A stretch of 64,000 bases of DNA, from the NCBI GenBank assembly GCA_018241725.1, contig JAFEDI010000046.1, positions 123,452 to 187,451 of the forward strand. Direction: 5' to 3'. Below are positions 1 through 64,000 of the stretch, piece after piece. Positions within the stretch are counted from its first letter, which is position 1. Each line of letters opens with the position of its first letter. The DNA comes from Pseudomonadota bacterium (lineage in GTDB: Bacteria > Pseudomonadota > Gammaproteobacteria > Burkholderiales > Rhodocyclaceae). The translations under genes were made by a program, and so were the position numbers. The notes beneath the pieces are model-generated. The model ran no database searches. It saw only the letters and a program-made list of their open reading frames with translations, and was not told the DNA's origin.

Positions 1-643
1 CGAAAAAGCCATACCTAAACCCATCAATCATGAAGAAAAACGGGTTGAAATGCGACACCCCCTGCCAGAAACCCGGCAGCGAATGGATCGAATAGAACAC
101 GCCGGACAACATCGTCAGCGGCATGATCAGGAAGTTCTGGAAGGCAGCCAACTGGTCGAACTTATCAGCCCAGATCCCCGCGATCACGCCGAGGCTTGCA
201 AGAAACGCGCCTCCAACCAGTGCGAAGACGACGATCCACAGCGGCTCGGCGAAAGGCAGATGTGCAAAGGGCAAGGCCGCCAGCACCACGCCGATCCCGC
301 ACAAGCCGCCACGCAACACGGCCGCCAGCACGTAGGCGGAATAAAACTCCCGATAGGAAATTGGCGGCAATAGCACAAACACGATGTTGCCAGTGATCTT
401 GCTCTGGATCAGCGACGACGAGCTATTGGCGAAGGCGTTCTGCAACACCGTCATCATTACCAGGCCCGGCACCAGGAAAGCCGTGTAGTTGACGCCCGGA
501 AAAGGCTGAACGTGATCCTCGAGCACGTGGCCGAAGATCAGTAGATAGAGCACCGCATTGAGCACCGGCGACAGCACCGTCTGGAAACCCACTTTCCAGA
601 AACGCAGGCACTCCTTGTACAACAGGGTCTTGAATCCTTCCAT
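1..643 (-). CDS. ABC-2 type transporter permease (3' end missing)
   Basis: Membrane subunit of an ABC-2 type exporter, encoded with the ATPase whose stop codon lies 6 bases upstream. The frame is open from an ATG at 641-643 to the window edge, giving 214 codons; the C-terminus is outside the window. The N-terminus (MEGFKTLLYKE) is cytosolic, followed by hydrophobic segments typical of the family, including the stretch around FGHVLEDHV and the PPISYREFYSAYV region. Family members usually have about 250 residues and six membrane spans, so most of the protein is present. The substrate cannot be read from sequence. Position directly after the Mla operon suggests an envelope role, but that is inference. 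Confidence 0.85.
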   Translation of the reverse strand, partial: MEGFKTLLYKECLRFWKVGFQTVLSPVLNAVLYLLIFGHVLEDHVQPFPGVNYTAFLVPGLVMMTVLQNAFANSSSSLIQSKITGNIVFVLLPPISYREFYSAYVLAAVLRGGLCGIGVVLAALPFAHLPFAEPLWIVVFALVGGAFLASLGVIAGIWADKFDQLAAFQNFLIMPLTMLSGVFYSIHSLPGFWQGVSHFNPFFFMIDGFRYGFF

Positions 644-649
644 GCTGCC

Positions 650-1552
650 TCAGTTCTGGTTCATCACGCCGACGAAGACCTGTTCCAGGTCCGGCTTGCC
701 GAGGGCCATGTCGACGATCTCGGCACCGGCGGATTTGAGACCGGCAAGCAAATGCCCAACCTCGTCAAAATTATCGAAACCCAGCGTCCACTGCAGATTA
801 TCCCGAGACAGCACACAGGCCTCCAGGTCAGGCGGAACGATGACCGCCTTAGCCAGACGCACCTGCAGGGTATGGCTGGCGAAACGCTGCAGCAGGTTGG
901 CCGTTGTGTCCAGCGCAACGATGCGCCCCGCCTTCAGCATGGCGATACGCCCGCACAGGGATTCGGCCTCTTCGAGGTAATGGGTAGTCAGCACGATGGT
1001 GTGGCCATCCTGGTTCAACTTGCGGATGAACTGCCACAAGCCATGGCGCAACTCCACGTCCACACCGGCGGTTGGCTCGTCCAGGACGATGACCGGCGGA
1101 CGATGCACCAGCGCTTGAGCCACCAGCGCCCGGCGCTTCATGCCGCCCGACAACATACGCATGTTGGAACTGGCTTTTTCGGTGAGATCCAGGTGATGCA
1201 GGATCTCGTCGATCCAGTCGTCGTTATTGCGGATACCGAAGTAACCCGACTGGATGCGCAGCATCTCGCGCACGTTGAAGAACGGATCGAAGACCAGTTC
1301 CTGGGGCACCACGCCGAGGGCCATACGCGCAGCGCGGTAATCGCGGACCACGTCATGCCCCATGACCTCCAGCGTGCCGGAGTCCGGCCGCGCCAGCCCC
1401 GCCAGGGATGAAATCAGGGTGGTCTTGCCGGCCCCATTGGGGCCGAGCAAGCCGAAGAACTCGCCCTGGGCCACCTCCAGGTCGACGCCGGCCAAAGCCT
1501 GCAGGGAACGGAAACGCTTGGTGACACCGGCAATGCGGATCGCTGGACTCAT
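650..1552 (-). CDS. ABC transporter ATP-binding protein
   Basis: Cytosolic ATPase that powers the adjacent ABC-2 permease. In 300 residues it carries Walker A GPNGAGKTT (37-45), the ABC signature LSGGMKRR (134-141) and Walker B VIVLDEP (154-160), then an H-loop in TTHYLEEAE. A C-terminal extension of about 80 residues resembles that of YadG/NodI/DrrA-type exporters. Its start lies 16 bases after the mlaB stop, so it is probably co-transcribed with the Mla genes. The exported substrate is unknown. Assignment to the ABC-2 exporter class is secure; a more specific name is not. Confidence 0.92.
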   Translation of the reverse strand: MSPAIRIAGVTKRFRSLQALAGVDLEVAQGEFFGLLGPNGAGKTTLISSLAGLARPDSGTLEVMGHDVVRDYRAARMALGVVPQELVFDPFFNVREMLRIQSGYFGIRNNDDWIDEILHHLDLTEKASSNMRMLSGGMKRRALVAQALVHRPPVIVLDEPTAGVDVELRHGLWQFIRKLNQDGHTIVLTTHYLEEAESLCGRIAMLKAGRIVALDTTANLLQRFASHTLQVRLAKAVIVPPDLEACVLSRDNLQWTLGFDNFDEVGHLLAGLKSAGAEIVDMALGKPDLEQVFVGVMNQN

Positions 1553-1568
1553 GGAACGAAGGGCAGGC

Positions 1569-1853
1569 TCAGCGAGCCAAGGAAAGGATGGAATCGACGT
1601 CGTAGAGGGACGCGAGACTGACCAGCGCCACTGGCGCCCGGTCGATGGAGATCCGACACCCGGCGGCCCGGGCGGCGCGCTGCCAACTCAGCAGCAGGGC
1701 CAGCGCAGCGGAGTCCACCTGCGTGACGCCCGACAGGTCGACGACCCGGTCGCCACTCGCGATCTGCTCGAGTCCGGCCTCCGCCACCGCCGCAACGGTG
1801 GCAATGGTCAGGGGGCCGCTTAGGCTCAGGCGTGCGCCTTCAGCCTGGATCAT
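1569..1853 (-). CDS. mlaB: STAS-domain protein, MlaB-like
   Basis: Small cytosolic STAS-domain protein of 94 residues. In the Mla system MlaB binds the ATPase MlaF and supports assembly and activity of the inner-membrane MlaFEDB complex. The core VDLSGVTQVDSAALALLL (about 38-55) has the usual Asp-Ser pair (D47-S48) at the start of the STAS helix. The start codon overlaps the mlaC stop by 4 bases (ATGA), indicating translational coupling. STAS domains are short and divergent, so the name rests on fold plus position at the end of an mlaFEDAC run. Confidence 0.85.
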   Translation of the reverse strand: MIQAEGARLSLSGPLTIATVAAVAEAGLEQIASGDRVVDLSGVTQVDSAALALLLSWQRAARAAGCRISIDRAPVALVSLASLYDVDSILSLAR

Positions 1854-2482
1854 TTCTTGGCAGCCACCGCGGGGTCGATCTGCTTGTTCTTGTCCTTCAG
1901 GGTCTTGATCAGCCCATCGATGCCGCCGGCGCGCACTTCCTGACCGAACTCGTCACGGTAGTTGGTGACGAGGCTCACGCCCGCTACCAGCACGTCGTAG
2001 ACCTTCCAGCTATCGCCCTGCTTCTCGAGGTTGTAATCGATCTGCACCGGCTTGGCACCCGCCTGGCGCACCTTGGTACGCACGATCACGTCGGTGTCCT
2101 CGGGCTTGGCCTTCAACGGTTCGAAATCGATCTGCTGGTCGCGGTACTTGGTCAGCGCGTTGGAGTAGGTACGCACCAGCAGCGTCTTGAACTCCTGGGT
2201 CAGCGTGCTCTTCTGGTCGGCAGAAGCCTGCTTCCAGTCCTTGCCGACGGCCAGACGGGTCATGTGGGCAAAGTCGAAGTAAGGCAGCACCTTGGTTTCG
2301 ACCAGGCTGACAGCCTTGTGGGTGTCGCCGGACTGAATGGCCTTGTCCTGGCGGACGATGGAAATCACGTCATCGCTGACGCTCTTGACCAGCGCATCGG
2401 GCGCCACGGTATTGGCTGCAGCGCTGAATTGGATGCCAAGGCCCAGCACCAGCGCGGCAAACAGGGAAGTGAAGCGTTTCAT
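1850..2482 (-). CDS. mlaC: Phospholipid-binding protein MlaC
   Basis: Periplasmic lipid chaperone that shuttles phospholipids between the outer-membrane lipoprotein MlaA and the inner-membrane MlaFEDB complex. The 210-residue product has a signal peptide (MKRFTSLFAALVLGLG, cleavage near AAA at 21-23) and the Ttg2D/MlaC family pattern, with the YFDFAHMTRLAVGKDW block near residues 68-83 and the DVLVAGVSLVTNYRDEF block near 163-179. It overlaps mlaA upstream by 4 bases (ATGA) and mlaB downstream by 4 bases. Length fits the family. Confidence 0.95.
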   Translation of the reverse strand: MKRFTSLFAALVLGLGIQFSAAANTVAPDALVKSVSDDVISIVRQDKAIQSGDTHKAVSLVETKVLPYFDFAHMTRLAVGKDWKQASADQKSTLTQEFKTLLVRTYSNALTKYRDQQIDFEPLKAKPEDTDVIVRTKVRQAGAKPVQIDYNLEKQGDSWKVYDVLVAGVSLVTNYRDEFGQEVRAGGIDGLIKTLKDKNKQIDPAVAAKK

Positions 2483-3309
2483 TGGCTTTCTTTCTTGTCG
2501 GGGGAGGGAGATTTATCAGCGGCGTCACCGACCGCACTCTTGTCGGTCGCCGCCTTGTCGTTGTCTGAAGAATCGTCGTCGTCCGGATCTTTTTCGCGCG
2601 GCGGCTGGCCGTCGAAGATCTGGTTGCGGCGGTATTGAATGTAGAAGCTGCGCATGTAGCCGTACTTGTCCAGCGCGGCCTCCTCAGCCGCCGTATCGGC
2701 CCCCAGCAGCGCAGCCCGCTTGCTGACGAAACGCAGGCCGGTCAGGCTGTTGCGGGCGCCGACATCCTCCAGTTGCATGAGCGGATCGAAATGAAAATCG
2801 CCGATCAGAGACACGCCATCCCGGACATTGCTCGGCCCCAGGAAGGGCAGCACCAGGTAGGGGCCATCGCCAACCCCCCAGTAACCGAGCGTCTGCCCAA
2901 GATCTTCGTCGTGCTTCTCAAGGCCAATCTCGGTTGCGACATCAAAAACGCCCAGCAGGCCGACCGTGGAGTTGAGCAGAAAGCGGCCGCCATCGGAGAG
3001 GCCATCGGTGAACTTGCCCTGCAGCAGGTTATTGACGCCGATCCATACATCCGCAATGTTGCCGAAGAAGTTCGCAACGCCGGTTTTCACCGGCAACGGC
3101 GCCTGGTCATAGACCTCGGCCACCGGACGCATCACGTACTTGTCAGCCTTTTCATTGAACTGGAAAGTGGCGCGGTTCATCGGCTCGAGGGGATCCTTGG
3201 GATGCCCGCCGGGCCCCGCACAGCCCGTCACGGCGAACGTCAGCCCGATGGCCAGCGTGCTCCGTCGCACCAAGGTCGATTCAGGTTTGCTGTTCTTCTT
3301 CATTGTCAT
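2479..3309 (-). CDS. mlaA: Outer-membrane lipoprotein MlaA (VacJ)
   Basis: Outer-membrane lipoprotein that removes mislocalised phospholipids from the outer leaflet and hands them to MlaC. The 276-residue frame has a basic N-terminus and a lipobox AVTGC with Cys30, followed by DPLEPMNRATFQFNEK, the hallmark DP(L/W)E..NR.xxxFN motif of VacJ. Two ATG codons are possible, at 3309 and 3303; the latter sits about six bases after a GGA and is slightly favoured. The C-terminal 50 residues are unusually acidic and low-complexity (DPDDDDSSDNDK region). Here mlaA is inside the mla operon between mlaD and mlaC, unlike E. coli where it is unlinked. Confidence 0.95.
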   Translation of the reverse strand: MTMKKNSKPESTLVRRSTLAIGLTFAVTGCAGPGGHPKDPLEPMNRATFQFNEKADKYVMRPVAEVYDQAPLPVKTGVANFFGNIADVWIGVNNLLQGKFTDGLSDGGRFLLNSTVGLLGVFDVATEIGLEKHDEDLGQTLGYWGVGDGPYLVLPFLGPSNVRDGVSLIGDFHFDPLMQLEDVGARNSLTGLRFVSKRAALLGADTAAEEAALDKYGYMRSFYIQYRRNQIFDGQPPREKDPDDDDSSDNDKAATDKSAVGDAADKSPSPDKKESQ

Positions 3310-3365
3310 TCCGGGCCGCGCTCACCGCACGGCACTCTCTGTATTGATCCGCCCCGCATCCTTCC

Positions 3366-3845
3366 TTACTTCGCGGGCGCCGGCTCTCCTTCAGCTGCCT
3401 TGTTGAACATGAACTGACTGATCAGCTTTTCGAGAACAACGGCGGACTGGGTTTTTTTGATGACATCACCGGGCGCAAGGGTCTTCTCCTCGCCGCCGGG
3501 GTCGAGACCGAGGTACTGCTCACCGAGCAGACCAGAGGTCAGGATGTTGGCAAACGTGTCTGTCGGGAACTTGTAGCGCCCGTCCACCGAGAAGACAACC
3601 TCAGCCTGAAAGTGTTCATTGTCGTAGCGAATTTCAGTCACCCGCCCGACCAGCACGCCAGCGCTCTTCACCGGTGCGCGCACCTTGAGGCCACCGATGT
3701 TGTCGAAACGGGCGCTGAGGGTATAGGGCGACCGGATGTCCGACCCCGAAATGCTGGCCACCTTGAGGGCCAGGAACAACAACGCGGCGATACCCATTGC
3801 CACGAAAACACCGACCCACAGGTCGAGCGTCGTGCGACTCATCAT
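3366..3845 (-). CDS. mlaD: MCE-domain lipid transport protein MlaD
   Basis: Inner-membrane-anchored MCE protein whose hexamer forms the periplasmic channel of the MlaFEDB complex. The 159-residue product has an N-terminal membrane anchor (about residues 9-29), then an MCE domain starting at [19 protein letters not shown] (about 41-59) with the usual GxVxxI pattern. It overlaps the mlaE stop by 4 bases, the normal tight spacing in this operon. A 56-base gap separates it from mlaA, the largest gap in the operon. Length is close to the E. coli protein. Confidence 0.95.
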
Positions 3846-4627
3846 AGACCTCGGAACATGAAAGACGTCATTACAAAATCGAGCGCCAGAATAGCCAGCG
3901 CAGAGCTCACGACGGTACGCGTGATCGCCCGGGACACCCCTTCGGCGGTCGGCACGCAGTCGTAGCCTTCGAACACGGCGATCAACGCGACGGCAACGCC
4001 GAACACGGCACTCTTGAACACCCCGTTGAGCACGTCATAGCGGAAATCGACGGCCGCCCGCATCTGCGACCAGAAGGCGCCGTCATCGACACCGATGAAC
4101 ACCACCCCGATCAACCAGCCACCGAAAATCCCCATCGTCGAAAACAGTGCCGCCAGCAGCGGCATGGACACCACACCGCCCCAGAAACGTGGTGCCACCA
4201 CACGGGCGATCGGATTGACCGCCATCATGTCCATCGCCTTGAGCTGTTCAGTCACCTTCATCAGGCCGATTTCCGCCGTCACCGCCGAGCCAGCCCGGCT
4301 GGCGAACAGCAGACCGGCCACCACCGGACCGAGTTCCCGCAGCAAGGACAAAGCCACCATCGTGCCCATCGCCTCACTGGAACCGTAGCGCTGCAGAATC
4401 TCGTAGCCTTGCAGCCCCAGGACCAGGCCGACGAACAGCCCGGAGACCAGGATGATCAGCAGCGACAGCACGCCACTGAAGTACAGCTCGCGGATCGTCA
4501 GGTGCAGACGCATGAAGGACTGCCCCGAGTAACGCAGGATCAGCACGAAAAAACGGGCGATGAACCCGAGCTGCCACACTCCGCTGATCGCCAGGGAGCC
4601 CAGCTTGCGAAACACGTCGCCCATCAA
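3842..4627 (-). CDS. mlaE: Lipid ABC transporter permease MlaE
   Basis: Inner-membrane permease of the MlaFEDB phospholipid transporter. The 261-residue protein belongs to the MlaE/YrbE family: several hydrophobic segments, and the conserved cytoplasmic block with [18 protein letters not shown] (about 126-143) followed by [15 protein letters not shown], which contacts the ATPase. It overlaps mlaF by 4 bases (ATGA) and mlaD by 4 bases. Nothing in the sequence suggests truncation. Confidence 0.95.
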
Positions 4628-5427
4628 CCGGCCCCTCCGACCAGTGCCGTCGCATAATCGCCGGCGGGATAGTGGAAGGGCACGGGACCATCGGCCTCGG
4701 CGTGCACGAACTGATGCACGAAGGGGTCGGAGGTGTTGCGGATCTCGTCCGGCGTTCCCTCGGCCACAACCCGCCCTTCGGAAATGAAATAGATGTAGTC
4801 CACGATCTGGAGGGACTCCTGGATGTCGTGGGTGACGATCAGCGAACTGGCGCCCAGTGCATTGTTCAGACGGCGGATCAACTGCCCGATCACGCCGAGG
4901 GAAATCGGGTCGAGACCGGTGAAGGGCTCGTCATACATAAGCAGCATCGGATCGAGCGCGATCGTCCGGGCCAGTGCTACGCGGCGCGCCATGCCACCTG
5001 AAAGCTCTCCTGGCCGCAACTGGGCCGCACCGCGCAGGCCAACGGCATGCAGCTTCATCAGCACCAGATCGTTGATCAGCTCCGGCGGCAGATCGGTATG
5101 CTCGCGCAACGGGAAGGCCACGTTGTCGAACACCGTCATGTCGGTGAACAGGGCTCCGAACTGGAACAGCATCCCCATGCGCCGCCGCAAAGCGTACAGA
5201 TCCTCGCGATCCAGCTTACCGACATCCTGACCGTCGACCAGCACACGGCCACCGACGGCCCGCTCCTGCCCGCCGATCAGGCGCAGCATGGTGGTTTTGC
5301 CGCAACCACTGCCTCCCATGATGGCAACCACCTGACCACGCGGAATGGACAGGGAAATGTCGCGCAGGATCATCCGCTCGCCATAGGCGAAGCGCACATT
5401 CTCAAGACGGACAAGAGGCTCGGACAT
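4624..5427 (-). CDS. mlaF: Lipid ABC transporter ATPase MlaF
   Basis: ATPase of the Mla phospholipid transport complex, first gene of the operon. The frame is open upstream to 5526, but the family N-terminus [17 protein letters not shown] begins at the ATG at 5427, giving 267 residues. Walker A is GGSGCGKTT (38-46), the signature LSGGMARR (142-149) and Walker B MLLMYDEP (161-168). A TACAAT hexamer on the minus strand at 5455-5460 could be the -10 element of the operon; no convincing -35 was seen. The gene is divergent from leuS. Confidence 0.94.
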
Positions 5428-5461
5428 AGGAAAATGCTGCGTTGCGGGAGCGCGATTGTAA

Positions 5462-8230
<2,769 letters not shown>

Positions 8231-8248
8231 ACCGAAGGGGCCCACATC

Positions 8249-8455
8249 ATGCGTACCGTCGCCTGCCTCACCTTCCTCGCCCTTCTCTCAGGCTGCGGTA
8301 CAGCCACGGAGAGAGCGGTCTACGAAGGCATCCGGCAGGAAAACGCCCGGCAACAAGGCCAGCCGGGCCGCGACACCTCGCCGGATCCGTCGGGCCCCGA
8401 CTTCGACGCCTACTCCAAGGAACGCCAGCGCCTGCAAAAGGAATCGCGCCCATGA
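8249..8455 (+). CDS. Small putative lipoprotein
   Basis: A 68-residue protein with a lipoprotein signal: short hydrophobic core and lipobox LLSGC with Cys16. The remainder is hydrophilic and rich in Arg, Gln and Pro. Its stop overlaps the lptE start by 4 bases (ATGA), so it is translated together with lptE, and it starts 18 bases after leuS. I do not recognise the family. The conserved-looking position between leuS and lptE and the lipobox make it a real gene rather than a random frame. Confidence 0.75.
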   Translation: MRTVACLTFLALLSGCGTATERAVYEGIRQENARQQGQPGRDTSPDPSGPDFDAYSKERQRLQKESRP

Positions 8456-8985
8456 GCCAGACCCCGTCGTCCCCCGCCCGCCGCCGGGCCCTAGCCGCCT
8501 TCGGCGCCGTGCCTCTGCTGCTGGCCGGCTGCGGCTTCCAGCTGCGCGGGCCGCGCCCGCTACCCTTCGAGTCGATCTACCTGGGGATGTACCAGTACTC
8601 CGACCTGGCCGCAGCCATCCGGCGACAGATCCGCGCCGGCAGTGAAACGCGCATCGTCGATACGCCGGAGGAGGCCCAGGTCCGCCTGGAGGTGCTCGCC
8701 GACGCCAAAGAGAAGGCGATCCTGGCCCTCAACGCCCAGGGCCGCGTGCGCGAATACCAACTGCGCCAGCGCTTCTACTTCCGCGTCGTGGACAAGGCCG
8801 GCCGCGAGGTCGTCGCTCCGAACGAAATCTACCTGAAACGCGACCTCGCCTTCGACGACTCCCAACTGCTCGCCAAGGAGCAGGAAGAGATCCTGCTCTA
8901 CCGGGACATGCAGGGCGACCTGGTGCAGCAACTGATGCGCCGCCTGGCTGCGGCGAAGATGCCGGAAGCCGAGCCCAAGCCGTGA
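8452..8985 (+). CDS. lptE: LPS-assembly lipoprotein LptE
   Basis: Outer-membrane lipoprotein that plugs and assembles the LptD barrel, the last step of lipopolysaccharide export. The ATG at 8452 gives 177 residues with a twin-Arg-like basic start, hydrophobic core and lipobox LLAGC (Cys27), followed by GFQLRG, the characteristic mature N-terminus of LptE/RlpB. It overlaps the small lipoprotein upstream and, through GTGA, holA downstream. The leuS-lptE-holA order is the usual one in proteobacteria, which supports the call despite weak sequence conservation of the family. Confidence 0.92.
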   Translation: MSQTPSSPARRRALAAFGAVPLLLAGCGFQLRGPRPLPFESIYLGMYQYSDLAAAIRRQIRAGSETRIVDTPEEAQVRLEVLADAKEKAILALNAQGRVREYQLRQRFYFRVVDKAGREVVAPNEIYLKRDLAFDDSQLLAKEQEEILLYRDMQGDLVQQLMRRLAAAKMPEAEPKP

Positions 8986-10019
8986 TCCTGCGTCCGGAAC
9001 AGCTCGCCGCCCAACTCGACAAGCCCCTCTCTCCGCTCTACCTGTTGCACGGCAACGAACCCTTGTTGGTGCTCGAAGCCGGCGACGCGATCCGCGCGGC
9101 CGCCCGCAAACAGGGCTTTGATGAGCGGGAAGTGCTGGTGGCCGGCCAGGGCTTCCGCTGGGAATCCCTTCAGGCGGCTGCCGGCAACCTGTCCCTGTTC
9201 GGCACCAGCAAGCTGGTGGACCTGCGCATCCCCAACGGCAAACCCGGCCGCGAAGGCGGCGAGGCGCTGCAGCGCTACGCGCGCAATCCCGACGAAGGTG
9301 TCGTCACCCTCGTCACGCTGCCCGAAATCGACTGGGCAACCCGCAAGTCCTCCTGGTTCGTCGCCCTTGCCGAAGCCGGCGTGGCGGTTGAACTCAATGC
9401 GCCGGAACGGGAACGCCTTCCGGAATGGATCGCACTACGCCTCAACCGCCAGCAGCAAAAGGCGGATGCAGACGCGCTGAACTTCATCGCCGATCACGTG
9501 GAAGGCAATCTGCTCGCCGCCCACCAGGAAATCCTCAAACTGGGCCTGCTCCACCCGCCCGGGCCACTGAATCTGGAAACAGTGCGCGACGCGGTGCTCA
9601 ACGTGGCCCGCTATGACGTGGACAAGCTGCGCCAGGCCTTGCTGGAAGGCGACGCCGGCCGCTGCGCCCGCCTTCTCGAAGGCCTCAAGGGCGAAGGCGA
9701 GGCCCCGCCGCTGGTGCTATGGACGCTCGCCAACGAGATCCGCACCCTCGCCAGCCTCCGCCTCGGCCTGGACGAAGGCCAACCCCTGCCGAACCTTCTG
9801 AAAGCCGAGCGCGTCTACGATGAACGCCGCAAGCAGGCCATCCAGCGCGCATTGCCGCGCCTGAACTCCGCCATCCTGCGCACATCGATCTTGCACGCTG
9901 CAAAGATTGACCGGATGATCAAGGGTCTGGCCAGCGGCAACGTATGGGATGAATTCCTCCAGCTGTGCCTGCGCCTCACCCGCGCCACAGCCACCCAACA
10001 AGCCCAGGCCCGGCGCTGA
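8982..10019 (+). CDS. holA: DNA polymerase III delta subunit
   Basis: Clamp-loader subunit that opens the beta sliding clamp during DNA replication. The 345-residue product starts with a GTG at 8982 that overlaps the lptE stop (GTGA). The N-terminal [12 protein letters not shown] and the [21 protein letters not shown] block match the family, with the atypical AAA+ N-terminal domain followed by the helical collar domain ([20 protein letters not shown] at the C-terminus). The position after lptE is the standard context. Length is close to E. coli HolA (343). Confidence 0.95.
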
Positions 10020-10053
10020 ACCCCGCGCCACCAACCGAGACGAGACGACGAAG

Positions 10054-11331
10054 ATGGACATCAATACCTACATGCAGACCGTCGGTCGCCAGGCCCGCGC
10101 TGCATCGCGCGGCGTGGCCGCCGCCTCCACCGACGCCAAGAACAAGGCCCTCCTTGCGATGGCCGCCGAGATCCGCGCTCGCAAGGCCGAACTCGCCGCT
10201 GCCAACCGCCAGGACCTCGAAGAAGCCCGCGCCAATGGCCTCGAACCGGCCATGATCGACCGCCTGACCCTATCCGAAAAAGGCATCGAGGCGATGGCCG
10301 TCGGCCTGGAGCAGGTTGCCGCGCTGCCCGATCCGGTCGGTGAAATGACCGACCTCAAGCGCCGCCCGTCCGGTATCACCGTCGGCAAGATGCGCGTACC
10401 GCTGGGCGTCATCGGCATCATCTACGAGGCCCGCCCCAACGTCACTGCCGACGCCGCCGCCCTGTGCCTGAAATCCGGCAACGCGGCGATCCTGCGCGGC
10501 GGCAAGGAAGCGCTGCACTCCAACCAGGCGATCGCCGCCTGCGTGCGCGCCGGCCTCGCAGCCGCCGGCCTGCCGGAAGCCGCCATCCAGGTCGTCGAAA
10601 CCACCGACCGCGCCGCCGTCGGCGAGCTCATCACGATGCCCGAGTTCGTGGACGTTATCGTGCCCCGCGGCGGCAAGGGCCTTATCGAGCGTATATCCAA
10701 TGAGGCGCGCGTACCGGTGATCAAGCATCTGGACGGCAACTGCCATGTGTACGTGGACGAATTCGCCGATCCCGCGAAGGCCCTGGCCATCGTCGAAAAT
10801 GCCAAGACCCAGCGCTACGGCACCTGCAACACCACCGAATCCCTGCTGGTGGACGCCAGCGTGGCCCGCGCCCAACTGCCCGCGATTGGCACCATGCTGG
10901 CCAGCAAAGGCGTCGAACTACGCGCCTGCCCGACCTCCCTCGCCATCCTGCGCGAAGCCGGCATTGCCGACGCCCAGCTGAAGGCGGCGTCAGAATCAGA
11001 CTGGAGCGAGGAATTCCTCGCTCCAATCATTGCCATCAAGGTCGTTGACGGACTCGACGAAGCGATTTCCCACATCAACACCCATTCGTCCCAGCACACC
11101 GAAGCCATCGTCACCGAAAACCACACCCGTGCAATGCGCTTCCTGCGCGAAGTGGATTCCTCCTCGGTGATGATCAACGCGTCGACGCGCTTTGCCGACG
11201 GCTTCGAATACGGCCTCGGTGCGGAAATCGGCATCTCCACCGACAAGATCCACGCCCGCGGCCCGGTAGGCCTCGAAGGCCTGACCAGCCAGAAGTGGAT
11301 CGTTTTCGGCGAAGGCCAGGTCCGCACCTGA
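10054..11331 (+). CDS. proA: Glutamate-5-semialdehyde dehydrogenase
   Basis: Gamma-glutamyl phosphate reductase, the second step of proline synthesis from glutamate. The frame is open from 9949, overlapping holA, but the family start [15 protein letters not shown] at 10054 gives 425 residues, the usual length. The catalytic Cys258 sits in [12 protein letters not shown], and the C-terminal block has [19 protein letters not shown]. It starts 34 bases after holA, so may belong to the same transcript. A GC-rich hairpin follows the stop. Confidence 0.97.
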
Positions 11332-11337
11332 CTCGGA

Positions 11338-11359
11338 TGACGCCCCCTACGGGGCGTCA
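11338..11359 (+). terminator. Hairpin after proA
   Basis: Perfect 9-bp stem TGACGCCCC/GGGGCGTCA with a four-base loop CTAC, seven bases after the proA stop. There is no T-run after it, so it is a likely but not classical intrinsic terminator. Confidence 0.5.
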
Positions 11360-11819
11360 CTGCATGCTGCACCCAAACGCCCGCTCGAAGCGCAACATGC
11401 GCGATGAGCGGGCGCTCTTATTGCCCAGCAGGCAAGGCCTTTTGTCGACAAATAGCCATCGACGCGCCCCTGTTGGCCCGTTCAGGCATTCCCAGCCGAC
11501 ATTGTTGAAGCCCAATTCGTCGACCGCGGCAGACTCTCCAGCTGCGATACGCGCATGCAAAGGCTGGGGTTGCACGCCCACCGGGGATTTCACGTATAGA
11601 GGCAGCCGTCTCCACATCGAATGCTCTCCCGACAATAATCCCCTGTACCCCCGTGGAATCGGCAAGGCGGGCCACCGATATATCCGACACGGCATTCCCA
11701 ATGCCACCCAACGAATCCGCTCAGCCTGGAAAGGCCGCAAGCCGGGACCTCGAACATCACCGCCCGGTAAGGCGAGACGCCCTTGCGGAGGCGGCGAAGC
11801 GGGGCGCACAATTCGCGCC
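11360..11819. other. Gene-free stretch between proA and the ogt-type gene
   Basis: About 460 bases without a convincing gene on either strand. Short frames exist on the minus strand but lack family features and start signals. One about 40-codon minus-strand stretch near 11580-11711 reads like a TIM-barrel phosphate-binding segment (GVQGIIVGRAF), but it is closed by a stop eight codons upstream. No tRNA, repeat or obvious promoter was seen. Confidence 0.5.
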
Positions 11820-12392
11820 ATGCCCTCTTCCGCTTTGCGCAACACAGCCAATCCATCAACTCAGTTCGCGACCGTCATGCCGACGCCATTCGGCTGCATC
11901 GGTATTGCCACACGCGCCGGTTTTATCGACCAAATCGTCTTTCTCCCGCACGACCACCCGCTGCAATCAGCACAGGATGAACTGGCAGAAAAGGCCATCG
12001 CGCAAATCGAGCGCTATCTAGAAGCCCCCGACGCCCAATTCGAACTGCCGCTGCTCATTCAGGGGACCCTGTACCGCCGCCGGATATGGACCGCCATCTC
12101 AGCCATCCCCCTCGGCCGGACTCGCACCTACGGCGACCTCGCAAAGGATGTCGGCAGCGTTCCTCGTGCTGTAGGGCAGGCCTGCGGCGACAATCCCTTC
12201 CCCCTCATCATTCCCTGTCACCGGGTCGTCACGCACTCCGGAATCGGTGGCTTCGCCCACAATGAAAAGGGCCATCTGATTGACATCAAGCGCTGGCTAT
12301 TGGTTCATGAAGGAAATTCAGGCCGCAGCGGTGAAATTCAGGGCAATCTCTTCGAAACTCCACGGGATATTTCCGGTCAACCCGACCTGTGA
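11820..12392 (+). CDS. ogt: Methylated-DNA--[protein]-cysteine S-methyltransferase
   Basis: Suicide DNA-repair protein that transfers the methyl group from O6-methylguanine to its own cysteine. The C-terminal domain has GRTRTYGDLAKDVGSVPRAV (HTH), the active-site motif IIPCHRVV with Cys133, and GIGGFAHNEKGHLIDIKRWLL. Starts at 11820 (190 residues) or 11877 (171 residues) are both possible; the second matches the usual Ogt/MGMT length better. The N-terminal domain is present but divergent. The gene stands alone, with the ybaK-type gene 25 bases downstream of its stop. Confidence 0.9.
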   Translation: MPSSALRNTANPSTQFATVMPTPFGCIGIATRAGFIDQIVFLPHDHPLQSAQDELAEKAIAQIERYLEAPDAQFELPLLIQGTLYRRRIWTAISAIPLGRTRTYGDLAKDVGSVPRAVGQACGDNPFPLIIPCHRVVTHSGIGGFAHNEKGHLIDIKRWLLVHEGNSGRSGEIQGNLFETPRDISGQPDL

Positions 12393-12417
12393 CTCACGAT
12401 TCATTTCCAGCAAAGCC

Positions 12418-12909
12418 ATGGCCCGCCAAGATCACAATGCGCCGGAAACACCGGCCACCCGCTTTCTACGCCAGCACAAGGCAGCCTTCTCAACTCATCT
12501 CTACGCTTACGAGGAACATGGCGGCACCCGTGTATCGGCACGGGAACTCAATGTTCCCGAGCATGCGGTCGTCAAGACACTGGTAATGGAAGACGAGGCA
12601 CGCCAGCCCCTGATCGTATTGATGCACGGTGACCGCAAAGTTTCCACAAAGGAGTTGGCTCGGCAGGCCGGCCACAAGCAGATCACCCCTTGCGACCCCG
12701 CGGTTGCGCAGCGCCACACGGGCTACCTCGTGGGCGGCACTTCTCCGTTCGGCACAAAGAAGACGCTGCCCGTCTTTATGGAAAACAGCATCCTCGACCT
12801 TCCCCTGATTTATATCAACGGCGGACGCCGCGGATTTCTCGTAGGGGTTCACCCCCACGACCTGCTTCAAATACTCAAGCCCAAGCTGGTCAGCGTGGCA
12901 CTCGAATAA
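12418..12909 (+). CDS. ybaK: YbaK/EbsC-type aminoacyl-tRNA deacylase
   Basis: Probable Cys-tRNA(Pro)/Cys-tRNA(Cys) deacylase, a free-standing editing domain that clears mischarged tRNA. The ATG at 12418 gives 163 residues; the family pattern TPATRFLR near the N-terminus, VVKTLVME (about 50-57), GDRKVSTKELAR, and the GYLVGGTSPFGTKKTLPVFME block (about 102-122) are all present. The GG.SPFG loop is the signature of the YbaK branch rather than ProX. It lies 25 bases after the ogt-type gene on the same strand. Confidence 0.9.
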   Translation: MARQDHNAPETPATRFLRQHKAAFSTHLYAYEEHGGTRVSARELNVPEHAVVKTLVMEDEARQPLIVLMHGDRKVSTKELARQAGHKQITPCDPAVAQRHTGYLVGGTSPFGTKKTLPVFMENSILDLPLIYINGGRRGFLVGVHPHDLLQILKPKLVSVALE

Positions 12910-12924
12910 ATAGAAATAAAACAC

Positions 12925-12952
12925 TTGCCAAATCACCAGAAAACGGTGGCAA
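12925..12952 (+). promoter_or_regulatory. Dyad in AT-rich region before the H-NS-like gene
   Basis: Inverted repeat TTGCCA (12925-12930) and TGGCAA (12947-12952), with CACC/GGTG nested inside, in an A-rich segment unlike the surrounding GC-rich DNA. TTGCCA could also be a -35 hexamer; a matching -10 is not clear. It could be an operator, an H-NS nucleation site or the terminator of the upstream gene. Confidence 0.35.
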
Positions 12953-13048
12953 AATAAGAACAGCAATAAGCATCCTACAAGACGGCACCTTACGACCGCC
13001 TCGCCACATCAACAGCAGTTCAGCTCCAAGCTGAAGGAAAGAAACGCC

Positions 13049-13435
13049 ATGGACATCTCCTCGCTCTCCCTTACCGAATTGCGCCGCTTGCAAAGCAAAG
13101 TCGAAACCGAGATTCGGCGCCGTTCCGATTCCGCCAAGAAAGACTTGCTGAAGCGCATGCAGAAGCTGGCTGCAGAGCACGGTATGAGCCTGACCGAAGT
13201 CATCGGCCAGGAAAACCCGGAAAAAGCCGCACCGGCCGCTCCCAAGAAAGCCGCCGCCAAGCCCGCCAAGAAAGTCGCCGCCAAGCCAGCATCGGTAATC
13301 AAGTTCCGTCACCCGGAAAATGCCGCTATCGGCTGGACCGGCCACGGCCGCAAGCCCCAATGGGTGATCGACTGGCTGGCCCAGGGCAAGCCCCTCGACG
13401 AATTGCGCGCAGACGCGCCTGTCGCCGCGGCCTGA
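13049..13435 (+). CDS. H-NS-like nucleoid-associated protein
   Basis: DNA-binding nucleoid protein of the betaproteobacterial H-NS/BpH3 type. The 128-residue product has an N-terminal helical oligomerisation region (LTELRRLQSKVETEIRRR, about 8-25), a basic Ala/Lys/Pro linker (PKKAAAKPAKKVAAKPA, about 75-91) resembling histone H1 tails, and the C-terminal AT-hook-like core WTGHGRKPQWV (about 105-115). Such proteins silence AT-rich DNA and often autoregulate; the AT-rich dyad region upstream fits this. The linker is longer and more basic than in enterobacterial H-NS. Confidence 0.9.
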   Translation: MDISSLSLTELRRLQSKVETEIRRRSDSAKKDLLKRMQKLAAEHGMSLTEVIGQENPEKAAPAAPKKAAAKPAKKVAAKPASVIKFRHPENAAIGWTGHGRKPQWVIDWLAQGKPLDELRADAPVAAA

Positions 13436-13459
13436 TTGCCGACCGGGTTTGCCGCATGC

Positions 13460-13858
13460 TCAATGCGGCAAACCCGCAGTCGGAGAGTGTGGCGGCGGCG
13501 CCAGCCCGTCGCGGCCGCGCTCAATGAATACGCCCACGCGTTTCACGTCCTTCATTACCCCGATCTTCGCTATGGCGAGCTTGACCCACGGGGCTCCGAA
13601 TTCATCGAACAGCAAATTGACGATGAATTCGCCTAGCGTTTCTATCAGATTGAATTGCCGAACGGCCAACTCATTGCGGATCCGTTCGATCACCTTTGCG
13701 TAGTCGATAGTGTCGGCAATGTCATCATGCTCCGCAGCCGCATCCGGCACCCCGAAGGTAAGATTCAGCTCCAGCGTCTGCTCGGCCACTCTCTCGCGCG
13801 GATAAATCCCGACACGGGATTTCACCCTCAATGCCTCGATAAAAATAAAATCCATCAT
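13460..13858 (-). CDS. folB: Dihydroneopterin aldolase
   Basis: Folate biosynthesis enzyme converting 7,8-dihydroneopterin to 6-hydroxymethyl-dihydropterin and glycolaldehyde. The 132-residue frame has MDFIFIEALRVKSRVGIYPRER (family start), E.TLELNLTF, the DTIDYAKVIERI block (about 50-61) and FNLIETLGEFIVNLL, carrying the conserved Tyr and Glu. Two adjacent Met codons at 13858 and 13855 are alternative starts. The last 20 or so residues are Pro-rich and not part of the family core. The gene is divergent from plsY. Confidence 0.92.
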   Translation of the reverse strand: MMDFIFIEALRVKSRVGIYPRERVAEQTLELNLTFGVPDAAAEHDDIADTIDYAKVIERIRNELAVRQFNLIETLGEFIVNLLFDEFGAPWVKLAIAKIGVMKDVKRVGVFIERGRDGLAPPPHSPTAGLPH

Positions 13859-13905
13859 TCGTCCCAGCTAAAATTGCGCCCACCCTGGTCAGCGCCCAAA
13901 ACAAC

Positions 13906-14517
13906 ATGCAACTCGCGCTTCTGCTTGCCGCCGCCTATCTGCTCGGCTCCATTCCCTTCGCGGTCGTCGTATCCCGACTTTTCGGCATGGCCGACCCCCG
14001 CACCTACGGCTCCGGCAATCCTGGTGCCACCAATGTCCTGCGCAGCGGCAACAAACTCGCCGCCGCATTAACGCTATTGGGTGATGCTTTCAAGGGCTGG
14101 TTGGCGGTCACGCTGGCTGCGTCCTTTGCCGCCTCTCAGGGGCTGGACATGCCGGCCATCGCGGCGGCAGGCCTCGCCGCCTTTCTTGGTCACCTCTTCC
14201 CCATATTCCTGGGTTTCAAGGGTGGCAAGGGCGTCGCCACCGCCGCCGGCGTTCTGCTCGGAGCCAGCGGCTGGCTCGGGCTCGCCACCCTCGGCACATG
14301 GCTTTTTGTGGCCTTCACCTTTCGCTATTCATCCCTCGCTGCACTGAGCGCAGCACTGGCGGCCCCCCTGTTCAGCGCCTTGCTCGGGCTCGACAACACC
14401 TGGATCATCGCCGTCGGTTGCATGTCCGCCCTGCTGATCTGGCGTCACAAGGACAACATCAAGCGCCTGCGCTCAGGCCAGGAAGGTCGCATCGGTAGCA
14501 AGAAAAAATCGGCCTGA
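13906..14517 (+). CDS. plsY: Glycerol-3-phosphate acyltransferase PlsY
   Basis: Inner-membrane enzyme that acylates glycerol-3-phosphate using acyl-phosphate, the first step of phospholipid synthesis. The 203-residue protein has about five hydrophobic spans and the three PlsY motifs: SIPFAVVVSRL (about 15-25), GSGNPGATNVLR (about 36-47) and FKGGKGVATAAG (about 105-116). The folB-plsY-tsaD neighbourhood is common in proteobacteria. Its stop is 10 bases from the convergent tsaD stop. Confidence 0.97.
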   Translation: MQLALLLAAAYLLGSIPFAVVVSRLFGMADPRTYGSGNPGATNVLRSGNKLAAALTLLGDAFKGWLAVTLAASFAASQGLDMPAIAAAGLAAFLGHLFPIFLGFKGGKGVATAAGVLLGASGWLGLATLGTWLFVAFTFRYSSLAALSAALAAPLFSALLGLDNTWIIAVGCMSALLIWRHKDNIKRLRSGQEGRIGSKKKSA

Positions 14518-14527
14518 AGCACGCGAC

Positions 14528-15562
14528 TCAGACCACGGCGGGCGGAACAATCTCCTGCAGGCTCCAGCGGGGCCGAACCGCAAAGCGCCCCCCCTCCTCG
14601 CTGCCCTTTTCCCCTGCAGCAAAGCGCAGGGCACCGGCAAATGCGATCATCGCCCCATTGTCTGTGCACAGCTCCAGCTCGGGGTAATACACCCTAGCCT
14701 TCCGCTTTACAGCGGCCGCATCCAGCTGAGCCCGCAACATCTGGTTGGCCCCTACCCCGCCAGCCACTACCAGTTGCTTCAGGCCAGTATGGCGCAGGGC
14801 GGCCATCGACTTGGCGACCAGAACTTCCACCGCCGCAGCCTGGAACTCCGCCGCCAGATCAGCCTTATCCTCCTCACGGAAATCCGGCGCCGTTGCCGCC
14901 GTCAACACCGCCGTTTTCAGTCCACTGAAACTGAAATCGAAATCCTTGCTGTGCAACATGGGACGCGGCAGCTTGAAACGACCGGGCGTCCCCTGCAGCG
15001 CCAGCTTCGCAAGCGCCGGCCCGCCGGGATAGCCCAGGCCGATGAGCTTGGCGGTCTTATCGAAGGCCTCCCCCGCCGCATCGTCAACAGTCTCGCCGAG
15101 AAGCACGTAGTCGCCAACGCCGGCCACCCGCATCAACTGCGTGTGCCCACCGGAAACCAGCAGAGCGATGAACGGAAAGGTGGGCGGATCAGCTGACAGC
15201 AGCGGCGACAGCAAATGCCCTTCCAGGTGATGCACAGGCAGAACAGGCACATCCAGCGCCACCCCCAGGGCCTCAGCGACACTCGCACCGACCAGCAACG
15301 CGCCAGCCAGCCCCGGACCGGCCGTGTAGGCAATCGCGTCGATATCGCCCATGCCCAACCCCGTCGCATCAAGGGTCTCCCGCAACAGCAGCGGCAGGCG
15401 CCGGATATGGTCGCGGGACGCCAGTTCCGGCACCACGCCGCCATAGGCCGCATGGAGATCGATCTGGGAGTGCAGGCGATGGGCCAGCAACATGCCCTTG
15501 TCGGTGTCGTAGATCGCGACACCCGTCTCGTCGCAGGAGGATTCGATACCCAGAACAAGCAT
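14528..15562 (-). CDS. tsaD: tRNA N6-adenosine threonylcarbamoyltransferase TsaD
   Basis: Transfers threonylcarbamoyl to A37 of ANN-decoding tRNAs. The 344-residue protein starts [14 protein letters not shown], has the iron/zinc ligand motif HLEGH (112-116), LVSGGHTQL (about 140), and the ASKH-fold nucleotide-binding block [13 protein letters not shown]. Length is typical. It is divergent from rpsU, the classical tsaD/rpsU arrangement of proteobacteria, sharing a 131-base intergenic region with the rpsU promoter. Confidence 0.97.
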
Positions 15563-15624
15563 TGCGAGGTCCGCGGAAAAACCGGGATTTTACCCTGCCA
15601 CGGACGACAAAGCGAAAAGTGGAC

Positions 15625-15653
15625 TTGGTACACCCCGGCGACTTGGTTATACT
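15625..15653 (+). promoter_or_regulatory. Promoter of rpsU
   Basis: TTGGTA (15625-15630), a 17-base spacer and TATACT (15648-15653) form a good sigma-70 promoter in the tsaD-rpsU intergenic region. The predicted start leaves a leader of about 34 bases, with AAGGA before the rpsU ATG. Confidence 0.65.
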
Positions 15654-15693
15654 CTTATTCTTTCCGTCCAAAGAATTTTCAAGGAAGCACGCA

Positions 15694-15906
15694 ATGCCGG
15701 GTATCCGCGTCAAAGAAAACGAGCCGTTTGAAGTAGCCATCCGCCGCTTCAAGCGCACCATCGAAAAAGTGGGCCTGCTGCCCGAACTCCGCTCGCGCGA
15801 GTTTTACGAGAAGCCGACCGCCGAGCGCAAGCGCAAGCTGGCTGCCGCGGTCAAGCGCCATCACAAGCGCCTCCGCAGCCAGACCCTGCCCCCGAAGATG
15901 TACTAA
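15694..15906 (+). CDS. rpsU: 30S ribosomal protein S21
   Basis: Small basic protein of the 30S subunit needed for translation initiation, first gene of the macromolecular synthesis operon. The ATG at 15694 gives 70 residues with the family sequence [20 protein letters not shown] and the basic C-terminus ([10 protein letters not shown]). A frame extending upstream to 15562 lacks family similarity, and AAGGA lies just before the chosen start. Confidence 0.98.
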
Positions 15907-15935
15907 GCAACACCCGCGAGTACACGCTTCCCGAT

Positions 15936-15979
15936 CGCCACGCGATACGCGCTTCTGCGCGAGCGCGTGGCGTTTGTGC
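15936..15979 (+). terminator. Hairpin between rpsU and yqeY
   Basis: CGCCACGCG (15936-15944) pairs with CGCGTGGCG (15964-15972), with an inner GCGC/GCGC stem, followed by TTTGTGCTTTT. It looks like a partial terminator that could set the ratio of S21 to the downstream products of the operon. Confidence 0.6.
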
Positions 15980-16049
15980 TTTTCGTTGCGCCGAACCCTC
16001 GTCCCTCCGGCGCCACCGGCCTACGGGCCGTCTCCAGCAAGGAACCCCC

Positions 16050-16496
16050 ATGTCTCTCAAGGTCCGCATTAACGACGACATGAAGGCCGCCATGCGTGCC
16101 AAGGAAACTGCCCGCCTGTCCGCCCTTCGCCTGCTTCTCGCCGCCATCAAGCAAAAGGAAGTCGATGAACGCATCGAGCTGGACGACGCTGCAGTGGTCG
16201 CCGTCGTGGACAAGATGCTCAAGCAGCGCCGCGACTCCGTCGCCCAGTACGAGGCTGCCCAGCGCTTCGACCTGGCCAGCGCAGAGCGCTTCGAGATCGA
16301 CGTGCTGACCGCCTACAAGCCCGCCGGCCTGAGCACCGAACAGATCGTTGCAATCATCGATGCAGCCCTCGCCAGCACCGGCGCCAGCAGCCCGGCCGAC
16401 ATGGGCAAGCTGATGGCCGTCCTCAAGCCGCAACTGGCCGGCAAGGCCGACATGGCCGAGGTCTCCAAACTGGTGAAAAGCCGCCTCGGCAACTAG
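16050..16496 (+). CDS. yqeY: GatB/YqeY-domain protein
   Basis: Cytosolic protein of 148 residues related to the tail domain of the GatB amidotransferase subunit, which binds tRNA. The family pattern is clear: MSLKVRINDDMKAAMRAKE, RLSALRLLLAAIKQKEVDER (about 23-42), and the C-terminal DMGKLMAVLKPQLAGKADM block. Its exact role is not established. The rpsU-yqeY-dnaG order is widespread, so it is part of the macromolecular synthesis operon; dnaG begins 40 bases downstream. Confidence 0.93.
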   Translation: MSLKVRINDDMKAAMRAKETARLSALRLLLAAIKQKEVDERIELDDAAVVAVVDKMLKQRRDSVAQYEAAQRFDLASAERFEIDVLTAYKPAGLSTEQIVAIIDAALASTGASSPADMGKLMAVLKPQLAGKADMAEVSKLVKSRLGN

Positions 16497-16536
16497 GATT
16501 CATGGGGACGGCGCGCCAGCGCGCCTGCCCTAGATC

Positions 16537-18405
16537 ATGATTCCGCAATCCTTCATCCAGGATCTTCTCGCCCGCGTCGATATCGTCGAGGTCATCGAAC
16601 GCTACCTGCCGCTCAAAAAGGGGGGCGCGAATTATTTCGCCTGCTGCCCTTTCCATGGCGAGAAGTCGGCGTCGTTTTCCGTCAGCCCGACCAAGCAGTT
16701 CTACCACTGCTTCGGCTGCGGCGTGCACGGCAGCGCGATCAGCTTCCTGATGGAATACAGCGGCCTCGGCTTCGTCGATGCCGTGAAGGAACTCGCCTCC
16801 AGCGTGGGCATGGAAGTCCCCCAGGACGACTTCGCGCCCAAGCATGACCGCAGCCGCGAGCAATCGCTTACCGAGCAGATGGCCCAGGCCGCCCGTTTCT
16901 ACAAGGAACAGCTCAAGCGCAGCCCGGTCGCGATCGACTATCTGAAGGGCCGCGGCCTGACTGGAGAGATCGCCGCCCGCTACGGCCTCGGCTATGCCCC
17001 GGAAGGTTGGCAGTCCTTGCAGGCCGCGTTTGCCGACTACAGCGTCGCCAGCCTGCTGGAATGCGGCCTGGTCCTCGAAAACGAGCAGGGCCGGCGCTAC
17101 GACCGCTTCCGTGACCGCATCATCTTCCCGATCCAGGATCAGCGTGGCAACGTGATCGGCTTCGGCGGACGCGTTCTCGGCAAAGGCGAACCCAAGTACC
17201 TCAACTCGCCGGAAACCCCGATTTTCGAGAAGGGGCGCGAACTCTACGGCCTCGTGCAGGCCCGCCAGAGCATCCGCGAGCAGGGCGCAGTCCTCGTCGT
17301 CGAAGGCTACATGGACGTCGTCGGGCTGGCCCAGTTCGGCGTCGCCAACGCCGTCGCAACCCTTGGCACCGCCGCCACGCCACACCACATCCAGAAACTC
17401 CTGCGCCTGACCGACCGGGTCGTGTTCTGCTTCGACGGCGACGCAGCCGGGCGCCGCGCCGCGGGGCGGGCCCTCGAGGTCAGCCTGGAACACCTGGCCG
17501 ACAACAAAACCATCAACTTCCTGTTCCTCCCCGAGGAACACGATCCGGACAGCTTCGTGCGCGCCGAAGGCCCCGACGCCTTCCGGACCGCGATGAACGG
17601 CGCGCTGCCACTGGCTGAATTCCTGCTGGCCGAACTCAAGAAGGACATCGACCTGTCCACCGCCGAAGGCTGCGCCAAGCTGGTCCACGAAGCCAAGCCA
17701 CTGGTCACCCGCATCGGCGCCCCGCTGCTGCGCCTGCAGGTCATCAAGATGCTCGCCGAAGCGGCAGGTTTCACCCAGGCGGAAGTCGAGCAGGCCTTCG
17801 GCATCAAGGCTGCTGCGATCCCGCGCCAGTTCGACGACAACCCGCCTTTCGAGCGCGGCTTTCGCGGCAAGAGCCGCTCCGGTGACAACTGGAACGGCGA
17901 GCGCAATTTCCGCGGCGGACGCCGCAACGGCTCCGGCTTTCCGCGCCTGACACCGCGTCAGTCGCCCCAGAGCCCGGTCGAAGCCCTGCTCAAGGTCGTC
18001 GTTCAGCACCCGCTCTGGGCGGCCCGCCTGCCCATCGACCTTCTGCCCGACGACACGCCAGAAGGCCGTGCGCTGATCGCCATCACCGACGCGATGAGCG
18101 TCGGCGATCTGCCGACCCATGGCATCGGCGCGCTGCTCGAGCATTACCGGGACACCCCGCACGCCGAACTTCTGGCCAGGATTGCCGGTCAGTTGGCCGA
18201 TACGGCCTTTGACGACGCGACGATTGAACCCTTGTTCAACGACACGATCCAGAAGCTCGAAGCCGACGCCGTCAGCCACCAGATTGAATCATTAACCTCC
18301 CGCGATCGGGAAAGCGGCCTCAATCCGGCCGAAAGAAGACAGCTCGCAGAGCTACTACTGCACAAACAGAAACTCCGTGTACGCACAAAAGTATCGGATT
18401 CGTAA
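16537..18405 (+). CDS. dnaG: DNA primase
   Basis: Synthesises RNA primers for DNA replication. The 622-residue protein has the CHC2 zinc finger (C37, H40, C58, C61 in CPFH...HCFGCG), a DNA-binding/catalytic core, and a TOPRIM domain with Glu256 in VVEGYMDVV and the DGD pair D300/D302 in CFDGDAAGRRAA. A basic Gly/Arg-rich linker (about 440-465) precedes the C-terminal DnaB-binding domain. Length is slightly above E. coli DnaG (581), the excess being in the linker. Third gene of the operon. Confidence 0.98.
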   Translation: MIPQSFIQDLLARVDIVEVIERYLPLKKGGANYFACCPFHGEKSASFSVSPTKQFYHCFGCGVHGSAISFLMEYSGLGFVDAVKELASSVGMEVPQDDFAPKHDRSREQSLTEQMAQAARFYKEQLKRSPVAIDYLKGRGLTGEIAARYGLGYAPEGWQSLQAAFADYSVASLLECGLVLENEQGRRYDRFRDRIIFPIQDQRGNVIGFGGRVLGKGEPKYLNSPETPIFEKGRELYGLVQARQSIREQGAVLVVEGYMDVVGLAQFGVANAVATLGTAATPHHIQKLLRLTDRVVFCFDGDAAGRRAAGRALEVSLEHLADNKTINFLFLPEEHDPDSFVRAEGPDAFRTAMNGALPLAEFLLAELKKDIDLSTAEGCAKLVHEAKPLVTRIGAPLLRLQVIKMLAEAAGFTQAEVEQAFGIKAAAIPRQFDDNPPFERGFRGKSRSGDNWNGERNFRGGRRNGSGFPRLTPRQSPQSPVEALLKVVVQHPLWAARLPIDLLPDDTPEGRALIAITDAMSVGDLPTHGIGALLEHYRDTPHAELLARIAGQLADTAFDDATIEPLFNDTIQKLEADAVSHQIESLTSRDRESGLNPAERRQLAELLLHKQKLRVRTKVSDS

Positions 18406-18411
18406 TATAAT
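18406..18411 (+). promoter_or_regulatory. Possible -10 element for rpoD
   Basis: A perfect TATAAT lies one base after the dnaG stop and 55 bases before rpoD. No clear -35 was found. An independent rpoD promoter in this position would match other macromolecular synthesis operons, where rpoD has extra promoters in or after dnaG. Confidence 0.4.
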
Positions 18412-18465
18412 TTTCGGTTTCGCGAAATTCGCCGCGAGCCAATCGACGACACATCGAGGATAGCC

Positions 18466-20427
<1,962 letters not shown>

Positions 20428-20438
20428 TCCAGCCATAC

Positions 20439-20475
20439 CCCGTCGTCCGGCCTGCGTTTTATGCCGGACGACGGG
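20439..20475 (+). terminator. Hairpin after rpoD
   Basis: Perfect 13-bp stem, CCCGTCGTCCGGC (20439-20451) with GCCGGACGACGGG (20463-20475), loop of 11 bases, 11 bases after the rpoD stop. No T-run follows, but the stem strength and position fit transcription termination of the operon. Confidence 0.6.
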
Positions 20476-20506
20476 TAGCAGCCTCGCCTCAATGGGGCAC
20501 AGCTGC

Positions 20507-20512
20507 TAGAAT
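20507..20512 (+). promoter_or_regulatory. Possible -10 element for the tRNA
   Basis: TAGAAT ends ten bases before the first base of the tRNA. The -35 region is weak, so the assignment rests mainly on position. Confidence 0.3.
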
Positions 20513-20521
20513 CGCGGTTTC

Positions 20522-20881
20522 GGGCCTGTAGCTCAGTCGGTTAGAGCAGAGGACTCATCAATGGTGACTTTCGCCGGAAACGGCGATTGAAAAATCGGGT
20601 GAATTCAGGGAACCCTGCCCGCATGAGAATGCGAATGGCAACCCTGAGCCAAGCCGGAGCTACAGCTCCGGAAGGTGCAGAGACTAGCGGAGGGATCGAG
20701 TTCCCTTAATGACCGCCACGAGCGCCCGACGCCTGAACACGTCAATGCAGCTGCCGACGTGAAGGCGATGAGATAGTCCAGCGCACGCAAGACGCCCTGC
20801 CCTGCGGCAGATGCATCGGCGACGAAAGTCGCAGTGTGACGAATCCTTTGGTCCAGGGTTCGAGCCCCTGCGGGCCCACCA
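20522..20881 (+). tRNA. tRNA-Ile (CAU) split by a group I intron
   Basis: The exons are 20522-20558 and 20842-20881, together a 77-base tRNA with encoded CCA. The acceptor stem GGGCCTG pairs with CGGGCCC (one T-G wobble), the D arm is GCTC...GAGC, and the anticodon arm GAGGA/TCCTT holds the loop CTCATAA, so the anticodon is CAT. The overall sequence resembles the minor tRNA-Ile2, whose C34 is modified to lysidine by TilS so that it reads AUA, rather than a methionine tRNA. The T arm is GGTTCGAGCCCC-like. The gene is interrupted after T36 by 283 bases with group I intron features. Function requires self-splicing of the precursor. Confidence 0.93.
20559..20841 (+). ncRNA. Group I self-splicing intron in tRNA-Ile(CAU)
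   Basis: A 283-base ribozyme without an encoded protein. Visible parts: P1 formed by exon TCAT with GTGA of the internal guide (U-G at the splice site); P2 TCGCCG-GAAA-CGGCGA (20571-20586), a GAAA tetraloop hairpin; P4 strands TTCAGGG and CCCTGAG; P5 with GCAT-GAGA-ATGC; P6 with CCGGAGCT/AGCTCCGG (20654-20671); P7 strands in GCAGAGACTA (20677-20686) and ATAGTCC (20773-20779); P8 CACGTC/GACGTG; a P9 hairpin GCGAC-GAAA-GTCGC (20819-20832); terminal G at 20841. Layout matches the Azoarcus tRNA-Ile intron (205 bases, subgroup IC3), but this one is longer. Confidence 0.9.
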
Positions 20882-20887
20882 GATCAA

Positions 20888-20914
20888 CCCCAGCCGGAAT
20901 CGGCTGGGGTTTTT
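20888..20914 (+). terminator. Rho-independent terminator of the tRNA
   Basis: Perfect 9-bp stem CCCCAGCCG/CGGCTGGGG with loop GAAT, followed directly by five T, six bases after the tRNA CCA end. Confidence 0.9.
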
Positions 20915-21040
20915 CATTTGTGGGCGCCGGTCCGAGTCACCCGACTCGTCGTCCCCTGATCCGTCAGATTCTCAAAGCAACTGACATCAGCCCCGCCACC
21001 ACCGCCATGGGGCCCGGCGGAGCAATCGCCATCCGCGACC

Positions 21041-21046
21041 TATAAT
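21041..21046 (+). promoter_or_regulatory. Possible -10 element before the orphan gene
   Basis: Perfect TATAAT 49 bases before the ATG at 21096. No matching -35 hexamer was recognised. Confidence 0.3.
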
Positions 21047-21095
21047 GGGTGTGTACGGATGCTTCCCTCCGGAGCGTAGGACGGGAGCGACGCAG

Positions 21096-21578
21096 ATGAC
21101 GATGATTTCCTCCATCCTTCCACTGAACGCTTACTACCTGCCGGTTCAGACGACAGGACGGGCCATTGCGTCGTCGGACACGCCGCTCCTTTCCAGTACC
21201 GTGGTATCCCTGTCGGCGGAGGCACAATTGCTAGGCGCCCTGAACGGGGATCAACTGGCCGCCAGCAGCGACAATCCCGTCTCGCTGTTCAACTCGATTG
21301 CCGATGCGGGTACGCTTACCAGCGACTTCCCCACAGGTGTGAATTCCCAAGGTGGAGGACAGTTCGAGTCGACGTCGTCGATCCTTGCGTCGCTGATGCA
21401 AACCTCCCTGGAGTCCGGAATCTACTCCGCCTCCGGGATACTGGCAGACATCCTACCTTCCAGCATGACCGGAGAATGGCTGAGCCTCCTGCAAGCCGAA
21501 CCCGCCCTGGCGAGCGTGGCGATCGCCGCGACGCTGAATGAGGGGCTGGTCGGCAACCTCATCTCCGCATTTGCCTGA
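21096..21578 (+). CDS. Hypothetical protein
   Basis: A 160-residue protein I do not recognise. The frame is open from 21045, but the ATG at 21096 follows a GGGAG ribosome-binding-like sequence and is preferred. The product is rich in Ser, Ala, Leu and Gly, nearly free of Lys and Arg and has no Cys, with alternating hydrophobic stretches (LLSSTVVSLSAEAQLLGALNG) and no classical signal peptide. Composition resembles small secreted or surface-associated bacterial proteins, but no domain can be named. It lies alone between the tRNA and dgkA. Confidence 0.6.
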   Translation: MTMISSILPLNAYYLPVQTTGRAIASSDTPLLSSTVVSLSAEAQLLGALNGDQLAASSDNPVSLFNSIADAGTLTSDFPTGVNSQGGGQFESTSSILASLMQTSLESGIYSASGILADILPSSMTGEWLSLLQAEPALASVAIAATLNEGLVGNLISAFA

Positions 21579-21611
21579 CGACGCTAGGTTTTTCCGTATA
21601 AATTCCCGTCC

Positions 21612-21956
21612 ATGAAAGGACAAGCCCTCTTCCGCCGTTTCGGCTACGCCCTGAACGGTATCGCAATGGCCTTCCGTCGGGAACGCAGCATGCGGGTGCA
21701 TGGCATGGCAGTGCTCGGCGTCATTGCCTTCCTGGCAGCCACAGACGCACCACTGCTGTGGTGGGCCTTGATAGCGCTGGCGGTGGGACTGGTGCTCGTT
21801 GCGGAAATGGCCAATACGGCCATCGAAACCCTCGCCGACCTGCTCCATCCGGGTCAGCACCCGGAGATCGGCATCGCCAAGGATGTGGCGGCCGGCGCGG
21901 TATTGATCGCCACGCTGGTGGCGATCATCGTCGGCCTCGCCTACCTGCTGCGCTAA
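21612..21956 (+). CDS. dgkA: Diacylglycerol kinase
   Basis: Small inner-membrane kinase that phosphorylates diacylglycerol to phosphatidic acid, recycling lipid from envelope glycan synthesis. The 114-residue protein has an N-terminal amphipathic part (RFGYALNGIAMAFRRERSMRVH), three hydrophobic spans and the signature EMANTAIETLADL (about 64-76) followed by IAKDVAAGAV. Some relatives act on undecaprenol, so the lipid substrate is not certain. It begins 33 bases after the orphan gene. Confidence 0.9.
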   Translation: MKGQALFRRFGYALNGIAMAFRRERSMRVHGMAVLGVIAFLAATDAPLLWWALIALAVGLVLVAEMANTAIETLADLLHPGQHPEIGIAKDVAAGAVLIATLVAIIVGLAYLLR

Positions 21957-21981
21957 GGCCCGCTACGCTGAAACGCCCGGT

Positions 21982-22362
21982 TCAGGCGTCCCGGCCGGTC
22001 AGCGTGAACATCCCGGCCTTGAAGCTGGCTGCCATCATGTTGGCCTTTTCGATGGCGGTCTGCGCCGCGGCGGGCGGCAGGAACTCCGCCGCCGCCTCAC
22101 GGAACAGTTCCAGCCAACGGTCGAAGTGCTCGGCCTTTACCGGCAGGCGCACATGCACCGGGTAGGGCGAACCGCCGTAACGGTCGGTGCCCAGCAGCAC
22201 ACGGGACCAGAACGCGCGGATCACCAAGTGGTGGTGATCCCAATCGTCCACCTCGGCGGCGAAGACGGGGCCGAGCAACGCATCGGCCCGCGCCCGGGCA
22301 TAGAAGCCATGCACCAGCGCAGTGATGTGTTCCTCGGTCAGTTGAGCGTCGGTCCCCGTCAT
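21982..22362 (-). CDS. Group 3 truncated haemoglobin
   Basis: Haem protein of the 2-over-2 globin fold, group III (Campylobacter Ctb-like); roles proposed for the group include binding O2 or handling NO and peroxide. The 126-residue product shows the group 3 pattern: FYARARADALLGPVFAAEV (about 21-39), DDWDHHHLVIRAFWSRVLLG with W at E15-like position, RY.G.PYPVHVRLPVKAEHFDRWL, whose H in EHF precedes the F-helix, and the proximal histidine region. It is immediately downstream of tpx (22 bases), suggesting co-transcription in oxidative or nitrosative defence. Confidence 0.9.
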   Translation of the reverse strand: MTGTDAQLTEEHITALVHGFYARARADALLGPVFAAEVDDWDHHHLVIRAFWSRVLLGTDRYGGSPYPVHVRLPVKAEHFDRWLELFREAAAEFLPPAAAQTAIEKANMMAASFKAGMFTLTGRDA

Positions 22363-22384
22363 CGTTCCTTCTTCCTTCTATCTA

Positions 22385-22888
22385 TCAGCCCAGCGCAGCC
22401 AGCGCGGCGTCGTAGTTGGGCTCGTTCTTGATTTCCGGCACCAGCTCGCTATGCAGGACCTTGTCGTTCTCATCGAGCACCACCACCGCGCGGGCGGTCA
22501 GGCCGGCCAGCGGACCGGCGGCCAGCGCCACGCCGTAGTTCTTGATGAACTCGCTGCCACGCAGGGTGGACAGGGTCACCACGTTCTCCAGGCCTTCGGC
22601 GCCGCAGAAGCGGGATTGGGCAAACGGCAGGTCGGCGGAGATGCACAGGACCACGGTGTTGGGCAGCGTGCTGGCGGACTGGTTGAACTTGCGCACCGAG
22701 GTGGCGCAGGTCGGCGTGTCGATGCTCGGGAAAATGTTCAGCACCTTGCGCTTGCCGGCGAAGCTGGCCAACGGGGTGTCGGCCAGGTCCTTGGCGACGA
22801 GGGTGAAAGCCGGTGCGGTCTGGCCTTTTTGCGGCAGATCGCCTTCAACGGGAACGGGATTTCCGCCGAGGGTTACGGTAGAAGACAT
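22385..22888 (-). CDS. tpx: Thiol peroxidase (atypical 2-Cys peroxiredoxin)
   Basis: Reduces hydroperoxides with thioredoxin as electron donor. The frame is open to 22954, but [16 protein letters not shown], the family start, begins at 22888 (167 residues). The peroxidatic Cys61 lies in [12 protein letters not shown] and the resolving Cys95 in [10 protein letters not shown], the same spacing as in E. coli Tpx. It is followed at 22 bases by the truncated haemoglobin gene on the same strand. Confidence 0.96.
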
Positions 22889-23017
22889 GGAGGCACTCCT
22901 GGGGGTAGGAAATTGATGATGTTGTTGTGATTTGCTCGCCAGCGCTGATGCCACCGGCGAGCCGCGCCATCTTAGGCGCTGGCGGACTTTCCTGCCAGTA
23001 CCCGCTGTCAGTAATGA

Positions 23018-24502
23018 TCACAGGGTCTTCAGGTACTCCAGCAGCGCCTCCTTGTCGCCGGCCGGCAAGGTGCTGCCGAACTCGTGGCCCTGGTTGCCGC
23101 CCCCCTTTGCGGCAGTGTCGAAATGCGTGCCGACGCGCCGGGCTTCATCCCCGTCGGTGATGAAACCGACCCGCTGCGGGTCGTATACGTCGTAACCGTT
23201 CCAGAAAATCTTCGGCCGGACCACCGCAGGCTCCAGCAGATCCCGCAGGGTCGGCACGGAACCGTTGTGCAAATAGGGCGCACGCAGCCAGATGCCGTCG
23301 AGGAAGGGGATCTTGTAGCCGTTGAGGTCTTCCTCCACCAGTCCCTTGCGGGGGATACCCATCGCGGTGACGACTTGGTTGGCCTTGATCGCCGCGCCCT
23401 TGTTCCAGGTATCCAGGCGGGCCCGGTCAGTACCGACCTCGTCGAGCGGGATGCGCGTGCCGGTACGTTCGCTGGCGTGACAGCGGGCGCACTGGGCGTC
23501 GAACACCACCTTGCCGGCCGTCGCCCGCCCGGCATCGACCGGGAAGGGGTAGCGCGGCGGCGGCAGGCTGGAGAGGTAATCCTGCAGCCACTGCACCTGC
23601 TTGAGAAAATCCGCCTTGTCGGCCGGCGGCGCGCCCAGCACGCCGAGGGCCGAGTCGATGATCACCGAGCGGACATCGTGGCTGTCGCCCGCGTAGTTGG
23701 GCAACTGGCCGCGCTCGGCGTGGTACTTGCCCAGATTCCAGATCGCCGGGATGTCGCCCGGGCCGAAGGTGTCATCCATCGGCGCGCGGATCATGAAGTA
23801 CTTGGTAAGGTTCATGCTGTCGTCGCGCCCGCGCCCCCACTCAGGAAAGTCGGTTCGGTAGATCCATGCGAACTGCACCTCCCGCTCCAGCAGGCGCTTC
23901 TTGGTGATCGGGATGATCAGAAAACGGTAGAGCAGCTTGTCGATCAGATCCAGCTTGGTCACCCGGTTGATCTCCGCAATCAGGATGTCCGGCTCGAAGC
24001 GCGGATCGGCAGCGCAGTCGATCAACAGGCGGAAGAAGTTCTCGATGTTGAGGGTGTGCCCTGGCCCGCCTACGACGAATACCGGGTTGGAATCTGCACT
24101 CTTGCGATAACTGGTGGTATGGCAGGCGGCGCAGTTGTTGGCAACCCGCGGAAAGCCGATGGTCTTCTTGGTGAAGCCGGCCGGCAGTTCCTGGCCCTGC
24201 TCCCAGGACACCCCGAGGGCCGCGTAACCGCCCGGCACTGTCTGCCCGTCCTGGCGGAATTTCTCCGGGAAAACCCGTGGCAGCACGTAGAAGATCCAGT
24301 ACGGGATCCCCGCGTCGTGCTCGGCACCGATGGAGCCGTACTTGAAGCGCATCTCCGGCGACTCGAAGACCCAGGCCGGCTGCGCTTCCTCTCGGAAACC
24401 CCGGTCCCAGGCGACGTAGGCGCCAGCGATGATCAGCAGCAGCAACACGGACAAGCCGGCGCGAAGCCAGGCGCGGCGGTTTTCACGACGGTCGGCAAGC
24501 AT
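23018..24502 (-). CDS. Dihaem c-type cytochrome, MauG/RoxA-like (1)
   Basis: Periplasmic or membrane-anchored dihaem cytochrome, last gene of a five-gene operon. The ATG at 24502 gives 494 residues: an N-terminal membrane segment (LSVLLLLIIAGAYVAW, about 17-32), CAACH (124-128) and CARCH (338-342), then the C-terminal MauG/CcpA-type motif LRAPYLHNGSVPTLRDLL and a terminal DKEALLEYLKTL. FKYGSIGAEHDAGIPYWI near the N-terminus is shared with the next gene, and recalls RoxA-type rubber oxygenases, though the protein is shorter. Substrate is unknown: a peroxidase, an oxygenase or an electron carrier are all possible. Confidence 0.85.
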   Translation of the reverse strand: MLADRRENRRAWLRAGLSVLLLLIIAGAYVAWDRGFREEAQPAWVFESPEMRFKYGSIGAEHDAGIPYWIFYVLPRVFPEKFRQDGQTVPGGYAALGVSWEQGQELPAGFTKKTIGFPRVANNCAACHTTSYRKSADSNPVFVVGGPGHTLNIENFFRLLIDCAADPRFEPDILIAEINRVTKLDLIDKLLYRFLIIPITKKRLLEREVQFAWIYRTDFPEWGRGRDDSMNLTKYFMIRAPMDDTFGPGDIPAIWNLGKYHAERGQLPNYAGDSHDVRSVIIDSALGVLGAPPADKADFLKQVQWLQDYLSSLPPPRYPFPVDAGRATAGKVVFDAQCARCHASERTGTRIPLDEVGTDRARLDTWNKGAAIKANQVVTAMGIPRKGLVEEDLNGYKIPFLDGIWLRAPYLHNGSVPTLRDLLEPAVVRPKIFWNGYDVYDPQRVGFITDGDEARRVGTHFDTAAKGGGNQGHEFGSTLPAGDKEALLEYLKTL

Positions 24503-24515
24503 GGCAGGCTCCCGT

Positions 24516-26030
24516 TCAGAAGGTCTTGAGGAATTCCAGCAGCGCGGCCTTGTCGGCCTCCGGCAACTCGGTGCCGTAGGCCCGCCCCTCGTGGCCGCCA
24601 TTGCCGTTGCCGGGCTGGCGGGTGTCATAGCGGAAGAACTTGCGGCCATCCATTTCCGGCTGGTCGGACACGAAGCCCACCTTCAGCGGATCGAACACAT
24701 CGTTGCCCCGGTAGAACACCGCCGGCCGCCGGGAAGCCGGCTGCAGCAGGTCGAACAGGCTGGGCACCGAGCCGTTGTGCAGGTAGGGCGCACGCAGCCA
24801 GATGCCGTCCAGCGGCATGTTGGCGTAGCCGTAGGTCTTGTGGAAGGTAGTGAAGCGCCACGGGTAGCCGGCATACAGCGTCGCCTGGTTGACCGCCAGC
24901 GTGTAGGTGTAGGAATCCAGCCGCCGCCGGTCGGTACCGATCTGCGCGATGGGCGTCACATACCCCACCCGCTCACCGCTGAAATCCCGCCCCGACGCTC
25001 CATGACAGCTGGCGCAATATTCCTTGTAGATCGGCGCGCCGCGGGCTGCCAGGGCCCGGTCGATGGGAAACAGCTTGCCGAAGGCCGGCGGCTCGGCACC
25101 GAGAATCCAGTCTTCCACGCGCTTGATGCGCGGCAGGTCGATGGTCGGCGGCGTGGTGCCGGTGCCGAAGGCGGCGCTCTTGTTGCGCTCCGTCATGTCC
25201 GTGTTGTTGCCATCCCAATGCAGTTCCATAGCCCGCGGCTCCCGGCGCGGACGCTGCAGCCAGATCGACGGAAAGTCCGCCGGCGCATCGAACTCCTTCG
25301 GGTCGAGCAGGTGCATCGGGAAGTTGAAGATCACTTTGGCCGAGTTGAAGGTATCCACCCTCCCCGGCCCCCACGGCTGCTGCTCGAATACCCATTCGAA
25401 GCGCCCCTTCAGTGCCAGCACCCGGTCACGCATGATGGCGATGGCCACTGGATAGACCACTTCCCGGTCGAGCAGATCGAGCCCCGCGCCGAGGCGCTGG
25501 ATCTCGGGGATCAGGTATTCCGTGGAGAACTTCGGGTCCGCCGCACACTTGAAGAAGAAGGTCTCGAAGGCCTGCATGTCGAACAGCGCCGCCGGCATGC
25601 CCACCACCAGTTGCGGCGGTGCGTCCGGCGCCTTGCGCACGGTGCTGGTGTGGCACACCGCACAATTCACAAAGACCCGGTAGATACCCTGGTAGCGCCG
25701 CTTGGACGTGCCTACCGGCAGATCGCGGGGGCGCCCGTCCGGCCCCTTCTCGTAGATCATGCCGAGGGATTCATAGCCTTTGCCCGGCAGGTATTGCCCG
25801 CACACCTGTGGCAGCGCGCGCCAGATCCAGTACGGAAACCCCATCTCGTGCTCGCCGCCAGTGGAGCCGTACTTGAAGTGCTCGACGGGATCTGCGTAAT
25901 CCACCGGCGAGTCGCCGCTGAAACGGCCGAGCAGCCACAGGCCCACCGTCGCCGGCAGCAGCACGGTCAGGGCGAACAGGATCATGAAGCGCTGCCGCCA
26001 ACGGCTGGCGGGTGCGACTGGGCTCGTCAT
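24516..26030 (-). CDS. Dihaem c-type cytochrome, MauG/RoxA-like (2)
   Basis: Paralogue of the downstream gene, 13 bases away. The 504-residue product has a membrane segment (MILFALTVLLPATVGLWLLG, about 16-35), CAVCH (123-127) and CASCH (339-343), then LRAPYLHNGSVPSLFDLL and a terminal ADKAALLEFLKTF. It shares with its neighbour HFKYGSTGGEHEMGFPYWIW (about 51-70), the order of haem sites and nearly the same haem spacing (215 against 214 residues), so the pair arose by duplication. The ATG at 26030 follows AGGAGAAGAAC. Function is not established. Confidence 0.85.
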   Translation of the reverse strand: MTSPVAPASRWRQRFMILFALTVLLPATVGLWLLGRFSGDSPVDYADPVEHFKYGSTGGEHEMGFPYWIWRALPQVCGQYLPGKGYESLGMIYEKGPDGRPRDLPVGTSKRRYQGIYRVFVNCAVCHTSTVRKAPDAPPQLVVGMPAALFDMQAFETFFFKCAADPKFSTEYLIPEIQRLGAGLDLLDREVVYPVAIAIMRDRVLALKGRFEWVFEQQPWGPGRVDTFNSAKVIFNFPMHLLDPKEFDAPADFPSIWLQRPRREPRAMELHWDGNNTDMTERNKSAAFGTGTTPPTIDLPRIKRVEDWILGAEPPAFGKLFPIDRALAARGAPIYKEYCASCHGASGRDFSGERVGYVTPIAQIGTDRRRLDSYTYTLAVNQATLYAGYPWRFTTFHKTYGYANMPLDGIWLRAPYLHNGSVPSLFDLLQPASRRPAVFYRGNDVFDPLKVGFVSDQPEMDGRKFFRYDTRQPGNGNGGHEGRAYGTELPEADKAALLEFLKTF

Positions 26031-26047
26031 GTTCTTCTCCTCGTCGT

Positions 26048-28132
26048 CTATCGCGCCTCGGCCACCGGCGCCAGGCAGGGGCGCAGAGCTTCGTAGCCCC
26101 CTGCCAAAAGTCGATCCACATCCGGCTCCCGCCCGGACTCGCTACGCAACTGAGCCGCCACCACCGCCTCCAGGGCCGCCCGGTCACCACTCTTTGCCCA
26201 CGCCTCCGGATCGCTGCGAAAGGCCGGCAACATGCTCGCCGGCGGCATCGGCGTTTTCACCCTCCCGGACGGCGCGCGGCGCGCCATCGCCAGACGCACG
26301 TAGATCCGCGGCGCGCACTGGCGGATCCGGGCCTCCAGCTCGGCCGCCGGCCCCTGCAGGAAATTCGGCGGAAAGGACTCGGCGCTCAGGTGGCACGCCG
26401 CACACCAGGCGTAGAAGCCGGCGAGATCGGGACGCACCGCACCGCCCGTCGCCACACCCGTCGCCACACCCGGCGCACTGGCCGGGCGCTCCAGCCGCGG
26501 CGCGGCCGGCACCGGCAGCCGGGCCGCGGCGACGGGCTCCCCCAATTGCGCGAGTACGGCACGGATCAAGCCACTGCCGGCAATCGCCGGTGCATCCAGC
26601 AGACTCAGCCCCTGCGCGCTCCCGGCCAGCACCAACACGGTGGCCTCGGCCACCTCCCCATCGCGGCGCAGGCGCAGCCGCAAAGGGCCGGCACCGTCGC
26701 GCAGACGACTCACCTCCACCCCGTCGAGGACATCGCCGCCGGCCATGCGAACGCCCTGCGCCCCGCGCAACGGGAAGCCCGGCAGCGGCGGTTCTCCAGC
26801 CAGGCTGAAGCGTTCGACTCGGCCTGCCCGTCGGTCGAATCGCAAAGAAGCGCCGCCCTCACCCTTGCAGTCAGCCACGTATCCCCCGGGTGCGGCGGTA
26901 CAACTCAGCGTCACCTCACGACGTGGCAGACGCGCGGCCCGCCGCGCCAGTGCAGCCTGGAGCCGCGGCCAGTCGCCGTCCTCGACGAACTCCGCCACGC
27001 CGGCCACCGCGTCGGAGATGGCCTCCGGCGCGTCGCCCCGCCACCAGGCCTCTGCCGGCCGCGGCAGCAGCGGCTCGAAGCGCGCCGGCACATGGGAGAA
27101 GGCGACGCGTGCCGACGGCGACGCCGGCCACTCGGTTGTGCCTTGCAAAGGGTTCCGATTGGGCAGATCCGAGCGTCCAAGGGCCAGCCCAGCCGGCCAG
27201 CGGCGTGCAGCTGCGGACCGCAGCGGGCGCCCGACCGACTCTTCGAGAGCGGCGTCCGGTACCGCCATACGCCCGTCAGCCAGACGCAGGCGCAAGGCCG
27301 CCGCGACAAGACCGGCCCGGCAGCGCCGCCCGGCCTCGCCTTCGCCGCAGCCTTCGCGCCACAGTCGTTGGGCCAGCGCAAAGCGGTTGGCCCGCCTCAC
27401 CGCGTTGTCGATGGCATAGGGCACATCCACCCCACGCTCCGGCGGAATGCCGTAGAAGGTGCGCCCGCTCGCCGTCAACAGCGCAGCGATTGCCGGGTTC
27501 GCATTGGTCTCGTCCCACAGCGCGCGGGAGAAGATCGGCGCGCCGTTCTGGTGGCAGGCAACGCAGATGTTGCGGTTGGCGTAGAAGACCTGCGGTCGCC
27601 CGCCGGGACGATAGTCCTTGACCAGCTGGAACTCGAAGCGCCCGGCAGCCTCGTTGTAGCTGATCACCTCCAGCACCGCCGATTTCTCCTGGTAGCCGAT
27701 GTAGAGGCGGTCCTTCAGCAGGAAGGGCGAGCCTGCGGCCGGTGGCGAATCCACGCCGACGACCACCCGCGGGTAGTCGAAGTAATCCGGCGCCGCGGCG
27801 GTGCGCTGCAGGGAGCGCCCGAGCGGGATGAGTACGCGTTTCACCGGCGGCAGCGCGCTGGCCGGGTCCCGAGCCAGTTCGCGGTCGATGCGCGCCAGCA
27901 ATTTTTCGAAGGGAAATGGCAGATCGTTCGCTCCGCCCTCCCCGGCGAACAATCGGTCGAACAGGGACTGACCAAGCGGCGGCAGATGCTCACCGGGCTC
28001 GGCCGGATTCACGACCCAGGCCGCAGCCCCGCTGGTCTGCGGTGTATCAAGCGGCCCCGCCGCGACCATGTTTGCCGTGGCAGCAAGCAGCGAGCCCGCC
28101 AGGCGGGCGCACCATCGCACGGGGCCGTTCAT
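26048..28132 (-). CDS. Large dihaem c-type cytochrome of unknown family
   Basis: Secreted 694-residue protein with a signal peptide (cleavage near AAG, about 24-26) and two widely spaced haem sites, CVACH (190-194) and CAACH (577-581). The N-terminal half has a YIGYQEKSAVLEVISYNE segment and FYANRNICVACHQNG before the first haem. The middle is rich in Arg/Ala and less recognisable, with a beta-rich stretch around 420-500. It lacks the LHNGS motif of the two neighbours, so belongs to a different family. It starts 24 bases after the lipoprotein gene. I cannot name a function. Confidence 0.75.
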   Translation of the reverse strand: MNGPVRWCARLAGSLLAATANMVAAGPLDTPQTSGAAAWVVNPAEPGEHLPPLGQSLFDRLFAGEGGANDLPFPFEKLLARIDRELARDPASALPPVKRVLIPLGRSLQRTAAAPDYFDYPRVVVGVDSPPAAGSPFLLKDRLYIGYQEKSAVLEVISYNEAAGRFEFQLVKDYRPGGRPQVFYANRNICVACHQNGAPIFSRALWDETNANPAIAALLTASGRTFYGIPPERGVDVPYAIDNAVRRANRFALAQRLWREGCGEGEAGRRCRAGLVAAALRLRLADGRMAVPDAALEESVGRPLRSAAARRWPAGLALGRSDLPNRNPLQGTTEWPASPSARVAFSHVPARFEPLLPRPAEAWWRGDAPEAISDAVAGVAEFVEDGDWPRLQAALARRAARLPRREVTLSCTAAPGGYVADCKGEGGASLRFDRRAGRVERFSLAGEPPLPGFPLRGAQGVRMAGGDVLDGVEVSRLRDGAGPLRLRLRRDGEVAEATVLVLAGSAQGLSLLDAPAIAGSGLIRAVLAQLGEPVAAARLPVPAAPRLERPASAPGVATGVATGGAVRPDLAGFYAWCAACHLSAESFPPNFLQGPAAELEARIRQCAPRIYVRLAMARRAPSGRVKTPMPPASMLPAFRSDPEAWAKSGDRAALEAVVAAQLRSESGREPDVDRLLAGGYEALRPCLAPVAEAR

Positions 28133-28156
28133 CGCGGCGCTCCACGTCGCCGCCCC

Positions 28157-29038
28157 TCAGCGCCCCGCCGACGCGAGGACCTTGCGCTGCTGGGTGCCCG
28201 GCCAGCAATCCTCCTGCACTGCGCCGGTCTTCACGAAGGCCTCCTGCCCCTTTTCGTCCATATCCTTGTTGTAGAGCGTGAAGTTGAGGGCGAAGCCCTT
28301 GTCCAGGTAGGCACGGCCCAGGTAGAAGCCCGGCCGGATCATGCGGATCTCGTCGCGCACCCGCAGCCCGCGCCGGCCGGCGAGGAAGTCCGGGTTCTCC
28401 TGGTAGCCTGGGATCTCGTCGGTGAAGAAGTAGTCGATGATGATCGACTCCCGCCGCGCATCCAGCAGGCTCTGCCCGCAGTACAGCTTGGCGGGGAACA
28501 GCAGCCAGGTCTGCTTGCCGTTGAAGTCCATCTTCTTCGGCTCGCCCTGCACCAAGCCGATCTTCTTCAGCACGGCCAGATCCTCAATGCGGTTACGCAG
28601 GACTCGCTCCTGGCGGTAGAAGACCTTGCCACGCCACAGGGCCTCGCCGACGTCCTCCAGCACCAGCCCCTTCAGGTTGAGCGCGGTGCCGGCAAAGCCA
28701 CCGACGATTTCCGACAGGCGGAACTTGCCGCTGCTCCCCTTGGGCAACAGGATGCGGCCGTCGAAGGCGCCGTCGGGAATCGGCCCCGCGGTCAGACGTG
28801 CGTAGATCTGGTCGAGCTGCTCCTGGTCCAGCGTGGCCAGGTAGTCCGGCGTCAGCTTGGCCAGCTCGGAGGTCGGAATCGGGTAGAGATAATCCACTTG
28901 GGCCATGTCCAGCTTGGAGGAGTAGCTCTTGTCATAGGGTGCAAACGGGATGTTCGGCGTCTCCACCTTCTTGCTGCAGGCACTCAGCCCCAACGCTACG
29001 GCAACGGACACAAGGGCGACGGCAGAAGCAGTTTTCAT
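28157..29038 (-). CDS. Putative lipoprotein of the cytochrome operon
   Basis: A 293-residue lipoprotein: signal sequence with lipobox LSAC (Cys21), then a mature part without haem motifs. It has a KLDMAQVDYLYPIPTSELAK region, an AFDGRILLPKGSSGKF stretch and a likely beta-rich C-terminal half (GFYLGRAYLDKGFALNFTLY). I do not recognise the family. It sits 13 bases after the 875-residue cytochrome and 24 bases before the 694-residue one, so it is co-expressed with them and may anchor or assemble the complex at a membrane; that is inference. Confidence 0.75.
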   Translation of the reverse strand: MKTASAVALVSVAVALGLSACSKKVETPNIPFAPYDKSYSSKLDMAQVDYLYPIPTSELAKLTPDYLATLDQEQLDQIYARLTAGPIPDGAFDGRILLPKGSSGKFRLSEIVGGFAGTALNLKGLVLEDVGEALWRGKVFYRQERVLRNRIEDLAVLKKIGLVQGEPKKMDFNGKQTWLLFPAKLYCGQSLLDARRESIIIDYFFTDEIPGYQENPDFLAGRRGLRVRDEIRMIRPGFYLGRAYLDKGFALNFTLYNKDMDEKGQEAFVKTGAVQEDCWPGTQQRKVLASAGR

Positions 29039-29051
29039 GGCGTCGCTCCTC

Positions 29052-31679
29052 TCACAGGGTTGCCAGGAAGGCGGTGATGGCCTTCTTGTCCGCTTCGCTC
29101 AGGTCCTCGCCAAAGCGATGGCCTTCGTTCTCGACGAGTTGGTCGCAGGTCACGTAGTTGGCGGCGAGGAAGTCCCGCTTCTCGCGCAGGATCTCCACGA
29201 AGCGCGCCGGATTCTTCAACACATCGTCGGCAATCGCCTGCAGGGTCGGGATCAGGTCCTTCTTGCCGGCCGCCTCCAGCCGGGCCGGGTCGCGCTTGGC
29301 GAGGAACAGGTCACCGATCAGCTGCTTGTGCAACAGTCCATTGATGAAGCCGACACTGGCCCCCATCGGAATGCGTGCCTGCCCAAAGCCGCCCAGCGGC
29401 TTTTCAAGCTTGCCCTCCAGCGGCCGGATACCCACATCTACTATCAGGTCCGCGTTGGTCAGCGTCACCTTGCGGCCCCGCTCCTTCGGATGCAGCAGTT
29501 CGAACATCGAGCGCTTGTAGAGATCGAAACGCCCTTCCACGCTCGGGTCGTAACGCACGCAGGCCGGCTGCTCGGCCAGCAACTTGTTATCCGGCCCGGC
29601 GTAGCGGACGCGGAAGAAGTCATTGTCCTTGTTGGCCGGATTGCCGCACACCTCGGGCCCGATGGCATTGTTGTGCATGAAGGGCGCGGTAGCCCACACA
29701 TTCACCAACGATATGTTGCGCATGTAGCCCCGCCCGCCATTCTTCAGGTCTTCCTTCTGGGGCAGGTCCGCCACGGGCGGCCGCGCACGCATGCTCTCGG
29801 ATCCATACTCCTGATAGAGACGGCCAGCCATGTGATTGGAGTGCAGGGAACGGCACGGGAAGGTGCCGACCTCGGTCACCGGCGTGGCGTGATCGTTGCC
29901 AAGAAAGTCAGCGCGAACCTTGCGCGGATGGGCGTCATTGATGGCCGCGAAATCGCGGCTCTTGAACGGCCCGCCGTCGGCTTCAGGAATACTCGAATGG
30001 CAGCGCGCGCAGTTTTCCGCAAACACGGTCTGACCGCGGGCCACGGCGCCCCTGCCAAACTCCTTCTCTAGGTCGGCCGTCAGATCGGTACGGGTATAGC
30101 TGGCGCCCGGGCTCTTCAGCTTGCGCGCGTTGGCGCGGGCGGCGTAAAGATCCATTTCGTCCGATTCGGCGGATGCGAAAAAGTCCAGCACGTTCTGCAG
30201 GCGGTCCTCCACCGCCCGGAAGTTGGGGCAATCGCGCCGGCACTGGCCGATGTTGAAGGGCGTCTGGCCGAAGCCGCGCTGCTCGGGGTCCACCTGGCGC
30301 ATGTCGCTTAAGTGATTGACCCAGCACTGTTCCGAGCAGGAGCCGATGTTGAAATAGACCCGCTGGATTGCCTCCAACGCGCCGATGGAGTCCTCCCCAC
30401 CCTTCAGGATGTGATGCACACCGGGCAACACCACCTTCTGCCCGCCCAGATGCACGGTGGTCGTATCGTCGGTGCGCGTCGAGAGCTGCCAGCACTTGCC
30501 CTGCCGGCCGGGCTCGCACCAGCATTTGGACTCATCCTTCTCCACCCCGCAATCGCCTACCTTGCGCCACTTGGTGATGGATTCGCCCTTGAACACCGGA
30601 CGCTGGGCCACGTTGATCAACGCATTGATGGTGCCCGGATTGTTCACCTGGTCGTGGGAGATCGCCGAGGTGTCGGTCACCCCCGGCCGAGCATGGGCAA
30701 ACATCTGGAATTCGAGTGAAGACTTGGGCATGCCAGAACCAAGCAGTTCGGACATGCGGGTGTACTGGTTACCGATCAGGCCCTTGATGTTCTCCCATTT
30801 GGGATGGGCCGGGTCCGCGGGCGGGTTGAGGGGATCGAAGGCGATGTGGCAGGAGCCGCAGGAGGTGCCGATCAGGAACGGCGGCTCGACGGACGCATCG
30901 GCCAGCTTGCTGACCCGACTGTCCGACTCGATGCCTGTGGTCGCATCCATCTTGCGGTCGAAGCCGGCCCAGCTGCCAACGCCGCCGTTGACGGCCTTCC
31001 ACTTGGCCGCATCGAAGCGCGGGTTGGGAAACTTGCGGATGCCCAGTGCGCCGGTCGAGGTGCCGAACTTCAGGTCGCAGGCACTGTGGCGCTGGTCGAG
31101 GGTGCCTCCCTTGGTGTGCGGGTCGTCCGGGTCGAGGGCCGCGTCCTTCAGGCCGCAGGCCGGATCCACGTAACCGGGCTTGCCGACGTGCTTGAGCAGC
31201 ACGTCGTCGCCGGGACACCAGTCGAAGCCATAGGTTTCGTCCATCGACTTGGCGGGACAGTTGGGATCGCCGGGCTTGCAACAGGCAGGATCGTTGATGA
31301 TGCCCCAGGCCCAGAAGCGATCGTCGCGCTGGTCAGAGCGCAGCACCCGGAACCAGTCCACCAGCACGCCGACGCGCTGCTGGAAGGTATAGGTGTGGAA
31401 ACGGTCGTTGCCGGCGGTGGCCTTGAACCAGATCAGCCGGCCGACGCATTCGGACTCGTTGAGCCCCTCGCGGGCACAGGACTCCCGGTACGGCGCATCC
31501 TGGTCCACACTGCCCGCATCGGGCTGTGGGGTTGCCGCAACAGGCTGTGCAGCAGGAGGAGGATTGTCCGCATGAGCCTGCTGCCAGCCGGTCTCGAAAA
31601 CCGGGGCGCGGGATGCAAGATAAGAACCGCCGAGAACAGCCACGACAGCCGCGAACGCGGCCACATATGCGCGCTTCAT
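29052..31679 (-). CDS. Very large Cys-rich dihaem c-type cytochrome
   Basis: First gene of the cytochrome operon. The frame is open to 31721; the ATG at 31679 starts MKRAYVAAFAAVVAVLGG, a signal peptide or membrane anchor, giving 875 residues. Haem sites are CGSCH (274-278) and CARCH (557-561). Between and before them are many extra cysteines, including ACCKPGDPNC (132-141), KCWCEPGRQGKC (about 385-396) and CSEQC (448-452). Past the second haem, FMHNNAIGPEVCG replaces the LHNGS motif of the smaller paralogues, and the C-terminus (SEADKKAITAFLATL) matches theirs. Likely a periplasmic redox enzyme; substrate unknown. Confidence 0.82.
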   Translation of the reverse strand: MKRAYVAAFAAVVAVLGGSYLASRAPVFETGWQQAHADNPPPAAQPVAATPQPDAGSVDQDAPYRESCAREGLNESECVGRLIWFKATAGNDRFHTYTFQQRVGVLVDWFRVLRSDQRDDRFWAWGIINDPACCKPGDPNCPAKSMDETYGFDWCPGDDVLLKHVGKPGYVDPACGLKDAALDPDDPHTKGGTLDQRHSACDLKFGTSTGALGIRKFPNPRFDAAKWKAVNGGVGSWAGFDRKMDATTGIESDSRVSKLADASVEPPFLIGTSCGSCHIAFDPLNPPADPAHPKWENIKGLIGNQYTRMSELLGSGMPKSSLEFQMFAHARPGVTDTSAISHDQVNNPGTINALINVAQRPVFKGESITKWRKVGDCGVEKDESKCWCEPGRQGKCWQLSTRTDDTTTVHLGGQKVVLPGVHHILKGGEDSIGALEAIQRVYFNIGSCSEQCWVNHLSDMRQVDPEQRGFGQTPFNIGQCRRDCPNFRAVEDRLQNVLDFFASAESDEMDLYAARANARKLKSPGASYTRTDLTADLEKEFGRGAVARGQTVFAENCARCHSSIPEADGGPFKSRDFAAINDAHPRKVRADFLGNDHATPVTEVGTFPCRSLHSNHMAGRLYQEYGSESMRARPPVADLPQKEDLKNGGRGYMRNISLVNVWATAPFMHNNAIGPEVCGNPANKDNDFFRVRYAGPDNKLLAEQPACVRYDPSVEGRFDLYKRSMFELLHPKERGRKVTLTNADLIVDVGIRPLEGKLEKPLGGFGQARIPMGASVGFINGLLHKQLIGDLFLAKRDPARLEAAGKKDLIPTLQAIADDVLKNPARFVEILREKRDFLAANYVTCDQLVENEGHRFGEDLSEADKKAITAFLATL

Positions 31680-31793
31680 GGATGCATCTCCTTCCCTGAA
31701 GGGAGCATGGCCGGCGCTCATGGTGGCCGCGGATGGGAGCTAGCGCCCCTGAAGCGGATGCGTGTTCTCTCTGTCGGGGCCGGTCATGATGGT

Positions 31794-31821
31794 GTTATAG
31801 CAGAGTTCCCGAGAGCGGCAA
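31794..31821 (-). promoter_or_regulatory. Promoter of the cytochrome operon
   Basis: On the minus strand TTGCCG (31821-31816), a 16-base spacer and TATAAC (31799-31794) form a plausible sigma-70 promoter about 115 bases before the start of the 875-residue cytochrome, just beyond the end of the LysR gene. Confidence 0.5.
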
Positions 31822-31839
31822 TCCGCGTGCAATTGACGC

Positions 31840-32748
31840 TTACGGCAGGCTTTGATCCCAGTACGGCACGGGGCCGATGCGCTCAGCAAGGTAGTCCGCC
31901 AGCGCACGTACCCGGCTGGGTACATAGCGGTTACTCGGGAAGACCGCATAGATCCCCAGCTCGGGCCCCGGGAAATCCACCAGAATGCGCGTCAGCAAGC
32001 CAGCCTGGATCGCTGGCGCGGCGATGAAGCTCGGCTGACGACAGATCCCGAGGCCGCGCTGGGCCATGTCCACCAGCGCATCGCCGCTGTTGGCCTGCAG
32101 GCGGCAACGCACCGGCACCCAGGTCAACTCCTCGTTCACCAGATAAGGCCAACTGACCTTGGCAGTGCCGGTGTAACCAAGGCACTGGTGGGCCAGCAGA
32201 TCGTCCGGCTTTTGCGGGCAGCCGTGCCGCTCCAGGTAGGCCGGCGAAGCCAGCGTGACCATCCGCGCCACCGACAGGCGGCGGGCCACCTGGGTCGGAT
32301 CGAGTTGCGTGGTGATGCGGATGGCCAGATCGAGGCCGCTCTCGATGAGGTTAACCTGGCGGTCGTCGAAGTCCATGTCCAGGCTGACCTCCGGGTAGGT
32401 GGTGACGAAATCGGCAACCAGGGGCACCAGGTGGCGCACGCCGAAACTCATCGGCACGCTGATGCGGATCGGCCCGCGCGGGCGGCGGTCGCCGCCGGCC
32501 AGGTCGCTTTCTGCGACGCCGACCAGATCGAGGATCTCCCGGCTACGTTCCAGGTAGGCCAGCCCCGCCGAGGTGAGCTTGAGGCTGCGCGTGCTGCGGG
32601 CGATCAACTTGACACCCAGGTGGGCCTCCAGCGCCGCTATCTGGCGTGTTACCGCCGAACGGGCCAGGCCCAGGTGATCGGCGGCGGCCGTAAAGCTGCC
32701 GGCCTCGGCCACGCGGACGAACACCTCCATCGCATGCAGACGATCCAT
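31840..32748 (-). CDS. LysR-family transcriptional regulator
   Basis: Cytosolic DNA-binding regulator of 302 residues. The winged HTH occupies about 1-60 (MEVFVRVAEAGSFTAAADHL, ARSAVTRQIAALEAHLG), followed by a LysR substrate-binding domain with IRISVPMSFGVRHLVP at about 95-110. It belongs to the CrgA/AaeR-like group, whose members often respond to quinones or aromatic acids. It is divergent from the NmrA-type reductase, its probable target, and a TTGTT-N11-AACAA site abuts its start codon. It could also affect the cytochrome operon, which starts 160 bases past its stop. Confidence 0.93.
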   Translation of the reverse strand: MDRLHAMEVFVRVAEAGSFTAAADHLGLARSAVTRQIAALEAHLGVKLIARSTRSLKLTSAGLAYLERSREILDLVGVAESDLAGGDRRPRGPIRISVPMSFGVRHLVPLVADFVTTYPEVSLDMDFDDRQVNLIESGLDLAIRITTQLDPTQVARRLSVARMVTLASPAYLERHGCPQKPDDLLAHQCLGYTGTAKVSWPYLVNEELTWVPVRCRLQANSGDALVDMAQRGLGICRQPSFIAAPAIQAGLLTRILVDFPGPELGIYAVFPSNRYVPSRVRALADYLAERIGPVPYWDQSLP

Positions 32749-32768
32749 TGTTTCAAATCAGGCAACAA
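32748..32768. promoter_or_regulatory. LysR-type binding site (T-N11-A)
   Basis: TTGTT (32748-32752), 11 bases, AACAA (32764-32768): a perfect five-base dyad with the T-N11-A spacing expected for LysR regulators, in the divergent region and touching the regulator's own start codon. Confidence 0.5.
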
Positions 32769-32854
32769 ACATTTCACCATTAAAGGCTATTTCTGTTCCA
32801 ATCGGAAGCATAAAGTTCGCTCCACAAACCAACACCCAACAAGAGAGAACTGCC

Positions 32855-33736
32855 GTGATCCTCGTCAGCGGCGCCAATGGCCGATTCGGCCGGCGCATCG
32901 TCCAGCACCTCATCGCCCGCTCCCCGGCCCCCGTGGTCGGCCGGCTGGCGGTGAGCGTCCGCGAGCCCGCCCTGGCCGCCGACCTGGCGAGCCGCGGCGT
33001 GGAGATCCGCCATGGAGACTTCGACCAGCCGGCCACGCTCGCCGGCGCCTTCGCCGGCATCGAGCGGCTGATCCTGACCACCACCGACGGCCCGCGACCG
33101 CAGCGCATCGCGCGCCACCGCCAGGCCATCGCAGCCGCCCGCGACGCCGGCGTGCAGCACGTCTTCTACGTCAGCCTGCTCGACGTGGCCGCCGATTCGC
33201 CGGCCGAATGCGCCGCGGTGCACCGGGAGGCCGAAAACGCGCTGGCCGACAGTGGCCTCGCCCACACGGTGCTGCGCAACACGCTGTACGCCGACGACCT
33301 TCCCCAGTTGGCCGGACCGGCGCTGAACGACGGCATCCTGGCGCTACCGGCCGGCGAAGGAATCGTCAGCCTGGTGTCCCGCGACGAGCTGGCCCAGGCG
33401 ATGGCCGCCGCCGCCCTCGCCCCGCGCCTGGAGAAGCATGTGTATGAACTCACCGGCCAGGTCGCCAGCGGCTACGCGGCAATCGCCGGCAAGATCGCCC
33501 GGGTCGGCGGCCAGCCACTACGCTACGCGGCGATCGCCGAAGCCGATTACGTCGCCGCCCAGCAGCAGGCCGGTCTGCCCGCGTGGCAGGCCAGCGCCCT
33601 CGGCAGCCTGTTCCGTGCTGTCGCCGAAGGGCGCTTTGCGCGCACCAGCAACGATTTCGCGGCCCTGGTCGGCCACCCGCCCAAGTCCCTCGATTGCATG
33701 ATCCACGAATACTTCACCCCGAGGAGCACCTCATGA
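32855..33736 (+). CDS. NmrA-type NAD(P)-binding quinone reductase-like protein
   Basis: A 293-residue atypical short-chain dehydrogenase of the NmrA/QorB (YtfG) group. The Rossmann motif GANGRFGRRI is at residues 6-15; FYVSLLDVAADSPAECA and HTVLRNTLYADDLPQL (about 140-155) follow the YtfG pattern. YtfG reduces quinones with NADPH, so a similar reaction is plausible. The gene is divergent from the LysR regulator and overlaps the dioxygenase start by 4 bases (ATGA). Confidence 0.88.
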   Translation: MILVSGANGRFGRRIVQHLIARSPAPVVGRLAVSVREPALAADLASRGVEIRHGDFDQPATLAGAFAGIERLILTTTDGPRPQRIARHRQAIAAARDAGVQHVFYVSLLDVAADSPAECAAVHREAENALADSGLAHTVLRNTLYADDLPQLAGPALNDGILALPAGEGIVSLVSRDELAQAMAAAALAPRLEKHVYELTGQVASGYAAIAGKIARVGGQPLRYAAIAEADYVAAQQQAGLPAWQASALGSLFRAVAEGRFARTSNDFAALVGHPPKSLDCMIHEYFTPRSTS

Positions 33737-34548
33737 CCGCCCGCCAACCCGTCCTTTTCGTATCCCACGGCGCGCCCGATGTGCTGCTCAACCCGGGTGC
33801 CACGGTCCACCTGTGGGAACGCCTCGGCGTCGACCTGCCGCGTCCCCGCGCGGTGCTGGTGATCTCCGCCCACTGGGCGGCCCGCCAGCCGACCGTCAGC
33901 ACCGCCGCGACGCCGGAAACGATCCATGACTTCGGCGGTTTCCCGTCGGCCCTGTACGCGATGGAGTACCCGGCCCCAGGTGCGCCGGATGTGGCAGCAC
34001 GGGTCCACGAACTCCTCGCAGGCGCCGGCCTGCCGATCGAAGAAGTGCCCGACCGTGGCCTCGACCACGGCGCCTGGATTCCTCTGAAAGCCATGTACCC
34101 CCAGGCCGACATCCCGGTCGTCCAGCTGGCGCTGCAACCCTACGCCGGCACCGACTGGCACCGCCGCCTCGGCGTCGCGCTGCGCCCGCTGCGCGACGAA
34201 GGCGTGCTGATCCTCGCCTCCGGCGCGGTGACCCACAACTTCGGCTGGCTCACTTGGGGCACCAACAGCCAGCCCGTTCCCCAGGCACGGATCTTCTCCG
34301 ACTGGCTCGGCGAAGCCCTGTCCCGCGACGACCGCCCGACCTTGCTGGATTACCGCCGCGTCGCCCCCCACGGCGCCGATGCCCATCCCAGCGAAGAGCA
34401 CCTGCTGCCGCTGTTCGTCGCCCTCGGCGCCGCCGAAAAGGACGAAATCCCCCTCCGCCTGGAACCGGAATACACGTACGGCGGTCTGGCGATGGACGCT
34501 TACCTGTGGCAAACAGGCAGCGCGTCCCCTTTCCGCACGGAGCAATAA
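33733..34548 (+). CDS. ygiD: DODA-type extradiol dioxygenase (YgiD-like)
   Basis: Non-haem metal dioxygenase of the LigB superfamily. The ATG at 33733 overlaps the upstream stop, giving 271 residues. Recognisable ligand motifs are VSHGAPD (His12), VISAHW (His47), LDHGAWIPL (about 116-124) and SGAVTHNFGW, with a HPSEEHLLPL segment near the C-terminus. E. coli YgiD cleaves DOPA at 4,5; the real substrate here is unknown. Coupling with a quinone-reductase-like gene under a LysR regulator suggests handling of catechols or quinones. Confidence 0.9.
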   Translation: MTARQPVLFVSHGAPDVLLNPGATVHLWERLGVDLPRPRAVLVISAHWAARQPTVSTAATPETIHDFGGFPSALYAMEYPAPGAPDVAARVHELLAGAGLPIEEVPDRGLDHGAWIPLKAMYPQADIPVVQLALQPYAGTDWHRRLGVALRPLRDEGVLILASGAVTHNFGWLTWGTNSQPVPQARIFSDWLGEALSRDDRPTLLDYRRVAPHGADAHPSEEHLLPLFVALGAAEKDEIPLRLEPEYTYGGLAMDAYLWQTGSASPFRTEQ

Positions 34549-34550
34549 AA

Positions 34551-35090
34551 ATGAACAAACCCACCGAACGCTACACCGGCCCCGCCATCGCGGCCCACTG
34601 GCTGATCGCCATCCTGATCCTGGCGGCCTTCCCCCTGGGTCTCTACATGCACGAGCTGACCCTGTCGCCTACCAAGCTCAAGCTGTACTCGTATCACAAG
34701 TGGATCGGCATGACGGTGCTGCTGCTGTTCGTGCCGCGCATCCTGTGGCGCCTCACCCACCGTCCGCCGGCACCGCTGCCGATGCCCGCCTGGCAGCACA
34801 AGATCGCCGAGGGCACCCATCACCTGCTGTATCTGCTGATGTTCCTGGTGCCGCTGTCCGGCTGGCTGATGAGCTCAGCCAAGGGCTTCCAGGTGGTGTA
34901 TTTCGGCGTGCTGCCGATCCCCGACCTGATAGGCAAGGACAAGGGGCTGGGTGAGCTGCTCGAGGAGATGCACGAAGTGCTCAGCTGGTCGCTGATTTCC
35001 CTGGTCGGCCTGCACCTGGCCGGCGCCCTCAAGCACCACATCATCGACAAGGACAGCACCCTGCGCCGCATGCTGCCCTTCGGCAAGTAA
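34551..35090 (+). CDS. Cytochrome b561
   Basis: Four-helix inner-membrane dihaem b-type cytochrome of 179 residues, two bases after the dioxygenase stop. Likely haem ligands are in IAAHWLIAILIL (first span), YHKWIGMTVLLLF (second), the GTHHLLYLLMFLVPLSGWL span and SLVGLHLAGALKHH (last span). It probably passes electrons between the quinone pool and a periplasmic partner. A YceI gene follows at 28 bases; cytochrome b561-YceI pairs are common in proteobacteria. Confidence 0.93.
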   Translation: MNKPTERYTGPAIAAHWLIAILILAAFPLGLYMHELTLSPTKLKLYSYHKWIGMTVLLLFVPRILWRLTHRPPAPLPMPAWQHKIAEGTHHLLYLLMFLVPLSGWLMSSAKGFQVVYFGVLPIPDLIGKDKGLGELLEEMHEVLSWSLISLVGLHLAGALKHHIIDKDSTLRRMLPFGK

Positions 35091-35118
35091 GCCGCCCCCA
35101 AATACTAGGAGAGACCTC

Positions 35119-35694
35119 ATGAAGATCAATCACATCGCCCTGTCCGCCGCCGCCCTGCTGCTGGCCGGCGCCGCCCACGCCGTCGAGTTCAAGCAGGTGG
35201 ATGCCGCCAAGAGCAGCCTCGCCTTCACGTCCAAGCAGATGGGCGTGCCGGTGCCCGGCAGCTTCAAGAAGTTCAATGCCCAGCTGGCCTTCGATCCGGC
35301 CAAGCCGACCGCCGCCAGCACCACCCTGGAAATCGACCTGGCCAGCATCGACGCCGGCTCCAAGGACGCCAACGACGAAGTGGTCGGCAAGCAGTGGTTC
35401 AACGTGAAGGCCTTCCCGACCGCCAAGTTCGTGTCCACCGGCGTCAAGGCCCTCGGCGGCAACCGCTTCGAGGCCGTCGGCAAGATGACCATCAAGGGCC
35501 AGACCCGCGACGTCACCGCCCCCTTCACCTTCAAGCAGGACGGCGCCAACGGCGTCTTCGACGGCGGCTTCGTGCTCAAGCGCATGGACTTCAACATCGG
35601 CGAAGGGCCGTGGTCCGACGTCAGCGCCGTGGCCAACGAAATCGAGATCAAGTTCCACGTCGTGGCCGCCCCGGTGGCCGTGGCCAAGAAGTAA
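35119..35694 (+). CDS. yceI: YceI-family periplasmic protein (1)
   Basis: Lipocalin-like beta-barrel protein that binds isoprenoid-type lipids, possibly ubiquinone-like. The 191-residue product has a signal peptide (cleavage after AHA, residue 20-22), then LAFTSKQMGVPVPGSFKKF, DLASIDAGSKDANDEV and KMTIKGQTRDVTAPF, all YceI landmarks. The clear start has AGGAGAG seven bases before the ATG. It is co-transcribed with cytochrome b561 and followed by a second YceI gene at 39 bases. Confidence 0.94.
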   Translation: MKINHIALSAAALLLAGAAHAVEFKQVDAAKSSLAFTSKQMGVPVPGSFKKFNAQLAFDPAKPTAASTTLEIDLASIDAGSKDANDEVVGKQWFNVKAFPTAKFVSTGVKALGGNRFEAVGKMTIKGQTRDVTAPFTFKQDGANGVFDGGFVLKRMDFNIGEGPWSDVSAVANEIEIKFHVVAAPVAVAKK

Positions 35695-35733
35695 TCCCCA
35701 ACCCCAAACCTCAACGTAAAACGGAGATTCAGC

Positions 35734-36300
35734 ATGAAGAAACTCATCACCCTGGCCATCGCCGCCACCCTGTCGTCCGCCGCCTTCGCCGCGCCGGAAA
35801 CCTACACCATCGAAGGCACCCACACCTACCCGCGCTTCGAGTACAGCCACTTCGGCTACTCCACCCAGCTGTCCCGCTTCGACAAGACCAGCGGCACCAT
35901 CACCCTGGACAAGGCCGCCAAGACCGGCTCCGTCGACGTGACCATCGACGCCACCTCGGTGGATTCCGGCTACCCGCTGTTCAACAGCCACCTGCAGGGT
36001 GAGGACTTCTTCGACACCGCCAAGTACCCGACCATTACCTACAAGTCCACCAAGGTGAATTTCGACGGTGACAAGCCGGCCACCATCGAAGGCAACCTGA
36101 CCGTCAAGGGCATCACCAAGCCGGTGACCCTGACCGTCACCTCCTTCCACTGCATGGACCACCCGATGCTGAAGAAGCCGGCCTGTGGTGCCAACGCCAC
36201 CGCAACCATCAAACGCACCGAGTTCAATGCCGGCAAGTACGCACCGTACGTGGGCGACGAGGTCAAGCTGACCATCGCAGTCGAAGCCTACAAGCCGTAA
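35734..36300 (+). CDS. yceI: YceI-family periplasmic protein (2)
   Basis: Second YceI gene in tandem, 188 residues with a signal peptide (cleavage after AFA, about 19). It has the family's TYPRFEYSHFGYSTQLSRFDK, DSGYPLFNSHLQGEDFFDT and GNLTVKGITKPVTLTVT blocks and two Cys residues (HCMDHPM and KPACGAN) that the first copy lacks, likely a disulphide. Divergence from the first copy is high, so this is an old duplication or independent recruitment. AACGGAG precedes the start. Confidence 0.94.
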   Translation: MKKLITLAIAATLSSAAFAAPETYTIEGTHTYPRFEYSHFGYSTQLSRFDKTSGTITLDKAAKTGSVDVTIDATSVDSGYPLFNSHLQGEDFFDTAKYPTITYKSTKVNFDGDKPATIEGNLTVKGITKPVTLTVTSFHCMDHPMLKKPACGANATATIKRTEFNAGKYAPYVGDEVKLTIAVEAYKP

Positions 36301-36631
36301 GCCCACCGGGGGCGCGCCCGCGCCTCCCACCGGACGGATGGGCATGTCTTTCAGGATATGCCCATATTGGGCGAATTTTGACCACACCCCGCCGTATGGT
36401 CCGTATAATTACGGCTTAGCGTTCAACACGCCGAGCAACATCGCCCCAACCGGCGATTTTCCGGATTGATCTGTTTCTGTCCCTGCTTCGTCGAGCATCC
36501 GGCACACTTTGCCGGACCTGCATCGACCACCTTCCCTTCCCGCAGATCCTGTCCGCCCGAGCAGGCCACCGAGCCCGCTCGTGCCCGCATGTTGAGCATC
36601 GATTCCTGCCTTCCGGAGGACACGCGAACCC
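36301..36631. other. Intergenic region with hairpin and promoter-like elements
   Basis: No gene in about 330 bases. It has a hairpin ATGGGCATGTC..GGATATGCCCAT (36338-36365, small loop, no T-run), likely the end of the YceI transcript. A TTGACC at 36378-36383 and TATAAT at 36404-36409 could be a promoter for the acyltransferase gene, but the spacer is 20 bases, longer than usual. That would give a leader of about 215 bases. Confidence 0.45.
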
Positions 36632-37750
36632 ATGCGCAGTGAAGCTCTAAGAATGCCGGCGATAGATGCCCTCAAGGCCATCGCCTGTGTATTGATCGTG
36701 CTGCACCACCTGGCCTTTTACGGGCCGATGGCCGATGTGGCCAAACCCCTCATGCCGACGCTGATCGAAGGCCTGGACGTCTATGCCCGCATGGCGGTGC
36801 AGATCTTCCTGGTCGTCTCCGGTTTCCTGTTCGCATCCAAGTTCGCCCCAGCCGGGCTGCCGACGCCGATCGTGCCGCTGTACGCACTGCTGCAGCGCTA
36901 TACCCGCCTCGTCGTCCCCTACTCGGCTGCGCTGTTGATCGCCATCTGCTGTTCGGCGCTGGCCGGCCTGGTCATGGACCACCATTCCATCTCGTCGGCC
37001 CCCGACCTGCCCCGCCTGCTGGCCCACGTGCTGCTGCTGCACGACCTGCTCGACCAGGAAGCCCTGTCGGCCGGCGTGTGGTACGTGGCCATCGACTTCC
37101 AGCTCTTCGCACTGGGCATCCTGCTGCTGTGGCTACCGACCCAACTGGCCCGCCGCCAGCCGGCCCTGCGCGCCGCCGCACCGCTGCTGATCGGCGGCAT
37201 GACCATCGCGTCCCTGTTCTACTTCAACCGGGACGCCTGGTGGGACGAGAGCGCCTTCTACTTCTTCGGCGCCTTCGGCATGGGCATCCTCGCCTGGTGG
37301 GCTTCCGGCCTCGAACGCGCCGGCCGCTGGCTGGCCCTGCTGGCGCTGCTGGCCATCGCCGCACTGAGCGTGGACTTCCGCGGCCGTATCGCGATTGCCG
37401 GCACCGTCGCGGTCTTCCTCGGCCTGGCCCGGTGGACCCACGTGCTGCACACCATGCCGCTGCCGGCCCCGCTGGCCCGCCTGAGCCGCATTTCCTATTC
37501 GGTGTTCCTGGTGCATTTCCCACTGTGCCTGCTGGTCAATGCCACCATCACCTACTTTTTCCCGACCAACCCGGTCATCAACGCGGCCGGCCTGCTGGTC
37601 GCGCTGTCCGTCAGCATCGCCGGCGGATCGGTGTTCTATCGCTGGGTCGAGAGCTATCCCTTCCCGACCCGCATGCGCCTGCTGTTCCCGGCCGGCGTCG
37701 TGGCCAGCGGCTGGCTGACCGCCCTGGCGGCCGCCAACCTGACGAACTGA
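36632..37750 (+). CDS. Acyltransferase 3 family membrane protein
   Basis: Inner-membrane O-acyltransferase of 372 residues with about ten hydrophobic spans. The N-terminal IDALKAIACVLIVLHHLAFY contains the conserved His pair region of the family (catalytic His in LHHLAF), and RLSRISYSVFLVHFPLCLLV near the C-terminus is the second landmark. Such enzymes acetylate or otherwise acylate surface glycans, lipopolysaccharide or antibiotics. No glycan genes lie nearby to point to a substrate. The GGAGGA before the ATG at 36632 supports the start. Confidence 0.88.
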   Translation: MRSEALRMPAIDALKAIACVLIVLHHLAFYGPMADVAKPLMPTLIEGLDVYARMAVQIFLVVSGFLFASKFAPAGLPTPIVPLYALLQRYTRLVVPYSAALLIAICCSALAGLVMDHHSISSAPDLPRLLAHVLLLHDLLDQEALSAGVWYVAIDFQLFALGILLLWLPTQLARRQPALRAAAPLLIGGMTIASLFYFNRDAWWDESAFYFFGAFGMGILAWWASGLERAGRWLALLALLAIAALSVDFRGRIAIAGTVAVFLGLARWTHVLHTMPLPAPLARLSRISYSVFLVHFPLCLLVNATITYFFPTNPVINAAGLLVALSVSIAGGSVFYRWVESYPFPTRMRLLFPAGVVASGWLTALAAANLTN

Positions 37751-37834
37751 TCTTCGTCCGTTCCACCCTCCGCCCGGCGGTGCGATCCGCTGCCGGGCAA
37801 CGCGCTACCTCTCCCCGCAGTACGCCCCGTCGCC

Positions 37835-40762
37835 TCACCCCTGCGCCAGCAGCGCCGCCTCGTCGACCTCGTCAATGCACTCCGGCTGCATGAAGCGCAG
37901 CGCGTAGTCCCGATACACCCCCGCCTGCACGAACAGCGCGAACAGCTCGGCATCGATGTGCGCCGCATCGCGCATGCGCGCCATGATCGCCATTGCCTCC
38001 GACAGGCGCTTGCCGCGCTTGTAGGGGCGGTCCACCGCGGTCAGCGCCTCGAAAATGTCGGCGATCGCGATCATCCGCGCCACCGGGCTCATCTCGTCGC
38101 GGCGCAGGCCGCGCGGGTAACCGGTGCCGTCCATTTTTTCGTGGTGCCCGCCGGCAAGCTCCGGCACCGCCTTCAGATGCCGCGGGAAAGGCAGCGCGGC
38201 GAGCATGCGGATGGTCTGCACGATGTGCTCGTTGATCTTGTAACGGTCCTCGTCGGTAAGGGTTCCCCGCGCCACCGACAGGTTGACCAGTTCCCCACGG
38301 TTGTAGAGCAGCTCCGGCACCGCCATACGGAAGCCCCACGGGTTGTCCGCTGCAATGCGCTCCTCCGGCCGGCGCTCGATACGGTGCTCGGGCTTATCGG
38401 CGAGCAGCGCCTCCCGCACTGGCAGTGGTGTGGCCGGCTTGCGGCGCCGCTCGTCCTCGGAGACGCCGAGCCGGTCGTCGAGGGTCCGCAGCCAGGTCCG
38501 CCCGGCGATCTGGCGCAGGCGCTCGACGCGCTCCGGCGCCATCGCCTCGCCACCCTCATTGCACGACGCCACGAAGGCGAACTCCTCGTCGAGCCGGGCC
38601 CACTCTTCGGCCAGCCGGGCCCGGGCTTCGACGGCATCCGCCCCGTCGGCGATGGCCCGCCAGCAGGCGACCTCCGCATCGCGCTTGAGCACCTCGAAAC
38701 GCATTCGCACCTCGTGGATGCGGTCGTAGATCGTCTCCAGCTTGGTAGCCTTGTCCACCACGTATTCCGGTGTAGTCACTTTGCCGCAATCGTGCAGCCA
38801 GGCCGCGATGTGCACCGCCTCCCACTCCTCGTCGTTGAGGCTGAAATCGCGGTACGGCCCGTCGGTCGCCGCGCAGGCCGCCCGCGCCAACATCTTCGAC
38901 AGCACCGGCACCCGCGCGCAGTGGCCGCCGGTGTAGGGGCTCTTGGCGTCGATCGCACCAGCCAGCAGGCGGACGAAGGATTCGAACATCTGCTTCTGGG
39001 CGTGGATCAGGCCCCGTGTTTCGACGGACACCGCCGCCGAGCCGGACAGCGCCTCCACGAAATGCACCAGCTCCGGGTCCGGCGCCTGCCGGAACCACAG
39101 CACCAGCAAACCCAGGCGCTGCTGCTTGCGGTCGAGCAGCGGCACCGCCAGATAGGCCAGCGTGTGCTCGCCGATGACCTCGCACAGACCGGTGCAACTA
39201 CGTCCTGCGCCATGCCCGGAGCGTAGTTCGCCGACCGCGGAGCGGGCCCCCTGGGCCACCAGCGCGGCCATCACCTCCCCCGGCGGCGCAAAGGGCATTG
39301 GCAGGCTGTTGCCGTCGGCGCCGCGCAAGGCCACCGCGTCCAGGCCGTCACTTCCGTCACCGTCCCGCGCCAGGTAGAGCACTCCGGCCCGTGCGCCAAC
39401 CACCGCCAACGTCTCGTCCACCAGGCGCGGCAGCAGACGATCGAAGTCGGCCTCTTCGGCGATCAGCGAAGCGATGTCGAGGAAGCGCCGCACCGCCCCC
39501 TTCATCGCGCCCAGGTCCGCCGCCAGATCGTCCACCTCGCGCACCACGGAGCGGGTCTTCACCGCACCGGCAAAGTCGAAACGCCGGATCGCCGCCGTCT
39601 CCCCGGCCAGTTCGCGGATCGGCCGCGCCACCAGTCGGGCCGTCCAGTAGGTCAGCGGCAAGGCCAGCAGCACGACGATCAAGGTCGCCACGATGGAGCT
39701 ATCGCGAATGGCGCGCGCTTCAACCAACAACTCTTCGTCGGGGATCGCCACGCCGAGATAAATCGGTCGCCCACCCTGCATGGAAAGGCGCGCCACCGCC
39801 CCGTGCCAACTGCGCCCGCCCGACTCGAAGGCGGTCAACGGCATCTCGCCAGCCCCGTCGAGCGCCGGCAAGCGGGCTGCCAGTCCAGCCAACCCGCCGC
39901 CGTCCAACGCCGACAGCAGCGGCCGCTCGACCGTGCCGCCGACCGCACGGGGCTGCCAGCCCGGCTCCGAGTAAGCGATGACCCGCTTGTCCTCATCAAA
40001 CAGCACCAGATGGGAGCCCGGCGTAATGCGCTGGCGGCGCAGCGTGTCGTCCAATGTGGCCAGGCGGATGTCGGCCCCCACCACCACGCGGCCGGACTCG
40101 GCGCGGCGGGCCAGCGTCATACCCAGCTTGCCGGTCGCCGCGAACAAGTAAGGCGCGGTCAGTATCGAGTCGCGGCTGTCCATGGCCTGCGTGAACCAAC
40201 TGCGCCGGCGCGGATCGTAATTGCGCGGATATTCGGGGCGCTCCCGCAACTTCAGCTCGGCCAGTCGATTGTCGAGAAAGATGAAGCGGCCGTCCTGTCC
40301 GGCGATGCTCTGGATCACATAAGCGGCCTCCGGAGGTGCGCCGAGCTGGCGCCGGTCCTCGTCGCTGGTGAAGCGCATCAACAGGAAGAAATCACCCGTC
40401 GCGTAGCCGACATAGAAGGCACTCACCGATGGCGTGGCCAGCAGCGCTTCCTGCAGGACAGCCAGGCTCTCGCGCCGCCCGGCCAAGGTGCCGGCCCGCA
40501 CCAGCGGCTGCAGTGCCAGCAGGCGCAGGCTGGCGTTGACGGGCTGCAGCAGACTCTCCGTATCCCCCACCGTCTGCTGCGAGATACGCCCCAGCAGATC
40601 GCCGGCAGCCCGCTCGAGCATCTGCGCGCTACGCGTGTAGGACAGCCAGGCGATGCTGCCGCCGGCGAGCAGCACCAGCACGAAGAACAGCGTCGAAATA
40701 TGGATGTGCAGCGGCCAGCGGAAATGACGTGCCGGCCTGGAGGGTGAGGTTTCGGCCGCCAT
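37835..40762 (-). CDS. Membrane HD-GYP phosphodiesterase with Cache, HAMP and GAF
   Basis: Large signalling protein of 975 residues, predicted to hydrolyse cyclic di-GMP. Order: membrane span (about 18-41), periplasmic dCache sensor (about 42-345, with RSWFTQAMDSRDSILTAPY), second span (about 350-375), HAMP, GAF (about 430-570), then HD-GYP. The HD part has AAWLHDCGK (about 648-656) and the GYP part GGHHEKMDGTGYPRGL (about 873-888). The residues between them exceed the usual spacing by over 100. No other signalling domain is seen. It is downstream of the AraC gene by 18 bases, so possibly co-transcribed. Confidence 0.92.
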   Translation of the reverse strand: MAAETSPSRPARHFRWPLHIHISTLFFVLVLLAGGSIAWLSYTRSAQMLERAAGDLLGRISQQTVGDTESLLQPVNASLRLLALQPLVRAGTLAGRRESLAVLQEALLATPSVSAFYVGYATGDFFLLMRFTSDEDRRQLGAPPEAAYVIQSIAGQDGRFIFLDNRLAELKLRERPEYPRNYDPRRRSWFTQAMDSRDSILTAPYLFAATGKLGMTLARRAESGRVVVGADIRLATLDDTLRRQRITPGSHLVLFDEDKRVIAYSEPGWQPRAVGGTVERPLLSALDGGGLAGLAARLPALDGAGEMPLTAFESGGRSWHGAVARLSMQGGRPIYLGVAIPDEELLVEARAIRDSSIVATLIVVLLALPLTYWTARLVARPIRELAGETAAIRRFDFAGAVKTRSVVREVDDLAADLGAMKGAVRRFLDIASLIAEEADFDRLLPRLVDETLAVVGARAGVLYLARDGDGSDGLDAVALRGADGNSLPMPFAPPGEVMAALVAQGARSAVGELRSGHGAGRSCTGLCEVIGEHTLAYLAVPLLDRKQQRLGLLVLWFRQAPDPELVHFVEALSGSAAVSVETRGLIHAQKQMFESFVRLLAGAIDAKSPYTGGHCARVPVLSKMLARAACAATDGPYRDFSLNDEEWEAVHIAAWLHDCGKVTTPEYVVDKATKLETIYDRIHEVRMRFEVLKRDAEVACWRAIADGADAVEARARLAEEWARLDEEFAFVASCNEGGEAMAPERVERLRQIAGRTWLRTLDDRLGVSEDERRRKPATPLPVREALLADKPEHRIERRPEERIAADNPWGFRMAVPELLYNRGELVNLSVARGTLTDEDRYKINEHIVQTIRMLAALPFPRHLKAVPELAGGHHEKMDGTGYPRGLRRDEMSPVARMIAIADIFEALTAVDRPYKRGKRLSEAMAIMARMRDAAHIDAELFALFVQAGVYRDYALRFMQPECIDEVDEAALLAQG

Positions 40763-40780
40763 CGGGATGCTCCCTTTCCG

Positions 40781-41803
40781 CTAGTGTCCGGCGAGGGCGC
40801 GCCGGTATTCGCCCGGCCGCGCGCCGGTCCATTTCTTGAACGCCCGGTGAAACGCACTGGCCTCGGCGAAGCCCAGCTCCAGCGCGATGTCGAGCACCGA
40901 CTTGTCCGAATGGCTGAGCTGGCTGATCGCCAGGTCGAGGCGCAGATCGTCCTTGATCGACTGGTAGGACTGCCCTTCATCCAGCAAGTGCCGGCGCAGC
41001 GTGGACACCGAGAAATGCAGCTGCTGGGCCAGGGTCTCGAAATCCGGCCACGCGTCCGGCGGCATCCGCCGCAGGCGGCGCCGGATGCGTGCCACCAGCC
41101 CTTCGCTGTTGCGGTACTTGACCAGGAAGTTGGCCGGCGCGCTGCGCAGGAACAGCTTCATCGTGCGCTCGTTCTGCACGTTGGGCATGTCGAGGAATTC
41201 GGCCGGGAAGACGATCTCGGTGCGCACACCACCGAAACCCAGGTCTGGTGAGAACAGTACCCGCCACTCGGCGCTGAAATCAGGCTCGTCACAACGGAAG
41301 CGCGCGTGGCCCAGCGGAATGCGCCGCCCGATCAACCAGCAGGCCAGGCCATGCAGGATGATCAGGAAGGTGCCGTAGGCGAAGGCCCGCCGCGGCTCGG
41401 CCTGGCGGTCGACGATCTCGACGCGGGCCGTCTCGCCGTCGCGGACGAGCACGCCCTCCAGGTCGTCGAGGAGCAGCCGGAAGAAGCGCAGCGCCCGGCG
41501 CAGCGCCCGTTCCAGCGTGTCGCAGTGGATCACGCTATGGCACAGCAGCGTGAAGCTACCGGCCTTCATGCGGTGGGAGTCCATGCCGAAGAACTCGTCG
41601 TCCAACGCCTGGGCGATGAGATGCCACAACACCGCGAAGTGCTCCGACGACACCCGCGCCTGGGGCGCGTTGAGGAGCTCTGGCGAGATGCCGGCCTGGT
41701 TCAGCAGCGCATCCGCGTCAAAACCGCGGGCGCGAACTTCCACCAGCGCTTCATGGACGAAGCCGATGGAGATCGTGCCCTTGTCGGACGTGGGTTCGCT
41801 CAT
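40781..41803 (-). CDS. AraC-family transcriptional regulator
   Basis: DNA-binding regulator of 340 residues from the ATG at 41803; an upstream extension to 41974 lacks family similarity. The N-terminal part is an arabinose-binding-like domain of the OruR/ArgR-type AraC group (FDADALLNQAGISPELLNAPQ), and the C-terminal HTH has LHFSVSTLRRHLLDEGQSYQ and ALELGFAEASAFHRAFKKWTGARPGEYR. It is divergent from the beta-oxidation operon and probably controls it. Members of this group often sense fatty-acid or amino-acid derived effectors. Confidence 0.92.
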   Translation of the reverse strand: MSEPTSDKGTISIGFVHEALVEVRARGFDADALLNQAGISPELLNAPQARVSSEHFAVLWHLIAQALDDEFFGMDSHRMKAGSFTLLCHSVIHCDTLERALRRALRFFRLLLDDLEGVLVRDGETARVEIVDRQAEPRRAFAYGTFLIILHGLACWLIGRRIPLGHARFRCDEPDFSAEWRVLFSPDLGFGGVRTEIVFPAEFLDMPNVQNERTMKLFLRSAPANFLVKYRNSEGLVARIRRRLRRMPPDAWPDFETLAQQLHFSVSTLRRHLLDEGQSYQSIKDDLRLDLAISQLSHSDKSVLDIALELGFAEASAFHRAFKKWTGARPGEYRRALAGH

Positions 41804-41922
41804 GGAAGTCCAGCCGGAAACAGGAACAGGGAAAGGGTTCGGGACGCTGGCCGGGAAGCGCGCCCCCGACGGGCTGCCGAAACCACGCCTTGCCGCGCCA
41901 CACGGGGCTTTGCGCCCCTTCG

Positions 41923-41987
41923 ATGTGGCAAATTCTATCATCCACATTGAGCGTTTTAGGCATGGAGCCCGCAAGCGCTTGTGCCTA
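41923..41987. promoter_or_regulatory. Dyad cluster in the AraC/SDR intergenic region
   Basis: Three symmetric elements lie close together: ATGTGG-N13-CCACAT (41923-41947), TAGGCA-N19-TGCCTA (41957-41987) and the 10-base palindrome CAAGCGCTTG (41972-41981). They are placed between the divergent AraC gene and the operon, as expected for operators, but which protein binds is unknown. Confidence 0.4.
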
Positions 41988-42053
41988 GACTGCGCCCCAC
42001 ATCATGCCCGCCCCGGCGGGTCATTCAGCCGACAGCAACGAGGAGAGAGATAG

Positions 42054-42818
42054 ATGGAAATCCAGAACAACGTATTCGTGGTGACCGGTGGCGGCTCGGG
42101 CCTGGGTGCCGCGACTGCGCAAATGATCGTCGCCAAGGGCGGCAAGGTCGTGCTGGCCGATGTGAACAAGGAAGCCGGCGAAGCCAAGGCCCGCGAACTG
42201 GGCGCCAACGCCCGCTTCGTCGCCACCGACGTGACCGGTGAGGACAGCGCCAAGGCTGCCTTCGCCGCGGCCGTCGAGCTGGGCACCCTGCGCGGCCTGG
42301 TGAACTGTGCCGGCATCGCCCCGGCCGAGAAGGTCGTCGGCAAGGAAGGCGCCCACAAGCTGGAGTCCTTCGCCCGCACCATCAACATCAACCTGATCGG
42401 CACCTTCAACATGACCCGCCTGGCTGCGGAGATCATGAGCAAGAACGAACCCAACGCCGGCGGCGAGCGCGGCGTGATCGTCAGCACCGCCTCGGTGGCC
42501 GCTTTCGACGGCCAGCTCGGCCAGGCCGCCTACGCCGCGTCCAAGGGCGGCGTGGTCGCCATGACGCTGCCGATCGCCCGAGAACTGTCCCGCACCGGCA
42601 TCCGCGTGATGACCATCGCCCCCGGCATCATGGAAACCCCGATGCTGCTCGGCATGCCCGCCGAAGTGCAGGAAGCCCTCGGCAAGATGGTTCCCTTCCC
42701 CTCCCGCATGGGCAAGCCGGCCGAGTACGCCGCGCTGGTGGAACACATCTTCAGCAACAGCTACCTGAACGGCGAAGTCATCCGCCTCGACGGCGCCATC
42801 CGCATGGCCGCCAAGTAA
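42054..42818 (+). CDS. SDR 3-hydroxyacyl-CoA dehydrogenase (HSD17B10-like)
   Basis: NAD-dependent short-chain dehydrogenase of 254 residues, first gene of a beta-oxidation operon. Motifs are TGGGSGLG (11-18), NCAGIAPA (about 83-90), the catalytic YAASK with a preceding STASVAAF serine, and the cofactor-site IMETPM. It closely follows the type-2 3-hydroxyacyl-CoA dehydrogenase pattern (mammalian HSD17B10), which oxidises 3-hydroxyacyl-CoA, including 2-methyl-3-hydroxybutyryl-CoA. GAGGAGAGAG precedes the ATG. The substrate assignment is by family and context. Confidence 0.9.
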
Positions 42819-42855
42819 GCCCCTCCCTCACCGAATTCGCGAAAGGCCACACACC

Positions 42856-44043
42856 ATGAGCACCAACGATCCGATCGTCATCGTCTCCGCCGCCCGCACC
42901 CCGATGGGCGGTTTCCAGGGCGACTTCGCCAGCCTCACCGCCGCCCAGCTGGGCGGCGCGGCCATCAAGGCCGCCGTCGAACGCGCCGGCATCTCCGCCG
43001 AAGCCGTCGAAGAAGTGATCTTCGGCTGCGTGCTGCCCGCCGGCCAGGGCCAGGCCCCGGCCCGCCAGGCCGCCCTCGGCGCCGGCTTGCCGCTGTCCGC
43101 CGGCTGTACCACCGTCAACAAGATGTGCGGCTCCGGCATGAAGGCCACCATGCTCGCCCACGACCTGCTGCTGGCCGGCACCAACGAGGTGATGATCGCC
43201 GGCGGCATGGAGTCCATGACCAACGCCCCCTACCTGCTGCCCAAGGCCCGCGGCGGCTACCGCCTCGGCCACGGCCAGGTCATGGACCACATGTTCCTGG
43301 ACGGCCTTGAAGATGCCTACGAGAAGGGCCGCCTGATGGGCACCTTCGCCGAGGACTGTGCCGGCAACTACGGCTTCACCCGTGAAACGCAGGATGCCTA
43401 CGCCATCGCGTCGACGACCCGGGCCCAGGCCGCCATCAAGGACGGCTCCTTCGAGTGGGAAATCACCCCCGTCACCGTCGCCGGCCGCAAGGGCGACGTG
43501 ACCATCACCAGCGACGAGCAGCCGCCGAAGGCCAACATCGACAAGATCCCCAGCCTGAAGCCGGCCTTCCGCAAGGACGGCACCGTGACCCCGGCCAACT
43601 CCAGCTCCATCTCCGACGGCGCCGCCGCGCTGGTCCTGATGCGCGCCTCAACCGCCGCCGCCAAAGGCCTCCAGCCGATCGCCAGGATCGTCGGTCACAG
43701 CACCCACGCCCACCAGCCCAGCCTGTTCGCCACCGCCCCGGTCGGCGCCATGCAGAAACTGCTCGCCAAGACCGGCTGGACCACCGCAGATGTGGACCTG
43801 TGGGAGATCAACGAAGCCTTCGCCGTCGTCACCATGGCAGCCATCCATGATCTGAAGCTGGACCACGCCAAGGTCAACATCCATGGCGGTGCCTGCGCCC
43901 TCGGCCACCCGATCGGCGCATCCGGCGCCCGCATCATCGCCACCCTCCTCGGCGCCCTCAAGAAGACCGGCGGCAAGCGCGGCATCGCCAGCCTGTGCAT
44001 CGGCGGCGGCGAAGCAACCGCCCTGGCCGTCGAGATGCTGTAA
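42856..44043 (+). CDS. Acetyl-CoA C-acyltransferase (thiolase)
   Basis: Thiolase of 395 residues that cleaves 3-ketoacyl-CoA with CoA. Catalytic Cys91 lies in NKMCGSGMKA, and the C-terminal blocks NIHGGACALGHPIGASGAR and CIGGGEATA carry the His and second Cys. It is 37 bases after the dehydrogenase and before the acyl-CoA dehydrogenase, giving the last step of the cycle encoded by the operon. Degradative and biosynthetic (acetoacetyl-CoA) thiolases are hard to separate by sequence; the context favours degradation. Confidence 0.95.
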   Translation: MSTNDPIVIVSAARTPMGGFQGDFASLTAAQLGGAAIKAAVERAGISAEAVEEVIFGCVLPAGQGQAPARQAALGAGLPLSAGCTTVNKMCGSGMKATMLAHDLLLAGTNEVMIAGGMESMTNAPYLLPKARGGYRLGHGQVMDHMFLDGLEDAYEKGRLMGTFAEDCAGNYGFTRETQDAYAIASTTRAQAAIKDGSFEWEITPVTVAGRKGDVTITSDEQPPKANIDKIPSLKPAFRKDGTVTPANSSSISDGAAALVLMRASTAAAKGLQPIARIVGHSTHAHQPSLFATAPVGAMQKLLAKTGWTTADVDLWEINEAFAVVTMAAIHDLKLDHAKVNIHGGACALGHPIGASGARIIATLLGALKKTGGKRGIASLCIGGGEATALAVEML

Positions 44044-44059
44044 GGAAAGGACACACACG

Positions 44060-45196
44060 ATGATCCTCACCCAAGAACAGGAAATGATCCGCGACTCCAT
44101 GCGTGCCTTTGCGCAGGAGCGCCTCGCCCCCTTCGCCGCCGAATGGGACAAGAGCCACACCTTCCCCGCCCAGGCCCTCAAGGAACTCGGCGAACTCGGC
44201 GCACTGGGCATGGTGGTGCCCGAGGAATGGGGCGGCGCCGGCATGGACTACATGAGCCTGGTGCTGACGCTCGAGGAGATCGCCGCTGGCGACGGCGCCA
44301 CCTCGACCATCGTGTCGGTGCAGAACTCCCTGGCCTGTGGCATCACGCAGAAGTACGGCACCGATGCACAAAAGGAAGAATGGCTGAAGCCCCTCGCCCG
44401 CGGCGAGAAGCTCGGCTGCTTCTGCCTCACCGAGCCCCACACCGGCTCCGACGCGGCGGCCATCACCACCCGCGCCGACCGTGACGGCGACCACTTCGTG
44501 CTGAACGGCGTCAAGCAGTTCATCACCACCGGCAAGCACGCCCAGATGGCCATCGTCTTCGCCGTCACCGACAAGGCTGCCGGCAAGAAGGGCATCTCCT
44601 GCTTCCTGGTGCCGACCGCCACGCCCGGCTTCATCGTCGGACGCACCGAAGAGAAGATGGGCCAGCACGCCTCCGACACCGTACAGATCATCCTCGAGAA
44701 CTGCCGCGTGCCGGCCAGCGCCCTGCTCGGCAAGGAAGGCGAAGGCTACAAGATCGCCCTCTCCAACCTGGAAGCCGGCCGCATCGGCATCGCCGCCCAG
44801 AGCATCGGCATGGCCCGTGCCGCCTTCGAAGCCGCCGTACGCTACGCCAAGGAACGCGTGACCTTCGGCGTGCCGATCATCGAGCACCAGGCAGTCAACT
44901 TCAAGCTGGCCGACATGAACACCCTGCTCGACGCCGCCCGCCTGATGGTGTGGCGTGCAGCCCAGTTGAAGGACGCCGGCAAGCCCTGCCTGAAGGAAGC
45001 CTCGATGGCCAAGATGTTCGCCTCCGAAGCCGCCGAGAAGATCGCCTCCGACGCCATCCAGATCCACGGCGGCGTCGGCTACACCAGCGACTTCCCGGTC
45101 GAGCGCATCTACCGCGACGTGCGCATCTGCCAGATCTACGAAGGCGCCAACGACATCCAGCGTCTGGTCATCGGCCGTTCCATCGCCGCCGAATAA
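44060..45196 (+). CDS. Acyl-CoA dehydrogenase
   Basis: FAD enzyme that introduces the alpha-beta double bond into acyl-CoA. The ATG at 44060 gives 378 residues; longer frames from 43883 overlap the thiolase. Signatures are CFCLTEPHTGSDAAAI (about 115-130), GVKQFITTG, and the catalytic Glu361 in IYEGANDIQRLVIGR, the position used by short- and branched-chain dehydrogenases. GGAAAGG precedes the start. Electrons would go to ETF. Within this operon it supplies step one. Confidence 0.95.
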   Translation: MILTQEQEMIRDSMRAFAQERLAPFAAEWDKSHTFPAQALKELGELGALGMVVPEEWGGAGMDYMSLVLTLEEIAAGDGATSTIVSVQNSLACGITQKYGTDAQKEEWLKPLARGEKLGCFCLTEPHTGSDAAAITTRADRDGDHFVLNGVKQFITTGKHAQMAIVFAVTDKAAGKKGISCFLVPTATPGFIVGRTEEKMGQHASDTVQIILENCRVPASALLGKEGEGYKIALSNLEAGRIGIAAQSIGMARAAFEAAVRYAKERVTFGVPIIEHQAVNFKLADMNTLLDAARLMVWRAAQLKDAGKPCLKEASMAKMFASEAAEKIASDAIQIHGGVGYTSDFPVERIYRDVRICQIYEGANDIQRLVIGRSIAAE

Positions 45197-45359
45197 AGCC
45201 AGGTCTTAACCCTCGACGGCCCCCGATCTCGTGCGGCCGGATCGCTCCCGTACTCGATTACGGCTGCGCTCCGCCTCCCGATCTCGGGGGCCGCGTTGCG
45301 ATTGCTGCGCACCGTCATGCGCATGCCTGCACAAGACCCCCATCAGGAAGGAGACAAGC

Positions 45360-46505
45360 GTGGGACCTCTCCACGGTGTGAAAGTGGTGGAATTCGCCGC
45401 CCTCGGCCCGGCCCCAATGGGCGCCATGATCCTGGCCGACCTGGGCGCCGAGGTGGTGCGCATCGAGCGCAAGCCACCCCCCAATGCCAAGCCCGGCTTC
45501 GAGATCTTCGATCCGCAGCGGGACATCCTCAACCGCAGCCGCCGCGTCGTGCGCCTCGACCTCAAGAAGGCCGAGGGCCTGGACGCCGCGCGGCGCCTCG
45601 TCGCCGGCGCCGACATCCTGATCGAAGGCTTCCGCCCCGGCGTGATGGAGCGCCTCGGCCTCGGCCCCACCGAGAGCCTGGCCGCCAATCCGCGCCTCGT
45701 CTATGGGCGCATGACCGGCTGGGGCCAATACGGACCCCTGTCCCAGAGCGCCGGCCACGACATCAACTACCTGTCCCTGTCCGGTGCGCTGCATGCGATT
45801 GGCGAAGCTGGCGGCAAGCCGGTGGTGCCGCTGAACCTGGTGGCTGATTGCGGTGGCGGCGCGATGTTGCTGGTGGTTGGCGTGCTCGCCGCCTTGACCG
45901 AAGCGCGCAGCTCCGGCCACGGCCAGGTGGTGGATGCGGCGATGACCGACGGCTCGGCACTGCTGATGAGCATGATGTACACGCTGAAGGCCATGGGCCA
46001 GTGGTCGCAACAGCGCGGCACCAACCTGCTCGACGGCGGCGCGCCCTTCTACGACACCTACCGCTGCGCCGACGGCAAGTACATTTCCATCGGCCCCATC
46101 GAGCCCCAGTTCTACGCGCTGTTCCTGCACAAGGCCGGTATCGACGATCCGGACTTCAGCCAACAATGGGAACGCAGCCGCTGGCCGGAACTCAAGACCC
46201 GCCTCGCCGCCCATCTGGCCACCCGCAGCCGCGATGCCTGGTGCGCCCTGCTGGAAGGCAGCGATGCCTGCGTGGCGCCCGTCCTGGACATGGACGAAGC
46301 GCCCGAACACCCGCACAATCGGGCTCGCGGCACTTTCATCGAGGTCGGCGGCGTCGTGCAGCCGGCCCCGGCCCCACGCTTCAGCCGCAGCATTCCCGCA
46401 CAGCCCCGTCCGCCGGTCGTCGATGGCGCCGGCGAAGACGTGCTCGCCGACTGGGGTTTCACTCCAGCGGAGATCGATGGGCTGCGCAGCGCCGGGGCAC
46501 TCTAA
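45360..46505 (+). CDS. Alpha-methylacyl-CoA racemase
   Basis: Class III CoA-transferase fold enzyme that interconverts R and S 2-methylacyl-CoA. A GTG at 45360 with AGGAAGGAGA just upstream gives 381 residues. Catalytic residues are visible at H133 (AGHDINY), D163 (LVADCGGG) and E248 (GPIEPQFY), spaced as in the Mycobacterium tuberculosis enzyme MCR (126, 156, 241). [19 protein letters not shown] is also typical. It would let the dehydrogenase act on both epimers of a methyl-branched acid. It starts 163 bases after the dehydrogenase. Confidence 0.93.
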
Positions 46506-46531
46506 TAAAACAGCGACAACAGGAGAAGCAA

Positions 46532-47308
46532 GTGGAATATCAGAACATTCTCGTCGAGACCCGTGGCAAGGTCGGCCTGATCACCCTCAACCGTCCGAAG
46601 GCCCTCAACGCCCTCAATGACGCGCTGGTGGACGAACTGGGCGTGGCCCTCAACGGCTTCGAAGCCGACGAGAACATCGGCTGTATCGTCATCACCGGCT
46701 CCGAAAAGGCCTTCGCGGCCGGCGCCGACATCACGATGATGGCCAACTTCAGCTACATGGACGCCTACAAGGGCGACTACATCACCCGCAACTGGGAACG
46801 CGTGAAGACCTGCCGCAAGCCGATCATCGCCGCGGTGGCCGGCTTCGCCCTCGGCGGCGGCTGCGAACTGGCGATGAGCTGCGACATGATCTTCGCTGCC
46901 GACACCGCCAAGTTCGGCCAGCCCGAAGTCAAGCTGGGCATCCTGCCGGGCGCCGGCGGCACCCAGCGCCTGCCCCGCGCCGTCGGCAAGGGCAAGGCCA
47001 TGGACCTGTGCCTGACCGCCCGCATGATGGACGCGGCCGAAGCCGAGAAGTCCGGCCTCGTCGCCCGCGTGATCCCCGCCGACCAACTGCTCGACGAGGC
47101 CCTCAAGGCCGCCGAGACCATCGCCGGCTACTCCCTGCCGGTGGTCATGATGATCAAGGAATCGGTGAACCGTTCCTTCGAGAGCAGCCTCAACGAAGGT
47201 CTGCTGTTCGAACGCCGCGTGTTCCATTCCGCCTTCGCGCTGGACGACCAGAAGGAAGGCATGGCCGCCTTCGTCGAGAAGCGCAAGCCGGAATTCAAGA
47301 ACCAGTAA
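46532..47308 (+). CDS. Enoyl-CoA hydratase
   Basis: Hydrates enoyl-CoA to 3-hydroxyacyl-CoA, step two of the cycle. A GTG start at 46532 with AGGAG upstream gives 258 residues. Both catalytic Glu are present, E112 in GGGCELAMS and E132 in GQPEVKLG, and the oxyanion-hole FAAGADI and PGAGGTQRL follow the crotonase pattern. It is 26 bases after the racemase and is the last gene before a strong terminator. Confidence 0.95.
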
Positions 47309-47322
47309 GTCTTGCCCTGAGT

Positions 47323-47363
47323 GGGGGTTGGAAGGGGGCTGCGGCCCCCTTCCAACCCCCTTT
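47323..47363 (+). terminator. Terminator of the beta-oxidation operon
   Basis: A 17-bp perfect stem (47323-47339 with 47344-47360), loop TGCG and a following TTT, 14 bases after the enoyl-CoA hydratase stop. It may also serve the convergent gene that ends at 47402. Confidence 0.85.
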
Positions 47364-47401
47364 CTCATTGGCGCCTCCGGCTTCAAGGCCGGGCGGCCAC
47401 A

Positions 47402-48412
47402 TCAGCCTGGCAACAGCACGGGATCGCGGCGGCGTCTGGCGATCCGGCAACACCCCAGGACCACGGCTGTAAATCCCCCCGCCATTCCCAGCACCATCAA
47501 GGCCGTCTGCCCCTGATCGGGCGGCGCCGACACAGCCGACACCTCAAGTGCATCGACCACCGTCAGAAGTTCGGCGCGCCGGATCATCAGTTCGGTCTTC
47601 AGCCGTTCCAGCTCGGCACGGCAATGCCCCACCTCTCGCTGTGCCGCTTTCACGGCATTGCGCTGGATCGCGCTTCGTTGCGTCCTGATCTGCCGCTCCA
47701 GCACCGCAATGCGCCCGTTCAACTTCCGTAGTTGAGGATTGCGCCGGATCAGGGGAGGCGCAAAGGTCCGTTCCATATCGCGGATCTCGCCCCGCAGCTC
47801 GGCCACCCGATCGGCAATCAGCGTCAGCCTCGCGTCGTCCGCCCCCAGTCCATCACGCTTGCCCGAGGCCAGCGCGGCCCGCATCTCCTGCAGACGCGCC
47901 TCGGCTTCGCCCAGCTCGGCCCCCGCCGCTTCTAGCGCGCCCGCCACCGCCCGGATGCGCGTCACCGCCTGGCCCTCTTCCCGGTACACATCCAGCACCG
48001 TATTCAGGACACGAGTCAGATACGCAGGGTCGGAGCCCACGGCCTGCAGCAGGATGATGCCGCTCGTGGGCAACATCTCGACCCGCAACACCCCCTGCAA
48101 GCCGGACACGTCCGCAGACGTGCCGCCGCCCTCGCCCAGACGCACCGCCACCTTCTCCAGCAAGGCCCGGCTGGCGAGCTCCTCGACGGGATCGTTGAGC
48201 TGCTGCGGCCCCTGATCAGCGACGACCGGCAGCCTGACCCGTACAAGGGCCCGGTATTCGACGGGCTGCAGCGCGCGCCACGCCCACCCCGACAGCAGTG
48301 CGAGCAGCAGGATCACCGGGACAAGAACAGATGGCCGGACACGCTGGCATGTCCGGGAGAGAGGCATCGCGTGTCGTTCAAACGCATAGCGCAGTGCAAC
48401 GGGAAAAGGCAT
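47402..48412 (-). CDS. Wzz-like chain-length determinant protein
   Basis: Inner-membrane protein of 336 residues with the topology of polysaccharide co-polymerases: a membrane span near 28-46 (VLVPVILLLALLSGWAW), a periplasmic domain with long predicted coiled coil (about 150-280, rich in Ala, Glu, Arg and Leu), and a second span near 305-325 (ALMVLGMAGGFTAVVLGCC). An alternative start at ATG 48367 would shorten it by 15 residues. No exopolysaccharide genes surround it, so it is an orphan. A role in glycan chain-length control is inferred from topology only. Confidence 0.65.
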   Translation of the reverse strand: MPFPVALRYAFERHAMPLSRTCQRVRPSVLVPVILLLALLSGWAWRALQPVEYRALVRVRLPVVADQGPQQLNDPVEELASRALLEKVAVRLGEGGGTSADVSGLQGVLRVEMLPTSGIILLQAVGSDPAYLTRVLNTVLDVYREEGQAVTRIRAVAGALEAAGAELGEAEARLQEMRAALASGKRDGLGADDARLTLIADRVAELRGEIRDMERTFAPPLIRRNPQLRKLNGRIAVLERQIRTQRSAIQRNAVKAAQREVGHCRAELERLKTELMIRRAELLTVVDALEVSAVSAPPDQGQTALMVLGMAGGFTAVVLGCCRIARRRRDPVLLPG

Positions 48413-48717
48413 GGGCAGGTCACCGAAACAATCGCCGCCAAGCGATTCAAGGAACGGCGCCCGTCAGCCCGACCGTCATCGGAACAGGGCTGCAGACTCC
48501 GGATTCGATGACATTATCATTTCACGCCTCATGAGATAAACAGGCGCGTTGCCCAAAGCAGCCTGCCCTCTGTGGCCCAAACCGTTCAGTGGATCTGGCT
48601 CATTGCCGGCATGCCAATTCACGCTGGATGCCCCGGAGCAATACTCCGGGTCGAACTTGCCCCAGGGAATTCCATTAACCTAAAATTCACCGACGTCATA
48701 ACAACAATGAGCATTCA
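48413..48717. other. Intergenic region before the YehL-type operon
   Basis: About 305 bases without a gene. It holds a 7-bp hairpin and the promoter listed next; the rest shows no recognisable feature. Confidence 0.5.
48632..48686 (+). promoter_or_regulatory. Promoter and dyad upstream of the YehL-type operon
   Basis: TTGCCC (48657-48662), an 18-base spacer and TAAAAT (48681-48686) form a plausible sigma-70 promoter 32 bases before the first start codon. A dyad CCCGGAG-CAATA-CTCCGGG (48632-48650) sits just upstream of the -35 and may be a regulator site. Confidence 0.55.
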
Positions 48718-50046
48718 ATGATAGCGTTGAGCGCTGGTGAAGTTCTGGAGCTTTCGCCCGACGAAGCTTCGGCCAAAGCAGCCAAGGGTTTGGTCATTCC
48801 GGGCAAATGGCCGCGTCTTGAATACGATGAGCAGGCGATCTGGGGCGAATGCCAGGGCAGCGGCAGCAAACCTTATCAGGTGCAGGTCGACCAAGCCGGC
48901 CCGGCTTTTCGTTGTTCCTGCCCAAGTCGCAAATTTCCCTGCAAACATGGCTTGGCGCTATTGCTCCTCCTCGCGCAGAACCCAACCAGCTTCTCTGCGG
49001 CCACGGCACCCACCTGGGTCGCCGACTGGCTGGCCTCGCGCCAGCAGCGGGCAGAAAAGCAGGAAGCCAAGATCGTCGAGAAACGCAACGCAGCACCTGA
49101 CCCGCAAACCACAGCCCGTCGCGAGGAGGCCCGCCACCAACGCATGACCGGCGGCTTGGAAGAGCTGGAACGCTGGCTCAACGACCGACTTCGCCAGGGC
49201 TTGGCGCAGTTGCCGGGGCAGGCGGCAACCTGGGACGAACTGGCGCGGCGCATGATCGATGCCCAATTGCCGGGACTCGCCTCCCGCTTACGCCGGATCA
49301 GCGCCCAGGTTGGCCGGAATGAAGCCTGGCCGGGACACGTCCTGGGCGAACTGGGCCAGCTACGCGTGCTGATCGATGCCTTTCGCCGCCTCGACAGCCT
49401 GCCACCCGCCATGCAGCAGGATATCCGCAGCGCCCTCGGCATCAGCATCGACCGGGACAGCGTGCTGGCCAACGGCGAGCGACTACGCGACGACTGGCAA
49501 GTTGTCGGCCAAGCCTTCGACGAGGAAGGCAACCTGTGGTTGCGCCGTGTCTGGCTGCTCGGCCAGCGATCACGACGCACGGCCCTGCTGCTCGACTTTG
49601 CGCACGGCGGGCGACGCTTCGAACAGAGTTACATTACCGCCAGCAGCCTGCACGGGGAGCTGGCTTTCTTCCCAAGCAATCATCCTCTGCGCGCGCTAAA
49701 CACCGGCGCCCTCCATCTGCTGCCCAACAGCGCCCCCCCGACGGGTCAACTTGCTGCCGCACTGGACGTACTGGCCGGAGGTATTGCCGCCAATCCCTGG
49801 CAATCACCGCACCCCATGTTGATCGATGACGGCGTGCCCTACTTCAGTCCCCAGGGCTGGTCACTACACTGCGCCGAACGACGCCGTATCCCCCTGAAAC
49901 TACGCCACGAAGATGGCTGGCAATTGCTGGCGGCCAGCGGCGGGGCTCCACTCACCGTTTTCGGCGAATGGGATGGAGAGCTCCTGCGCCCACTTGCCGC
50001 CTGGCAAGGGAAACTGGTCTGGCGAGAGGAACTGGAGAGCGCATGA
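48718..50046 (+). CDS. SWIM zinc-finger protein (YehQ-like)
   Basis: First gene of a five-gene operon. The 442-residue protein has an N-terminal SWIM zinc finger, CSC-X6-CKH at residues 66-77 (Cys66, Cys68, Cys75, His77), a charged helical linker (about 105-140) and a long C-terminal region without a known domain. SWIM fingers bind DNA or protein. In E. coli the equivalent position of the yehLMPQ cluster is held by the SWIM protein YehQ, to which this is analogous. The start overlaps nothing upstream; the stop overlaps the next gene by 4 bases (ATGA). Confidence 0.82.
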   Translation: MIALSAGEVLELSPDEASAKAAKGLVIPGKWPRLEYDEQAIWGECQGSGSKPYQVQVDQAGPAFRCSCPSRKFPCKHGLALLLLLAQNPTSFSAATAPTWVADWLASRQQRAEKQEAKIVEKRNAAPDPQTTARREEARHQRMTGGLEELERWLNDRLRQGLAQLPGQAATWDELARRMIDAQLPGLASRLRRISAQVGRNEAWPGHVLGELGQLRVLIDAFRRLDSLPPAMQQDIRSALGISIDRDSVLANGERLRDDWQVVGQAFDEEGNLWLRRVWLLGQRSRRTALLLDFAHGGRRFEQSYITASSLHGELAFFPSNHPLRALNTGALHLLPNSAPPTGQLAAALDVLAGGIAANPWQSPHPMLIDDGVPYFSPQGWSLHCAERRRIPLKLRHEDGWQLLAASGGAPLTVFGEWDGELLRPLAAWQGKLVWREELESA

Positions 50047-51590
50047 AACTACTACACGAGCTTGCCAGCCAGGTCCTGCTGGGTAGCGGCCGTCGCCCAC
50101 CGGACCTCCCGGAGCCACCCGGCAACATCGGCGCCTTGCTCAAAGCAGCCTGCCCTCAAGGTGAGGACATGGAGGTCCGCGTTCTACGTTGCGCAGGTAG
50201 CCTGGCACTGTGTTCAGCGGCCGGCTACGTCCCCCCTGTCGCGGAGGGAGCGCCTCCCCCCCTCTGCCCGGAGGAACGATTAGCGCTTGTCGATGATCCA
50301 CAACTCTTGTCGGCCCTGCCGCAGATCCTCGTCAACGGTCCTGACACATTGCGCCGCGAGGCTTTTTTCCGCTTGGCGAGCAAAAGCTACTGCCTAGCCC
50401 CCAGCCTGTTGCCCCATGCCTTGACCCTGGGCCAAGAAAACCACGAATTGCGCCCGGCACTTCTCCCCGTAATCGGCCAACGGGGCCAGTGGCTGGCCGG
50501 TCTCAATCCGGAGTGGGCGTACGCCGCGGGTGAAGCGGCCCCGGCTAGCGACCTGGCCCTGTGGGAAAACGGCAGCCAGGACCAGCGGAAGCATCTGCTC
50601 GGCAGGCTGCGGCAAAGCGATCCTGGGCAGGCGCGCAGCTTGCTGCAGGACGGCTTTTCGCAACTTGATGCACGAGAGCGGGCCAGCCTGTTGGAAACGA
50701 TGAGCGCGGGCCTGGGCTTGCCGGACGAGGACTTCCTTGAAAGCCTGCTGGCCGACCGCAGCCGGGAAGTGCGCCAACGGGCTGCAAACCTTCTGGCCAC
50801 GCTGCCCGACAGTCGTTTCAGTCGGCGCATGACTGAACGAATGGCGGCCTGTCTCGGCCAAGCCCCCCTGCCTGGCTCCGTGTTCCCCCTCGAGGCCCCT
50901 GCCGGTTTCTCCAGCGACTGGAAGAGCGATGCACTTGAAGAAAACCGGGCCAAGAACGAAAGCTTGGGCGAAAGGGCTTGGTGGCTGTACCAGATCGCCC
51001 GCTGCGTACCCCTCGCCTGGTGGACGAAAACAACCGGCCTGTCGCCAGGCGACCTGATCGAATGGGCACACAGTACGGACTGGAGCGAAGCCATTCTGCG
51101 CGCCTGGTACGACGCCCTGCTGCGGAATCCCGAAGCAGACTGGGCCGCCGAGTTCGTGACCCAGACTGATGATTCGGGACTGAGGATTGATCTCTTCAAA
51201 GTACTCGCTTTTCTGCCGGCGCCAGCGCGTGAACAGCACTGGCTGAGACTGCTCGAAGGTACATCGCAAGGCCGTTCCCGCAGCGGACTACTGGCTCAAC
51301 TGGTAAATGACTTTGCGCGCTACCAAGAGGAGCTGTCAGAGAGCTTTTCCCACCGCATCCTGGTCGAGATAAAGCGACTTGTGGAGCTGCCAGTCAATGC
51401 CGCCGGCGGTCTTTACGAAATCAGCCAGGCTCTCCCCGAACTGGCCAGTCTGATTCCTCCGGCCTGTTTTGCCGCAGCCAGTGAAGGCTGGCCAGTCAGC
51501 CGCCCGGAAATTGAATATTTCAGCAAGACCTTGGCAAGGCTCCTGGCCATCGTCGAACAACGCAAGACCCTTCATCAAATTCTCAGATAG
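50043..51590 (+). CDS. DUF5691-like helical-repeat protein
   Basis: Second gene of the operon, 515 residues from the ATG at 50043. It appears to be all-helical, with HEAT-like repeats in the middle (SREVRQRAANLLATLP, about 235-250, follows the HEAT consensus). No catalytic motif, signal peptide or membrane span is seen. The family, by context, is DUF5691, which travels with MoxR/VWA clusters; that name is from memory and not checked. It probably serves as a scaffold. The next gene begins 11 bases after its stop. Confidence 0.7.
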   Translation: MKLLHELASQVLLGSGRRPPDLPEPPGNIGALLKAACPQGEDMEVRVLRCAGSLALCSAAGYVPPVAEGAPPPLCPEERLALVDDPQLLSALPQILVNGPDTLRREAFFRLASKSYCLAPSLLPHALTLGQENHELRPALLPVIGQRGQWLAGLNPEWAYAAGEAAPASDLALWENGSQDQRKHLLGRLRQSDPGQARSLLQDGFSQLDARERASLLETMSAGLGLPDEDFLESLLADRSREVRQRAANLLATLPDSRFSRRMTERMAACLGQAPLPGSVFPLEAPAGFSSDWKSDALEENRAKNESLGERAWWLYQIARCVPLAWWTKTTGLSPGDLIEWAHSTDWSEAILRAWYDALLRNPEADWAAEFVTQTDDSGLRIDLFKVLAFLPAPAREQHWLRLLEGTSQGRSRSGLLAQLVNDFARYQEELSESFSHRILVEIKRLVELPVNAAGGLYEISQALPELASLIPPACFAAASEGWPVSRPEIEYFSKTLARLLAIVEQRKTLHQILR

Positions 51591-51601
51591 CGAAAACCAA
51601 C

Positions 51602-52681
51602 ATGAGCCAAGTCCTACGCCAGCATGCCGAGCAACAATTCGCCGAGGAACTCGAGGAACTGAAAAAGGCGGACAACCGCGAGCGGCCAGAAAACTGGGCA
51701 CTTTCGCCATGGGCGGTGGCCGAATACCTGATGGGCGGCACGCTTGCCAACGGCTTTCAGGTCAGCGCCAAGTACATCGGCAACCGACGCCTGATGGAAA
51801 CGGCCATCGCCACGCTGGCCACTGATCGTGCCCTGCTCCTCTTCGGTGTGCCGGGTACCGCCAAGTCCTGGGTGTCGGAGCACCTGGCGGCGGCCGTCAG
51901 TGGCGATTCGACCCTGCTTATCCAGGGCACTGCCGGCACCAGCGAGGAACAATTGCGCTACGGCTGGAACTATGCCGAGTTGCTAGCCAAGGGGCCATCC
52001 AAGACTGCGCTGGTCGCCAGCCCACTGATGCGTGCCATGGAGCAGGGTAAAACCGCGCGTATCGAGGAGCTGACCCGGATTCCGGCGGACGTGCAGGACA
52101 CGCTGATCACCATCCTTTCGGAAAAATCACTGCCCGTTCCTGAACTCGGCATCGAGGCTCAGGCGATACACGGCTTCAACGTCATTGCGACAGCAAATAA
52201 TCGCGACAAGGGCATCAATGAACTCTCCAGTGCGCTGAAACGGCGCTTCAATACGGTCATCCTGCCGGTACCGGCCAGCGACGACGAAGAAGTCAGCATT
52301 GTCAGCAAGCGGGTTGCCGAGCTCGGACGAGCCCTGCAACTACCTGGCGAGCCTCCGACCCTCAAGGAGGTACGCCGGGTCGTGCAGATTTTCCGCGAGC
52401 TGCGCAACGGCCAGACTGAAGACGGCAGAACCAAACTGAAGAGTTCGAGCGCCACCCTGAGCACGGCTGAAGCGATTTCCGTGATCAACAGTGGCATGGC
52501 CCTGGCTGGCCACTTCGGTGACGGCGTGCTGCGCGCCGGCGACATCGCCTCCAGCCTGGTCGGCGCCATCGTCAAAGATCCGGTGCAGGATGCGGTGGTT
52601 TGGCGGGAATACCAGGAGACGGTCATGAAGGAACGCAGCGACTGGAAAGACCTCTACCGCGCCTGCCGGGAACTGGACTAG
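51602..52681 (+). CDS. yehL: MoxR-family AAA+ ATPase (YehL-like)
   Basis: Cytosolic AAA+ ATPase of 359 residues, the motor of the operon. Walker A is GVPGTAKSW (82-90), the Walker B region reads ARIEELTRIP (152-161), with Glu where most MoxR proteins have Asp-Glu, sensor 1 is NVIATANNRDKG, and the arginine-finger region is LSSALKRRFN. MoxR ATPases act with VWA proteins as chaperone-like pairs that mature or insert metal into client enzymes. Five genes of this type match the YehL subfamily defined in MoxR surveys. The client is unknown. Confidence 0.88.
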   Translation: MSQVLRQHAEQQFAEELEELKKADNRERPENWALSPWAVAEYLMGGTLANGFQVSAKYIGNRRLMETAIATLATDRALLLFGVPGTAKSWVSEHLAAAVSGDSTLLIQGTAGTSEEQLRYGWNYAELLAKGPSKTALVASPLMRAMEQGKTARIEELTRIPADVQDTLITILSEKSLPVPELGIEAQAIHGFNVIATANNRDKGINELSSALKRRFNTVILPVPASDDEEVSIVSKRVAELGRALQLPGEPPTLKEVRRVVQIFRELRNGQTEDGRTKLKSSSATLSTAEAISVINSGMALAGHFGDGVLRAGDIASSLVGAIVKDPVQDAVVWREYQETVMKERSDWKDLYRACRELD

Positions 52682-52692
52682 GCGCTACGCAC

Positions 52693-55011
52693 ATGGCTGA
52701 TTCACCCGCTACACCTTTTCACCTGTTCGGCATTCGCCACCACGGGCCGGGTTGCGCCCGCAGCCTGATACGTGCCCTTGAGGAACTGCAACCGGATTGC
52801 CTGCTCGTCGAAGGCCCCCCCGATGGCGAGGAGATGCTGGCGTTCATGCAGGCCGATGGCTTGGTGCCGCCGGTCGCGCTGCTTGTCTACAACCCTGACG
52901 ATGCACGTGAAGCCGCCTTCTATCCCTTCGCGGCCTTCTCTCCGGAATGGAATGCCCTACGCTTTGCACTGGAACGGCAGATCCCGGCCCGCTTCATCGA
53001 TCTGCCGGCAGCGCACCGCTTCGCATTGAACCGTCCAGCCACCGACGAGGACGACGGCCAGGTGCCCGGCGTTGCGGTAGAAGCACCGGCACCGCCAGAA
53101 GACAAAGCCGGGGTGGAAAACTGCCCAGAAGTCGCCGTGAACACGTCAGGGCCAAGTGGTGCCCCCCTCGACTGGCTAGGCCGCGCCGCCGGCTACGACG
53201 ATGGCGAAGCCTGGTGGAATCACCTGGTCGAGGAACGCGGAGACAGCCTGGAATTGTTTGCGGCCATTCGCGAAGCCATGAGCTGCATACGCAACGAAGC
53301 GCCCCCCCGCACGTCCCCGGCTTCTGTCGAACGGCGTGAAGCCCTGCGCGAGGCACACATGCGGAAATGTCTGCGCCAGGCCCGGAAAGAAGGTTTCCAG
53401 CGTATTGCCGTGGTCTGCGGCGCCTGGCACGTACCAGCCCTGAGCGAAATGCCCCCCGCCAAGGCCGACAACGATTTGCTCAAGGGCCTGCCGAAAATCA
53501 AGGTCGCGAGTACCTGGGTACCCTGGTCCTACCACAACCTCAGTTTCACCAGCGGCTATGGTGCCGGCGTCGCTTCACCCGGCTGGTACGAACACCTCTG
53601 GCAAAGCACGAGGGAGGATCGGGCCGTCGGCTGGCTGACCCGCGCAGCCCGACTTTTCCGCGAAAGCGGGCTGGACTGCTCCTCAGCACACATCATCGAG
53701 ACCGTCCGCCTAGCCGATGCTTTGGCTGCCCTGCGCAACCGCCCGCAGCCGGGTCTCGACGAACTGGACGAGGCCTTGCGAACCGTCGTCTGCATGGGCG
53801 ACGAAGTGCCGATGCAACTTATCCGGCGAAAAATGACCGTCGGCGACCGCCTCGGTCATACCCCGGAAACGGCCCCGGCAGTTCCTTTGCAACGAGATCT
53901 GCAACAGCAACAGAAGAGCCTGCGCCTGAAAGCGGAAGCGACGCAAAAAACGATCGATCTCGACCTGCGCCAGGAGAACGATCTGGCTCGTAGCCACCTG
54001 CTGCATCGCCTCAGGCTTCTCGACATCGACTGGGGCTCCCTGAGCAGAACCGGGCGCAATGCCAAGGGTAGCTTCCACGAATTATGGACTATCCAGTGGG
54101 AACCAGAGCTGGTCATTTCTGTGATCAATGCCAGCCGCTGGGGCAACAGCGTGCGCCAGGCTGCCATTGCTCGTGCAACGGATCGGGCACGGACGGCGGG
54201 CAGCCTGCCCGAACTCTCCGAACTGGTGAACCAAGTCCTGCTGGCTGATCTGAACGAAGCCGTCGCTCCTGTATCCCAAGCCCTGGAAAACCATGCAGCG
54301 ATCACCAGCGACATACTGCAATTGATGGCTGCCGTGCCGTCCCTGGCCAATATCGCTCGCTACGGCAATGTCCGTCAGACCGATGCAGGCATGGTTGAGC
54401 ACCTGCTCGACAGTCTTGTACCGCGCGCCGCCATCGGCCTGCCAGGCGCCTGCTCGACCCTCGACGATGAAGCCGCCCAGGCGATGCGCACTCACATTAT
54501 TGCACTGCACCAGGCGCTGGGTCTGCTCGCCCGCCAGAATCTCCAGGAAGAATGGCAACAATCCCTGTACAGGCTCTCCGAACTCGGCAGTTGCCACGGG
54601 CTGATCTGCGGCCTCGCCAACCGCCTGCTCTTCGACGAGCAACTCACCAGCCTGGAACAAACTTCACTGCGTATGAGCCAAGCCCTATCGATCGGCAACG
54701 ACCCCGGACCGGCTGCCGCTTGGCTCGAAGGTTTCCTCAACCAGAGCGGCATGGTTCTGCTCCACGATCCACAGTTGTGGACCATGGTCGATGGCTGGCT
54801 CGGCAGCCTGGGGGAAGACGACTTCATCCGTGAATTGCCCCTGCTGCGTCGCGCCTTTGCTGCGTTCAGCACGCACGAACGGCGGCAACTCGGCGAACGG
54901 GTCAACCGTTCGACAGTCGCCTCGCCCCTGACAAGCCCATCGGATTGGGATACGGCCCGCGCTGAACAAGTCTTGCCCTTATTGCACCAACTTCTGGGAA
55001 TCCAAGCATGA
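52693..55011 (+). CDS. yehM: DUF5682 (YehM-like) protein with TraB/ChaN-like N-terminus
   Basis: A 772-residue cytosolic protein, fourth in the operon. The N-terminal 250 residues resemble TraB/ChaN-type metal-dependent proteins: HLFGIRHHGPG with His16-His17, PDCLLVEGPPDGEEM with Glu40, EALREAHMRKCLRQAR (about 216-231) and IAVVCGAWHVPAL with His246. Those correspond to the GxxH, ExxD and VVGAGH motifs of the superfamily. The remaining 500 residues are mostly helical with no motif recognised. The start at 52693 lies 11 bases after the MoxR stop; the stop overlaps the VWA gene (ATGA). Confidence 0.82.
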   Translation: MADSPATPFHLFGIRHHGPGCARSLIRALEELQPDCLLVEGPPDGEEMLAFMQADGLVPPVALLVYNPDDAREAAFYPFAAFSPEWNALRFALERQIPARFIDLPAAHRFALNRPATDEDDGQVPGVAVEAPAPPEDKAGVENCPEVAVNTSGPSGAPLDWLGRAAGYDDGEAWWNHLVEERGDSLELFAAIREAMSCIRNEAPPRTSPASVERREALREAHMRKCLRQARKEGFQRIAVVCGAWHVPALSEMPPAKADNDLLKGLPKIKVASTWVPWSYHNLSFTSGYGAGVASPGWYEHLWQSTREDRAVGWLTRAARLFRESGLDCSSAHIIETVRLADALAALRNRPQPGLDELDEALRTVVCMGDEVPMQLIRRKMTVGDRLGHTPETAPAVPLQRDLQQQQKSLRLKAEATQKTIDLDLRQENDLARSHLLHRLRLLDIDWGSLSRTGRNAKGSFHELWTIQWEPELVISVINASRWGNSVRQAAIARATDRARTAGSLPELSELVNQVLLADLNEAVAPVSQALENHAAITSDILQLMAAVPSLANIARYGNVRQTDAGMVEHLLDSLVPRAAIGLPGACSTLDDEAAQAMRTHIIALHQALGLLARQNLQEEWQQSLYRLSELGSCHGLICGLANRLLFDEQLTSLEQTSLRMSQALSIGNDPGPAAAWLEGFLNQSGMVLLHDPQLWTMVDGWLGSLGEDDFIRELPLLRRAFAAFSTHERRQLGERVNRSTVASPLTSPSDWDTARAEQVLPLLHQLLGIQA

Positions 55012-56198
55012 GTCAAATTGCGTACACCGACGACGCCCACAAACGTCGCTGGCGCCTGGTTCTTGGCAAACCGGCCGAGACCGCCTGCAACGATCTGCTG
55101 ACCGGCGATGACCTTCGCATCGACGACGCACTGCATGCACTTTACGACGCCGACGAACTGGATGGCCTGCGCCGCGGCAGCGGTGCGTCCTCGCCGCGTG
55201 TCGCCCGCTGGTTGGGCGACATCCGTCGTTATTTCCCGGCCTCGGTCGTGCAGGTGATGCAGAAGGACGCCTTGGAACGCTTGGACCTCAAGAGCATGCT
55301 CTTTCAACCGGAAATGCTGGACGCAGTGCAACCCAACGTACATCTGGTCGCCACCCTGATGTCACTGCGCGGCATCATCCCGAGCAAGACACGGGACACG
55401 GCGCGCTCCGTAGTCAGGAAAGTAGTCGACGCACTCATGGAAAAGCTCGAAGAGCCGATGCGTAGCGCCGTCACGGGCGCCCTCAACCGAGCAGTCCGCA
55501 ACCGTCGTCCACGGCATGCCGAAATCGATTGGAATCGCACAATCCGCACCAACCTCAGGCACTGGCAGGAAGCCTATCGCAGCATCGTCCCGGAGAATCT
55601 GGTCGGCTACGGCCGAAAGGCTCGGCGTATCCAGCGCGAGGTCATCCTGTGTATCGACCAGAGCGGCTCAATGGCCGCATCCGTCGTTTATTCGAGCATT
55701 TTCGGCGCGGTCATGGCTTCCCTGCCAGCCGTCCGGACGCATATGGTGGTCTTCGACACCGCCGTCGTTGATCTCACCGAACAACTCAGTGATCCGGTCG
55801 ACGTCCTGTTCGGCGTACAACTCGGCGGCGGCACAGACATCAACCGGGCCGTCGGCTACTGCCAATCGCTTGTCCGCGATCCACGCAATACCATCATGGT
55901 GTTGATTTCCGATCTCTACGAGGGCGGCGTCGAGCAAAACCTCTTGCAACGGGCCGGCGAACTCGTCCAGTCCGGCGTCCAGGTCATTACGCTTCTCGCT
56001 CTCAGCGACGAAGGTGCACCGAGCTACGACCGTCACCTGGCAGCCAAACTGGCAGCCCTCGGTGTGCCCTCGTTCGCCTGCACGCCAAACCACTTTCCCG
56101 GCCTGATGGCCGCGGCCATTCGCCGCGAAGATGTCGGGCTATGGGCCGCTCAGCAGGGCATCGTGACGGCCAGGGCGGAACGCGTAGCCCACGGATGA
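55008..56198 (+). CDS. yehP: VWA-domain protein (YehP-like)
   Basis: Fifth gene of the operon, 396 residues. The C-terminal VWA domain has an intact MIDAS site: DQSGS (217-221), Thr276 in GGGTDINR and Asp302 in LISDLYEGG. The N-terminal 200 residues are helical and charged. VWA proteins of this class (CoxE-like) form the partner of MoxR ATPases and recruit the client through a metal-bridged contact. Pairing with the YehL-type ATPase is as expected, but the reaction supported is unknown. Confidence 0.9.
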   Translation: MSQIAYTDDAHKRRWRLVLGKPAETACNDLLTGDDLRIDDALHALYDADELDGLRRGSGASSPRVARWLGDIRRYFPASVVQVMQKDALERLDLKSMLFQPEMLDAVQPNVHLVATLMSLRGIIPSKTRDTARSVVRKVVDALMEKLEEPMRSAVTGALNRAVRNRRPRHAEIDWNRTIRTNLRHWQEAYRSIVPENLVGYGRKARRIQREVILCIDQSGSMAASVVYSSIFGAVMASLPAVRTHMVVFDTAVVDLTEQLSDPVDVLFGVQLGGGTDINRAVGYCQSLVRDPRNTIMVLISDLYEGGVEQNLLQRAGELVQSGVQVITLLALSDEGAPSYDRHLAAKLAALGVPSFACTPNHFPGLMAAAIRREDVGLWAAQQGIVTARAERVAHG

Positions 56199-56303
56199 TC
56201 CACAGGTCGCTTTCCCTATAGCCGGCGCCCGTGCTCCGGAGCACTTCACCAACATTCACTCACACCACCACGAACACGGCTTTCAGTTTTTCCGAGTTTT
56301 ACT

Positions 56304-56362
56304 AAGACAAACAAAGTCCACGTTTTTCTTGCCAAGTTAAACGAAGACAAATATAGTCTGCG
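56304..56362 (+). promoter_or_regulatory. Tandem operator-like repeats over the Rrf2 promoter
   Basis: Two copies of AAGACAAAnAnAGTCyrCG (56304-56322 and 56344-56362), 40 bases apart, each with the dyad GAC...GTC. Between and across them lies a promoter: TTGCCA (56329-56334), a 17-base spacer and TATAGT (56352-56357). The -10 is inside the second repeat, so a bound repressor would block it. The transcription start is predicted at about 56363-56365, on the start codon, suggesting a leaderless mRNA. The region is AT-rich compared with neighbours. Confidence 0.65.
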
Positions 56363-56364
56363 TT

Positions 56365-56898
56365 ATGGCACATCTAACCGTTAGCGTCGAATACGGCATT
56401 CACTGTCTCCTGTGGCTCGTCGGCTCGGGCGAAACTGCGCTGAGCAGCCGCGACTTGGCCGAGCTGCAGGGCATCTCGCCGAGCTTCGTCGCCAAGATCT
56501 TTCCCAAGCTCGAAAAGGCCGGCATCGTCGCCGCCAGCGAGGGCGTGCGTGGCGGCTACCGGCTCGCCCGACCACCGGAGGAGATCACTTTTCTGCAGAT
56601 CGTCGATGCCATCGAAGGCGACAAGCCGCTCTTCGATTGCCAGGAGATCCGCAGCCGCTGTGCAGTGTTCGGGGAAACGCCGCCCGACTGGGCGACCAGC
56701 GGCATATGCGGCATCCACAAGATCATGCTGCAGGCGGAAAAGGCGATGCGCCAGGAACTGGCGACCCACTCCCTCGCCGAGGTGGCCGCCAGCTTCAGCC
56801 GCAAGGCGCCCGGCGAGTTCTTCGTCGAGGTCCATGACTGGACCAGTGAGCGCACCGGCAACCGCAAGCCCGGCCGCAAGCCCAAACCCCCGGCCTGA
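56365..56898 (+). CDS. Rrf2-family transcriptional regulator
   Basis: Winged-helix regulator of 177 residues. The HTH has ALSSRDLAELQGISPSFVAKIFPKLEKAGIV (about 25-55), followed by the wing GVRGGYRLARPPEEI. Three Cys in FDCQ, SRCAV and GICGIH (about 90-120) match the pattern that holds an iron-sulphur cluster or senses redox in IscR, NsrR and RsrR. A basic Pro-rich tail follows. It probably represses its own promoter through the repeats upstream, and may control the flavoprotein gene 139 bases downstream. Confidence 0.92.
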   Translation: MAHLTVSVEYGIHCLLWLVGSGETALSSRDLAELQGISPSFVAKIFPKLEKAGIVAASEGVRGGYRLARPPEEITFLQIVDAIEGDKPLFDCQEIRSRCAVFGETPPDWATSGICGIHKIMLQAEKAMRQELATHSLAEVAASFSRKAPGEFFVEVHDWTSERTGNRKPGRKPKPPA

Positions 56899-57037
56899 TA
56901 CTTCGTGGCGCGGCACTCCGCCCGCGCCGCGCTCCCCTTAGGTCAATCGCCCTCGGCCCCTGCCGGATGTGCCGAGCGAATTATTGCGCCCCTGCGCAAG
57001 GCCCCTCTACGTCCGGCGTTTGCTAGGAGTACATGGA

Positions 57038-58243
57038 ATGACGCAGCAAATTGTCATCGCGGGTTCCGGCTTTGCCGGTTTGTGGGCAGCCCTGTCGGCG
57101 GCCCGTGCAGTCGAACTGGCCAGCAGGACGGATGTCGAGGTGGTGGTGGTTTCGCCGAGCCCGACGCTGGTCGTCCGCCCGCGCCTTTATGAAGCCGTTA
57201 TCGAGAACATCGATCCGGACCTGCTGGCGCTGTTCGCGGCAACGGGAGTCCGTCACATGGCCGGACGGGTCGAGTCGATCCGCAGCAACCGTCATGAAAT
57301 CGAGGTCGTGAGCGGCGATGGCGAGCGCAGCACCCTGGGTTACGACAAGTTCGTGCTGGCCACCGGCAGCACGCTGTTCCAGCCCCCCGTCCCCGGCCTC
57401 GCTGAATTCAGCTTCAATGTGGACCAACTTGCCAACGCCAAAGTACTCGCAGCGCACCTCCTCGCCCTGGCGACACGCCCAGCGACAGCGGCACGTAATA
57501 CGGTGGTGGTGGCCGGCGGAGGCCTCACCGGCATCGAGACGGCGGCAGAAATGCCGCAGCGCCTGCGGGGGATTTTAGGCAAGGAAGCCGACATTCGCGT
57601 CGTGGTGATCGAACAGGCACCGGGCATCGGCCCGGACCTGGGCCCGGTGCCGCGGCCGGTCATCGAGGCGGCGCTGGCCGAGTGCGGCGTGGAGATCGTC
57701 ACCGGCGTGGCGGTGGCCGCCATCGACGCGAACGGGATCACGACTTCGGCGGGGCTGCGCATCGAAGCCGCCACCGTGGTATGGACCGCCGGCGCCCGTG
57801 CCAACCCGCTCGCCGCGCAGATTCCCGGCGAGCATGACGCACAGGGTCGCGTCCACGTCGATCCCTACCTGCGCGCCAGCCAGGCGGCCGATGTGTTCGT
57901 CACCGGCGACGTCGCCCACGCGGCCACGGACGATCAGGGTAATGTGGCCCTCATGTCCTGCCAGCACGCGCTGAGCCTCGGGCGGGTCGCCGGCCACAAC
58001 GCCGCCGCCGAACTGCTCGGTCTGCCGCTGCATGCCTACAGCCAGCCCAAGTACGTGACCTGCCTGGATCTCGGCACCTGGGGCGCGCTGTACACAGAGG
58101 GCTGGGACCGCCAGATCAGCCTCACCCGGCAGGACGCCAAGAACCTCAAGCGGGACATCACCACCCAGTGGATCTACCCACCCGCCGCCGATCGCCAGGC
58201 CGTCTTCGCCATCGCCAATCCCGACTACGTGATCGTGCCCTGA
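57038..58243 (+). CDS. NDH-2-like NAD(P)H dehydrogenase flavoprotein
   Basis: FAD-dependent pyridine nucleotide-disulphide oxidoreductase of 401 residues, probably a membrane-associated NADH:quinone reductase that does not pump protons. The ATG at 57038 follows AGGAGT; the frame's upstream extension has no family similarity. Motifs are IAGSGFAGLW (FAD), VVVAGGGLTGIE (NAD) and VFVTGDVAHA (FAD, C-terminal). YTEGWDRQ near the end is typical of Ndh-like proteins. It follows the Rrf2 gene and is a probable target of it. Confidence 0.85.
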   Translation: MTQQIVIAGSGFAGLWAALSAARAVELASRTDVEVVVVSPSPTLVVRPRLYEAVIENIDPDLLALFAATGVRHMAGRVESIRSNRHEIEVVSGDGERSTLGYDKFVLATGSTLFQPPVPGLAEFSFNVDQLANAKVLAAHLLALATRPATAARNTVVVAGGGLTGIETAAEMPQRLRGILGKEADIRVVVIEQAPGIGPDLGPVPRPVIEAALAECGVEIVTGVAVAAIDANGITTSAGLRIEAATVVWTAGARANPLAAQIPGEHDAQGRVHVDPYLRASQAADVFVTGDVAHAATDDQGNVALMSCQHALSLGRVAGHNAAAELLGLPLHAYSQPKYVTCLDLGTWGALYTEGWDRQISLTRQDAKNLKRDITTQWIYPPAADRQAVFAIANPDYVIVP

Positions 58244-58249
58244 TGGCAC

Positions 58250-58341
58250 ACGGCCTGCCGCCCTGCCCGCAACTCACGCAGGCAAGACGGCAGGCCGTCG
58301 GGACAAACCTCCCGTGGGGGCCAATGAACCGCCCCCACGGG
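58250..58341. terminator. Two hairpins between convergent genes
   Basis: First stem ACGGCCTGCCG (58250-58260) with CGGCAGGCCGT (58288-58298); second stem CCCGTGGGGG (58311-58320) with CCCCCACGGG (58332-58341). They lie between the flavoprotein and gpmI, which converge, so probably stop transcription from both sides. No long T-runs. Confidence 0.6.
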
Positions 58342-58367
58342 ATTTCCATTTCCCTGCTGGAAGACCT

Positions 58368-60020
58368 TTACTTCACCTCCAGCACACCCTCGTCCCACTT
58401 GTCGTGCTTCTCCAGCCCGAGCAGGTTAGCGACGGTGGCGGCGATGCTGGACAGGCCGGCGGTCGGGGTCTGCTTGAGGCCCAGCTTGCCGCCGCTGACG
58501 TTGTCGTAGAGGATCAGCGGCACCGGGTTGAGGGTGTGCGCGGTCTTGGCCTTGAAGGAGCCGTCCTTGTTGAGGGCGGGCTGCTTGGTCTTCTTGTCCA
58601 GTTCGAACATCTCGTCGGCATTGCCGTGGTCGGCGGTGATCAGCGCCACGCCGCCGGCGGCGTCGATGGCCGGCAGCAGACGCGACAGGGCCAGGTCGAC
58701 GGCCTCGATGGCGATCGCTGCAGCCTGGAAGTTGCCGGTGTGGCCGACCATGTCGCCGTTGGCGTAGTTGCAGCGCAGGATCTTGTATTGGCCGGACTGC
58801 AGCGCGGCGATTAGCGCGTCGGTGATCTCGGCGGCCTTCATCCACGGACGCTGCTCGAAGGGCACCACGTCGCTGGGGACTTCCTTCCAGGTTTCGCCTT
58901 CGAACTTGCCCGAGCGGTTGCCGTTCCAGAAGTAGGTCACGTGGCCGAACTTCTGGGTCTCGGAGCACGCGAACTGGGCCAGGCCGGCCTTGCTGAACCA
59001 TTCGCCGGAGGTGTCCTTGATGGCCGGCGGGGCCACCAGGAAGCGCTTCGGCAGCTGCAGGTCGCCGTCGTACTGGAGCATGCCGGCGTAGGTAACCTTG
59101 GGGTGGCGCACGCGGTCGAACTTGTCGAAGTCGTCCTCGACGAAGGCGCGGGTGATCTCGATGGCCCGGTCGCCGCGGAAATTGTAGAAGACGACCGAAT
59201 CGCCATCCTCGATGGTACCGATGGGCTTGCCGCCGTCGGCGATGACGAATTCCGGCAAGTCCTGGTCGATGGTACCCGGGTGACGCTCACGCAGGCCGTT
59301 GATGGCCTCGGTGGCGTTGGCGAACTGCGTGCCTTCGCCGAGCACGTGGGTCTTCCAGCCCTTGTCCACCATCGGCCAGTTGGCGTCGTAGCGGTCCATG
59401 GTGATGTACTGACGGCCGCCGCCGGAGGCGATGCGGGCGTCGAAGCCGTCGGCGCTGATCTCGGCCAGGAAGGCCTCGAAGGGCACCACGTATTCCAGCG
59501 CGCTGGTCTCGGGTACGTCACGGCCGTCGATGAGGGCGTGGATGCGCACGGTCTTCACACCTTCGGCCTTGGCCTGCACGACCATCGCCTTCAGGTGGTC
59601 GATGTGGCTGTGCACATTGCCGTCGGAGAACAGGCCGATGAAGTGGATCGTGCCTTCCTTGCCATCGGCGCCCGCCTTCGCGCCAGCAACGATCTCCTTC
59701 CACGCGTCGCCGGCCCAGATCGCGCCGTCGGCGATCGCATTGGCCACCAGCGCGGCGCCCTGCGCATACACCTGGCCGGCACCGATGGCGTTGTGGCCGA
59801 CCTCCGAATTGCCCATGTCGTCGTCCGACGGCATGCCGACGGCGGTACCGTGGGCGCGCAGGGAGATGTTCGGGTAGTCGGCGAACAGGCGGTCGAGGGT
59901 CGGCTTGCGGGCGGCGGCGATGGCGCTGCCGGCGTCGTTCTTGGGCAGGCCGTAACCGTCCATGACGATCACGACGACCGGCCCGGCCACACCGGGGAAG
60001 GCGGGGTTCTTCTGGAGCAT
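58368..60020 (-). CDS. gpmI: 2,3-bisphosphoglycerate-independent phosphoglycerate mutase
   Basis: Manganese-dependent enzyme of glycolysis and gluconeogenesis interconverting 3- and 2-phosphoglycerate. Metal and catalytic motifs are MDGYGL (Asp21), MGNSEVGHN (Ser72, the phosphoserine), DGRDVPETSA and ITADHGNADEM. A GTG at 60026 overlaps the upstream stop, but AAGGAA lies six bases before the ATG at 60020, which is preferred and gives 550 residues. Length is the family norm. It is the last gene of the pyrC-side minus-strand run. Confidence 0.96.
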   Translation of the reverse strand: MLQKNPAFPGVAGPVVVIVMDGYGLPKNDAGSAIAAARKPTLDRLFADYPNISLRAHGTAVGMPSDDDMGNSEVGHNAIGAGQVYAQGAALVANAIADGAIWAGDAWKEIVAGAKAGADGKEGTIHFIGLFSDGNVHSHIDHLKAMVVQAKAEGVKTVRIHALIDGRDVPETSALEYVVPFEAFLAEISADGFDARIASGGGRQYITMDRYDANWPMVDKGWKTHVLGEGTQFANATEAINGLRERHPGTIDQDLPEFVIADGGKPIGTIEDGDSVVFYNFRGDRAIEITRAFVEDDFDKFDRVRHPKVTYAGMLQYDGDLQLPKRFLVAPPAIKDTSGEWFSKAGLAQFACSETQKFGHVTYFWNGNRSGKFEGETWKEVPSDVVPFEQRPWMKAAEITDALIAALQSGQYKILRCNYANGDMVGHTGNFQAAAIAIEAVDLALSRLLPAIDAAGGVALITADHGNADEMFELDKKTKQPALNKDGSFKAKTAHTLNPVPLILYDNVSGGKLGLKQTPTAGLSSIAATVANLLGLEKHDKWDEGVLEVK

Positions 60021-60022
60021 GT

Positions 60023-60910
60023 TCACTTCCTTGATGAAAATTCTGAATCCGGCCTCACCCTTCGCGCCAGCGGAGGCAAGGCATCAGCATGTCGATCACG
60101 GCCTCGCTCTTCCTGGGGGAGAGGACGGAACTGCCGTCGATCCCGATAATAATCCGCACTTTCGCTGGCCGGCGTCACGCCCGGGATACCCAGCAAGGGT
60201 AAGGGCTTGAGCAGGCGCGGCGCCAGTTCATCGGCAATACCGACGAGATACTCGGCGAGCCAGGCGTCGGCTTCGGCCTGGCGCTGCGCAGCTGGCAGCG
60301 CCAACCAGGTTTCGTCCACCTGGCGGTAGATGGCTTTTGCACACAGGCCCGTAAAAGGCGCCCGCAACTGATCCCAGCTGGCATGGCCGAAGACGAGGAA
60401 GCGGGTGCAGTCCAAGAGGCGCGAGCGGTGCGTCCACAACGCCTCCTCCCATTCATGGACTGCCAGCAGGTGCAGGATTTCCGCATCGCAGCCAACCACC
60501 AGCACGCCGCATTCGTCGAACTGGGTCAGCGCGTCGCGCAGCGGGCCACGGCCGCTCAGGCCAGCCGCGGAACGCGCCTCGCTGGCCTGCAGATGCAGCC
60601 GGTTGCAGGTGGATTTGCTGCGCGGCCACACGCACCAGGCCATTGCATTGAAGAAGTCGTGCCAGTCGGCGGGACGCGTCGGCACAGCATCGTGACGGGC
60701 GATGTGGGCTTCGTAAGCGGCGCCCTCCACCGGGGCTACAAAGCGTAGCTGGCGGACGTCCGCGCCAGCGGTGGCTTCGGCATACAGGGCATCGAGTTCG
60801 ACCAGACCGGGCAGTTCAGGTGCCGGGAAGCGCATCAGCAGATGGGCGATGGCATCGAAAAGCGGACGCTGGGCCAGCGCCGCCGGTGCGTTGTCGGCAC
60901 CGGCCTTCAT
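60023..60910 (-). CDS. DUF3025-family protein
   Basis: A 295-residue protein of unknown function, from the ATG at 60910 that overlaps the upstream lipoprotein stop by 4 bases. The family features are WHDFFNAMAWCVWPRSKSTCNRLHL (about 85-109, split here by spaces: WHDFFNAMAWCVWPRS and KSTCNRLHL) and the LAVHEWEEALWTHR and FGHASWDQLRAPF segments. The sequence has a high share of aromatic residues and no signal peptide or membrane span, so it is cytosolic. Its stop overlaps the GTG alternative start of gpmI. Confidence 0.85.
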   Translation of the reverse strand: MKAGADNAPAALAQRPLFDAIAHLLMRFPAPELPGLVELDALYAEATAGADVRQLRFVAPVEGAAYEAHIARHDAVPTRPADWHDFFNAMAWCVWPRSKSTCNRLHLQASEARSAAGLSGRGPLRDALTQFDECGVLVVGCDAEILHLLAVHEWEEALWTHRSRLLDCTRFLVFGHASWDQLRAPFTGLCAKAIYRQVDETWLALPAAQRQAEADAWLAEYLVGIADELAPRLLKPLPLLGIPGVTPASESADYYRDRRQFRPLPQEERGRDRHADALPPLARRVRPDSEFSSRK

Positions 60911-61365
60911 TCGGTGGCGGGCTTGATCGGCTGGGACGGGGCTTCCGCCTCGGCCGCGATGAATTCCAGTGTGTCGTTCTTGCGCGTGAAGGTGCCGACG
61001 AGGCGCCCGGGCGGTTCTTCGGGATGCTCGTCCCAGCGCTGGAACTGGCACTTCTCGGTGCCGGCGAGATACCAGTTCTTGCCCTGCTTGAGGGCCCACA
61101 GGTAGTCGCCAGCTTCGTAGACCTCCATCTTCACGGTGCCGGCGACGCCCGGTTTGATCTCGTAGCGGCGCATGCACTGCGGCATGCGCGACACGACGAT
61201 GGACTGGGCCACCTCGTCGCTCCAGAACCAGCGCTGCTCGCGCAGCAGGGAAATGGAGTGGTCCTTGCCATCGATGAGGAAGGCAATGCCGTCGTTCTCG
61301 CAGGCGGACAGCAGCGGAACGGCGGCGAGGATCAGCAGCGTCTTGAGGGCAGAGGTCGCGCGCAT
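60907..61365 (-). CDS. Putative lipoprotein
   Basis: A 152-residue lipoprotein with lipobox LLSAC (Cys22). The mature part has Trp- and Cys-containing segments (EQRWFWSDEVAQSIVV, SRMPQCMRRYE, TEKCQFQRWDEHPEE), with two Cys after the lipidation site that could form a disulphide. I do not recognise the family. It is coupled to the DUF3025 gene by an ATGA overlap and begins 16 bases after pyrC. Confidence 0.8.
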   Translation of the reverse strand: MRATSALKTLLILAAVPLLSACENDGIAFLIDGKDHSISLLREQRWFWSDEVAQSIVVSRMPQCMRRYEIKPGVAGTVKMEVYEAGDYLWALKQGKNWYLAGTEKCQFQRWDEHPEEPPGRLVGTFTRKNDTLEFIAAEAEAPSQPIKPATE

Positions 61366-61381
61366 CGTCGTGTCGAGAAAC

Positions 61382-62416
61382 TCAGATCAGTTTCCAGTGG
61401 ATCTGCTCGCCACCGCGCAGCGGTACCAGCGGGTCGCCCGGCAGGTAGTCGAGGCCGGCCGGCACGTCCCAGCTTTCCTTGGCCAGCGTGATCGTGTCGG
61501 TGTTGCGCGGCAGGCGGTAGAAATCGGGGCCGTTGAAACTGGCGAAGGCTTCCAGCTTGTCCAGGGCACCAGCCTGTTCGAAGGCTTCGGCATACAGCTC
61601 GATACCGGCGTGGGCGGTGTAGCAGCCGGCACAGCCACAGGCAGATTCCTTGGTCGTCTTGGCGTGGGGTGCCGAGTCGGTACCGAGGAAGAACTTGTTG
61701 CTGCCCGACGTGGCGACCTTGACCAACGCCTCCCGGTGGGTCTCGCGCTTGAGAACCGGCAGGCAATAGTGGTGCGGCCGGATGCCGCCGGCAAAGATCG
61801 CGTTGCGGTTGAGCAGCAGGTGGTGGGCGGTGATCGTCGCGCCCACGTTGGCCCCCGCTTCGTTTACAAACTGCGCCGCATCGGCCGTCGTGATGTGCTC
61901 GAAGACGATGCGCAGAGTCGGGTAGCGCGCTGCAAGCGGCGCCAGTACGCGATCGATAAAGACACGCTCGCGATCAAAGATATCAACGTCAGCATGGGTT
62001 ACCTCGCCATGAACACAGAGAACGATACCTGCCTCGGCCATCCGTTCGAGCACGGGGTAGACCTTGGCGATGTCGGTGACACCCGCGTCCGAGTTGGTCG
62101 TCGCGCCGGCCGGGTAGAGCTTGGCGGCAGGAATGAAGCCGCTGGCGGCGGCCTTGTCGATCTCTTCGGGCTTGAGGCTGTCAGTGAGATACAACGTCAT
62201 CAGCGGCGCGAACTTGAGGCCGGCCGGCACAGCGGCGAGGATGCGCTCCCGGTAGGCCGCAGCCTGCTCCACGCTGGTCACCGGCGGCTTCAGGTTGGGC
62301 ATGATCAGCGCACGCCCGAAGCGGCGGGCGGTGTCGGGCACCACTGCGGCCAGGGCGGCGCCGTCACGCACGTGCAGGTGCCAGTCGTCGGGGCGGGTGA
62401 GGGTCAGGTTCGGCAT
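61382..62416 (-). CDS. pyrC: Dihydroorotase
   Basis: Zinc enzyme of pyrimidine synthesis that cyclises carbamoyl aspartate to dihydroorotate. The 344-residue product is of the class II (E. coli-like) type: [12 protein letters not shown] with His13 and His15, [26 protein letters not shown] with the carboxylated Lys, and [18 protein letters not shown] and FEHITTADA with further metal ligands. It is the first gene of a minus-strand run with the lipoprotein, DUF3025 and gpmI. Confidence 0.96.
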
Positions 62417-62481
62417 GGCGAATTTCCGTCGGCAGATGACTAATTCACCATTTTAGCAGCCTGCCCTGGCCGCCTGCAGCT

Positions 62482-63003
62482 TCAGCCGCCCTTGCGTCCG
62501 GTGAGCATTGCCCGCACGAGATTCTCGTGCTGCAGGCGGCTCATCACCACCACACCGGCCAGATGCACCGCCACGCAGCCCAGCAGCCCGTCGGCCAGCC
62601 CCTGGTGGAGCTCGATCAGCCAGTCGTCGCCCCAGAAGGCATCCAGGCGGGCCATCCAGCCGGTCACGCCGAGGGCGACGATCAGCGTCCACAACAGGTA
62701 GGCCATCCACTGCCCGAGCGGATTGTGGCCTGGGCCGGCATGGCCTTTGCCGCGCAACACGTCGGCCAGGTGGGCATAGATCATCCGCCAGCCAGGCAGC
62801 GGCAGGGCAGCGGTCGAATCTCTCCGCGCCAGCAGCCCGTGCACGAGGCGCAGCAACACGAGGGCCACCGCCACGTAGCCGGCAAGCCGGTGGATCTCTC
62901 CGCTCTCGTTGAAGGAATTGAACAGCACCAGCCCTGCCACGCTCCAGTGGGTCAGGCGGACAAGAAGATCCCAAACAGGGCGCGGGCGGACTTCGCCAAG
63001 CAC
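62482..63003 (-). CDS. Cytochrome b561
   Basis: Four-span membrane cytochrome b of 173 residues. Probable haem ligands are His in VRLTHWSVAGLVLF (span 1), EIHRLAGYVAVALVLLRL (span 2), LIELHQGLADG (before span 4) and VAVHLAGVVVM (span 4). It accepts electrons from or gives them to the quinone pool. It follows the PepSY gene by 3 bases, an arrangement typical of iron-controlled or copper-related loci, and a Fur-box-like site lies upstream of that gene. This is not closely similar to the b561 at 34551. Confidence 0.9.
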   Translation of the reverse strand: MLGEVRPRPVWDLLVRLTHWSVAGLVLFNSFNESGEIHRLAGYVAVALVLLRLVHGLLARRDSTAALPLPGWRMIYAHLADVLRGKGHAGPGHNPLGQWMAYLLWTLIVALGVTGWMARLDAFWGDDWLIELHQGLADGLLGCVAVHLAGVVVMSRLQHENLVRAMLTGRKGG

Positions 63004-63006
63004 GGA

Positions 63007-63270
63007 TTACTGCTCGATCTCGGCCTTCACGATGGCCAGGGTCTTGGTGTCGAAGTAGATCTCGACCTTCTTGCCTTCCTTGTTCTTGCCATAGATCTCG
63101 TAGCAGGAGCCCTCGATCTTGAACTTGCGGACCTCGTACTGGGCCTCCAGGCGTGCCTTCGCCTCTGCCTCGGGAATCCACTCGGACTTGGGATGGGGCT
63201 CGCACTTGGCGCCGGCAAAAGCAGCGGCCGGCAGCAGGGCGATGGTGAGGGCGAAGAGGGTGGAACGCAT
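63007..63270 (-). CDS. PepSY-domain periplasmic protein
   Basis: Small secreted protein of 87 residues from the ATG at 63270. It has a signal peptide (cleavage after AFA, residue 19) and a single PepSY domain (AKARLEAQYEVRKFKIEG, then KVEIYFDTKTLAIVKAE). Two Cys (KCEPHP and GSCYEI) may pair in the periplasm. PepSY domains often sit near haem or redox proteins. Its stop is 3 bases before the cytochrome b561 start. A Fur-box-like sequence lies about 70 bases upstream. Confidence 0.87.
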   Translation of the reverse strand: MRSTLFALTIALLPAAAFAGAKCEPHPKSEWIPEAEAKARLEAQYEVRKFKIEGSCYEIYGKNKEGKKVEIYFDTKTLAIVKAEIEQ

Positions 63271-63595
63271 GACGGATACCTTTCGTGAACCGGCGCGGGC
63301 CGGGGTTGAGGGGAACAGTCCGGACATTAGCATTAACGCGAATGGTTCTCAATAGCAAAACTAATCTCCATCGCCGCCCTCCCCGTCTGCCCCCGGATTC
63401 ATCCGGATTTCCGATCTCCCATTCAGGCTTGATCCGGAAAACCGAACGCGCCTATGTCGTTCGGCATCATCACGCCATTTCGAATCAATTACTTGCAACG
63501 CCTCCAGCATGGTCGAACGGCTGGCACAGCCCGTGCAAGGAGAGGTCAGCGCGACGCTGCCGCGCCAATAAAACAGAACATTGGAGACACCGACC
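63271..63595. other. Intergenic region between PepSY gene and gltI-like gene
   Basis: About 325 bases without a gene between divergent genes. Apart from the Fur-box-like site listed below and a palindrome ATCCGGAT (63401-63408) no feature was recognised. Confidence 0.45.
63338..63356. promoter_or_regulatory. Fur-box-like site
   Basis: GCGAATGGTTCTCAATAGC matches the 19-base Fur consensus at 12 of 19 positions by my count, with the strongest fit in AATGG-TTCTCAA. It lies upstream of the PepSY/cytochrome b561 pair. Confidence 0.4.
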
Positions 63596-64000
63596 ATGCA
63601 CGCCCCACCGAAGTTCGTCCTGACCTGCCTGCTCGCCAGCGGACTCGCCCAGCCTGCCCTCGCCCAGGAATCGCCGACCCTCAAGAAAATCAAGGACAGC
63701 GGCACCATCTCCCTGGGCCACCGGGAGTCGTCCATCCCCTTCTCCTACTACGACGACAAGCAGCAGGTCGTCGGCTACAGCCAGGAGCTCATGCTCAAGG
63801 TCGTCGACGCGGTCAAGGCCAATCTCAAGCTGCCCAGCCTGCAGGTCAAGCTCACCCCCGTCACCGCGCAGAACCGCATCCCGCTCATCCAGAACGGCAC
63901 CATCGACATCGAGTGCGGCTCCACCACCCATAACGCCGAACGCGCCCGCCAGGTCGCCTTCTCCGACACCATCTTCATCATCGGCACCCGCCTGATGACC
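63596..64000 (+). CDS. gltI: Glutamate/aspartate-type ABC transporter binding protein (3' end missing)
   Basis: Periplasmic substrate-binding protein of a polar amino-acid ABC importer. From the ATG at 63596, 135 codons lie in the window. A signal peptide (cleavage after ALA, about 23) is followed by SPTLKKIKDSGTISLGHRE, SIPFSYYDDKQQVVGYSQEL and IDIECGSTTHNAER, typical of GltI/DctP-like family 3 binding proteins for glutamate or aspartate. GGAGA precedes the start. The rest and the permease genes are outside the window, so the specific substrate is inferred from these motifs only. Confidence 0.88.
   Translation, partial: MHAPPKFVLTCLLASGLAQPALAQESPTLKKIKDSGTISLGHRESSIPFSYYDDKQQVVGYSQELMLKVVDAVKANLKLPSLQVKLTPVTAQNRIPLIQNGTIDIECGSTTHNAERARQVAFSDTIFIIGTRLMT

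Follow-up and report, generated by a model that had tools for sequence, protein, structure and literature searches.

The gene for tRNA-Ile2(CAU) in the stretch of DNA analysed here (64,000 nucleotides, hereafter the window) is split after its anticodon by a group I intron that has an additional helix, P7.1, between P7 and P3. Taken as a whole, the evidence makes it probable that this is a self-splicing intron of a P7.1 family and that the whole gene replaced a resident one, probably as cargo of a mobile element. The insertion site is known from Azoarcus; what is new here is the presence at that site of the P7.1 family, which bacteria share with phages. Loci and genomes are identified below by L and G numbers, and features of the window lie on its forward strand.

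Positions 20522–20881 form a 77-nt tRNA-Ile2(CAU) once 20559–20841 are taken out, the exons and splice sites being read directly. The 5′ exon (20522–20558) has the anticodon CAU as its last bases, the 283-nt intron (20559–20841) ends in G and the 3′ exon (20842–20881) runs from position 37 to CCA, which places the intron between U36 and A37. With introns disallowed, ARAGORN reported no tRNA across the 64-kb window; with introns allowed (locus L039), it reported one split tRNA of 360 nt at exactly 20522–20881, with the exon junction a few bases off the splice sites obtained by reconstituting the tRNA. The Rfam covariance search that an earlier note on this DNA had proposed gave a sole match for the window at gathering thresholds, RF00028 at 20547–20791 (53 bits against a gathering score of 50, E 1.3e-10), and in the organism's own genome RF00028 matched only once at E up to 10, at this same locus. 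The main proposal of that note, a tRNA-Ile(CAU) interrupted by a group I intron, is borne out by the rebuilt tRNA and the RF00028 match, as are the core helices and the intron-terminal G, since G20841 and the core elements can be read in the sequence. The segment 20559–20841 is thus almost certainly a group I intron. It contains no open reading frame of 80 or more amino acids, and it occupies the identical site in three further species of the genus (L152, L154 and L155), with differences mainly in peripheral elements.

The locus is marked by its upstream neighbour, rpoD (18466–20427, recognized by Pfam sigma-70 domains). A terminator-like hairpin followed by a T tract lies at 20886–20911, a signal that is weak alone, with one found against 0.6 expected by chance; a promoter scan found none. 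The proteins scanned were TsaD, YqeY, DnaG and RpoD upstream of the split tRNA, and one unassigned open reading frame, DgkA, a globin, a redoxin and two RoxA-like cytochromes downstream, the genes for the two cytochromes standing side by side at 23018–26030. The tsaD gene (14528–15562) is a few genes upstream of the split tRNA; its product helps to modify A37, here the first base of the 3′ exon.

At the rpoD locus, the split gene differs from that of its relatives in more than the intron. In each of the five congeners in which RF00028 has no match, the tRNA-Ile2 gene that follows rpoD is uninterrupted; four have an allele of the type GGCGACTCATAATCGC and one (L181) has an allele of the CATG type. 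The window allele (GAGGACTCAT/AATCCTTTGG) differs from the congener alleles in both exons, and the alleles show paired changes in the anticodon stem (GGCGA/TCGCT versus GAGGA/TCCTT). By blastn, rpoD is 87–90% identical between the window and the congeners, and the similarity stops at the stop codon or just past it; beyond that point only a stretch of 39–45 nt over the 5′ exon is matched, in four of the five. In L150, from another genus, blastn similarity to the window is confined, within its 3.3 kb, to 20507–20881, that is, to the tRNA and its intron, and a decayed tRNA 5′ fragment lies 115 nt upstream. Within the window's own genus, L181 has an upstream partial copy (score 13.5) of a genus-like GGGCCCATAG allele, indicating that displacement of tRNA-Ile2 leaves a trace inside this genus. 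Because five intronless congeners carry other alleles at one rpoD locus, we consider it likely, on these sequence comparisons, that the whole intron-bearing gene replaced the resident tRNA-Ile2 of the genus; the allele difference is consistent with such a replacement and does not amount to proof.

We searched for remains of the displaced gene. At the thresholds applied, no fragment of either the window allele or the congener allele turned up near the gene or elsewhere in the own genome, and the search with the congener allele across the own genome, three intron-bearing congeners, G166, G408 and G618 yielded no older fragment, its matches being whole tRNAs, tRNA-like stretches and intron-bearing exons in a table read without row-by-row checking. 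A 17-nt piece of the congener allele is absent from the window at up to three mismatches, left and right fragments of a disrupted tRNA were not found in the window or the own genome, and no integrase was found among the 10 neighbouring window proteins scanned. The missing older fragment is what would be expected if the intron had instead entered the resident tRNA at the RNA level, by reverse splicing, with no gene replacement and with exon differences that reflect divergence or later recombination; the guide sequence of the intron could target any such anticodon loop. We regard this explanation as possible but somewhat unlikely, because both exon halves differ despite the high identity of rpoD, paired anticodon-stem changes included, and the spacer and 3′ flank differ too. 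The exons could also look foreign through homologous recombination with relatives.

Traces of a displaced tRNA are found beside other intron-bearing tRNAs. A partial, uninterrupted copy of a tRNA 5′ part is present upstream of 13 of 78 intron-bearing tRNAs (12 of 77 distinct ones), starting 115–410 nt away and scoring at least 17.5, as against at most 12 in the remaining intron-bearing tRNAs and 10.5 in shuffles. The count covers 78 of 84 loci; the six dropped had no ARAGORN frame, three of them showing one half only (L158, L161 and L162) and three being covered for 130 nt around the 5′ exon (L231, L238 and L239). One member of an identical pair was removed to give 12 of 77, as L116 had been chosen for its noticed fragment and its twin L225 came from the survey, and L143 and L145, which have fragments, stood outside the count. 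Among 101 intronless control tRNAs (63 with CAU, the rest mostly from the own genome, and unmatched by isotype or taxon), one scores at least 15 and another 13.5, and in each case (L114 and L181) the allele next to the fragment is a different one that has no intron. Fisher's test gives p values of 0.0002 (12/77 versus 1/101) and 0.001 (versus 2/101), in which shared ancestry is ignored. Several individual arrangements are worth recording. In L143, L145 and L116 (Gulbenkiania mobilis), the 5′ half of tRNA-Ile2 is repeated 208–233 nt upstream of the intron-bearing copy, and the spacer holds short direct repeats resembling integrase arm sites. In L232, a third, intron-bearing copy of tRNA-Ile2 is preceded by a tandem pair of dissimilar tRNA-Ile2 5′ fragments, as if left by successive integrations, and in L114 a tRNA-Ile2 fragment lies upstream of a different, intronless tRNA-Ile2 allele.

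In five of the eight genomes examined, a matching 3′ part of the tRNA lies downstream and bounds an island, and in the others (G289, G006 and G630) no 3′ tRNA part was found within the 15–20 kb examined. The two halves are around 44 kb apart in G590 (tRNA-Leu; L278–L280), 33 kb in G699 (tRNA-Arg; L276–L277), 26 kb in G171 (tRNA-Ile2; L266–L267), 15 kb in G960 (tRNA-Arg; L268) and 8.5 kb in G903 (tRNA-Ile2; L271), and the intron carried in G699 is of the window's P7.1 family. When joined, the halves of all five islands give an intact, intronless tRNA with the same anticodon as the intron-bearing copy of that island, which is of the same isotype and sits near the left end. Matches to the integrase family PF00589 lie close to the 3′ part in G590 (around 0.8 kb) and, as a weak and incomplete match, in G699 (around 1.3 kb), beyond the intron core in G960 (around 1.0 kb) and G903 (around 1.8 kb), and inside the island in G171; these matches stand against a background of 3 to 16 in each of the 12 genomes searched, and none was found near the fragment in G551, G630 and G166 despite their fragments. 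RF00028 scores for the island introns are uneven (L259, 61 bits; L241, 73 bits; L174 and L260, 33 and 31 bits, below gathering; L216, no match at E 0.01), and L174, L260 and L216 rest on the covariance model R1 described below (50, 40 and 59 bits, respectively) together with tRNA reconstitution.

The arrangement of these islands is the same as in tRNA-dependent lysogeny, and tRNA-Ile2-CAT is among the targets tabulated in the portion of that study available to us (PMC10865867), in which the word intron occurs once, in a reference title; the differences are that the tRNA supplied by the islands found here carries a group I intron and that the window has no attachment fragments. A disrupted archaeal tRNA-Thr, as described in an excerpt of PMC3293823, is also alike in that a recombinase gene separates a 5′ tRNA fragment from the intron-bearing tRNA downstream of it, and a comparable route was proposed there for archaeal introns; that case concerns archaeal tRNA introns and a spacing of 1.8 kb, whereas ours concerns bacterial group I introns and fragments 115–410 nt upstream. 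No description of intron-bearing replacement tRNAs was apparent from the titles and abstract openings among the matches listed for the open-licence literature.

A different explanation for the persistence of the intron is that it breaks an integrase target, the attachment site in the anticodon loop of the tRNA. A similar idea has been put forward for split tRNAs of archaea (Randau and Soll 2008, cited in the accessible part of PMC4033280), and two islands fit it: at the tRNA-Leu of G590 and the tRNA-Ile2 of G171, the boundary core is within the anticodon loop, and the intron lies inside the core of the carried copy. In G960 and G903, however, the core is within the T loop, a part of the tRNA that the intron does not interrupt; because two of the five islands thus use the T loop, we rejected concealment of the integrase site by the intron as a general rule. 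As L114 and L181 also have a fragment beside an intronless foreign allele, and the window has no integration trace, we consider it improbable that site hiding explains the intron.

The secondary structure of the intron identifies the family to which it belongs. The internal guide sequence GUGA (P1; 20564–20567) pairs with UCAU of the exon (20555–20558), with a U·G pair at the 5′ splice site. P2 (20571–20586) is a hairpin with a GAAA loop, for which two paired changes were seen by eye in L150. The 5′ strand of P3 (20595–20601) has its partner at 20723–20729, with 97% of cells paired and six of seven pairs changed on both sides, and the model R1 and covariation place P4 (20605–20610 with 20642–20647) around P5/P5a within 20605–20647, as well as P6/P6a at 20649–20675. 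The P7 5′ strand GACUA (20682–20686), with its partner UAGUC (20774–20778), is conserved in relatives, and reading of the sequence places P8 with an extended P8a at 20730–20767 and the P9 region at 20780–20840, including a hairpin with a GAAA loop at 20819–20832. Between P7 and P3 lies the P7.1/P7.1a hairpin (20687–20716), of which all nine pairs are changed on both sides and 96–98% of cells are paired; it reads as a nested P7.1/P7.1a that has UAAUG or GUAAUA on its 3′ side, and a separate P7.2 linked to it by GUA was not seen.

Covariance model R1, which spans P3 to P7.1 and was built from five sequences, yielded an alignment of 103 matches (81 distinct rows) in which 97.1% of cells pair and 34 of 39 pairs are changed on both sides. 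This alignment was fitted to the model structure, which favours pairing, and slid controls pair at 29–47%. The covariation score is 0.477, compared with 0.126 in shuffled alignments, and none of 500 shuffles reached the observed value. The P7.1 helix is therefore supported by compensatory changes. In relatives of the P7.1 family, the guide sequence tracks the host exon: exon and guide read UCAU/GUGA in Ile2, CUGU/GCAG in Asn and Asp, CCUU/GAGG in Arg and UUGU/GCAA in Tyr, and in two viral cases P1 has three pairs only.

The earlier note had matched the intron to the type of Azoarcus. The gene and the splice site are indeed common to both, but the lineage is not. Introns of 204–208 nt occupy the same tRNA-Ile2 site in L116, L151, L156 and L158–L162, and the 205-nt intron of L158 is the one that we take to be the Azoarcus intron; at 283 nt the window intron is, as the note had stated, about 80 nt longer. 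By reading, P7.1 is absent from the Azoarcus-type introns examined. The tetraloop-receptor motif CCUAAG/UAUGG, which occurs in P5 and P8, is present in L158 and, again by reading, absent from P5 and P8 of the window intron. The intron in tRNA-Ile(CAU) of Azoarcus sp. BH72 (IC3, 205 nt) resembles the window intron in its tRNA, splice site, lack of an open reading frame, group I core, the U·G pair that marks the 5′ splice site and the GAAA loops that close P2 and P9, whereas introns of the Azoarcus type are without P7.1 and fall in a separate core clade, and P8 and P9 of the window are longer.

Phylogenetic trees of the core separate the two kinds. In a first tree of 165 of 177 sequences, which took in the first bases of P7.1 and in which viral rows were labelled by locus, one clade comprises 89 of 91 P7.1-labelled rows and none of 74 others (support 0.996). 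Two repeat trees, of 163 and 164 sequences, excluded P7.1 and had rows labelled singly; the corresponding clade holds 86 of 86 P7.1 rows and 0 of 77 others when the core is cut before the P7 motif (support 0.88), and 87 of 87 and 0 of 77 when it is cut inside P7 (support 0.66). These trees rest on a short core, the support for the split varies from 0.66 to 0.996, and they are not a blind test because the viral rows, which make up most of the P7.1 clade, were retrieved with the P7.1 pattern. Outside the genus, the nearest relative of the window intron in all three trees is L150, at 0.4 as compared with 3.7 to 5.1 for L158. It is followed, in an order that varies between trees, by bacterial L213 and L212 and by viral L423, L443, L441, L413 and phage Muenster, and in two of the three trees the bacterial pair precedes the viral rows.

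An Azoarcus-type (IC3) intron of tRNA-Ile that was inherited alongside the 205-nt carriers, or transferred from them, and enlarged by around 80 nt would account for the same gene, the same U36/A37 site and, mostly, the same bacterial family. It is nevertheless very unlikely, given that the 204–208-nt introns lack P7.1, that the core trees part the two kinds, that P5 and P8 of the window are without the receptor motif of L158 and that the P7.1 type sits in the same tRNA in a phage. We therefore reject the Azoarcus-type assignment on the presence of P7.1 and the core trees, and with high confidence we place the window intron in the P7.1 family common to bacterial tRNAs and phages. One splice site, U36/A37 of tRNA-Ile2, is therefore occupied by two distinct group I lineages.

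Introns detected by these models recur in the surrounding taxa. At E 0.01, RF00028 has matches in 28 of the 249 family genomes searched (7 over the cut-off) and, within the genus, in 4 of 9 with the own genome counted; introns matching R1 occur in 38 of 399 genomes at the level of the order and in 36 of 398 at that of the phylum. P7.1 was recognized by reading in 10 of 84 aligned R1 matches, with the landmark missing from the listing in five rows. Eight of the 10 are in tRNA-Ile2 (L039, L150, L152, L154, L155, L212, L213 and L214), and the others are in tRNA-Asn (L215) and tRNA-Arg(UCU) (L241); RF00028 scores of P7.1 relatives range from 61 to 104 bits. In other genera of the family, introns also interrupt tRNA-Ile2 at another position, between U33 and C34 (L164, L167–L172 and L174–L176), and group I introns are also present in tRNA-Thr(GGU) and tRNA-Ser(UGA) (L153, L177, L157 and L166; isotypes assigned by eye).

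Relatives of the split gene are found in viruses. The tRNA and intron of the window match Klebsiella phages at 74–77% over 149–166 nt, running from the tRNA into the intron, and no phage record covers 80% of this query. The Klebsiella jumbo phage Muenster (MT708547.1) has an unannotated tRNA-Ile2 that is split after CAU by a P7.1 intron (L402, 1481–1791; RF00028, 104 bits), beside annotated phage tRNAs. The exact P7.1 pattern had no match in viral contigs, and a looser pattern matched 101 stretches, among which ARAGORN found a split tRNA in 8 of 80 examined; an Azoarcus-like core pattern had at least 120 viral matches, with a split tRNA in 51 of 80 examined (L282–L361). In the viral contig L423, the P7.1 intron overlaps the end of a tmRNA gene match (3127–3693, minus strand). 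A search of plasmids returned eight records, with every match limited to the 37-nt 5′ exon.

These relatives can be set beside known systems. An additional helix between P7 and P3 is also a feature of phage P7.1 introns such as that of Pf-WMP3, assigned to IA2 on the basis of P7.1 and P7.2 linked by GUA in the section of PMC3428280 at hand; the likeness drawn here is one of described structure, and the window intron differs in having a cellular tRNA as host and no homing endonuclease. Group I introns of tmRNA, in the extract of PMC11915505 available, likewise reside in an essential small RNA, have few homing endonucleases and in some cases carry one in the P7.1 region, and L423, which is among the close viral relatives of the window intron, is at a tmRNA gene; they differ in lying in the T loop of tmRNA rather than in the anticodon loop of tRNA-Ile2. 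According to a 2014 review (PMC3984707, available in part), every phage intron observed up to then lay in a protein-coding gene, and there was scant evidence that bacterial introns move horizontally from one species to another.

The host seems to have no second copy of the split gene. In the own genome, a 5.93-Mb draft in 151 contigs, there are 67 tRNA matches (65 over the cut-off), all of which were run through ARAGORN. No second tRNA-Ile2 is among them; four other CAU-bearing loci (three sequences printed) read as elongator or initiator Met, and tRNA-Ile(UAU) is absent from the listing. Because tRNA-Ile(GAU) and tRNA-Ala(UGC) are likewise missing, the draft lacks some genes, and the single-copy claim holds for the draft only. 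As far as this draft allows, the expectation of the earlier note that tRNA-Ile2 is the sole AUA-reading tRNA agrees with the 67 matches. The tilS gene, for the lysidine enzyme that acts on tRNA-Ile2, is present in the own genome (158 bits). AUA makes up 1 of 3,252 codons in nine window genes, so the demand for reading it looks low. Given that no other tRNA-Ile2 was found, splicing should be essential, and self-splicing itself should follow from established group I chemistry. That the intron is instead dead, the tRNA a pseudogene and AUA read in another way would suit the rarity of AUA, but is scarcely credible when neither exon is damaged, the intron is preserved across four species with mostly peripheral changes, no other tRNA-Ile2 or tRNA-Ile(UAU) is listed and tilS is retained.

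We propose that a precursor of tRNA-Ile2(CAU) would be transcribed downstream of rpoD and that the ribozyme between U36 and A37 would cut itself out by two guanosine-initiated transesterifications that join the exons; TilS would then modify C34 of the spliced tRNA, allowing AUA to be read. The intron-bearing gene may have arrived as a replacement tRNA on a phage or integrative element that has since been lost. For the window gene we put this element-borne route at even odds: it is suggested by the decayed upstream fragment of L150, by the intron family and by the replaced allele, while the searches of the window itself found neither a fragment nor, among the 10 proteins scanned, an integrase.

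More broadly, it is an evenly balanced proposition that group I introns without open reading frames reach essential tRNA genes of bacteria by travelling in replacement tRNAs, with the window gene as a survivor of this process. If so, integrating phages and islands would destroy a host tRNA and carry an intron-split copy of the same isotype, which would become the only copy of the host and outlive the element; in some elements, the intron would also hide the attachment core of the carried copy. Element-borne, intron-bearing tRNAs form a wider pattern that is a more interesting result than the window gene itself. The apparent outside origin of the window gene hints at how such introns may get into essential genes. 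A single intron family interrupts tRNA-Ile2 at an identical position in a bacterium and in a Klebsiella phage, and islands elsewhere hold intron-bearing tRNAs flanked by the two parts of the tRNA that they disrupt, which makes the spread of tRNA introns that lack an endonuclease directly testable.
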